Source: Dehalococcoidia bacterium (GTDB taxonomy: Bacteria > Chloroflexota > Dehalococcoidia > SpSt-223). Taken from it: DNA of 32,375 bases. Under the pieces are notes generated by a model. It was not told the origin of the DNA. It made no database searches and saw nothing but the letters and a program-made list of their open reading frames with translations. The stretch's first letter is position 1. Every line of letters begins with the position of its first letter. The stretch is from assembly GCA_025054935.1 (NCBI GenBank), contig JANWZD010000002.1, forward strand, positions 402,131 to 434,505. The letters are read 5' to 3'. A program made the position numbers and the translations under genes. Of this stretch, positions 1 through 32,375 are shown one piece after another.

Positions 1-226
1 ACTCGGTGCCGGCATACTTCGCGTACAGCACCCGGTCGCCCACTTTCACTTCCATCGGCGAGCGCGTGCCGTTATCGAGGATGCGGCCGGGACCGACAGC
101 GACGACCATCCCCTCCTGCGGCTTCTCCTTCGCCGTGTCGGGCAGGACGATCCCGCTCTTCGTCACTTCTTCTTGCTTCAGCGGGGTAACGACAACGCGA
201 TCACCAAGCGGCCTGAGCTCAGCCAT
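1..226 (-). CDS. groES: Co-chaperonin GroES (3' end cut by window edge)
   Basis: The visible 75 residues begin [13 protein letters not shown] and include the family's [15 protein letters not shown] stretch, which covers the start of the mobile loop that contacts GroEL. Then comes the GxV-AVGPG strand and a [15 protein letters not shown] segment. GroES forms the heptameric lid of the cytosolic GroEL folding chamber. The ATG at 226 is preceded by a strong GGAGG ribosome-binding site seven bases upstream. A perfect CIRCE operator and a promoter lie upstream at 267-332, so the gene should be repressed by HrcA and induced by heat. The carboxy terminus, and presumably groEL, lie beyond the left edge. 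The family call is certain. Confidence 0.97.
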
Positions 227-266
227 GCGAGGTTCCTCCGATCACCCGAAATAGTTTGCAGCCAAA

Positions 267-293
267 TTAGCACTCGAGCAGGGCGAGTGCTAA
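267..293 (-). promoter_or_regulatory. CIRCE operator (HrcA-binding inverted repeat)
   Basis: The arms TTAGCACTC (267-275) and GAGTGCTAA (285-293) are separated by exactly nine bases. This matches the canonical CIRCE element with no mismatch. It lies between the groES promoter and start codon and overlaps the expected transcription start, as expected for HrcA repression of a groESL operon. Confidence 0.97.
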
Positions 294-302
294 TCCGCTC
301 GC

Positions 303-332
303 ATTCTAGCGAAGCGCCGACGAGTCGAGCAA
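303..332 (-). promoter_or_regulatory. Sigma-70-type promoter of groES
   Basis: On the minus strand, TTGCTC (332-327) and TAGAAT (308-303) are separated by 18 bases. Transcription would start about seven bases on, at the edge of the CIRCE operator. The -10 box is good and the -35 box moderate. The position relative to CIRCE supports the call. Confidence 0.6.
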
Positions 333-369
333 GGATGCGTTGCGTTAGAGCAGACAACCGCTCGGAAGA

Positions 370-624
370 CTAACGATCTTCTAATGTCTCGCCGAAGATC
401 AAAGCTTCAAGGCGCTCTGGCTGGTATCCCCACACCGCGACGCCGTCGATGACAGTGACGGGAGGAGTTTTGAAGCCGGCAGCGAGGAACTCCGCCCGCG
501 CCGCCGGATCGATCAGCACGTTTCGTGCCTCAAACGGCACCCCCAGCTCGCGAAGGAACTCCTTCACCACCCGACAGGGGCTTCAGCGATCATCCGTGTA
601 GAGAATGATGCGCTTCGTGTTCAT
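370..624 (-). CDS. Glutaredoxin/NrdH-like protein with in-frame UGA in the active site (putative selenoprotein, U-S-P-C)
   Basis: Reading through one UGA (585-583, codon 14) gives an 84-residue thioredoxin-fold protein. It starts MNTKRIILYTDDR, followed by UGA-Ser-Pro-Cys, then RVVKEFLRELGVPFE. It keeps the cis-proline segment TPPVTVIDG and a C-terminal GYQPERLEALI. The UGA sits exactly where glutaredoxins have the first cysteine of CxxC, so I infer a Sec-Ser-Pro-Cys redox site. A SECIS-like hairpin follows the UGA (550-567). The ATG at 624 overlaps the metF-like stop as ATGA, which supports this start and places it last in that operon. Without readthrough, translation could only begin at the GTGs near 570 and would lack the whole active site. 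Selenocysteine glutaredoxins are known in other bacteria. The alternative is a nonsense mutation or a sequencing error, since TGA differs by one base from the Cys codons TGC and TGT. Confidence 0.75.
550..567 (-). promoter_or_regulatory. SECIS-like hairpin downstream of in-frame UGA
   Basis: The minus-strand RNA folds as GUGAAGG-AGUU-CCUUCGC: seven base pairs, one of them G-U, closed by a four-base loop. The stem starts 15 bases after the UGA, and the loop lies 22 bases after it. As I recall them, the bacterial SECIS criteria are an apical loop 16-37 bases from UGA with a G in its first two positions, and both are met. It lies inside the reading frame, as bacterial SECIS elements do. Short hairpins can occur by chance in GC-rich DNA. 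Confidence 0.6.
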
Positions 625-1523
625 CGCGCTCCAACATAGGGCGTTGTCTGGATCACAGTGGCAATTGTGGCGCGCACTTCTTCGGCGATGTCCGGGCGAA
701 ATCCGAACAGCATCAGGTTCACGCCGTGAACGCCGCGGATGGACCGCAGCGCGCGCAAGGTCTCTGCAAACACGGCAAGCCCTTCGCGCTTGGGGTCAGC
801 TGCCTCTCGGATTCGGCTCAGGATATGCTCGGCAATGACGATTCGGAGCCGGCCGGGCACCCGCTCGACAGCGTCTCGGGAGAGAAGCGGCATCATCCCT
901 GGCAGCAGCCAGACAGGGCGGGACAATCGGGGACGGAGCGCGTCAAGAAACGCCTCCACCCGCTCTGCCTCATACACTGGCTGGGTGAGGAGAAATTCTG
1001 CGCCGGCTTCGGCCCGGCGTGCTGCCTGCTCCGCGGCTCGCTCCGCCGGAACGCTGTTGAGGTCGACCGCCGCGCCGACGAAGAAGGGCGCCCCGGCGTC
1101 CCGCCGCGCTGCCACGAGCCGGATCAGGCCGAAGGTACCAAGGTCATGCACCGGCTTTGCTTTGACCCCTTCCGGGAATTCATCGCCGCGCAGGCAGAGG
1201 ATGTTGCGGACATCGAGCGCCTCGGCGGAGATGAGGTCCGACTCGATTGCAAGGCGGTTCTGGTCTCGGGTGATGCAGACCCAGATCGGCTCGATGCCCT
1301 GCCGGACGAGCAGGCCGGCGGCAGTGAGACTGCCGAGCTGCGCTGTTCCTCCATGATTGTTCGTGACGGTGATCGCGCGGGCGAAGCGAGAGAGCGCAGC
1401 GGCACGCCGGAAGAATGCGCCGAGACGCGCCGAAGCAGGCGGCACGACTTCGCTGGTGACAACGAAGCGCCCCGCGGCGAGGTCCGCGGCGAGCCGGCTG
1501 ACAGCGCGCAGCGGCCCGCTCAC
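621..1523 (-). CDS. Methylenetetrahydrofolate reductase family protein (MetF-like)
   Basis: This 300-residue TIM-barrel flavoprotein matches the usual MetF length. Near the amino terminus is FVVTSEVVPP, in place of the family's FEFFPP strand, with the conserved Glu kept. VTNNHGG and the FAD-contacting CLRGDEFPEG follow, then GVNLMLFG near the end. Such enzymes convert 5,10-methylene-THF to 5-methyl-THF in one-carbon metabolism in the cytosol. The GTG start at 1523 overlaps the preceding CoA-transferase stop as GTGA, and its own stop overlaps the glutaredoxin start as ATGA, so the three genes are translationally coupled. The SEVVPP variant suggests a divergent MetF clade. The exact electron donor and substrate cannot be read from the sequence. 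Confidence 0.85.
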   Translation of the reverse strand: MSGPLRAVSRLAADLAAGRFVVTSEVVPPASARLGAFFRRAAALSRFARAITVTNNHGGTAQLGSLTAAGLLVRQGIEPIWVCITRDQNRLAIESDLISAEALDVRNILCLRGDEFPEGVKAKPVHDLGTFGLIRLVAARRDAGAPFFVGAAVDLNSVPAERAAEQAARRAEAGAEFLLTQPVYEAERVEAFLDALRPRLSRPVWLLPGMMPLLSRDAVERVPGRLRIVIAEHILSRIREAADPKREGLAVFAETLRALRSIRGVHGVNLMLFGFRPDIAEEVRATIATVIQTTPYVGAR

Positions 1524-3934
1524 TGAAGGACCTCGCCGAGATACGCGGCAACGAGCTCTTCCTCGTCGAGCCCGAGCAAGTCGCGCAGAACCGCCTCGGT
1601 GTGCTCGCCGAGCAAAGGCGGCCGCCGGACCGCTTCCGGCCCAATGCCCGACAGCTGAAAGCTCGGGCCATTGACCCGGACCCGCCCCAGCTCAGGATGG
1701 TCGAGGCGGAGGATCTTGCCCCGCGCGGCGAGGTGGGGGTCGCGGAAGAGGTCAGCGGCAGTTTGGACCGGTCCCGCGGGAACACCGGCAGCTTGGAGCA
1801 CCTCGGCGGCCTCTGCCGGCCTCCGCAGTCGGGTCCACGCCTCGATCGCCGCGTCGATCCGGCCGGCCGCCTGCTGCCGGCCGGCAAGGTCCGCAAGGGC
1901 AGGGTCAGCGGCAAGATCAGCGCGGCCGATCGCATGAGCGAGCCGCTGCCAGTCCTCGTCGCTCTCGCATGCGATGGCAACCCAACGGTCGTTCCCGCGG
2001 CAGCGATACACCCCATGCGGCGCTGCCTCAGGATGACGGTTTTCGCTGGGCCTTGGTACGACGCCGTTCACGGTGTAATCGAGGATCGCGGGTCCATTGA
2101 AGACGACCGTGCTCTCATGCTGCGAGAGGTCGATTAGCTGGCCCTCGCCGGTACGGTCGCGGTAGTGCAGCGCAGCCAGAATAGCGATCAGCAAATGGTA
2201 GGAGTTGCAGGAGTAATCGGGATGAGCAGTGCAGGACGCAACGGGAGGGTCGCCGGCGAACCCCGAAAGCGCGTTCAACCCGGCCGCTGGCCCGATCGTG
2301 TAGCCGAAACCGACGTACTGGGAGCGCGGTCCGGACCGCCCCATGACCGATGAGCGGGCCACAATGAGGTCAGGACGGATCTTCATCAGTTCGTCAGGAG
2401 TGAGGCCCCATTTCGGCAGCGGGTCGACGCCGTAGTTGTCGACCACGACGTCGGCAAGCGCGATCAGCCGTCGGAGGAGGGCGGGCCCGCCTTCGGTCGC
2501 CATGTTGATGGTGACGGAGCGCTTCGAAGTGTTCATGAGGGTGAAGATGCCGCTCTGATTCAGACTGTCGGTCCATGGCGGCCGCGGGAGCGCCATCACG
2601 CGCAGGCCGTCGGGATGAACGGCGCTCTCGATCTTCAGCACCTCGGCCCCATGGTCGGCGAGCACCTGCGTGGCAGCGGGACCAGCAATCTGCCAAGTGA
2701 GGTCGACGACCCGGATCCCCTCGAGCGGGAGCCGGCTCGGTCGGCGCGGGCGGGGGAGCGCGGGGCGGTCGCGCCAGCCTTCCGTATCATGCTCGCCGGC
2801 CGCGGGCGCAGGACGCCGGATTTGCCAAGGCGTCCGGCTCATTTTGAACGGCGCGCCGGGATAGCGGACGAGCGCTGTCTCGCCGGCCGGCAGACGGTGT
2901 TCGACCTCGACCCAAAAGTCGCGGGCGATGAGCTGCGGGTCGCGCTGAAGGTCGGCGACGTCGGCGACAGGGGCAGCGGCGAGGCGATGCGCCTGCGCCG
3001 CATCGGCAGCGAGCGTTTTTCGCTTGCCCGCAGCGGCTTGGCGGATCGCGGCGGTCAGCTCGGGGATATGCCGCTCGCGGAAGGCAGGGTCGGTCCACTC
3101 CCCGCCTTCGAAGGGCGCGGTGGGCACCCCCATCTCCTCGAGCCAAGCGAGCAGCCCGTCAAACCGGCCGCCCGGCCAAAAGGCGAGCCAGCCGTCGTCG
3201 CAGGGAAAGAAGAGCGAAAAGCCGGTGAAGGCGCGGTCGCCGAGGCGGGTGCGGAGATGCCCCATCAGGTCGAGCAGAGCGAGGTTGTTCTCCGTCGTGA
3301 AGACAATCGCGTCCTGCAGCGAGACATCGACCTGGCGGCCAACCCCGCGCATCCGGCTGTCGCGCAGCGCGACGAGCGCGGCCGCAGCGGCAACGATGCC
3401 GGCCTGCAAGTAGCCCTGCTCGCCGCCGAGATGCGTCGGCGGGCGGTCTGGCATTCCGCCGAGATGCACCAGCCCTCCCGTCGCCATCCCGATCAGGTCG
3501 GTGCCGCGCCAAGCGGCGCGCGGACCAGTTTGGCCGAAGGGAGTGATGGAGACAAGAACAAGGCGAGGATTGCACCGATGCAGTTCGGCGAGGCCGAGCC
3601 CGCGCTCAGCCAGCCAGCCGACCGGAAACGTTTCAACCAGCAGGTCGGCCTCGGCCGCCAGCTCGAGCAGCCGGCTGCGGCCATCGGCGCGCTCGAGATC
3701 GATCACGAGCGAACGCTTGCCGGCGTTGAACCACCAGTAACGGAGGCTCGCCCGGTCATCCCCCCGCGCATACGGCGGCCGCCGCCGTTCGGGGTCGCCG
3801 CCGGGAGGCTCAATCCGCAGGACATCTGCCCCCAGGTCAGCGAGGAGGCGGGTTGCATACCATCCGATCGGCCCAGCGAGGTCGAGGACACGCACATCGT
3901 CGAGCGCCCCCGCGGGGCGCAGAACGTCCGCCAT
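1520..3934 (-). CDS. Tandem-domain class III (CaiB/BaiF, Frc family) CoA-transferase
   Basis: The 804 residues hold two complete family III CoA-transferase domains, at about 10-370 and 402-800, where most relatives have one per chain. Both start with the family signature (VRVLDLAGPIGWY and IRVVDLTWQIAGP). Domain 1 has VSLQDA with Asp208 at the position of the catalytic Asp of formyl-CoA transferase. In domain 2 the aligned stretch is LSQHES, with Glu607 instead, as in some subfamilies. The protein should move CoA between carboxylic acids via acyl-aspartyl intermediates. The substrate is unknown. It follows a MaoC-like hydratase by 107 bases, which suggests dicarboxyl-CoA chemistry. An SD sequence GGAG five bases before the ATG at 3934 supports the start. 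The gene is coupled to metF by GTGA. Confidence 0.9.
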   Translation of the reverse strand: MADVLRPAGALDDVRVLDLAGPIGWYATRLLADLGADVLRIEPPGGDPERRRPPYARGDDRASLRYWWFNAGKRSLVIDLERADGRSRLLELAAEADLLVETFPVGWLAERGLGLAELHRCNPRLVLVSITPFGQTGPRAAWRGTDLIGMATGGLVHLGGMPDRPPTHLGGEQGYLQAGIVAAAAALVALRDSRMRGVGRQVDVSLQDAIVFTTENNLALLDLMGHLRTRLGDRAFTGFSLFFPCDDGWLAFWPGGRFDGLLAWLEEMGVPTAPFEGGEWTDPAFRERHIPELTAAIRQAAAGKRKTLAADAAQAHRLAAAPVADVADLQRDPQLIARDFWVEVEHRLPAGETALVRYPGAPFKMSRTPWQIRRPAPAAGEHDTEGWRDRPALPRPRRPSRLPLEGIRVVDLTWQIAGPAATQVLADHGAEVLKIESAVHPDGLRVMALPRPPWTDSLNQSGIFTLMNTSKRSVTINMATEGGPALLRRLIALADVVVDNYGVDPLPKWGLTPDELMKIRPDLIVARSSVMGRSGPRSQYVGFGYTIGPAAGLNALSGFAGDPPVASCTAHPDYSCNSYHLLIAILAALHYRDRTGEGQLIDLSQHESTVVFNGPAILDYTVNGVVPRPSENRHPEAAPHGVYRCRGNDRWVAIACESDEDWQRLAHAIGRADLAADPALADLAGRQQAAGRIDAAIEAWTRLRRPAEAAEVLQAAGVPAGPVQTAADLFRDPHLAARGKILRLDHPELGRVRVNGPSFQLSGIGPEAVRRPPLLGEHTEAVLRDLLGLDEEELVAAYLGEVLQ

Positions 3935-4041
3935 TCGGTCTCCAGATCGTCGCGTCGCGCAGCGGGATTATCGAGGATCGCCGGCGCTGCTGCCGGCTGG
4001 GAGGAAGGGGCGCAAGCCAGAGCGGGAAGGCGGCGGACAGC

Positions 4042-4923
4042 TTACGGCGCCGCCGGGCGCGCGGTCGCGCTGCCGACAACGGCAGTTTCGCCGCGCTCAT
4101 TCACCACCCAAACGCGGCAGGTGACGCGGTCGGCCACCTCTTCGACAAGGGCGCCGTGCGCGGTGACCCGTTCGCCGGCGTAGCAAGGACGGACAATTTT
4201 ACAGTCAAGGGTGCCGCCGACCTGCCAGCCGGCGCCGAAGCGAGCGAACATCATGCGGCAGACCGGCGCGATGACGAGCGCGCCTTGGGCCAGGGGCGCA
4301 GGATGACCGTGGCGGTGGGCAAGTTCGACGCTCGTGTGGCCATTCTCTTCTCCTGGTCCTTCAAAGGCACGCATCCGCTCCAGCGTCAGGTCGAACGCGA
4401 CCGGTTGAAGCAGTTCACGAGCCGGCCGCTCATCTTGGGGCGGCTGCGCAGCCCGCTCCGGGACGCGCTCGGCAGCGCGGCTCGGCCCAAAGAACGCCCA
4501 CGTTCTCGTGGCGACCGCGATCGGGGTGGCGCCATCGAAGATGTCGAGACGATAGGCGACGAAGAGCCGGTCCCGCCGCCGCCAGCGGTCGGTGATCGTC
4601 GTGCGCGCTGTCACGGTCCGGCCGACGAAGATCGGTCCGCGCGCCTCGAAGCCGATCGCCGCGAGCACGCCGTTGAAATCGCGGCGGGGAGGAAAGGCAT
4701 TCTGCCCCGCGTAGTAGAAGATGGAGTTCGGCGCGACGGGGCCGCCCCACGGAGACGGGCCGGTATACCAGGGATGATGGTCGTCGTACAGGTCGCACCA
4801 GCGCGCGACTTCCTCCGCCGAGATAGTCAGTTCCAGTTCCGGCCACCCTCGATCCTCCGCCAGCCAGTCGAAGTCGAGGGGCTCGGGCACCTTCGGCAGC
4901 TTGTAGGTGAGCGGAACGCGCAT
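4042..4923 (-). CDS. Double-hotdog MaoC/FAS1-like acyl-CoA dehydratase (hydratase)
   Basis: The 293-residue protein has two hotdog units. The N-terminal half has a WCDLYDDHHPWY segment and a GPVAPNSIFYYAG helix. The C-terminal half has the HGHPAPLAQGAL helix region typical of MaoC hydratases that act on 2-enoyl-CoA. The family includes mesaconyl-CoA and mesaconyl-C4-CoA hydratases. Pairing with a class III CoA-transferase downstream recalls the mesaconyl-CoA transferase and mesaconyl-C4-CoA hydratase of the Chloroflexus 3-hydroxypropionate bicycle, but that is inference only. The ATG at 4923 has GGAGG five bases upstream, and a -10 box TACAAT lies further up, so this is the first gene of the operon ending with the glutaredoxin. 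Confidence 0.82.
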   Translation of the reverse strand: MRVPLTYKLPKVPEPLDFDWLAEDRGWPELELTISAEEVARWCDLYDDHHPWYTGPSPWGGPVAPNSIFYYAGQNAFPPRRDFNGVLAAIGFEARGPIFVGRTVTARTTITDRWRRRDRLFVAYRLDIFDGATPIAVATRTWAFFGPSRAAERVPERAAQPPQDERPARELLQPVAFDLTLERMRAFEGPGEENGHTSVELAHRHGHPAPLAQGALVIAPVCRMMFARFGAGWQVGGTLDCKIVRPCYAGERVTAHGALVEEVADRVTCRVWVVNERGETAVVGSATARPAAP

Positions 4924-4940
4924 TCTTGCCTCCGCCGCTC

Positions 4941-4964
4941 ATTGTACCGCCCGTCCGATACAAT
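4941..4964. promoter_or_regulatory. Divergent -10 elements forming an inverted repeat between hydratase and phosphatase genes
   Basis: ATTGTA (4941-4946) and TACAAT (4959-4964) are exact reverse complements 12 bases apart. Each reads as a -10 box for the gene on its own side. The minus-strand box would start RNA about seven bases before the hydratase SD. The plus-strand box ends seven bases before the GTG at 4971, suggesting a leaderless phosphatase message. The two promoters would occlude each other. The repeat could instead be a regulator's operator. Confidence 0.5.
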
Positions 4965-4970
4965 CCGAAG

Positions 4971-5585
4971 GTGACGACAACCATCTACCTCTGCCGCCAC
5001 GCCGAGGTGCACAACCCCGACCGCATCCTCTACGGGCGGCTTCCCGGGTTTGGCCTCAGCCGCGCTGGTCACGAACAGGCGGCACGCCTCGCCGCCTACC
5101 TCAGCGCCCAGCCGCTCGCCGTCATCTATACCAGCCCGCTGCTGCGCGCGCGTCAGACCGCTGCCTATGCCCTTGCGCTCCAGCCGGAAGCGCGGCTGAT
5201 CATCGCTCAAGGGCTGCACGAGGTCTTCACCTCATGGCAGGGGAAACCGTGGTCGCAGCTGAGCGGAGCGATGTATTACGAGCCGCCCGCCGACCCCGGC
5301 GATGAGACGATGCTCGACGTCGCGCGCCGCATGCGGGGCTTCCTCGAGCATGTCGTGCGGTGTCATCCGGGTCGGGCGGTCGCTGCCTTCAGCCACGGCG
5401 ACCCTATCGCCATCGTGCTGATGGCGCTTCACGGTCTGCCGCTGAGCGAGCGCGAGCTCCGCCGCAACCGGACGTTTTATCCGGACCTCGCCTCGGTCAA
5501 CCGCCTTGTTTTCGATGCCGAGGGCACCCTCATCGAGCGCACTTACCTCGCGCTCCAGCAGCTGCCCGAAGTTTCCCGCCTCTAG
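4971..5585 (+). CDS. Histidine phosphatase (phosphoglycerate mutase-like) family protein
   Basis: The 204-residue protein opens with TTIYLCRHAEVHNPDR. The LCRHAE stretch corresponds to the catalytic RHGE/RHAE motif whose His becomes phosphorylated. TSPLLRARQTA and the later AFSHGDPI carry the remaining phosphate-pocket Arg and the second His. The family covers cofactor-dependent phosphoglycerate mutases and broad small-molecule phosphatases. The length and the lack of mutase-specific inserts favour a phosphatase, substrate unknown. The start was taken at GTG 4971, just before the first strand. No convincing SD is present, but a TACAAT box lies seven bases upstream, consistent with a leaderless transcript. 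The gene is divergent from the hydratase operon. Confidence 0.88.
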   Translation: MTTTIYLCRHAEVHNPDRILYGRLPGFGLSRAGHEQAARLAAYLSAQPLAVIYTSPLLRARQTAAYALALQPEARLIIAQGLHEVFTSWQGKPWSQLSGAMYYEPPADPGDETMLDVARRMRGFLEHVVRCHPGRAVAAFSHGDPIAIVLMALHGLPLSERELRRNRTFYPDLASVNRLVFDAEGTLIERTYLALQQLPEVSRL

Positions 5586-5912
5586 CGAGGAAGCGCGCCG
5601 CATCGACCCGCTGGGCGGCTGAGCAGCATGCCGCCGGACACGCCGAGACGTCCGTCGAGCGCGCGCCGCGCCGTCGCGAGACAGCTCCCCGGCGGCAGCA
5701 GCAGGCGGCCGGCCCGCCGCCTCTTCCATCGGGGGGAGCTGACCGCGCTTCAGCAGCTGGAACGGGAATGGCGATACCGCTAACACCCTCCGGTCTCCTC
5801 AAGGCGAGGCTCCCAGCGACAGGCTGCTGCAACAGGAGGAGGCAGGGGCCGGGTGGGAGAAGCTGAGGCCGCCTGCGCCGAAGCACGGCGGGCGCATTCT
5901 TCCGCCGAGCGG
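5586..5912. other. Intergenic region without a recognisable gene
   Basis: This 327-base stretch separates the phosphatase and lipoprotein genes, which converge. No protein family, tRNA or clear terminator is visible. The only reading frame I would keep as a possibility is a 51-residue basic ORF at 5628-5783. Longer open frames on the minus strand encode low-complexity Arg/Ala/Pro sequence typical of GC-rich non-coding DNA. Confidence 0.6.
5628..5783 (+). CDS. Possible small basic protein, 51 residues
   Basis: The ATG at 5628 opens a 51-codon frame ending in TAA at 5781-5783. The first 30 residues are rich in Arg, Ser and Pro. The tail, RRLFHRGELTALQQLEREW, looks like an amphipathic helix. 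It lies 42 bases after the phosphatase stop on the same strand, so it could be cotranscribed. No good SD is seen and no family is recognised. It may equally be chance coding in GC-rich intergenic DNA. Confidence 0.25.
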   Translation: MPPDTPRRPSSARRAVARQLPGGSSRRPARRLFHRGELTALQQLEREWRYR

Positions 5913-6998
5913 TCAGTTAGCGTAGCCCGTCAATTCGGCGTAGCCGCGCCCGCGGATCGGAACGCCGTTTCGCTCGCCGGTCACTGCCACCGCACCCTCC
6001 CAGTAGGCGACACCGGTCTGTTCAGTGACCAGCTCTTGGTCGGCCAGCTTGGGCGTCACCACGAGCCGCACACCGTCCACAGGAATAGCAATCTCCCAGC
6101 CGGCAGGGTAGGTCGCACCGGTGCGGGGGCTGGTCCACCGCGCGGTGACGGTAAGGGCGAACTCGTCAACAGGGAGGTCGACTGCTGTTCCGTCTGGGTC
6201 GATCCGGGTGGCGAAGCGGTCGTACGGCTGGCCGGTGGTCTGGTCGCGGATCTCATAGACCATATAGTCGGTGCCATCCTCAAGCTGAAGGCAGAACCAA
6301 TCCCAGCCGCCGCCGAGCAGGGCGATGAAATCGCCCCACTGATGGTCCATCCACGCCTCGCCTGTGACGGCACGTTCGACCCCGCGGTCGAGCAAGGTGC
6401 CGGCAACGCGCATGCGCGGGCGCGAGTAGTAGTAGGAGTAGCCGGCCTGGCCATACTGGATCAGCCCGGTGCCTTTGTGGAGCACGGCGGGCTTCGTGGC
6501 GATGAGCGTGAGGTCGATGGCATAGCCGGGCAGGGCAGCACGGAGCCGATCGACCCCCTCCCGCCCCTCGATGGTCCAGTCGCCGACATTCAGCCAAATG
6601 CCCGGGCGGGCGCGCCGTGCCTCATCGGTCAGCAGGGGAAGCCGGTCAGGACGGCTCTCGCTGCGCTCGGCGTAGTGGAACTCGCCGCGCGCGATGTCCG
6701 AGATCGCGAAGTGGGCCAGATAGAGCGGAGGGAGCCGTCCTCGGAGCACCTGGAATACCACGAGCTCAAAGCCGACTTCGCGCCCGTCGTCAAGGTCGAG
6801 GTGGCCCGTGTAGTACCACCACTCCATGAGACGGTCGTGCGCTCCCTCATCCTCGGGAAGGCGCACCGTGGGGAAGGGAGGCGCAGGCCCGGCGGCCGGT
6901 GTCTCGGGAAGCTGCCCGTCTTGCGGGATCGTCCCCGGAAGGCTGCAGGCGGTGAGGAAGAAGAGCAGAACCAGGGCGAGGAGCGGGCGCCGCGTCAT
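5913..6998 (-). CDS. AttH/CrtC-like lipocalin-domain lipoprotein
   Basis: The 361-residue protein starts with a lipoprotein signal (MTRRPLLALVLLFFLTAC, lipidated Cys18), so it should be anchored outside the cytoplasmic membrane. The mature part has EWWYYTGHL near the start and AWMDHQWGDF in the middle. Both are typical of the AttH/hydroxyneurosporene synthase (CrtC) two-lipocalin fold. ATG 6998 overlaps the stop of the MMPL gene as ATGA, so the two are translationally coupled and probably act together. AttH-type proteins more often accompany ABC permeases. CrtC members hydrate carotenoids, but the exported location and transporter partner favour a lipid-binding or lipid-handling role. That role is inferred. 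Confidence 0.85.
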   Translation of the reverse strand: MTRRPLLALVLLFFLTACSLPGTIPQDGQLPETPAAGPAPPFPTVRLPEDEGAHDRLMEWWYYTGHLDLDDGREVGFELVVFQVLRGRLPPLYLAHFAISDIARGEFHYAERSESRPDRLPLLTDEARRARPGIWLNVGDWTIEGREGVDRLRAALPGYAIDLTLIATKPAVLHKGTGLIQYGQAGYSYYYSRPRMRVAGTLLDRGVERAVTGEAWMDHQWGDFIALLGGGWDWFCLQLEDGTDYMVYEIRDQTTGQPYDRFATRIDPDGTAVDLPVDEFALTVTARWTSPRTGATYPAGWEIAIPVDGVRLVVTPKLADQELVTEQTGVAYWEGAVAVTGERNGVPIRGRGYAELTGYAN

Positions 6999-9232
6999 CG
7001 CGCCGCCTCCGCAAAGCTGGTCCGCTCGTGCTCGACCCGAGGCAGCAGCCGGTCGAGCGAGGGCGGGAGCCACCAGTTCCAAGCCCCCAGCAGCCGCATC
7101 GTCGAGGGGACAACAAGGGCCCGAACGAGCGTCACATCAACCGTCACCGCAATCGCAATCCCAAGGCCAAGCGCTTTGACCAGGATCATGTCGGCGGAAA
7201 GAAAGGCGATGCTGACGGCAACGACGATCAGGGCTGCGCTCGTGACGATGCGCCCGCTTCGCTCGAGCCCCTCGGCGACCGCTCGGAGGTTATCGCCCGT
7301 CTGCTGATACACCTCCTGCACCCGGGAGAGCAGAAAGACCTCGTAATCCATCGACAGCCCGAACAGCGCGCAAAACATGATCACCGGGATCGACGCTTCG
7401 ATATATCCCAGCGGCGTAAAGCCAAGCACGCTGCTCAAGTTGCCATGCTGGAACACCCAAACGAGGGCGCCGTAGCTGGCGACGATAGAGAGCAGGTTCA
7501 TCACAATCGCCTTCAGCGGCAGCAGCAGAGAGCGGAACAGCACCAGCAGCACGAGATAGGTGACCGCCATGATCGCGGCGATTGCGATGGGGAAATCGCG
7601 ATAGAGAGTGTTGACGTAGTCGACGACCCCGGCGGAGCCGCCGGTCACGAGTACCGTAAATTCCAGCGGCCGACTGTTCCGAAGCGCGCCCACCAGCTCG
7701 TACGAACGCGGGTCGGTCATTCCGTAGCGGCTGATGACGCGCACGACGGTGGTGTCGCCGCTTACCAAGCCGCGGACTGCCGCTTGGACGAAGGCGTCGC
7801 TGATCCGGTCAGGATTAGCGTACATCAGCAGGTAGTGGTCGAGCGTGAACCGCGGGTCGAGCGAGACGATGCTTTCGACGCGGCTGACCGCCGGATGCGC
7901 TTGGATCCGCCGAACGTACTGGTCTAAGGCAGCAAGGTTGGCAGGGTCGAACAGTGCGCCGTTGCGCGCTTGGACCGCGAGCAGGATCGGCGTCGTTTCG
8001 GTTGCCGGAAACCGGCGGTCGAGGAGCTCAAAGGCCTCCCGCGACGGTGTGCCCGCAGGAAGGATGGAGGCATCCGGGGCCCCCAGCTTGATCTGCAGGA
8101 ACGGCGCCCCCAAGCTGAGGAGGACGATCATGGTCGGGATGAGCACGATGCCCGGGCGGCGCATCACGTTTGTCGCCAGCCGCCGCCAGAACCCCTCCTC
8201 TCGCGGACGGAGCGCCCACGGGAGCGGCAGGGCGTTGACGCGTCGGCCAAGGATCGACAGCACGGCCGGGAGGAGAGTGAGTGCGGCGGCGACCGCGAGG
8301 AGCACGACCACAACCCCGCCGATGCCGACGGAACGGAGGATATTGAACCGGAACGCAATCAGGGCAGCTAGCCCGATGGCGACTGTCAGCCCGGAGAAGA
8401 ACACCGCGCGTCCCGCTGTCGCCACCGTCGCGACGGTCGCTTCGGCGACACTCGGAGCGCGCTCAAGCTCCTCGCGGAAGCGGCTGACGATGAAAAGGGA
8501 GTAATCGACGCCGAGGCCGAGCCCGAGCAGAGTGGCGACATTGAGCACAAAGATCGAGAGCGGCGTCACTTGGGCGATGCCGGCAATCAAGGCGAGCGCA
8601 ATCGCGGCCGCCACCCCGCCGACAAGCGCCGGCAGCAAGGCGGCCACAACCGAGCGAAAGACAAACAGCAGCGCCGCCGCAGCGAACGGAATAGCAAGCA
8701 GCTCGGCGCGCCGGAGATCGTTCTCGCTGACGCGCTGGATATCCTCGTAAAAAATCGGCCCGCCGCCCAAAGCGAGACGCAGGTCGGGCTGCGCGGTCAG
8801 CCGCTGCTCAATCTCGGCGGGGAGGTTTGGCAGCTGCTCAGCGCGGCGGTCGAGGATCACCGTGACATAGGCAGCCTTTCCGTCGCTCGCGATCTGCTCC
8901 GGCGCCGCCGTGAACGACTTGACTTCCTTCACCAGGGGCCACTGACGGAGCGTCGCCAGCGCTGCCTCGCTCTGCGCGACAAACTCCGGCGTCCGCGCAT
9001 CGAGACGCTCGCTCGTCATGATGACCTGCACCGCGACGCCATCGAGGCCGAGCCGTTCTCCCAGCAGCGCAAGCGCGCGCTGCGACTCGAGGTCGTCGCT
9101 CGCAAAACCGCCGGGGCGGAGCGTCTTCGCGACTTGGGGCAAAAACGGGAGGCTGATCGCAAACGCTGCTGCCCAGAGCAGGATGATTAGCCAACGAAAC
9201 TGGACTGCTCGGCGACCAATCGCGCTAAACAC
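6995..9232 (-). CDS. MMPL/RND-family lipid or hydrophobic-compound exporter
   Basis: The 745-residue integral membrane protein has the MMPL layout. One N-terminal TM helix (WLIILLWAAAFAISL) precedes an extracytoplasmic loop and a five-TM bundle, and the pattern then repeats. The proton-relay Asp-Tyr pairs are present in both halves, in GLGVDYSLFIVSRF and FGLSMDYEVFLLSR. MMPL proteins use the proton gradient to export lipids or hydrophobic compounds. I chose GTG 9232 (MFSAIGRRAVQFRW). A strong promoter lies at 9270-9298, and GTG 9265 is too close to its -10 box to be in the transcript. A GGAG sits ten bases before 9232. The downstream lipoprotein is coupled by ATGA. Confidence 0.9.
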   Translation of the reverse strand: MFSAIGRRAVQFRWLIILLWAAAFAISLPFLPQVAKTLRPGGFASDDLESQRALALLGERLGLDGVAVQVIMTSERLDARTPEFVAQSEAALATLRQWPLVKEVKSFTAAPEQIASDGKAAYVTVILDRRAEQLPNLPAEIEQRLTAQPDLRLALGGGPIFYEDIQRVSENDLRRAELLAIPFAAAALLFVFRSVVAALLPALVGGVAAAIALALIAGIAQVTPLSIFVLNVATLLGLGLGVDYSLFIVSRFREELERAPSVAEATVATVATAGRAVFFSGLTVAIGLAALIAFRFNILRSVGIGGVVVVLLAVAAALTLLPAVLSILGRRVNALPLPWALRPREEGFWRRLATNVMRRPGIVLIPTMIVLLSLGAPFLQIKLGAPDASILPAGTPSREAFELLDRRFPATETTPILLAVQARNGALFDPANLAALDQYVRRIQAHPAVSRVESIVSLDPRFTLDHYLLMYANPDRISDAFVQAAVRGLVSGDTTVVRVISRYGMTDPRSYELVGALRNSRPLEFTVLVTGGSAGVVDYVNTLYRDFPIAIAAIMAVTYLVLLVLFRSLLLPLKAIVMNLLSIVASYGALVWVFQHGNLSSVLGFTPLGYIEASIPVIMFCALFGLSMDYEVFLLSRVQEVYQQTGDNLRAVAEGLERSGRIVTSAALIVVAVSIAFLSADMILVKALGLGIAIAVTVDVTLVRALVVPSTMRLLGAWNWWLPPSLDRLLPRVEHERTSFAEAAR

Positions 9233-9269
9233 GAAGGCGATGCTCCATGAGGACGTGCGGGGCACCAGA

Positions 9270-9298
9270 ATTGTCGGACCGATTGCGGCAAACGTCAA
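9270..9298 (-). promoter_or_regulatory. Promoter of the MMPL-lipoprotein operon
   Basis: The minus strand has TTGACG (9298-9293), a 17-base spacer, and GACAAT (9275-9270). Both boxes are close to consensus and the spacing is ideal. RNA would begin near 9263, which decides against MMPL starts upstream of that point. Confidence 0.7.
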
Positions 9299-9334
9299 GT
9301 ACGAGTTGAGATTTTCGCCCGGCGCGGGCGCTGC

Positions 9335-9362
9335 TTGCGTTGGCGCGCTCTCGCAGTAGAAT
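9335..9362 (+). promoter_or_regulatory. Promoter of the beta-propeller gene cluster
   Basis: TTGCGT (9335-9340), a 16-base spacer and TAGAAT (9357-9362) lie about 57 bases before the ATG at 9419. The promoter is back to back with that of the MMPL operon. Confidence 0.5.
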
Positions 9363-9418
9363 GCGCTCACAGCGGAGGTCGCCTCTGCTGGCATGCCCCG
9401 CACGGGGTGGAGGGGAGA

Positions 9419-10462
9419 ATGCACGGTAATCCCGGTCTTGTGCTGGGGCCCGGTCCGGAGGGGTGGTGGGACTCAGAGCGCGTTTCCTCGCCGCAGGTGC
9501 TCCGCGAGGAAGACGGCACCTGGAAGATGTGGTACTACGGCCGAGACCCTTCGTTCGACCGCGCTATCAACTTCCCTGCCGGCCGCTCCGGACTGGCCGT
9601 CTCGGCGGACGGCATCCAGTGGGAGCGCGTTCGCGGACCGTTGACCATGGGGGCAGTGCTCGAGCCGCACCCTGACCCCAGCCGATTTGACAGCGGACAC
9701 GTCGGCGTGACGAACGTCCAGAAGATCGACGGCCTCTACTGGATGTGGTATCTCGGCGGCGACCAAGAAGAAATCGGCCGGGGAGGACTGCGCTATAAAG
9801 GGCTGCGGATGCTGCCCGGCTGCGCCGTCTCGCGCGACGGGATCCACTGGACGCGGCTGGCAGGGCCGTACCGCGGTGCGCTGCTCGCTCCCGGGCGCGC
9901 GGGTGAATTCGACGCTCTGCTCTGCAACTGGCCGCGCGTTCTCCGGGACGACGACGGAACGTGGAAGCTGTATTACCACGCCCGCCGTCCAGACGGGGGT
10001 GCCACCGTCGGCCTGGCGGTCTCGCCGGATGGTCTCCGCTGGGAGAAAGTTGGCCCGATCTTGGGCGATGGTGCTCCGGGCGCGTGGGATGCGGCCGGGC
10101 CGGGCTGCCGCCACGTCTTAAAAGTGAAAGGCGACTACCTGATGTTCTACGAAGGACGCGACGCCGACGGCTACTACTCCATCGGTCTCGCAGTCTCCCA
10201 CGACGGCATTCACTGGGAGCGGGACGCCAATGGCGAGCAGCCGGGCGGCCCCTACTTCCGCCACGCGCCGAAAGGCTCTGGGCGCTGGGATGCGCGCGCC
10301 GTCGGTACGCCGTGGGTCGTTCCCCTTGATGACGGCAGTTTTCGGCTGTACTACGTCGGCGTGAATGAGGGCGGACACGACGAACTGTCGTCGCGCCACC
10401 AGATCGGGATGGCAGTGAGCGACGGTCCCAACTACCGGCGCTGGTTTCGCTACGACGAGTAA
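9419..10462 (+). CDS. Five-bladed beta-propeller glycoside hydrolase-like protein (copy A)
   Basis: The 347-residue protein contains five repeats. Each has a W/Y-aromatic strand (WKMWYYGRD, YWMWYLGGD, WKLYYHARR, YLMFYEGRD, FRLYYVGVN) followed by a VSxDGxxWxR-type turn. This is the pattern of GH43/GH32/GH130-like five-bladed propellers. No signal peptide is visible, so it is probably cytosolic. Whether it hydrolyses or phosphorylyses a sugar, or merely binds one, cannot be told, because I could not place the catalytic acids. ATG 9419 follows GGAGGGGAGA. A VOC gene follows after 24 bases, and then a close paralogue (10861-11895). The two copies share 54 identical bases (9494-9547 and 10933-10986), evidence of recent duplication or gene conversion. 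Confidence 0.78.
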   Translation: MHGNPGLVLGPGPEGWWDSERVSSPQVLREEDGTWKMWYYGRDPSFDRAINFPAGRSGLAVSADGIQWERVRGPLTMGAVLEPHPDPSRFDSGHVGVTNVQKIDGLYWMWYLGGDQEEIGRGGLRYKGLRMLPGCAVSRDGIHWTRLAGPYRGALLAPGRAGEFDALLCNWPRVLRDDDGTWKLYYHARRPDGGATVGLAVSPDGLRWEKVGPILGDGAPGAWDAAGPGCRHVLKVKGDYLMFYEGRDADGYYSIGLAVSHDGIHWERDANGEQPGGPYFRHAPKGSGRWDARAVGTPWVVPLDDGSFRLYYVGVNEGGHDELSSRHQIGMAVSDGPNYRRWFRYDE

Positions 10463-10486
10463 GACACCTGAGAAAGGACCTCGGCG

Positions 10487-10864
10487 ATGCACGCTGTTCA
10501 AGCCCTGACGCTGCTCATCATCCGCGTCAATGACCTCGAGCGGGAGGTCGCGTTCTACCGCGACGGGCTTGGCATGGAGGTAACGCGCCACGTCGAAGGC
10601 CGGGTCGCCCAGTTTGCGCTGCCGCAGGGCGGCGCCCTCGAACTGACGCCGGGCGGCGAGGTTGTCCCGCCGGTCCAGGATCGGCGCGAGGTCCAGACGC
10701 TGCCGATCTTCCGAGTTGCGGACGTTCATGCCGTCGTCGACCGCGCCGTCCGCCACGGAGCGAGGGTCGTCAACGCGCCGTTCGAGTATAACGGCCAGTG
10801 GCTCGCCTACCTTGCCGACCCCGAAGGCCATGTCTTCGGCGTGGTGGCGGCGCAGTCGGCATGA
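10487..10864 (+). CDS. VOC (glyoxalase/bleomycin-resistance fold) family protein
   Basis: The 125-residue protein has the two beta-alpha-beta-beta-beta modules of the vicinal oxygen chelate fold: VNDLEREVAFYRDGLGMEV first and VADVHAVVDRAVRHGARVV second, ending YLADPEGHVFGVV. Metal ligands look incomplete. The usual first His position is Leu or Ile, and the last Glu after DPEGH is replaced by a hydrophobic residue. The central ALELTPG Glu is kept. It may be a non-canonical enzyme or a binding protein. A good SD, AAAGGAC, precedes ATG 10487. The stop overlaps the next propeller gene as ATGA, so it belongs to the same operon. Its substrate probably relates to the propeller proteins' sugar, which is inference. 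Confidence 0.85.
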   Translation: MHAVQALTLLIIRVNDLEREVAFYRDGLGMEVTRHVEGRVAQFALPQGGALELTPGGEVVPPVQDRREVQTLPIFRVADVHAVVDRAVRHGARVVNAPFEYNGQWLAYLADPEGHVFGVVAAQSA

Positions 10865-11895
10865 GCGACCCCGGCTTGATTTTCCGCCCCGGCCCCGCGG
10901 GCTGGTGGGACTCCTTCTCTGTCTCCTCTCCTCAGGTGCTCCGCGAGGAAGACGGCACCTGGAAGATGTGGTACTACGGCCGAGACACTGCTTGGAATCG
11001 CGCGATCGCCGGCACCGATGGGCGCAGCGGACTTGCAGTGTCTGCGGACGGAATTCGCTGGGAGCGGGTTCGGGGTCCGCTCACGCTCGGGGCAGTGCTC
11101 GAACCGAGCAGCGATCCGGCTCGGTTCGACAGCGCGCATGTCGGCGTCACGTGCGTTCTCCGTTTCGACGGCCTGTATTGGATGTGGTACCTCGGCGGCG
11201 ACTGGTCGCCGACGCTGTGGGACGGGGTGGAGCGCATCGGCATCCCCTATTTCATCGGCTGTGCCATCTCGCGCGATGGGCTCCACTGGACGAAGCTCCT
11301 CGGCCCGTATCGGGGCGCCGTGCTTCCCCTTGGCGGGCCGGGCGAGTTCGACGAACTGTCGGCGACGTACGGCCGGGTGGTGCGGCTGCCGAATGGCGAA
11401 TGGCGCCTCTACTACCACGGGCTGCACCCGACGCGCGGGGCGCGGATCGGCCTCGCTGTCTCGGGCGATGGGCTGCATTGGGAAAAGTGCGGTCAGATCC
11501 TCGGCAACGGCGAGCGCGGGCGGTTCGACGAGCGAGGCGTGTCGTGCCGGGCCGTCATTCCCTTTCAGAGCGGCTGGCTGATGTTCTATGAGGGCAGCAA
11601 TTTCGCCAACTATTACGCAGTCGGGGTTGCGACCTCGCCGGATGGCCTCCGCTGGACGAAGGAGGCGGGAGACGAGGCCGGCGGCGCAGTGCTCGCACCG
11701 AGCCCCTCCGGCTCGGGGCGGTTCGACAGCCAAGCGGTCGGAACGCCCTGCGTTGTCCCAATGGATGACGGCAGCCTGCGGCTCTACTACGTCGGCGGTC
11801 CGGAGCGGCGAGCGGGCGCCGACTACCGCCAAGCGATCGGTCTCGCGGTGAGCGATGGGACCAACTATCGGCGCTGGCACCGCTGGGAGCCCTGA
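10861..11895 (+). CDS. Five-bladed beta-propeller glycoside hydrolase-like protein (copy B)
   Basis: The 344-residue paralogue of the protein at 9419-10462 has the same start motif (GPGPxGWWDS), the same five aromatic strands and the same VSxDGxxWxK turns, and ends YRRWHRWEP. ATG 10861 overlaps the VOC stop as ATGA. Differences cluster in the loop after the second blade (DWSPTLWDGVERIG against DQEEIGRGGLRYK in copy A). That loop would line the top of the propeller, so the copies may differ in ligand. No signal peptide is visible. The glycoside-active call rests on fold resemblance only. Confidence 0.78.
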   Translation: MSDPGLIFRPGPAGWWDSFSVSSPQVLREEDGTWKMWYYGRDTAWNRAIAGTDGRSGLAVSADGIRWERVRGPLTLGAVLEPSSDPARFDSAHVGVTCVLRFDGLYWMWYLGGDWSPTLWDGVERIGIPYFIGCAISRDGLHWTKLLGPYRGAVLPLGGPGEFDELSATYGRVVRLPNGEWRLYYHGLHPTRGARIGLAVSGDGLHWEKCGQILGNGERGRFDERGVSCRAVIPFQSGWLMFYEGSNFANYYAVGVATSPDGLRWTKEAGDEAGGAVLAPSPSGSGRFDSQAVGTPCVVPMDDGSLRLYYVGGPERRAGADYRQAIGLAVSDGTNYRRWHRWEP

Positions 11896-12190
11896 GCGGG
11901 AGCGAAGTCAGCTGCGGCGCGCTCTCCGCGCGTTCTCGCGCGCGCATCTTCGGCTGCCGCTCTGCGCGGCGGCGGGGGTGATCGGGGCGTGGATCTGGCA
12001 TCTAGGCTATCAAGACCCACCGTGGCAGCTGGATGACCCCGCCTTCTGGGCGCATTTGGCTCTCGAAGGCATGGTCGCGCTCGGCATCGGCGGCTCACTG
12101 TTTGTGCTGAGCGGCGCTGCGCTCCGCTACGTTGAGGCGCGCCGCGCCCCGGAACAGCTGTCGGTTGATAGCCCGGAGCATACTCAGTAG
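11855..12190 (+). CDS. Small two-TM membrane protein of unknown function
   Basis: The 111-residue frame has an Arg-rich N-terminal segment, a hydrophobic stretch LCAAAGVIGAWIWHLGY and a second one, MVALGIGGSLFVLSGAAL, then a short polar tail. Two inner-membrane helices are likely. I do not recognise the family. The only ATG in frame (11855) lies 41 bases inside the preceding propeller gene. No better ATG, GTG or TTG follows before the first helix, so the true start is uncertain. The protein part from about 11930 onward is the well-supported portion. The promoter of the next gene begins within its 3' end. Confidence 0.5.
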   Translation: MGPTIGAGTAGSPERERSQLRRALRAFSRAHLRLPLCAAAGVIGAWIWHLGYQDPPWQLDDPAFWAHLALEGMVALGIGGSLFVLSGAALRYVEARRAPEQLSVDSPEHTQ

Positions 12191-12193
12191 ACT
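12165..12193 (+). promoter_or_regulatory. Promoter upstream of the ABM-fold gene
   Basis: TTGATA (12165-12170), a 17-base spacer and TAGACT (12188-12193) lie about 33 bases before the ATG at 12226. They overlap the end of the preceding membrane-protein frame. Confidence 0.5.
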
Positions 12194-12225
12194 GTACATC
12201 CGGAGTTGACCGCAGCGGAGGAGCG

Positions 12226-12546
12226 ATGGCCTACGTCCGAGTGACTTCAGTGATCTTTTCCGAACACGACGCCGCGGAAGGCGCCAAAATTCTCCAAGAG
12301 TTGAACGACGAGGCCGATAAGTACGAGGGACATATCCTCGGCATGGTGCTCCGGTCGGTCGTCAACCCGCACCATTTCTTGCGGATCAGCATGTGGCATA
12401 ACCGCCATCAAGCGGACCACGCCTCAACGAGCGATCACGTTGTCGCCCTCCGCGCGCGGTTGAATGTCCTCACCGTCGACGGTCACCACCGCGAAGACTC
12501 GTTCGAGTATGTCGGCGATATCAGCAAGCTGCGCCTGAACCTGTGA
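12226..12546 (+). CDS. ABM-like dimeric alpha/beta-barrel protein
   Basis: The 106-residue protein has the single ferredoxin-like unit of the antibiotic-biosynthesis-monooxygenase (ABM) family. A strand, YVRVTSVIFSE, comes first, then the helix AAEGAKILQELNDEADK and the strand pair around GHILGMVLRSVVN. FLRISMWHNRHQAD follows, where the Trp is typical. These small proteins form dimers and act on diverse aromatic or haem substrates, or have no known enzyme activity. The ATG follows GGAGG with a four-base spacer. The gene converges with the dehydrogenase gene only six bases away. The fold call is good and the function unknown. Confidence 0.7.
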   Translation: MAYVRVTSVIFSEHDAAEGAKILQELNDEADKYEGHILGMVLRSVVNPHHFLRISMWHNRHQADHASTSDHVVALRARLNVLTVDGHHREDSFEYVGDISKLRLNL

Positions 12547-12552
12547 CCCGGC

Positions 12553-13542
12553 TCAGTAGCCCCGCGCAGGATCATACCGGTGCAGCAGCGGTTCGCCGGC
12601 GAGGTAACGCCGCAGATTGTCGAGAAAGGGCGTGACCACCCGTTCCTCGAGCCGCTGGGAGAGAAAGCTCCGGTGGGGGGAGAGCAGGATATTGGGCGCG
12701 GAGCGGAGGGGCGAGGTTTCGGGAAGGGGCTCGACGCGGTAGACATCGAGAGCGGCGCCCGCGAGCCGGCGCTCGCGCAGCGCTGCGGCGAGCGCTTCTT
12801 CATCGAGGATCGTGCCCCGGCCGACATTGATCAGGCGCGCCGTCGGTTTCATCTGCGCCAACTCGGCAGCGCCGATCAGGTTCTCGGTTTCCGGCGTCGC
12901 CGGAGCCGCAAGGACAAGGTAATCCGACTCCCGCAGTAGCACCGGCAGCCCCTCCGGACCGTACAGCGCCTCCACATAGGGAGGAGGCGCCTCCGGCGTC
13001 CGCTTCGCTGCCAGCACTCGCATGCCCAGCGCATGAGCGAGACGTGCCGTCTCTCGGCCGATCCCGCCGAAGCCGAAGATCCCGACCGTCTGCCCGAGGA
13101 TCTCCTCGACCTGCCCGCCGGACCACTGGCGCCGCGCGTCGTCGTTCACCCACTTCGGATACCGCTTCGCGAGGAGCAAGATCGCGCCAATCACCCACTC
13201 CGCGATAGGACGGCTGGCCCACCCGCGCCCGAGCGTGATGATCGCCTCCGACTCGAGAAAGCCCGAGGCCCGATAAGCGTCGATGCCCGCCTGCGAGCCG
13301 TGAAACCACCGCACCTTCGGCGCGCGCGCTGCAATCCCGCGCGGCGTGAAGGTCGCGAAGAGGACCTCGCACTCGGCGAGCTGAGCGTCCAGTTCCCGCG
13401 CTGCCGGCTCGTCTTGCCGGGGAACGCCATGCTGCGAGGCGACAAGATGGCTCAGATCGCGCACTTCCACATCACCGACAGCGCGAATCCGGTCGAGCTG
13501 TGCGGGGGAGAGCGCCGTCAGGACGCCGATGACAACGGTCAC
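12553..13542 (-). CDS. D-isomer-specific 2-hydroxyacid dehydrogenase
   Basis: The 329-residue protein has the complete NAD(P)-binding Rossmann motif GFGGIGR (157-163). The catalytic triad is visible: Arg242 in INVGRGTI, Glu271 in YRVEPLP and His290 in LSPHRSF. A small N-terminal substrate domain contains FHGSQAGID. Such enzymes interconvert 2-oxoacids and D-2-hydroxyacids in the cytosol. The substrate (glyoxylate, hydroxypyruvate or another) is not evident. The GTG at 13542 follows AAGGAG. An aldo/keto reductase gene lies 66 bases upstream on the same strand, so the two may form an operon of carbonyl reduction enzymes. Confidence 0.93.
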   Translation of the reverse strand: MTVVIGVLTALSPAQLDRIRAVGDVEVRDLSHLVASQHGVPRQDEPAARELDAQLAECEVLFATFTPRGIAARAPKVRWFHGSQAGIDAYRASGFLESEAIITLGRGWASRPIAEWVIGAILLLAKRYPKWVNDDARRQWSGGQVEEILGQTVGIFGFGGIGRETARLAHALGMRVLAAKRTPEAPPPYVEALYGPEGLPVLLRESDYLVLAAPATPETENLIGAAELAQMKPTARLINVGRGTILDEEALAAALRERRLAGAALDVYRVEPLPETSPLRSAPNILLSPHRSFLSQRLEERVVTPFLDNLRRYLAGEPLLHRYDPARGY

Positions 13543-13608
13543 CTGCTCCTTCCTCCTTCGGTCATCAAGCGCATGCTGCCGAGCTGGGGAAGGACCCCCA
13601 GCCGCAGG

Positions 13609-14547
13609 CTAGCCGACCTGGTCGGCGACTCGGTCGAGCGCCGCCACATCCTCGGGGGAGAGCCGGAAGCGCAGGGCGCCGGCATTTTCCGCTGCCTGCC
13701 GACCGGTCTTCGCCCCGGGTATCGGGATAGTCCCTTTCTCAATCGTCCAGCGCAAGGCGATCTGCGCGGGAGAGCGACCGTAGCGCTCGCCCATCCGGCG
13801 CAGTTCCGCGAGCAGCGGGTCGATCCGCCGAAGCCGCGGGAGGAGCGAGAGCGAACGCACGCCGGGCGGCCGCTGCGCGCGAGAGTACTTCCCGGTCAGC
13901 AGGCCCTGCCCAAGCGGGCTGTAGGCGATCACGGTCACGCCGAGCTCCCGACAGAGGTCCAGCAGGCCTGTCCGCTCCGGCGCGCGCGCGAGCAGGCTGA
14001 AATTGATCTGGTTCGAGGCGAGGGGTATCCCGTGCCGATCAAGCGCGCGGTAGGCGCGTCGGAGCTCCTCGTACCCGAAATTCGAGACCCCGACCTGGGC
14101 AATCAGCCCGCGCCGCACAGCGGCCGCCATCCATTCCATCAGTCGCTCGATAGGGACCAATGGGGTCGGCCAATGGATTTGGTAGAGGTCGATCTGGGAG
14201 CGCCCCAGCCGGCGAAGGCTCCCCTCGAGCGCGCGGAAGAAGTCAAGCTCCCGCTGCCGCCAGGGGAAGGGAAAGAATTTTGACGCCACCAGCACGGGAA
14301 CGCGAACCGTCCGCAGAAAGCGCCCGATCAGCCGCTCTGAACGCCCCATGCCGTAGATTTCTGCGGTGTCGATGAGCGATACCCCTGCCGCGAGGCTGGT
14401 CCAAAACGCGTCCTGCACGTCGGCAGCAGAATAGCTTCGGCCGTAGCCCCAAACCCAGCGGTCGCCCCACTGAAAAGCGCCCACTCCGAGCGGAAGGAGC
14501 GTGGGGCCCTCTCTCCCGAGCGTGACGCGGGCTGTTTCATCGTGCAT
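13609..14547 (-). CDS. Aldo/keto reductase
   Basis: The 312-residue TIM-barrel NADPH oxidoreductase has the AKR catalytic tetrad in order: Asp60 in LIDTAEIYG, Tyr65, Lys90 in VASKF and His125 in QIHWP. VGVSNFG, the SNQINFSLL strand and IPIPGAKT near the end, which binds the NADP phosphate, are also present. The family reduces aldehydes and ketones to alcohols. The start could be ATG 14571 or 14547. I prefer 14547 because a TATCCT box ends six bases before it, pointing to a leaderless transcript, and neither ATG has an SD. The frame stays open further upstream, but that sequence looks non-coding. Confidence 0.92.
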   Translation of the reverse strand: MHDETARVTLGREGPTLLPLGVGAFQWGDRWVWGYGRSYSAADVQDAFWTSLAAGVSLIDTAEIYGMGRSERLIGRFLRTVRVPVLVASKFFPFPWRQRELDFFRALEGSLRRLGRSQIDLYQIHWPTPLVPIERLMEWMAAAVRRGLIAQVGVSNFGYEELRRAYRALDRHGIPLASNQINFSLLARAPERTGLLDLCRELGVTVIAYSPLGQGLLTGKYSRAQRPPGVRSLSLLPRLRRIDPLLAELRRMGERYGRSPAQIALRWTIEKGTIPIPGAKTGRQAAENAGALRFRLSPEDVAALDRVADQVG

Positions 14548-14676
14548 AGGAAGAGGATACTCGGTTATCATCGGCCATGGGAGGTTCTGCGGTGCGCCCC
14601 GCAGCCTGCGGCGCTCGGGGGCTTCCTCTGAGGCGGAACCTTGCCTCGGACCATAAGAAAGGAGCACGGTTCCAGC

Positions 14677-15752
<1,076 letters not shown>

Positions 15753-15756
<4 letters not shown>

Positions 15757-16751
15757 TCCGCGCGTTCACCACGCTCTCGAATGCGCTCGCTCGGCGAGGG
15801 GAGCGAGCGTGGGCGCAGGGGCAGGCAGTAGTCCTTCTCGCTCTCTATCGGCTGGCAGCCATGCTCGTGCGCATCGTACCGCTCTGGTTCAGTTACTGGT
15901 GCGCCTGCCGGATTGCCGATGTCATCTTTTTCGCGGTCTGGCGCGACAAGCGGCGAGTGACCATCCAGAACATGCGGTTGGTGCTTGGGCCGTCGGCATC
16001 GCCGCGCACCGTGCGCGCCTGCGCGCGGGAGAGCGTCCGCAACTACGCAAAATACGTGGTCGAGTTCCTCCGCTTTGCCAGTCTGCGCCACCGGCACATT
16101 CTCGATGCCCTCGAGATCACCGACTGGAGCCGCTTCGATGCCTTGCGCGCCGAGGGGCGCGGCGTGCTCTTTGTCGCGTTCCACACCGGCAATTGGGACC
16201 TCGCCGGCGCAGCGGCGGGGCTGCGCGGCTACCCCTTGCACGTCGTAGCCGATGTCGTCGGCCCTCCCCTCCTCAACGCGGAGATCCAAGGGATACGGCG
16301 ACGCCAAGGGATCCGGCTCATCGAGGCGGACCATCCGGCCGCTGCGGCGCGCGCCCTGATCAAAGCGCTCCGCGCCGGCGAGATGGCGGGGATCCTGATC
16401 GACGTGCCCGCCCCTGACGGCGTGCCCGTTCGCCTGTTCGGCAAGACAGCGTATCTCCCCGCCGGGCCGGCGACGATCGCGCTCCGAACCGGGGCGCGGG
16501 TCGTTCCCACCGCGGTGTTTCGCCGCCCAGACAATCGGTTTGAGCTGCTGGTCGACGAGAGCTTCTGCTATGCTCCTCGTGGGGACCGTGAGCACGACAT
16601 CCGCTCACTCACCCAGGCGATGGCGAGCGCGCTTGAAGCCCTCGTCCGTCGCCAGCCAGAGCAGTGGTATATCTTCCGCGAACTGTGGCCCGTTCGAGCG
16701 ACGCTCACGGCGCCGCGTTCTGCCCCAGCCGCAGTAGGAGCCGATGCATGA
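15753..16751 (+). CDS. LpxL/PatA-like lysophospholipid acyltransferase
   Basis: The 332-residue protein has an N-terminal hydrophobic region (about 25-65) that should bind the inner membrane. The acyltransferase signature HTGNWD (His144, Asp149) is the H-x4-D catalytic dyad of the LpxL/HtrB/PatA superfamily. [18 protein letters not shown] corresponds to the second conserved block. PatA of mycobacteria adds an acyl chain to the mannose of phosphatidylinositol mannosides. The position between ino1 and a PimA-like gene makes the same job likely here. GTG 15753 is coupled to ino1 and its stop to the PHP gene by 4-base overlaps. The acceptor remains inferred. Confidence 0.87.
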
Positions 16752-17506
16752 CTGCTTCCCCTCGTCTTGGCAAGGCGGATATTCATCTGCACTCCCGCTA
16801 CTCCGATGGGATGATGACGGTCCGCCAGATTTTGGACTGGGTGGAGGAGAAAACCGACCTCGACGTGATCGCTGTCACGGACCACGACGATATCGAAGGG
16901 GGGCTGCGCGCTCGCGAGCTTGCTGTCGCCGGCGGCTATCGCGTCGAGGTGATCGTCGGCGCAGAGATTTCGACCCGCGACGGACACGTGCTGGCGCTGT
17001 TTGTCGAAAAGCCGGTCCGGTCCTTTCGCCCCCTTGAGGAGACGATCGAGGAGATCCGCGCACAAGGCGGGCTGTGCGTCGTTCCCCACCCCCTCAGCTG
17101 GCTGATCACGTCTGTCGGCGAGCGCGCTCTTGACCGAGCGATGGCGCACCACACGCCGGGGATCACCGCGCTCGAAGTCGCGAACCCCACTATCGCGGGC
17201 CGCGTGACGCGCCTGAAGGTGGCGCAGCTGAACCGGACCCGCTACGGTCTTGCGGAGACCGGCGGTTCTGACGCGCACTTCCTGCCCGCGATCGGCGCTG
17301 CCTACACCACCTTCCCGGGGCGAACCGCCGAAGACTTCCGGCGCGCTCTGCTCGCACGCGCGACTGCTGGCGTCGAACATCCCGGGAAACCGGAGCGCAT
17401 TCCCGTTCGCGACTTGATCCGTCAGCAAGGGAGGAGCCTCGTCTGGCTGCCCGCCAAGCGCTTCCGGCGGCGTCTTGCGGAGCGGCGCGCGGCGCGGTCC
17501 GCCTAG
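16748..17506 (+). CDS. PHP-domain metal-dependent phosphoesterase
   Basis: The 252-residue protein keeps all PHP metal ligands: KADIHLHSRYSDG (His13, His15, Asp20), AVTDHDDIEG (Asp45, His46), VGAEIST (Glu73), VVPHPL and GGSDAHF. It should bind a trinuclear metal centre and hydrolyse phosphoesters in the cytosol. ATG 16748 overlaps the acyltransferase stop as ATGA, and the PimA-like gene starts eight bases after its stop. Sitting inside a phosphatidylinositol lipid operon, it is a candidate for the phosphatase that converts phosphatidylinositol phosphate to phosphatidylinositol, or inositol phosphate to inositol. That role is a hypothesis. The family also includes nucleotide phosphatases such as TrpH/YciV. 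Confidence 0.88.
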   Translation: MTASPRLGKADIHLHSRYSDGMMTVRQILDWVEEKTDLDVIAVTDHDDIEGGLRARELAVAGGYRVEVIVGAEISTRDGHVLALFVEKPVRSFRPLEETIEEIRAQGGLCVVPHPLSWLITSVGERALDRAMAHHTPGITALEVANPTIAGRVTRLKVAQLNRTRYGLAETGGSDAHFLPAIGAAYTTFPGRTAEDFRRALLARATAGVEHPGKPERIPVRDLIRQQGRSLVWLPAKRFRRRLAERRAARSA

Positions 17507-17514
17507 GGCGCCGC

Positions 17515-18756
17515 ATGTACGTCGGTCTGGTCACTCCGTACGACTGGGCGGTGCCGGGAGGGGTCAATCGCCATATCGAGAGCCTCTACCGCCAGCTGGT
17601 GAGGCGTGGCCACCGTGCCAAAATCATTGCCTCCTCCTCCGTGCCTGTCGAGCAGTTCGACCATCCCGACCTGATCTTCATCGGCAAGCCCTATCCCATC
17701 CCAGCCTCAGGCTCGATCGCGCGTATTCCAATCCTCTTCAACCTTGATAAGCCGGTGAAGGAACTGCTCGCGCGCGAGCAGTTCGACATCATCCACGTGC
17801 ATGAGCCGCTGCAGGGGCCGCTCCCGCTGACGGTGCTGCGGTTTTCAAACGCCGCCAACGTCGGCACATTTCATGCCTACTCCGGCAGCCGCTATTCCAC
17901 CGGGGCGATGGCGTATTACTATGGGCAGCGGCTGCTGAAACGCTGGTTCCGGAAGCTCGACGGCAAGATCGCTGTCTCGGAGGCAGCGGCAGAGTTCGTC
18001 GAGCAGTACTTTCGCGGCTACTACAACATTATTCCGAACGGCATCGACTACGACCGGTTTGCGGCGGCTCTCCCTCCTATCCCAACCCTCGCCGACGGCC
18101 GGCCGAGCATTCTCTTCTTGGGGCGGCTTGAGGAGCGCCGGAAAGGGCTGAAGTATCTCCTGCGCGCCTTTCGGCTGGTGAAGCAGGACTGGCCGACCGC
18201 CCGCCTCGTAGTGGCCGGCGGAGGAGAGCGCGCCCGGGCCGGCTACGAAGCGTGGGCTCAGCGTACTGGCCTGGCCGATGTGCTCTTCGTCGGCGCTCTC
18301 TCGGAGGAAGAGAAGGTTCGCTACTTTCAAAGCGTCACCCTCTTCGTCGCTCCCAACACCGGCGACGAAAGTTTTGGGATCGTTCTCCTTGAAGCGATGG
18401 CAGCGGGGCGCCCGATTGTTGCCTCGAACATCCGCGGCTTCGCGTGCGTACTCACCCACGGGGTTGAGGGGCTGCTCGTCCCTCCGAAGAATGAGGTGGC
18501 GCTTGCGGCAGCAATCAGCCAGCTGCTTGGCGACCCCGCTCGCCGCGAGGAGTTCGCTCAGAACGGCCGCGTGAAAGCGCGCGACTACAACTGGGATCGG
18601 GTTGCGGAGCGGATCTTGGCCTATTACGAGCGGATCCTCCTGGCGAAGGAGGCAGCGCGGGAGAGCCGGCGCCGCGCCGCTGCTGCGCCGGCGCGCCGGA
18701 GCGCGCTCCGGCGCCTCGGCTCTGCCGTCGCGCCCTATGTTGGCCTCGGACGATGA
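17515..18756 (+). CDS. GT4-family glycosyltransferase, PimA-like (phosphatidylinositol mannosyltransferase)
   Basis: The 413-residue GT-B enzyme opens VGLVTPYDWAVPGGVNRHI, with the glycine-rich acceptor-side loop. DIIHVHEPLQGPLPL and GTFHAYSG follow in the N-terminal domain. The C-terminal donor domain has SILFLGRLEERRKG and the E-x7-E motif ESFGIVLLEAMAAGRP. It resembles PimA, which transfers mannose from GDP-mannose to the inositol ring of phosphatidylinositol at the inner face of the membrane. The last 35 residues are Arg/Ala-rich and may help membrane binding. The stop overlaps the PIP-synthase start as ATGA. The sugar and acceptor are inferred from resemblance and from the neighbouring inositol and acyltransferase genes. 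Confidence 0.88.
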   Translation: MYVGLVTPYDWAVPGGVNRHIESLYRQLVRRGHRAKIIASSSVPVEQFDHPDLIFIGKPYPIPASGSIARIPILFNLDKPVKELLAREQFDIIHVHEPLQGPLPLTVLRFSNAANVGTFHAYSGSRYSTGAMAYYYGQRLLKRWFRKLDGKIAVSEAAAEFVEQYFRGYYNIIPNGIDYDRFAAALPPIPTLADGRPSILFLGRLEERRKGLKYLLRAFRLVKQDWPTARLVVAGGGERARAGYEAWAQRTGLADVLFVGALSEEEKVRYFQSVTLFVAPNTGDESFGIVLLEAMAAGRPIVASNIRGFACVLTHGVEGLLVPPKNEVALAAAISQLLGDPARREEFAQNGRVKARDYNWDRVAERILAYYERILLAKEAARESRRRAAAAPARRSALRRLGSAVAPYVGLGR

Positions 18757-19325
18757 AGGCGCTGCGCCCGCTCGCCGCTCGCCTCACCGCGCCGCTGCTC
18801 GGCGCTCTTGCGCGCACGCCCATCACGCCCAATCAGCTGACCGTCGTCGGCGCGGCCGTGAATGCTGCCGTCGCCGTCGTCATTGCCGTTGGGGAGAACC
18901 GAGTGGCAGGCATCCTCGTCCTGCTTGCGAGCGCCTTCGATCTCCTCGACGGTGCGCTCGCCCGTGCCAGCGGGCGCGTCAGCCGTTTCGGCGCGTTTCT
19001 CGACTCGACGCTCGACCGGTTTGGGGACGCGGCCCTCTTCTTCGGCACGGCGTGGCGGGGAGTGCGCACAGGAAACCCGCTGCTGACGCTGCTTGCCTTC
19101 CTTGCCTGCGTCGCGAGCCTCCTCGTCAGCTATACGCGTGCCCGAGCTGAGGGCGTCGGCGCGAAAGGAGAAGTCGGCCTGTTCGACCGGCCAGCCCGTA
19201 TCGTCGTGCTCGCGGCGGGCCTTATGACCAATCGGCTGCCCCCCGCGCTTCTCCTCATCACGCTCGGCGCCGCCGCCACCGTCATCCAGCGGATTGTCGC
19301 AGTCCGGCAGCAGCTCAGCGCCTGA
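18753..19325 (+). CDS. CDP-alcohol phosphatidyltransferase, probable phosphatidylinositol-phosphate synthase
   Basis: The 190-residue polytopic membrane enzyme has the full CDP-alcohol phosphotransferase motif D-x2-DG-x2-AR-x8-G-x3-D-x3-D. The residues are Asp63, Asp66, Gly67, Ala70, Arg71, Gly80, Asp84 and Asp88. The N-terminal TPITPNQLTVVG is also typical. About six TM helices are expected. In actinobacteria the equivalent enzyme joins CDP-diacylglycerol to inositol 3-phosphate to make phosphatidylinositol phosphate. Clustering with ino1 strongly supports this over phosphatidylglycerophosphate synthesis. It is coupled to the PimA-like gene by ATGA and ends the operon. Confidence 0.9.
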   Translation: MKALRPLAARLTAPLLGALARTPITPNQLTVVGAAVNAAVAVVIAVGENRVAGILVLLASAFDLLDGALARASGRVSRFGAFLDSTLDRFGDAALFFGTAWRGVRTGNPLLTLLAFLACVASLLVSYTRARAEGVGAKGEVGLFDRPARIVVLAAGLMTNRLPPALLLITLGAAATVIQRIVAVRQQLSA

Positions 19326-19350
19326 CCGTTCAACCGCGCTGTGGTATGCT
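19322..19350 (+). promoter_or_regulatory. Promoter of the Asp/Glu racemase-superfamily gene
   Basis: CTGACC (19322-19327), 17 bases, then TATGCT (19345-19350), about 28 bases before the ATG at 19379. The -35 box overlaps the stop codon of the preceding gene. Confidence 0.45.
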
Positions 19351-19378
19351 CGCTTCATCCTGCCAGCGAGGGTGACCG

Positions 19379-20122
19379 ATGCCGGATGTGCTTGGCTACC
19401 GTGCCAAATTTGGGGTTCTCGGGCCATCGACAAACACGATCGTCGAACCAGACTACTACATGATGGCGCCGCACGGCGTGACGTTTCACTATGGCCGCAT
19501 CTACATCCGGGACCAGCGGCTGGGCAATGATGAGCAGTTCGAGGCGCTGCTCGTGCAAATTCGTGAAGCGATCGAGCAGACTGTCCGCGAAGTGATGACG
19601 TGCGAGCCCGACTACCTGATCATGGGAATGTCGGCTGAAACGTTCTGGGGCGGCAAGGAAGGGAATGAGGCGTTTCAGCGGCGGATCGAGCAGTGGTCGG
19701 GACTGAAAGTGGCCACCGGCGCAGATGCCTGCCGGCGCGCGCTCGCGGTGTTCAACGCTCGGCGGCTCGGCGTTATCACCCCCTACCAGCCGGTCGGCGA
19801 CGCTCAGGTGCGGCGGTTCTTCACCGAGTGCGGCTTCGACGTCGTCGCCCTCGAAGGCCTCAAGTGCCCGAGCGCCGTGGCGATTGCCCATGTCACTGAA
19901 GACCGCCTGCGGCAGGCGATCCTCGAGGTGAACAAGCCGGATGTCGATGCCATTGTTCAGGTTGGGACCAATCTGTCGATGGTGCGCCTCGCCGATGAAG
20001 CGGAGCGGTGGTTGAAGAAACCGGTGATCGCGATCAACGCGGCGACGCTCTGGCACGCGCTGCGCGAAAACGGGATCAACGACCAGATGCGGGGCTTTGG
20101 GACGCTCTTGCGCGAGTACTAG
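19379..20122 (+). CDS. Maleate isomerase/arylmalonate decarboxylase-like protein (Asp/Glu racemase superfamily)
   Basis: The 247-residue protein starts YRAKFGVLGPSTNTIVEPDYY, the nucleotide-free substrate loop typical of maleate cis-trans isomerases and arylmalonate decarboxylases. RRLGVITPYQPVGDAQVRRF opens its second half. The superfamily uses two cysteines, one in each half. Here the equivalent places read MGMSAETFWGG and VQVGTNLSM, with Ser and Gly, so the standard pair appears absent, although other cysteines exist. It may be a decarboxylase or a hydrolase-like variant. The upstream SD is weak (GAGGG, then TGACCG, then ATG). It lies downstream of the inositol lipid operon but has its own promoter. 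Confidence 0.78.
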   Translation: MPDVLGYRAKFGVLGPSTNTIVEPDYYMMAPHGVTFHYGRIYIRDQRLGNDEQFEALLVQIREAIEQTVREVMTCEPDYLIMGMSAETFWGGKEGNEAFQRRIEQWSGLKVATGADACRRALAVFNARRLGVITPYQPVGDAQVRRFFTECGFDVVALEGLKCPSAVAIAHVTEDRLRQAILEVNKPDVDAIVQVGTNLSMVRLADEAERWLKKPVIAINAATLWHALRENGINDQMRGFGTLLREY

Positions 20123-20132
20123 CGCGACCGCA

Positions 20133-20147
20133 GCGCTCGCAGAGCGC
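20133..20147. terminator. Possible bidirectional terminator hairpin
   Basis: GCGCTC (20133-20138) and GAGCGC (20142-20147) form a six-pair stem with a three-base loop in the 43-base gap between convergent genes. There is no T-tract on either side, so it would be a weak or factor-dependent stop. Confidence 0.3.
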
Positions 20148-20165
20148 GCGCCTGCCCCGGCAGCC

Positions 20166-20528
20166 TCACCCGGGGCGAGCTGAGGGGGAGCGGCCGGGCA
20201 GTTCATCCCGCGGAACAAGCCATTCGTGCGACCAGTCGGCGATGGCGCGAACCACGCCGGCAAGCGCCTCCCCCTTTGGAGTGAGGCGATACTCCACACG
20301 GACTGGGGTCTCGGGATAGACCGTGCGGACAACAATGCCCGCCGCTTCAAGCTGCTTCAGGCGCTCCGACAACATCCGGTCGCTGATGCCGGGGATCGCG
20401 GCGGCGATCTCGCCGAACCGCGCTTTCCCAGCGAGCATCGCCCGGATGATCACCCCTGTCCATCGGTTCCCGATCAATTCGACTGCCTGATGGAAATAGG
20501 GGCAAAACGCAGTCAGCGGCTCTGCCAT
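20166..20528 (-). CDS. HxlR-family winged-helix transcriptional regulator
   Basis: The 120-residue protein has the family pattern. An N-terminal FCPYFHQAVELIGNRWT helix with a Cys precedes FGEIAAAIPGISDRMLSERLKQLEAAGIV, the recognition helix-turn-helix. The wing strand is RTVYPETPVRVEYRLTPKG. Such dimers bind DNA near their own promoters and often respond to electrophiles or oxidants through the N-terminal Cys. ATG 20528 has no SD but lies seven bases after a GACAAT box, pointing to leaderless translation. It is divergent from the acyl-CoA dehydrogenase gene, a plausible target. No ligand can be assigned. Confidence 0.92.
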   Translation of the reverse strand: MAEPLTAFCPYFHQAVELIGNRWTGVIIRAMLAGKARFGEIAAAIPGISDRMLSERLKQLEAAGIVVRTVYPETPVRVEYRLTPKGEALAGVVRAIADWSHEWLVPRDELPGRSPSARPG

Positions 20529-20535
20529 AGTGGCT

Positions 20536-20564
20536 ATTGTCTCTTATTCCCCACTGCCTGACAA
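20536..20564 (-). promoter_or_regulatory. Promoter of the HxlR regulator gene
   Basis: The minus strand has TTGTCA (20564-20559), a 17-base spacer and GACAAT (20541-20536). The -10 box ends seven bases before the ATG at 20528, so the message probably starts at or next to the start codon. Confidence 0.65.
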
Positions 20565-20606
20565 CGGCCGTCCGGAAGTGGCAGCCTCGTCCTCCCTAGA
20601 CGCCTT

Positions 20607-20656
20607 AGGCTGAAGTTCGAGCTTCAGCCTCTTCCTCGGCGGAGGCGCCGAGGAAG
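20607..20656. repeat. Two adjacent perfect inverted repeats (tandem hairpins)
   Basis: The first is AGGCTGAAG (20607-20615), a six-base loop, then CTTCAGCCT (20622-20630). The second follows with no gap: CTTCCTCGGCG (20631-20641), a four-base loop, then CGCCGAGGAAG (20646-20656). Stems of 9 and 11 pairs without mismatch lie in the 226-base gap between the regulator and the acyl-CoA dehydrogenase. There is no T-tract and no coding on either strand. They may be an operator, an attenuator or an RNA element. Confidence 0.75.
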
Positions 20657-20754
20657 AACGCGGCCGCGCCCTGGGAGCGGGCCGGGCGGGGGAGGAGGCG
20701 CTTCTTCCCCAGACCTGGCAGAATAGCAGGCGCAGTTCTGAACCTGAGGGTAGA

Positions 20755-22401
20755 ATGACCCAGCTCCGCGACGAACGCGCGACCGCGCAGTCCCCCGCTC
20801 ACCGCCTGCTCGCCGCCGCGAGCGCGCTCTGCGACGAGGCGACCGCTTTCCTCCGGGCAAAATGCCACGAAAACGGCCGGCTGAGCGAAGCAAAGCTGAT
20901 CGAGCAGCAGCAAGCAGCGCACGCCCTTGCCCACCTTGCCATTCAGGTGGAGGCGGGGCGCCAACTGCTCGCCTGGGCAGACCGGCTGGCGGCCCCTCCC
21001 GGCTCGCTGGAGCGCATGATCGCCGAGGCGTGGATAGCGCGTCTCGCCGGAGCGCTGGGGGGCGGCGTGTCGCTGAGCGCGGTTGAAACAGTCGCGCCCT
21101 TCGAACTGGGGATAGCCGAAGGCGCCCTCGCCCTGCTCTCCGACCGAGAAAGCGCGCAGTTCATCGACGCTGCCGGGGGGAGCGAGGTCGACGACCGCAT
21201 CGCCGCCCTCCTCGCAGAAACGGGCAGCACCGGGCGGCGCGGGCTCGACGAGGCCCTTCAAGCAGTGCAGGTCCAGTTTGCGCGCTTCGTTGACGAGCGT
21301 GTGGTGCCGCTCGCGCAGCAGATCCATCGTGAGAACAGCCTCGTGCCGCTCGACCTGATCCGCGAGTTGGCGGCGCTAGGGGTCTTCGGGCTGACGGTGC
21401 CGGAAGAGTACGGCGGCTCCGGGTTCGGCAAACTGGCGATGGTCGTTGTCACCGAAGAGCTCGCTCGCGGGTCGATCGGCGTCGGCTCGCTCGGTACGCG
21501 CAGCGAAATTGCGGCCGAACTGATCCTTGGCGGAGGCACGGCAGCGCAGAAGCGGACATGGCTGCCTCGTCTCGCCCGCGGAGAGATCCTCCCGACTGCT
21601 GCCTTCACTGAGCCGAATGCCGGCTCGGACCTTGCCTCCGTTCAGACCCGGGCGGTGAAGGTCGAGGGCGGCTGGCGGATCTACGGGCAAAAGACGTGGA
21701 TGACTCACGGCGCCCGCGCCGACCTGATGACCCTGCTCGCTCGTACCGACCCCACGCAGCCCGGGCACCGCGGGCTGTCGATGTTTCTCGCCCCGAAGAC
21801 CCGCGGGACGGACGACATGCCATTTCCCGATGAGGGGGTAGCAGGAAGCGAAATCCGCGTCCTCGGCTATCGCGGGATGCGCGAGTACGAGGTGGCGTTC
21901 GACGGGTTTTTTGTCCCCGACGACGGCCTGCTCGGCGGCGTGCCGGGTCAGGGCTTCCGCCAGCTGATGGCGACGATGGAAGTGGCGCGCATCCAGACCG
22001 CGGCGCGGGGGGTCGGGGTCGCTCAGGCAGCCTTCGACGAAGCGCTGCGCTATGCCCGCACCCGGGTGCAGTTCGGCAAGCCGATCTTCGCCTTTCCCCG
22101 CATCCGGGCCAAGCTCGCCCGCGCCGCCGTGCTCATTCAAGCGGCCCGCCAGCTCACCTACTACGCCGCGCGGCGCAAGGAGACGGGAGAACGCTGCGAC
22201 CTCGAAGCCGGAATGGCGAAGCTGCAGGCGACCCGCGCCGCCTGGGAAGTTGCTGACGCCGCAGTCCAGATCCACGGCGGGCTCGGCTACGCGGAGGAGA
22301 CCCCCGTCAGCCGGATCTTTCTTGACGCCCGCGTTCTCTCCATCTTCGAGGGGACAAACGAGATCCAAGCGCAGATCATCGCTCGCCGGCTCCTCGAGTA
22401 G
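20755..22401 (+). CDS. Acyl-CoA dehydrogenase with N-terminal extension, methylsuccinyl-CoA dehydrogenase-like
   Basis: The 548-residue flavoprotein is longer than ordinary acyl-CoA dehydrogenases (about 380-400). A helical extension of about 160 residues precedes the ACAD fold. The core has LTVPEEYGGSGFG, AFTEPNAGSDLAS (FAD and substrate contacts), YARTRVQFGKPI and the terminal SIFEGTNEIQAQIIAR with Glu532 as likely base. The length, the extension and the SLGTRSEIAAELI stretch resemble (2S)-methylsuccinyl-CoA dehydrogenase of the ethylmalonyl-CoA pathway, by my recollection of the family. That would link it with the MaoC hydratase and CoA-transferase at 1520-4923. Other branched-chain substrates remain possible. 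ATG 20755 follows GAGGG. Confidence 0.88.
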   Translation: MTQLRDERATAQSPAHRLLAAASALCDEATAFLRAKCHENGRLSEAKLIEQQQAAHALAHLAIQVEAGRQLLAWADRLAAPPGSLERMIAEAWIARLAGALGGGVSLSAVETVAPFELGIAEGALALLSDRESAQFIDAAGGSEVDDRIAALLAETGSTGRRGLDEALQAVQVQFARFVDERVVPLAQQIHRENSLVPLDLIRELAALGVFGLTVPEEYGGSGFGKLAMVVVTEELARGSIGVGSLGTRSEIAAELILGGGTAAQKRTWLPRLARGEILPTAAFTEPNAGSDLASVQTRAVKVEGGWRIYGQKTWMTHGARADLMTLLARTDPTQPGHRGLSMFLAPKTRGTDDMPFPDEGVAGSEIRVLGYRGMREYEVAFDGFFVPDDGLLGGVPGQGFRQLMATMEVARIQTAARGVGVAQAAFDEALRYARTRVQFGKPIFAFPRIRAKLARAAVLIQAARQLTYYAARRKETGERCDLEAGMAKLQATRAAWEVADAAVQIHGGLGYAEETPVSRIFLDARVLSIFEGTNEIQAQIIARRLLE

Positions 22402-22450
22402 CGGCCGGTCGCGAGCGACGCGAGCACAGCGCGGCAGGCCCCGCGCGCCC

Positions 22451-23299
22451 TCAGCGCTCGATCGGGGCGCGGACGAGATTCCCCCATTCCGTCCACGACC
22501 CGTCATAGTTGCGCACTTTCGGGTAGCCGAGGAGGTAGGTAAGGACGAACCAGGTATGGGAGGAGCGCTCGCCGATGCGGCAGTAGGCGATGATCTCTTT
22601 GTCGGGCGTGATCCCCTCGGGCTCGTAGATCGCGCGCAGTTCCTCAGCGGACTTGAAGGTCCCGTTCTCATTCGCGGCGCGCGCCCAAGGGATATTCTTG
22701 GCGGTGGGAATGTGGCCGCCCCGCTGCGCCCCTTCCTGCGGGTAGGACGGCATGTGGATCAGTTCGCCGGAATACTCCTGCGGAGAGCGGACATCGACCA
22801 AGGCGCGGCCTTCAGGCGCGCGGAGGTGCGCCATAACGTCGTCGCGGAAGGCGCGGATCGACAGGTCCTCATCGCGGGCGCGATAGGTCGTCGGCGGGAA
22901 GACGGGGACCTCCTTGGTCAACGGGCGCCCTTCGTCGATCCATTTCTGCCGCCCGCCGTTCATCACGGCCATCCTCTCGTGCCCGTAGAGGCGGAACAGC
23001 CAGAAGGAGTAGCACGCATACCAGTTATTGCGGTCGCCGTAGAACACGACCATCGTGTCATTGGCGATGCCATGCTTTGAGCAGAGCTGCTCGAACTCCT
23101 CTTTGGAGATGAAGTCGCGGATCACCGGCTTCTGGAGATCGGTGTGCCAATCAAGCTTGATGGCATTCGGAATATGACCGGTCTCATACAGCAGGACATC
23201 CTCGTCGCACTCGGCGATCCGGACGTTAGGGTCGTTCAGATGCTCCGCAACCCAATCGGTCTCCACGATGACTTCGGGATGAGCGTAGCCGGCGGCCAT
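22451..23299 (-). CDS. Thiosulfate sulfurtransferase-type rhodanese
   Basis: The 282-residue protein has two rhodanese domains. The N-terminal domain has [10 protein letters not shown] and [10 protein letters not shown], where the catalytic Cys is replaced and inactive as usual. The C-terminal domain has [10 protein letters not shown] and the active loop [13 protein letters not shown], with Cys240 as the persulfide carrier. The CRxGxR loop fits thiosulfate:cyanide sulfurtransferases. ATG 23299 is preferred over GTG 23305 because GAGGAG lies five bases before it. A promoter at 23353-23381 drives it, divergently from prfB. Confidence 0.93.
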
Positions 23300-23352
23300 C
23301 GGCACTCCTCGTCTGATAGGCTTGTAGCAGCACGTTTCCGTGGCACGCTGCG

Positions 23353-23381
23353 ATGATGACGCATTCGATCGACTTTGTCAA
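23353..23381 (-). promoter_or_regulatory. Promoter of the rhodanese gene
   Basis: The minus strand has a perfect TTGACA (23381-23376), a 17-base spacer and CATCAT (23358-23353). RNA would start about 47 bases before the ATG. Confidence 0.6.
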
Positions 23382-23456
23382 CTTTCCAGTTAGCGAAATC
23401 GCCGGTCGGAACAGGGCGAAGCGAACCGACGTCTTTCTGGAGGAGGCAACCTATCC

Positions 23457-24564
23457 ATGGACGAGATCCGCACGCAGGTGAGCGGACTGCAGCAGCACAT
23501 CCACACGCTCCTGGAGCGTCTTTGACATCGCCGGCAAAGAGCGAGAGCTTGCCGAACTGGAGCGTCGGATGGCGGCAGACGGGTTTTGGACCAGCGAGCC
23601 GAACCCCCAAGCCGTCACCCGCCAGGCGAGCGAGCTTCGCGACACGATCGAACTGTGGCGGGGCATCGAGCGGGAGGCAGCCGACTTGGCGGAGCTGATC
23701 GCGCTCGCCATCGCCGAAGACGATGCCGCAACGGCCGCTGAGGTGGGCGCAGCGGCGGACGCGCTCGCGCAGCGCCTGCGCGGTCTCGAGCGCGAACTGA
23801 TGCTGAGCGGCCCGCACGACCGGAAGGATGCGATCTTGTCGATCCACGCCGGGGCGGGCGGGACCGAATCCCAAGATTGGGCCGAGATGCTGCTCCGCAT
23901 GTACCTCCGGTGGGCCGACGCCCATCGCTACAAGACGGAGATCCTCGACTACACCGCGGGCGAGGAAGCCGGGATCAAGAGCGTGACAGTGGCCGTCAGC
24001 GGCCCGAACGCCTACGGCTATCTCAAAAGCGAGCGCGGGGTCCACCGGCTGGTGCGCCTGTCACCCTTCGACGCCGCGCACCGCCGCCATACGTCGTTTG
24101 CGCTTGTCGAGGTAATGCCAAAGGTCGACGACACGGTCGAGATCGTTCTCAACGAGGACGACCTCGAAATTGAGTTCTACCGATCAAGCGGAGCAGGAGG
24201 CCAGAACGTTCAGAAAGTGTCGACGGCCGTGCGGATACGTCACCTCCCGACGGGGATTGTCGTCACCTGCCAGAACGAGCGGTCCCAGCTCCAGAACAAG
24301 GAGACAGCGCTCCGGATCCTGAAATCGCGCCTGCTCGAACTCGAGCTTGAGAAGCGGGAACAAGAGGCCGCCCGCCTCAAGGGGCAGCACGTTGCCGCCG
24401 GCTGGGGCAACCAAATCCGGAGCTATGTGCTCCACCCGTATACTTTGGTAAAGGACCTGCGAACCGGCTACGAAACGAGCGACGCGCTCGGCGTGCTTGA
24501 CGGAGCGCTCGACCCGTTTATTGAGAGCTATCTGCAGTGGACCATCGGAGAGCAAGCGGCATGA
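23457..24564 (+). CDS. prfB: Peptide chain release factor 2 with programmed +1 frameshift
   Basis: The gene is split. ATG 23457 opens 22 codons ending CTT, then TGA at 23523-23525. A +1 slip on CTT-TGA-C resumes at GAC 23524 and runs to the TGA at 24564, giving 368 residues. A GGAG just before the slip site acts as the internal SD that stimulates shifting. The product has the stop-codon-reading SPF (about 202-204) and the peptidyl-hydrolysis GGQ (about 247-249). RF2 ends translation at UGA and UAA, and low RF2 favours the shift, an autoregulatory loop. The initiating SD is GGAGGAGG. The stop overlaps the next small gene as ATGA. Confidence 0.97.
23508..23526 (+). promoter_or_regulatory. prfB programmed frameshift site
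   Basis: GGAG, three bases, then CTTTGAC: an SD-like element three bases before the CUU codon and in-frame UGA followed by C. This is the conserved RF2 autoregulation arrangement. Confidence 0.95.
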
Positions 24565-24854
24565 GACGGCTCCTCGGATCAATCGGCATTGTGACTGGCA
24601 TCGTCCTGCTGGTCTACATTGGCGCCGGGCCATGGACGCCGCCTCGCGCGCTCATTGGCGCACCTCCTGCCGTTGAGCAGCCGGCCGAACCGCGTCGTCC
24701 CTCTTCTCAGCCGAGCGAGATCCAACAAGCTCGGATCGGGGCAGCGCTCTGGACGGTCGGGCTGATCTCCGGGGCGATCGTCATCGGGTTCGTCGCTATC
24801 ATCGTTGGCGCCTCGCTGTACCTCCGACGGCAGCGTGTCGCCAAGGAGCAGTAA
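24561..24854 (+). CDS. Small two-TM membrane protein of unknown function
   Basis: The 97-residue protein has an N-terminal hydrophobic helix (LGSIGIVTGIVLLVYIGAG). A Pro-rich polar loop (about 25-60) separates it from a second helix (LWTVGLISGAIVIGFVAIIVGASLYL), followed by a basic tail (RRQRVAKEQ). The basic tail suggests that end is cytosolic. ATG 24561 overlaps the prfB stop as ATGA, and the next gene starts immediately after its TAA. It sits between a release factor and a membrane-anchored peptidase. No family is recognised. Confidence 0.7.
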   Translation: MRRLLGSIGIVTGIVLLVYIGAGPWTPPRALIGAPPAVEQPAEPRRPSSQPSEIQQARIGAALWTVGLISGAIVIGFVAIIVGASLYLRRQRVAKEQ

Positions 24855-26246
24855 ATGGCTGCCACTTTCTCTCGCTTCGCGCCGCGCCTCTCGCTCGGGA
24901 CGCGGCTGCTTCGTCCGCTGCTGGCGTTCGCCCTCGCGCTCGGCGTCTTTGCGCCGACGGCGCGCTCTGCAGGGGCGAGCGACGGCATCACCGTTCTCGA
25001 AGAGACCGTCCGGACAGAATGGCCGGACGCCGTTGTTTTTACCGTCAAGCTGTCGAGCGCATCTGAAATCACCCGCATCCGCATTGAGTACTGGTATACC
25101 TCGCATACGCGCGCCGGCGGAAATCCCACCTTCACGCCAGGGAAAGAGGTGACTGCCGAATTTCGGCTGCGGACGCGCGGTGCCCAGGATGTTCCTCCGG
25201 GCGCGCTCATTCACTATCGGTATGTCGTTGAGGACGCAGCAGGCACCACGCTCCGCACCGAGCCGAACCAGTACCGCTTCCTCGACACCCGCTCGCGCTG
25301 GCAAAGCGTGCAGGACGGGCTGATCACCGTCTTCTACAACGAACGGACCCAGCCACGGGCGCAGGCGATCCTGCAGTCGGCGGTGCGGACCGTCAACGCC
25401 CTGCGGGAGCAAGCGGGGGTGCAGCTTGCCGAGCCGCTGACAGTCGTCGCCTATCCTACCCCGGCCGACCTCGACTCCGCCTATCCGCCCCGCAGCCAGT
25501 CGTCGCGGGGCAGCCGCGCCGGCGTCTCGGTCTCTGGCTTCAATGTCGTGCTTGTCACCACCGAGGGCGACGCGATCGGCACGACGGCCCATGAAGTGAC
25601 GCACGCGGTGGTTGAGGATACGATCGGCCCCGGCGCAATCAGCGGCTTCCCGATGTGGCTGAACGAAGGCCTTGCCACCTACTTTCAGCCCTCCCAAGGC
25701 GCCGAATGGAGCCAGTATCTGCAGCAGGCGATCCGGCTTGACCGCGTGATGCCCCTGCGCTTTCTGAAGGCGTATCCGGGCCGCGAAGAGGAATGGCTGC
25801 TCGTCTATGCGCAGGGGGTGAGCATGGTGCGCTACCTGCTCACCACCTATGGCGCGCAGAAGATGGGGGAGTTGCTGCGCGCCTACCGCGACGGCGACAC
25901 CGACGAGCGCACCTTCGAGCGCGTCTACGGCAAAAGTCTCCTCGACCTTGAGAACGAATGGCGCGCCTCGATCGGCGTCAAGCCGCTCGACAGCACGACG
26001 GCGAGCCCCCCCATTAACCAGCCGCAGCCTCGGCCGACGCTGCCGCCCTTGGTGATCGACCAACCGGGAAGCCAGCCGGGAGCCCAGCCGACGCCCGGGC
26101 CGGCGACACGCCCTCAGGGAGCGGCGAGCCAGACCGGCCGACTGCAGGCCGCGCTGCCGCTCCTCCTTGTTGGGGGAGGCGTCTTTGCGCTCCTGCTCTT
26201 CGTGGCGCTTGGCGCGCTCGTCATCGCCCGCCGCAACTCCTTCTGA
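24855..26246 (+). CDS. Secreted, membrane-anchored gluzincin (peptidase MA-like) metallopeptidase
   Basis: The 463-residue protein starts with a signal peptide (hydrophobic core LLAFALALGVFAPTARSAG). A beta-rich domain (about 45-145) precedes the peptidase domain with zinc motif HEVTH (246-250) and third ligand Glu271 in MWLNEGLATY, as in the MA(E) clan. A Pro/Gln-rich linker (about 385-430) leads to a C-terminal TM helix (LLLVGGGVFALLLFVALGALVI) and short basic tail. The active domain should lie outside the membrane. ATG 24855 directly follows the previous stop, with AAGGAG upstream. The protein substrate is unknown. A short CCGAG/CTCGG hairpin lies just after the stop. Confidence 0.88.
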   Translation: MAATFSRFAPRLSLGTRLLRPLLAFALALGVFAPTARSAGASDGITVLEETVRTEWPDAVVFTVKLSSASEITRIRIEYWYTSHTRAGGNPTFTPGKEVTAEFRLRTRGAQDVPPGALIHYRYVVEDAAGTTLRTEPNQYRFLDTRSRWQSVQDGLITVFYNERTQPRAQAILQSAVRTVNALREQAGVQLAEPLTVVAYPTPADLDSAYPPRSQSSRGSRAGVSVSGFNVVLVTTEGDAIGTTAHEVTHAVVEDTIGPGAISGFPMWLNEGLATYFQPSQGAEWSQYLQQAIRLDRVMPLRFLKAYPGREEEWLLVYAQGVSMVRYLLTTYGAQKMGELLRAYRDGDTDERTFERVYGKSLLDLENEWRASIGVKPLDSTTASPPINQPQPRPTLPPLVIDQPGSQPGAQPTPGPATRPQGAASQTGRLQAALPLLLVGGGVFALLLFVALGALVIARRNSF

Positions 26247-26270
26247 ACCCGAGCGCGCCTCGGCAGCCTC

Positions 26271-26576
26271 CTAGAAGATCCCGAGCGCGATCTTGGCGTC
26301 TTCGCTCATCATCGTCTTCGGATCCCACGGAGGCGACCAGACGAGGTTGATGTTGACATTCTCGACCCCGGGAAGACTAGCGACTGCCGCGTATGCTTGA
26401 GTGCGGATCATGGGGCCCGCCGGGCACGCCGGCGTGGTCAAGGTCATGTCGACGTTGACGGTCTTTTCGTCCGGGATCTCGATGTTGTAGACGAGCCCGA
26501 GATTGATGATGTCCATGCCGATCTCCGGGTCGTAGACCTCGGAGAGCACCTCGCGAACCTGCTCTTCGGTCACCAT
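26271..26576 (-). CDS. MIP18/DUF59 family protein (SufT/PaaD-like)
   Basis: The 101-residue protein carries the family pattern VYDPEIGMDIINLGLVYNIEI, then the Cys loop LTTPACPAGPMI and VWSPPWDPKTMMSEDAK at the end. Members take part in iron-sulfur cluster maturation (SufT) or in assembly of ring-hydroxylating oxygenases (PaaD). No suf or paa genes are nearby, so a general iron-sulfur role is likelier. I chose ATG 26576, where the conserved sequence begins and GGAG sits nine bases upstream. The frame stays open to 26699, but that extension looks non-coding. A TACACT box near 26704 may be its promoter. Confidence 0.9.
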   Translation of the reverse strand: MVTEEQVREVLSEVYDPEIGMDIINLGLVYNIEIPDEKTVNVDMTLTTPACPAGPMIRTQAYAAVASLPGVENVNINLVWSPPWDPKTMMSEDAKIALGIF

Positions 26577-26714
26577 CGTCTGCCACTCCAGAGTGTAGGG
26601 CGCCGACTGCCACCGCGCGCTCCCGCTTGCTGAGAGCGAGAGGTATGCCTGCGGGGAGCCGCTGTCGGTACGCCGCGCCGCGTAAGACCTTTTATTCAAG
26701 TGTAGCGCAGGGCG

Positions 26715-27329
26715 CTAGCGAGAATGGCCACTTAAGTCGGGACGATGCGAGTCAAGCTCCTCGAAGGGCGGTCCGCCCGTATAGTCGAACAATTCCCAGC
26801 CCACCACCTCAATATCTGCCCCCTCGGCCTTTGCGGCGAGGTCGGCGAAGCCGAGGGTAGCATTTTCGATCCCGAGGCGGGAAGCGAGCGCCCGGCAGCG
26901 GTCGACGGCAGGCATGCTCGGCGTTTCAAGGACGGCTCGAAGGTGGTCAGCGCGAACGCCTGGGATTGCGTACGGCAGCAGCCGCTCCGGCTGGCCCCGC
27001 AGCGCCTCCCGCTCCTCGGGAGCGGCTTCGCCAAAGAAATCCGGATCGCTCGCGTACTCGTCCTGCAGGGTGCCGTCTTCAAATAGGAGATAGAAAAAGA
27101 CCTCGCCCTGCATCACCATCAGCGCGATTGCAGCGCAGCGGAGCGCTCCGCTCAGGCGAGCGGCAATCTCGGTCAGCCGGGCGAGGTCGCCCTCCGCTGC
27201 CTGACGGTCAAAGACGGTGACCCAGCCCAAAATTGGGGGAGAGATGAACGCCTCGCCATCATCAAGCAGGTCATAGACCGCTTCGTGGTCATCGGTACGA
27301 ACGGAGACACTCGCGAACGTCTCGCTCAC
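26715..27329 (-). CDS. Uncharacterised protein coupled to the nucleotidyltransferase fusion
   Basis: The 204-residue acidic cytosolic protein has no signal peptide. It starts [22 protein letters not shown] central strand-rich part reads [22 protein letters not shown], followed by [12 protein letters not shown] and [24 protein letters not shown] near the end. I do not recognise the family, and no catalytic motif stands out. The GTG start at 27329 overlaps the stop of the upstream fusion gene as GTGA, so the pair is translationally coupled. A role in sugar-nucleotide or glycan metabolism is possible by association only. Confidence 0.75.
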
Positions 27330-29836
27330 CGCTCCCCTTGGAGCCCGGCAACCAGTCCGGCGTACTTATCGAGCAGCGCTTGTGCTCCCTCCGATGAATT
27401 CGACTCGGCAATCACGTGAAAGAGCGGGCGGTCAGGGTCGGGAAGAATGAGCACCCATTCGCGCCCGAGGTCCACCTTGACCCCATCGACCTGATGGGTC
27501 TGGCGGTCGCGGAATTGCTCATTCAGCAGACGCATCACCCGTCCTTTCGCCTCCCACGGACAGCGTACCTGCCGGCGCATCAGGTAGAAGGGCGGGAACG
27601 AGCGGGCGAGGGTGGCCAATCGCCGGCGCGACCGTGAGAGGAGTTCGACGAGCTTGAGCACGGCATACAGGCCGTCCATCGCGGGGCTGAACGCCGGGAA
27701 GATCAGCCCCCCTTCGAGGTCGGCCACAAACGCGGGGGCATGCCGGACCGCCGCCGCCATTAGCGCCTGTTGGCTCACTTTCGTTCGGATCACCGTGCCG
27801 CCGTAGCGGTCGGCGAGGTCATCAAAGATCCGCGGCGCCGAGACAGGAACCGCGATCGTCGCGCCGGGATTTTGCTCGAGCACCATCGAGGCGACTAAGG
27901 CCGCAAGCAGGGCGCCGTCGATCACCTCTCCCGTGTCATCTACGACATAGATCTTCTCGCCGCCCGGCTCAAGACGGACGCCCATATTCGCCCGCAGCGC
28001 AGCCGTAATGGCCGCCAGCTGCCGCATCGCCTCATCAAACTCCTGCGGCGACCGCGCCAGCTTCGTCTCGTCGATGGATGCATTGAGGCTGACGACATTC
28101 AGCCCCAACTGGCTGAACAGGACCGGAAGAATGTTCGAGGCGGTAGCGTGCGCATAGTCGACGACGATTGTCGTTGCTTCGGCGGGGGGAGTAGAGAACA
28201 GGTCGAGCGAGCGCCGATATCCCTCAATATAGCGCTCAACGAGTTGCGGCGCCTCCATGATCCGCCCGATCTCATCGAGATACGTCCGGCGGAAATCCTC
28301 GCGGAAGAAGGTGTTTTCTATCTTCCGCTCGAACGCCTTGTCGATATCAAGGCCGTTGGCATCGAACAGTTTGATATCGACAATCCGGGTGTCATACGGC
28401 GAGAGCCGCACGTGGACGCCGCCGATCGCGTCGGTAACGCGGGTGATATACCGCACCACCGGGATCGGGACGCTCTTGACGTCGATGACATCGACTCCCG
28501 CCGAGGGGACGCCGGCGATGAGTGCCCGCTTGATCATCCGCGGCGTGTGATGGGGATCGCGGCTCATGATGACGGATGAGCCTTTCGGAAGCGTTGCGCC
28601 GTAGGCCGCCCCCAGCTTAGCAGCGAATTCGGGGGTGAGGTCGATATTGACCAAGCCGGAGATACCGTAGCGGCTGAACAGGTTCTTTCGCCCCTGCGAC
28701 CCCCAAATGATGCTCGTGGAGACGGTTGCTCCCGCCTCAATCTCTTTATCGGGCCAGATCTTGACGCCCGGCTGGATGATCGCGCTCTCACCGACCACCG
28801 TGTTGTCGCCGATCACCGCCCCTTCGAAGATCATCGCCTTCGCTTTCAGCGTGACCTGTCGGCAGATGATCGCTCCGCGCACTTCTGCCCGCTCGCCGAT
28901 GTAGGCGCCTCGCCAGATAATGCTCCGGTCGACTTGGGCGCCGACATCAACCACGGTGCCGGCGCGGATGACACTCGGCCCGTAAATAACCGCTCCGCTC
29001 TTGATCTGGCAGTCCGCGCCGATGTAGACAGGACCGCTAATCAGCGCATCCGGAGCAATATCGACATCCTCGCTTTCGAGGTAGACATCTGGCAGCTGTG
29101 GATGCTTGATCCCGATCGGCCCGACATTCACCCTACCGGCGAGCAGATCACCGGATGCTCGATGATATTCCGGGATGTTGCCGATATCGCACCAATACCC
29201 GCTAGAGACATAGCCGAAGAGCGGTCGCCCCTCGGCCAACATACGAGGGAAAACTTCTGCGCTAAAGTCGACCGGGCGGTTGGGCGGAATGAACTCAAAG
29301 ATTGAGGGTTCGAGGACGTAAATTCCCGTGTTGACCGTGTCGGAAAAGACCTCGCCCCAGCTAGGCTTCTCTAGAAATTGACGAATTGCTCCGCTCTCAT
29401 TAATGATGACCACGCCGTATTCAAGCGGATTCGGCACGTTGTAGAGAGTGAGCGTCGCTTCAGCGCGCTTCTCGCGATGATAGGCGATAATCTTGCCGAT
29501 ATCGAAATCGGTAAGCGCATCGCCGCTGATAACGAGAAACGTTTCTGTCAGCTGATCGCGGGCAAGGCCGACCGATCCCGCTGTACCGAGCGGCGCTTCT
29601 TCAATGCTATACGTAATCTGCAGGCCAAGGCCACTGCCATCGCCGAAATAATCCTGGATCTGCTCTGCCAGATACTGCAGCGTCACGATCACCTCGGTGA
29701 TGCCATGCCGCTTGAGCAGGAGCAAAATATGTTCGATGCAGGGGCGGTTAACCACCTGCACCATCGGCTTTGGTCGACCGATCGTAAGCGGGCGAAGACG
29801 GGAGCCTTCCCCCCCGGCCATGACGACGGCTTTCAT
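27326..29836 (-). CDS. Sugar-phosphate nucleotidyltransferase fused to left-handed beta-helix and degenerate phosphomannomutase-like domain
   Basis: This is an 836-residue fusion. Residues 1-235 form a nucleotidyltransferase with [34 protein letters not shown] and LEKPSWGE. Residues about 240-385 carry hexapeptide repeats of a left-handed beta-helix. Residues about 390-830 resemble phosphomannomutase. In the last part the catalytic Ser loop TASHNP is replaced by VRLSPYDTR, and the metal loop DGDADR by EPGGEK, so mutase activity is doubtful. Similar fusions occur in cyanobacteria and are often annotated as mannose-1-phosphate guanylyltransferase. GDP-mannose supply for the PimA-like enzyme is a reasonable inference. 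ATG 29836 was chosen, with GGAG nine bases before it. A TACAAT box lies at 29864-29869. Confidence 0.9.
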
Positions 29837-29863
29837 AGCGTCACTCTCCGTTGCCTCCACAGC

Positions 29864-29869
29864 ATTGTA
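29864..29869 (-). promoter_or_regulatory. -10 element of the nucleotidyltransferase operon
   Basis: The minus strand reads TACAAT 28 bases before the ATG at 29836. No convincing -35 box lies at the expected distance. The sequence matches the TACAAT boxes seen at 4941-4964. Confidence 0.45.
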
Positions 29870-29932
29870 CGGGATGTGTCGCCCTCCGCGGATTTGCCGC
29901 CCCCGGCATCAGGCTGATACCCTTGTCGAGCC

Positions 29933-31333
29933 ATGGAGAGTGATGAGCTGATTGACCGGCTTACAGCAGCATTCGAGGCGGCCGGGCGACGGCTCTATCT
30001 CGTCGGCGGGTCAGTGCGGGACCGGCTGCTTGGTCGTCCGAGCCCCGACCTCGACTTCACGACCGATGCCCCTCCGGACGAGGTCCAGCGTATTGCTCGA
30101 ACCGTTCGGCCCGACGCGATCTTTGGGGTTGGGGCAAAGTTCGGCACGATCGGTCTCGCCTTCGGCGAGCGGCTGGTTGAAATTACCACCTTCCGCTCCG
30201 AGGTGTACCAGCCGCGTTCCCGTCATCCCCAGGTGACGTTTGGGACCTCGCTCGAAGGCGACCTTGCCCGGCGCGATTTCACCATCAATGCGATGGCGTG
30301 CCGCGGTGTGCCCCAACGAGAGGAGGAGGTGATCGACCCCTTCGGTGGGCTCGCCGACTTGCGCGCCGGCATCATCCGAGCGGTCGGCAACCCCGCCGAG
30401 CGGTTTGATGAAGACCCGCTGCGGATGCTGCGGGCAGTTCGGCTCGCAGCTCAGCTCGGCTTTCGGATCGAGCAGGGAACCGAACAAGCAATCCGCCGCT
30501 CCGCACCGGCTCTTGCTGATATCTCGAAGGAGCGGATTGGCGCCGAGTTTACCAAGATCCTCGTCGCTCCTCACCCCGCCCACGGGATCCGGCTGTGCGT
30601 CGAGTTGGGGCTGATGGTGAACATCATCCCCGAGCTTCTCGAAATGCTGCAGATGCCGCCCGTCAAAGGGTACAAAGACGTCTTTCGGCATACCCTTCTC
30701 GTCGTCGAGCGGATCCCCCCCGAGCCGCTCCTCCGCTGGTCAGCGCTGCTGCACGACATCGCCAAGCCGCGCACGATGAGCTGGGAGCACGGCGCCGTCC
30801 ATTTTCGCGGCCATGAGCGCGTCGGTGAGGAGATGGCGACGGAAATCCTCCGCCGGCTGCGCCTCGATGCGGACTTCATCCGCGCAGTGGCAAAAGTGGT
30901 GCGTCTTCATGTCCGTGCCAACAGCTATTCCAGCGATTGGACCGACTCCGCGCTTCGCCGCTTCATCCGCGAAGCAGGAGAAGAGCTCCCGGCGCTCATC
31001 GCCCTCTGCCGCGCCGACGTGACCAGCGCTCGTCCGGCGCGGGTGGAGGCAGCCCGCGCGCGCGCCGATGAGCTGGAAGCTCGGGTCGCTGAACTGATGG
31101 CGCGCGAGGATGTGGCCAAGCTCGACAGCCCGCTCGATGGGAATGAACTGATGGCGATCTTCGGGCGCGGACCGGGCCGCTGGATCGGGGAAGTGAAGCG
31201 CTACTTGCTTGAACTGGTGCTGGACGGCACCCTCGCGCCGGACGATAAGACGCGGGCGGAAGAGCTCGCGCGCGCCTTCCTCGCCGAGCGAGACCCCGCG
31301 GCCGCCGGCGCGCCCGAGTCTGTGCCCTCATGA
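29933..31333 (+). CDS. CCA tRNA nucleotidyltransferase/poly(A) polymerase family protein with HD domain
   Basis: The 466-residue class II nucleotidyltransferase has YLVGGSVRDRLLG (25-34), the catalytic DLDFTT carboxylates (Asp39, Asp41) and RRDFTINAMA. NPAERFDEDPLRMLRAVRLAA, which recognises the incoming base, follows. Further on is an HD domain (LLHDIAKP, then GHERVGEEMA). The family adds CCA to tRNA 3' ends or poly(A) tails to RNA. The HD domain may provide phosphohydrolase activity on 2',3'-cyclic ends. ATG 29933 has no SD. A TTGCCG (29894) and GATACC (29916) pair upstream could drive it. It is divergent from the nucleotidyltransferase fusion gene. Confidence 0.93.
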   Translation: MESDELIDRLTAAFEAAGRRLYLVGGSVRDRLLGRPSPDLDFTTDAPPDEVQRIARTVRPDAIFGVGAKFGTIGLAFGERLVEITTFRSEVYQPRSRHPQVTFGTSLEGDLARRDFTINAMACRGVPQREEEVIDPFGGLADLRAGIIRAVGNPAERFDEDPLRMLRAVRLAAQLGFRIEQGTEQAIRRSAPALADISKERIGAEFTKILVAPHPAHGIRLCVELGLMVNIIPELLEMLQMPPVKGYKDVFRHTLLVVERIPPEPLLRWSALLHDIAKPRTMSWEHGAVHFRGHERVGEEMATEILRRLRLDADFIRAVAKVVRLHVRANSYSSDWTDSALRRFIREAGEELPALIALCRADVTSARPARVEAARARADELEARVAELMAREDVAKLDSPLDGNELMAIFGRGPGRWIGEVKRYLLELVLDGTLAPDDKTRAEELARAFLAERDPAAAGAPESVPS

Positions 31334-31653
31334 GCGGCGCCCCGCCCACTAAACTGCTGCTTGAACCGGTGCGGCCTGCCGTCGGCGAGGGACAAAGGCG
31401 ACGTCACCCCCTCGTGCGTACTGGATGCTGCTGCGGCGCGCCCAGTCGGTGTGCTTGGCGCGCCCCCGGCTCTGCTTCTCGGGACCGTCGGGCCCGGCGG
31501 CAGCAGCGCTGCGCAGGCTTCGGCGTTTCCGCGAGCAGTTCCCAGCCGTCGCCTCCCAGCCTGGCTGGCAGAGGAGCCGGCAGCAGCCGACAAGCGGAAC
31601 GCGCCGGCAGGCCGCTTCATCGCGCGGGCGACTTCACCAGGCTCGAGGAGTGA
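31330..31653 (+). CDS. Doubtful ORF overlapping the CCA-adding enzyme stop
   Basis: The ATG at 31330 overlaps the preceding stop as ATGA, like the real couplings in this window, and opens 107 codons. The translation is rich in Arg, Ser, Gly, Ala and Pro, with no predicted structure, motif or family. The 331-base interval 31334-31664 has no better coding candidate, RNA gene or repeat that I can see. It may be non-coding or a decayed gene. Confidence 0.2.
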   Translation: MSGAPPTKLLLEPVRPAVGEGQRRRHPLVRTGCCCGAPSRCAWRAPGSASRDRRARRQQRCAGFGVSASSSQPSPPSLAGRGAGSSRQAERAGRPLHRAGDFTRLEE

Positions 31654-31664
31654 GAGGAGAGCCG

Positions 31665-32111
31665 ATGAGTAGCAACTGGTTGTTGCTCGCCGAGGGCGCA
31701 AGCGCAAGAGCTGCGATGCTCGACGCCTTCTTTGCTGCTGTCGCTCGGGGAGACGCTGAGGAAGCCTACGCTCGCATGTCGTCAGTCTTCCGCATGCTGT
31801 TTACGCTGCTCGCCTTCCGCTCCTACCTCGAGCAGGACCGATCGCTCGCCGGATATGTCTGTCTCGAGGTGCTCGAAGAACGGCTGGAGCGGCAGCCAAG
31901 CGACCTCGCCCTTCTCGACTTAGCGAGCTTCGGCGACACTGTTCCCGAGGACAATCGGGAAACGGAGCGGCTGATCGAAGAGTACCTCGCCTCTCCCCAT
32001 GTTGCGGTTCAGGGGATGGTCGTGTTTGCGGACGGGCGGCGGGAGCGCTTCCAAGCGGCGATGCTGCTCGAAGGAACCGGCTGGCGCATCAAAGGGTTTC
32101 AGTTTGATTAA
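31665..32111 (+). CDS. NTF2-like (SnoaL/DUF4864-type) protein of unknown function
   Basis: The 148-residue protein begins with a helix AAMLDAFFAAVARGDAEEAYARMSS. After a variable middle part come the strands VAVQGMVVFADGRRERFQAAMLLEGTGWRIKGFQF. A helix-led cone closed by an antiparallel sheet with a final W-x-I strand is the NTF2-like pattern. These proteins bind small ligands or have varied enzyme activities, and none can be named here. ATG 31665 follows AGGAGA. Upstream open sequence in frame looks non-coding. The TAA stop lies only about nine bases from the 3' end of the convergent 5S rRNA gene. Confidence 0.68.
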   Translation: MSSNWLLLAEGASARAAMLDAFFAAVARGDAEEAYARMSSVFRMLFTLLAFRSYLEQDRSLAGYVCLEVLEERLERQPSDLALLDLASFGDTVPEDNRETERLIEEYLASPHVAVQGMVVFADGRRERFQAAMLLEGTGWRIKGFQFD

Positions 32112-32119
32112 AGAAAAAG
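32111..32119 (-). terminator. T-tract immediately after 5S rRNA
   Basis: On the minus strand TTTTTCTTT begins directly after the GGGGGC that ends the 5S gene. No separate hairpin precedes it, so the 5S terminal helix itself could serve as terminator stem. The tract overlaps the stop codon of the convergent gene by one base. Confidence 0.45.
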
Positions 32120-32120
32120 C

Positions 32121-32239
32121 CCCCGGCAGTGACCTATTCTCCCACCCGGTTGCCCGGGCAGTACCGTCGGCGCTGGAGCGTTTCACGACCGTGTTCGGCA
32201 TGGGAACGGGTGGGTCCACTCCGCCATCGACCACCGAGA
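32121..32239 (-). rRNA. rrf: 5S ribosomal RNA
   Basis: The minus strand carries the conserved 5S core: a GACCCACCCGTTCCCA-type loop, the CCGAACACGG stretch, and GGGAGAATAGGTC towards the 3' end. The ends pair as helix I (CUCGGUGGU with ACUGCCGGG), giving a length of about 117-119 bases. The exact ends are uncertain by one or two bases. It is the last gene of an rRNA operon read leftwards. Confidence 0.95.
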
Positions 32240-32311
32240 ACTGATGTCTGTTTGCAGTTGAGCGTGGGTGGTGAGGCGACGCATCGAGCGACGCACTTGC
32301 TACCCTGAAGG
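32240..32311 (-). other. 23S-5S internal transcribed spacer
   Basis: This spacer of about 72 bases lies between the 23S 3' end and the 5S 5' end. It contains no tRNA. Confidence 0.7.
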
Positions 32312-32375
32312 GGAGGAGGGGCCTCGGCCATTAGTGCGGCTTCGCTCCAACCGTTACCGGCTGTCCACGTGCCGT
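32312..32375 (-). rRNA. rrl: 23S ribosomal RNA, 3' end only
   Basis: The minus strand reads GGACAGCCGGTAACGGTTGG, then AGCGAAGCCGCACTAATGGC followed by CGAGGCC. This corresponds to the last helix region of bacterial 23S rRNA, where E. coli has CTAACCGGTACTAATGA. The rest lies beyond the right edge. The 3' end is estimated to within a few bases. Confidence 0.9.

Follow-up and report, generated by a model that had tools for sequence, protein, structure and literature searches.

The window, the whole stretch of 32,375 nucleotides that we analysed, belongs to a 3.57-Mb draft genome (93 contigs, 96.8% complete). An earlier reading of the sequence alone (the sequence-only reading) had guessed that the host was a member of the Chloroflexota, and this proved right, the class being Dehalococcoidia. 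The part of the window considered here carries the following features:

1..226, minus strand: groES, downstream of the glutaredoxin gene and running off the window; shares 93% identity with its counterpart at the corresponding position of a same-genus genome
265-292: TTAGCACTC-N9-GAGTGCTAA, a CIRCE element (HrcA operator), immediately upstream of groES
370..624, minus strand: selenocysteine (Sec)-containing glutaredoxin (NrdH/YruB-like), 84 aa, U14-S-P-C17
550..567, minus strand: predicted bacterial SECIS hairpin, GUGAAGG-AGUU-CCUUCGC, 7 bp, with the loop at 560-557 containing G559 and U558
574..576, minus strand: TGT, the predicted resolving cysteine C17 of UxxC
585-583, minus strand: in-frame TGA (codon 14), the predicted selenocysteine codon, where the first active-site cysteine would stand (U-S-P-C)
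621..624, minus strand: ATGA overlap of the MetF-like stop (TGA at 623-621) and the glutaredoxin start
621..1523, minus strand: MetF-like protein (PF02219 MTHFR, E 1.5e-19), upstream of the glutaredoxin gene in the same operon-like run
1520..3934, minus strand: CoA-transferase family III protein, 804 aa, with PF02515 matched twice in one chain; overlaps the MetF-like start

The product of 1..226 is presumably GroES.

The glutaredoxin frame runs on the minus strand from ATG at 624-622 to TAG at 372-370, and its sole internal stop is the one TGA; the translation is MNTKRIILYTDDRUSPCRVVKEFLRELGVPFEARNVLIDPAARAEFLAAGFKTPPVTVIDGVAVWGYQPERLEALIFGETLEDR, followed by the terminal stop. These coordinates bear out the sequence-only reading, which had described an intact glutaredoxin frame with UGA in place of the first active-site cysteine, a start fixed by a four-base overlap with the MetF-like gene (the ATGA at 624-621), and GTG codons near 570 (at 570-568 and 567-565, both 3' of the UGA). 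With U taken as Cys, the frame matched Pfam Glutaredoxin PF00462 with an E value of 5.8e-13 and 49.3 bits, against a cut-off of 22.9. Searching the whole genome with PF00462 gave three glutaredoxin-like loci, and only that at 370-624, which scored over the cut-off, had a TGA inside (one TGA).

The order CoA-transferase, MetF-like, glutaredoxin, GroES is conserved in one same-genus genome. At the more distant glutaredoxin loci tested there was no MetF match, and the neighbours were sigma-70, NUDIX, glyoxalase, cytochrome c or DinB-like genes. The linkage of a Sec-glutaredoxin to MetF and CoA-transferase genes, to which the sequence-only reading had drawn attention, is therefore real in the window and in that one relative, and is found at none of the more distant loci tested. 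Since a linkage that is common to the genus and absent from the other loci tested says little about function, we dropped the idea of a functional tie between the glutaredoxin and MetF or the CoA-transferase.

We next compared the gene with its relatives. When 393 genomes of the same class were searched at the protein level, 177 had matches, and DNA was retrieved for many of these. Among 67 distinct loci, the codon aligned with U14 was TGA in 57, TGC in seven and TGT in three, with no other codon seen; the second cysteine of the active site was present in 65 of the 67. Homologues thus have UGA or Cys at the active-site position, the two states that the sequence-only reading had proposed to look for, and the random stop codons elsewhere in relatives' frames that would have spoken against selenocysteine did not appear: the only stop was TGA, only at the active-site codon. 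This pattern shows that the TGA at codon 14 is not there by chance. All of the closest relatives read TGA here (75% identity for the same-genus Dehalococcoidia bacterium KatS3mg060, followed by 57% and 52%). A sequencing error is very unlikely, since the same TGA recurs in the separately deposited same-genus genome and in dozens more. When the window gene was compared with the same-genus copy 3' of the UGA, the differences fell at codon positions 1, 2 and 3 in the numbers 6, 10 and 35, such that 35 of 51 were at third positions; 27 of the differing codons were synonymous and 13 non-synonymous. This third-position bias indicates purifying selection on the protein sequence encoded 3' of the UGA. 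Ordinary annotation takes the TGA as a stop, and in a draft genome it might mark a glutaredoxin gene that is truncated or decaying into a pseudogene, or else a miscalled Cys codon; however, its recurrence in loci from many families, the third-position bias beyond it and the complete Sec machinery described below leave that explanation with hardly any probability. The clade of the window protein was seen again in a phylum-wide sample, with one Cys orthologue (L121, TGC) among TGA relatives. A UGA-glutaredoxin also lies on a contig labelled Rubrobacter sp. (Actinomycetota; L054), and an identical glutaredoxin sequence occurs in L120, from a genome classed as Chloroflexota; the L054 label or binning may be wrong.

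The genome encodes the machinery for selenocysteine insertion. The search for selA, selB, selC and selD that the sequence-only reading had proposed, and in which a lack of selB/selC would have told against Sec, found all four. There was one strong tRNA-Sec match (68 bits, with the next best at 39.8), and a second, independent call returned tRNA-SeC with anticodon TCA (UCA); in the genome search selB scored over its cut-off, selA reached 559 bits and selD 397 bits. The selD gene likewise contains an in-frame TGA, within the motif GAG-U-ACK, so at least one other gene in this genome has UGA at a known Sec position. Counting a match of E 1e-11 or better as strong, and with genome sets compiled by hand, we found a strong tRNA-Sec in 60 of 66 class genomes with a UGA-glutaredoxin and in 196 of 327 other class genomes (Fisher p 3.6e-7, among genomes that are related); the six UGA-glutaredoxin genomes lacking a strong match are drafts. 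tRNA-Sec is common in the class anyway and the genomes are related, and we treat this co-occurrence as supporting evidence only. On one contig (L025 and L056; G073:C24), about 3.5 kb separate a tRNA-Sec gene (33272-33365) and the UGA-glutaredoxin (29493). The L056 locus also has, at 4819-7092 on the minus strand, a single 757-aa frame that combines a Cysteinyl-tRNA-synthetase catalytic domain with a family-2 glycosyltransferase domain. A code change or suppressor by which UGA is read as Trp or Cys would fit a frame that is open with TGA as sense, but this too is extremely improbable, given that the MetF, SelA, SelB, TrxB and MsrA frames have no TGA within them and MetF terminates in one, that TGA occurs only at redox-active positions (glutaredoxin and SelD) in the loci examined, and that the UGA is accompanied by a SECIS hairpin that tracks it.

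The hairpin at 567-550 folds alone with an energy of -8.5 kcal/mol, and the spacing from UGA to loop is 22 nt. The published bSECIS model has a stem of 4-16 bp, a loop of 3-9 nt with G among the first two loop bases, a spacing of 16-37 nt and an energy of -7.5 kcal/mol or lower (PMC13188914); the window hairpin satisfies every one of these constraints. Scanning the window's first 2000 bases and three loci against Rfam gave no match to a SECIS family, and bacterial SECIS elements are probably too variable for Rfam. Folding of a single sequence is weak evidence (the z-score here was a modest -1.7), and we therefore used a synonymous-shuffle test over the relatives. A perfect stem was present in 48 of the 57 UGA loci, compared with 0.72 expected from the shuffles, and in none of the ten Cys loci, these raw counts being inflated by shared ancestry among loci that are not fully independent. 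The loop was GU in 56 of the 57. Stem position is fixed across relatives, in two registers that differ by one base, and the stem shows paired changes (UA/CG, GC/AU, CG/GC, AU/GC and GC/UA). In a larger set of 80 sequences, with a hairpin counted at 6 or more of 7 pairs, hairpin and GU loop occurred together in 59 of the 66 Sec loci but in none of the 14 Cys loci. The tree requires about ten Sec/Cys changes, at least five of them on well-supported branches; in five independent Sec/Cys contrasts the hairpin tracked the codon in about four and went the opposite way in none, numbers too few for significance. Combined, the shuffles and the phylogenetic contrast make a strong comparative case that the hairpin acts as a SECIS. 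In L121 (G486:C373), the TGC orthologue that belongs to the window protein's clade, where the other members have UGA, the hairpin stem is partly eroded.

The GTG codons 3' of the UGA could in principle start a functional product, at 570 or 567, that lacks the active site. However, both GTGs code the conserved V-V of C-R-V-V, GTG 567-565 lies within the SECIS stem, and the codons 5' of the UGA code a conserved stretch that relatives retain; we regard a downstream start as very improbable. We conclude that the gene at 370-624 is genuine and encodes a selenoprotein of a known kind, a new member of the Sec-glutaredoxins.

The closest solved structure to the window protein is PDB 7c10 (40% identity over 73 aa), the Cys form of glutaredoxin-1 (cGrx1) of Clostridium (Alkaliphilus) oremlandii, which is natively a selenoprotein (PMC7642778). 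The gene, the machinery, the hairpin and the selection on the frame are established by the observations above, and we are highly confident of the whole reading, in which the gene encodes an NrdH/YruB-type dithiol glutaredoxin with a catalytic Sec, decoded by SelB and SECIS, with Cys17 resolving and TrxB as the most likely reductant. Judging from the anatomy of the locus and from comparison, SelB and Sec-tRNA(UCA) would decode the UGA at 585-583 as directed by the hairpin at 567-550. The Sec14 selenolate would then attack a disulfide or other oxidised substrate and Cys17 would resolve the Se-S intermediate, both as described for cGrx1, and thioredoxin reductase, not glutathione, would most likely return the oxidised enzyme to its reduced state.

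TrxB was found in the window genome. Glutathione synthetase (PF02955), the one family of small-thiol synthesis that the search covered, had no match there. The C-terminal V-W-G-Y-Q-P of the window protein resembles the NrdH signature. On these three points TrxB-dependent reduction is our favoured guess, and a fairly probable one. Glutathione or some other small thiol could instead recycle the same selenoprotein, as happens with classical glutaredoxins, and cGrx1 is described as GSH-reduced (PMC7642778); the presence of TrxB and the lack of a match in the search with PF02955 alone stand against this, making it the less likely route, though one with an appreciable chance. As for the pairing of Sec-glutaredoxin with Sec-MsrA in C. 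oremlandii, the window genome has an MsrA, and it lacks a TGA.

That Sec-glutaredoxins are known in other bacteria, as the sequence-only reading stated, is well established: they form a recognised family (PF00462, UxxC), with ten from the Sargasso Sea (PMC1088965), three listed in 2006 (PMC1794560) and coverage in a review (PMC13188914, its refs 85 and 109). Our literature search, with subscription papers outside its coverage, found no report of one for Dehalococcoidia. Our data show that Sec-glutaredoxin genes are far commoner in this class than the literature so covered states, and this breadth is a more interesting by-product than the single gene. Longer frames (~160-170 aa) that have an active-site TGA and a GU-loop hairpin occur in L049, L052, L076, L081-L086 and others; L049, the sole long-form locus examined with Pfam, has a C-terminal PDZ domain. 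A Cys version of the ~160-170 aa glutaredoxin (L001) is present in the window genome. In L038, L051, L098 and L107 the Sec-glutaredoxin continues into a long C-terminal extension, for a total length of ~210-260 aa, and Pfam gave no match on the extension of L051, the sole extended locus examined. We lean towards the view that the Chloroflexota, chiefly Dehalococcoidia, possess many and varied Sec-glutaredoxins, among them short forms, PDZ fusions and forms that are much extended at the C terminus, and that Sec and Cys have been exchanged repeatedly; the window clade would then be a distinct, Sec-dominated subfamily outside NCBIfam cut-offs that uses thioredoxin reductase in glutathione-free cells. 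Several natural Sec/Cys exchange pairs, with the hairpin retained or lost, make the timing and cause of the Sec-to-Cys swap testable. Standard annotation would truncate such genes at the UGA, and the active site would be lost.

Among known families, the best NCBIfam matches of the window protein were NrdH (TIGR02194, 44.6 bits against a cut-off of 85.75) and YruB (TIGR02196, 56.1 bits against 88.55), which are of similar length and have Cys where the window protein has Sec. Scores for two UXX-star models fell far short of their cut-offs (NF041211, 21.7 bits against 100; NF041212, 28.8 against 66). The window protein falls under the cut-off of every NCBIfam model that it matched, so such proteins are probably absent from databases; perhaps it works like NrdH even though it scores below the NrdH cut-off. 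The UXX-star families (NF041212, NF041211 and NF041114) are also glutaredoxin-like selenoproteins, but the window matches to them are weak and, by contrast with them, the window protein retains the second Cys (UxxC). It differs from cGrx1 in its active site (U-S-P-C, compared with U-P-H-C), at the cis-Pro place (P-P, compared with V-P), and in belonging to another phylum, another gene neighbourhood and a genome without a detected glutathione synthetase. With cGrx1 it nevertheless shares the glutaredoxin domain, Sec for the first Cys at the aligned place, and the resolving Cys.

What the first reader, a model, noticed from the sequence alone, without database searches (positions are those of the whole stretch)
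27326..29836. Nucleotidyltransferase fused to a phosphomannomutase-like domain with dead catalytic loops
The phosphoserine loop and the DGDADR metal loop of the mutase domain are replaced ([15 protein letters not shown]), yet the 440-residue domain is retained. It may sense a sugar phosphate and regulate the attached transferase.
Basis: partly seen in the sequence, partly recalled or inferred. Interest (0 to 1): 0.52.

Follow-up and report, generated by a model that had tools for sequence, protein, structure and literature searches.

The report
Sugar-nucleotide synthase with retired mutase domain
This bacterial protein joins what looks like a working sugar-nucleotide-making enzyme to a second enzyme domain that has lost its own chemistry but is still carefully preserved in many bacteria, so it probably now helps control or assemble its partner.

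Summary
ORF 27326-29860 (minus; likely ATG start 29836) encodes a nucleotidyltransferase, a left-handed beta-helix and a complete phosphohexomutase fold. All four mutase active-site loops are replaced, not only the two reported. This is the hallmark of a large family: none of 194 distinct full-length relatives carries T.SHN or DGD.D, and the phosphate loop RxSGTEP has mostly become acidic LPDx(D/E)xP. The replaced domains group apart from intact mutases, are under purifying selection, and carry a fusion-specific CPWxxKGxVMR motif. In 300 Chloroflexota genomes the domain was seen only with the transferase, apart from apparent gene fragments. The transferase signature is intact; the genome holds two intact mutases elsewhere. 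Best reading (inferred): a non-catalytic, cis-acting regulatory or assembly domain. Sugar-phosphate sensing is weakened by the acidic phosphate loop, and GDP-mannose is not established as product. The one described relative found, SCO1388 (matched by architecture only), was called apparently bifunctional, yet its disruption had no reported effect. New variant of a known kind.

The parts
27326..29860 (-). whole fusion gene as an ORF from GTG (844 codons); likely real start ATG at 29836
29144..29833 (-). nucleotidyltransferase domain, residues 10-239; [11 protein letters not shown]...PKP, SGDALTD, EKP and WCDIG intact
28706..29113 (-). left-handed beta-helix (hexapeptide) linker domain, about residues 250-385
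28289..28684 (-). pseudo-mutase subdomain I (PGM_PMM_I), residues 393-524
27929..28234 (-). pseudo-mutase subdomain II, residues 543-644
27596..27910 (-). pseudo-mutase subdomain III, residues 651-755
27353..27595 (-). pseudo-mutase subdomain IV, residues 756-836 (no Pfam hit; shown by 9du5 alignment and fold match)
28385..28408 (-). replaced phosphoserine loop RLSPYDTR (canonical TASHNP)
27953..27970 (-). replaced metal loop EPGGEK (canonical DGDADR)
27707..27721 (-). replaced sugar-binding loop DLEGG (canonical EExGG)
27425..27445 (-). replaced phosphate-binding loop LPDPDRP (canonical RxSGTEP), now acidic
27530..27562 (-). fusion-specific conserved motif [11 protein letters not shown] in subdomain IV

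Best explanation
An NDP-sugar pyrophosphorylase of the GMPPB/ManC-CugP kind carries at its C-terminus a pseudo-phosphohexomutase. Shown: the transferase signature is intact; the mutase fold is complete; every catalytic loop is replaced in all relatives read; the replacements are conserved and under selection; the domain was found only with this transferase. Inferred: the pseudo-domain no longer interconverts sugar phosphates but acts in cis as a regulatory and/or assembly module, tuning activity or oligomerisation of the transferase, as catalytically inactive GMPPA does for GMPPB and as the beta-helix does in VTC1. If it binds a ligand in the old pocket, this is more likely a metal ion, a cationic or neutral molecule, or an internal basic segment than a sugar phosphate. 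Product undetermined.
For: Most transferase signature residues at 0.97-1.00 weighted conservation. Loops replaced in 194 of 194 distinct fusions read, 15 of 15 control mutases intact. Fused domains one side of a branch, SH-aLRT 100, 26 fused against 15 intact. Approximate dN/dS of the mutase part 0.025 and 0.060 against two near relatives and 0.178 against a 65% one, equal to or up to twice that of the transferase part (dS near saturation). Loop columns more conserved than random mutase columns: 98 of 10000 random sets as high. A mutase-only query matches 141 of 300 Chloroflexota genomes, the same tally as the whole protein, and all listed rows sit in fusion-length frames except pieces in G180, G296 and G223 and a 596-residue frame in G166. 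Own genome has two other, intact mutases. Model pLDDT 90, Z 45.3 to 9du5, rmsd 2.3 over 443 residues. Precedents: GMPPA is catalytically inactive beside active GMPPB; VTC1 without its C-terminal 139 residues keeps about a third of activity (PMC9168903, passages).
Against: No biochemistry. The Ser column is kept in 143 of 194 and two acidic metal-loop positions mostly persist (D1 Asp in 152, D3 Glu in 176 of 194), so a new metal-dependent activity is not excluded. Disruption of sco1388, the only described relative found, gave no reported phenotype, so physiological weight is unknown. No coordinates were at hand to show contact between the domains. The loops diverge in some Actinomycetota and Bacillota, where loop 3 is partly deleted, so one shared ligand is doubtful.
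Confidence: 0.52

Rival explanations
1. Neofunctionalised enzyme: the rebuilt acidic pocket (SPxD, DxxGE, LPDxD) catalyses a new reaction, perhaps on the product of the transferase.
For: Family-specific motifs replace the old ones rather than decaying; Glu at the third metal position in 176 and Asp at the phosphate-loop Ser position in 184 of 194; H483, E635 and P807-D808 conserved.
Against: The Ser column is not Ser in 51 of 194 and the sugar loop is partly deleted in many Bacillota; no single catalytic set is universal apart from P-D and E.
Confidence: 0.2
2. Sugar-phosphate sensor: the dead site still binds a hexose phosphate and gates the transferase.
For: Fold and pocket scaffold retained; Lys or Arg kept at the NGxK position in 110 of 194.
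Against: Phosphate-binding Arg lost in 188 of 194, mostly to Leu, and the Ser and Thr positions acidic in 186 (Asp 184, Glu 2) and 177 of 194.
Confidence: 0.13
3. Vestigial domain: drift after loss of activity, kept only because the protein needs a folded C-terminus.
For: The mutase part is less conserved than the transferase part (median pair identity 0.46 against 0.63).
Against: Low dN/dS; the changed loops are more conserved than the domain average; motif CPWxxKGxVMR near-invariant; retained across several phyla.
Confidence: 0.1
4. True bifunctional GDP-mannose pyrophosphorylase plus phosphomannomutase, as print says SCO1388 appears to be.
For: Domain annotation; statement in PMC5982138.
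Against: Catalytic His, Asn, middle Asp and phosphate loop missing; intact mutases exist elsewhere in this genome.
Confidence: 0.04

Closest known systems
SCO1388 of Streptomyces coelicolor (PMC5982138, passages read)
   Same: Described architecture: nucleotidyltransferase plus phosphomannomutase domain in one chain.
   Different: Streptomyces and Nonomuraea plasmid proteins that I read (L143, L144, L145, L156) all have the replaced loops.
Archaeal PMM/PGM 9du5, 1wqa (TIGR03990-like)
   Same: Whole mutase fold, about 30% identity, Z about 45.
   Different: All four catalytic loops replaced; fused behind a transferase.
GMPPB / VTC1 GDP-mannose pyrophosphorylases and 8x7s (tlr0611), named UTP--glucose-1-phosphate uridylyltransferase
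   Same: Transferase plus beta-helix, Z about 41-42; best sequence match 8x7s.
   Different: No mutase domain in these chains; substrate of the window protein unknown.
GMPPA-GMPPB and KONJAC-VTC1 regulation
   Same: A related fold without catalysis controls an active pyrophosphorylase.
   Different: There the inactive partner is a transferase paralog in trans, here a mutase fold in cis.

Membership tests
alpha-D-phosphohexomutase (PMM/PGM/GlmM), active enzyme | four-subdomain fold | tested here: met
alpha-D-phosphohexomutase (PMM/PGM/GlmM), active enzyme | phosphoserine loop TxSHNP | tested here: not met
   RLSPYD here; T.SHN in 0 of 194 distinct fusions
alpha-D-phosphohexomutase (PMM/PGM/GlmM), active enzyme | metal loop DGDxDR | tested here: not met
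   EPGGEK here; DGD.D in 0 of 194
alpha-D-phosphohexomutase (PMM/PGM/GlmM), active enzyme | phosphate loop RxSGTEP | tested here: not met
   LPDPDRP here; Arg kept in 6 of 194
TIGR03990 archaeal-type GlmM equivalog | curated score cut-off | tested here: not met
   279.2 bits against 439
NDP-sugar pyrophosphorylase (PF00483) | GGxGxRLxPLT...PKP signature, metal Asp in SGD and DIG, EKP | tested here: met
mannose-1-phosphate guanylyltransferase (NF052502) | curated score cut-off | tested here: not met
   279 bits against 440
mannose-1-phosphate guanylyltransferase (NF052502) | GTP and Man-1-P as substrates | not testable with these tools
   needs enzyme assay
pseudoenzyme-regulated pyrophosphorylase (GMPPA-GMPPB like) | inactive domain changes activity of the active one | not testable with these tools
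   needs kinetics with and without the C-domain

The most novel reading that the evidence does not exclude
A widespread class of allosteric sugar-nucleotide synthases uses a retired mutase, rebuilt once into an acidic pocket, as a built-in sensor of a ligand other than a sugar phosphate (a metal ion, a polyamine or a protein partner), controlling envelope or storage sugar supply in many Chloroflexota, Actinomycetota and Bacillota.
Probability: 0.25. Interest if true: 0.72.

Novelty: new variant of a known kind. Interest (0 to 1): 0.5.

Why it matters
The family is very common: matches at E <= 1e-100 in 141 of 300 Chloroflexota genomes, 124 of 296 of the phylum of G342, an Actinomycetota genome by its record title, and 146 of 299 of the phylum of G340, titled Bacillota; some of these are transferase-only or fragments. 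It is named in public records as sugar phosphate nucleotidyltransferase and, for SCO1388, in print as apparently bifunctional. If the mutase half is dead, flux models that count on it for Man-1-P or Glc-1-P are wrong, and a bacterial in-cis counterpart to GMPPA-type control becomes directly testable.

Tried and rejected
Conserved neighbourhood: the window's neighbours (CCA-adding enzyme, PF01883 protein, peptidase MA, 204-residue ORF) were found in at most six of 114 fusion loci, all of the same genus or the window's own genome, so the neighbourhood gives no function. A galT-like gene lies directly upstream on the same strand in 13 loci, 12 of them soil Chloroflexi MAGs of the CF_ series (distances are from stop-to-stop frames and overlap in part), and an epimerase gene lies convergent downstream in Ktedonobacteria; suggestive of UDP-sugar metabolism, but confined to single clades.

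Adjacent separate transferase and intact mutase genes occur in same-class genomes (L089, L090, L096, L104, L113) and archaeal plasmids (glmM-glmU). I considered these as the unfused ancestor, but the tree does not place the fused domain inside any of them.

Bacillota copies with matches ending near residue 657-676 looked like another architecture; reading four of them showed the full fusion with an Ala/Ser-rich insert.

Literature: (nine searches of the held open-access library; listings only unless stated) found no paper that treats this domain as inactive. Only SCO1388 in PMC5982138 was found as a described member, and by architecture only. PMC7401256 (passages) says sll1558 is CugP with UDP-glucose pyrophosphorylase activity; whether sll1558 belongs to the fusion family was not tested.

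Numbering caution: alignment A1 and the AF2 model lack the first residue (my coordinate), so their numbers are one lower than the protein numbering used here.

Full report
WHAT IS THERE. Pfam finds NTP_transferase (10-239), a beta-helix (259-360) and PGM_PMM I, II and III (393-524, 543-644, 651-755), all over cut-off. Subdomain IV has no Pfam hit but aligns with 9du5 to residue 831. An AF2 model from 55 aligned sequences (pLDDT 90, pTM 0.72) matches 9du5 at Z 45.3, rmsd 2.3 over 443 residues, and GMPPB (7d72_E) at Z 42.3, rmsd 2.0 over 350. Foldseek ranks 9du5 first.

THE LOOPS. The phmmer alignment to 9du5 is gap-free at all four active-site loops: TASHNP against RLSPYD, DGDADR against EPGGEK, EENGG against DLEGG, RASGTEP against LPDPDRP. 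The word dead needs two qualifiers: the Ser column itself is kept in this protein, and the first and third metal positions remain acidic. What has gone is the His-Asn-Pro after the serine, the middle Asp, and the Arg-x-Ser-Gly-Thr phosphate grip. The roles of these residues in catalysis are established knowledge of the phosphohexomutase family, recalled, not tested here.

THE FAMILY. I read 212 full-length fusions, 194 distinct over the mutase part (sources counted). They come from the 80 best loci of one genome scan (truncated ones dropped), top hits, five plasmid hits, and 60 stretches hand-picked mainly from lower-scoring rows (L218 is truncated and not counted). Not every match was read. 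None of the 194 contains T.SHN or DGD.D anywhere in the mutase part (regular expression on raw sequence). By alignment column: Ser 143; first metal position Asp 152; third metal position Glu 176, Asp 3; Arg of the phosphate loop kept in 6, its Ser position Asp in 184, its Thr position Asp or Glu in 177. All 15 control mutases (14 from loci plus 9du5) keep Ser, His, Asn, the three Asp and the phosphate-loop Arg, Ser and Thr. An earlier set of 100 distinct fusions gave the same picture.

CONSERVED, NOT ERODED. Approximate dN/dS (Nei-Gojobori, dS near saturation) of the mutase part is 0.025 against L004, 0.060 against L005 and 0.178 against L006, beside 0.024, 0.030 and 0.094 for the transferase part. 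The four loops are more conserved than random mutase columns (mean JSD 0.570 against 0.495; 98 of 10000 random sets as high; 100 rows). In the 194-row alignment these columns stand out by weighted frequency: P807 1.00, D808 0.93, H483 0.87, E635 0.85, and the motif C767-P-W769-x-x-K772-G773-x-V775-M776-R777, whose numbered residues are at 0.85-0.97. The motif is absent from the 15 control mutases. Against this, the mutase part as a whole is less conserved than the transferase part (median 0.46 against 0.63 identity).

ONE ORIGIN, ONE PARTNER. In a quick maximum-likelihood tree of 26 fused domains (hand-picked from the 100 distinct) and 15 intact ones, each group is one side of a branch (SH-aLRT 100; quick method, one long branch, L146). 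The loop columns were not removed before this tree was built, so part of the split may rest on the loops themselves. With the mutase part alone as query, 141 of 300 Chloroflexota genomes match at E <= 1e-45, the same tally as with the whole protein at 1e-100. All listed frames are of fusion length except G180 (a piece starting at a contig end), G296 (397 residues, its transferase half at the end of another contig), G223 (adjacent pieces, which look like frameshifts) and G166 (596 residues; one search reports a stop inside this copy). So I saw no convincing free-standing copy.

THE TRANSFERASE. Most residues of the signature GGxGxRLRPLT...PKP, SGD, EKP, NTG and WxDxG are at 0.97-1.00. Its substrate is open. 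NF052502 (mannose-1-P guanylyltransferase) scores 279 against a cut-off of 440. 8x7s, named UTP--glucose-1-phosphate uridylyltransferase, is the best sequence match of this part (224 bits against 175 or less for GDP-mannose enzymes), while by fold GMPPB and 8x7s are close (Z 42.3 and 40.7). The genome also holds a rmlA, a galU, a single-domain relative 42% identical (L149) and a shorter one (L151), and two intact phosphohexomutases (L001, L002). So the cell need not rely on the fused domain for mutase activity.

LITERATURE. PMC5982138 (passages) reports that SCO1388 appears to be a bifunctional GMP and phosphomannomutase, that its disruption left phage sensitivity unchanged, that double mutants with it were no different from the other singles, and that it probably contributes little to GMP activity. 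I did not see its sequence; four actinobacterial plasmid members (L143, L144, L145, L156) have the replaced loops. PMC9168903 (passages) supplies the precedent that catalytically inactive GMPPA assembles with active GMPPB and that VTC1 without its C-terminal 139 residues keeps about one third of activity.

MECHANISM. Shown: intact transferase signature, full mutase fold, loop replacement in everything I read, selection, exclusive linkage in the Chloroflexota sample. Inferred: a cis-acting regulatory or assembly module. A new metal-dependent activity stays possible because two acidic metal-loop positions and often the Ser persist.

LIMITS. Phylum names for rest on record titles of L075 and L068. 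About 18 of the 146 matching genomes have best E-values only between 1e-104 and 1e-132 and were not listed row by row, so they may be transferase-only or fragments; at least G474 is transferase-only and several rows are truncated. No coordinates were available, so no contact between domains was measured.

Noticed in passing
26715-27329 (-): 204-residue ORF overlapping the end of the fusion gene by 4 bases; no Pfam family over cut-off (DUF4687 at E 0.0025), seen only in the same genus.
   Followed up: partly
L257, L258, L259, L260: Second fusion copies in Bacillota genomes with a long Ala/Ser-rich low-complexity insert in mutase subdomain III.
   Followed up: partly
L050-L058, L060, L065, L083, L248: galT-like gene directly upstream on the same strand of the fusion gene in 13 loci.
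   Followed up: partly
L145:5624-6004: On a Streptomyces plasmid a STAS-domain gene overlaps the start of the fusion gene and an AGE-family epimerase precedes it; an intact mutase lies nearby.
   Followed up: no
L049: A fusion gene in a MAG labelled Devosia groups with Chloroflexota in the tree; probably mis-binned or transferred.
   Followed up: no
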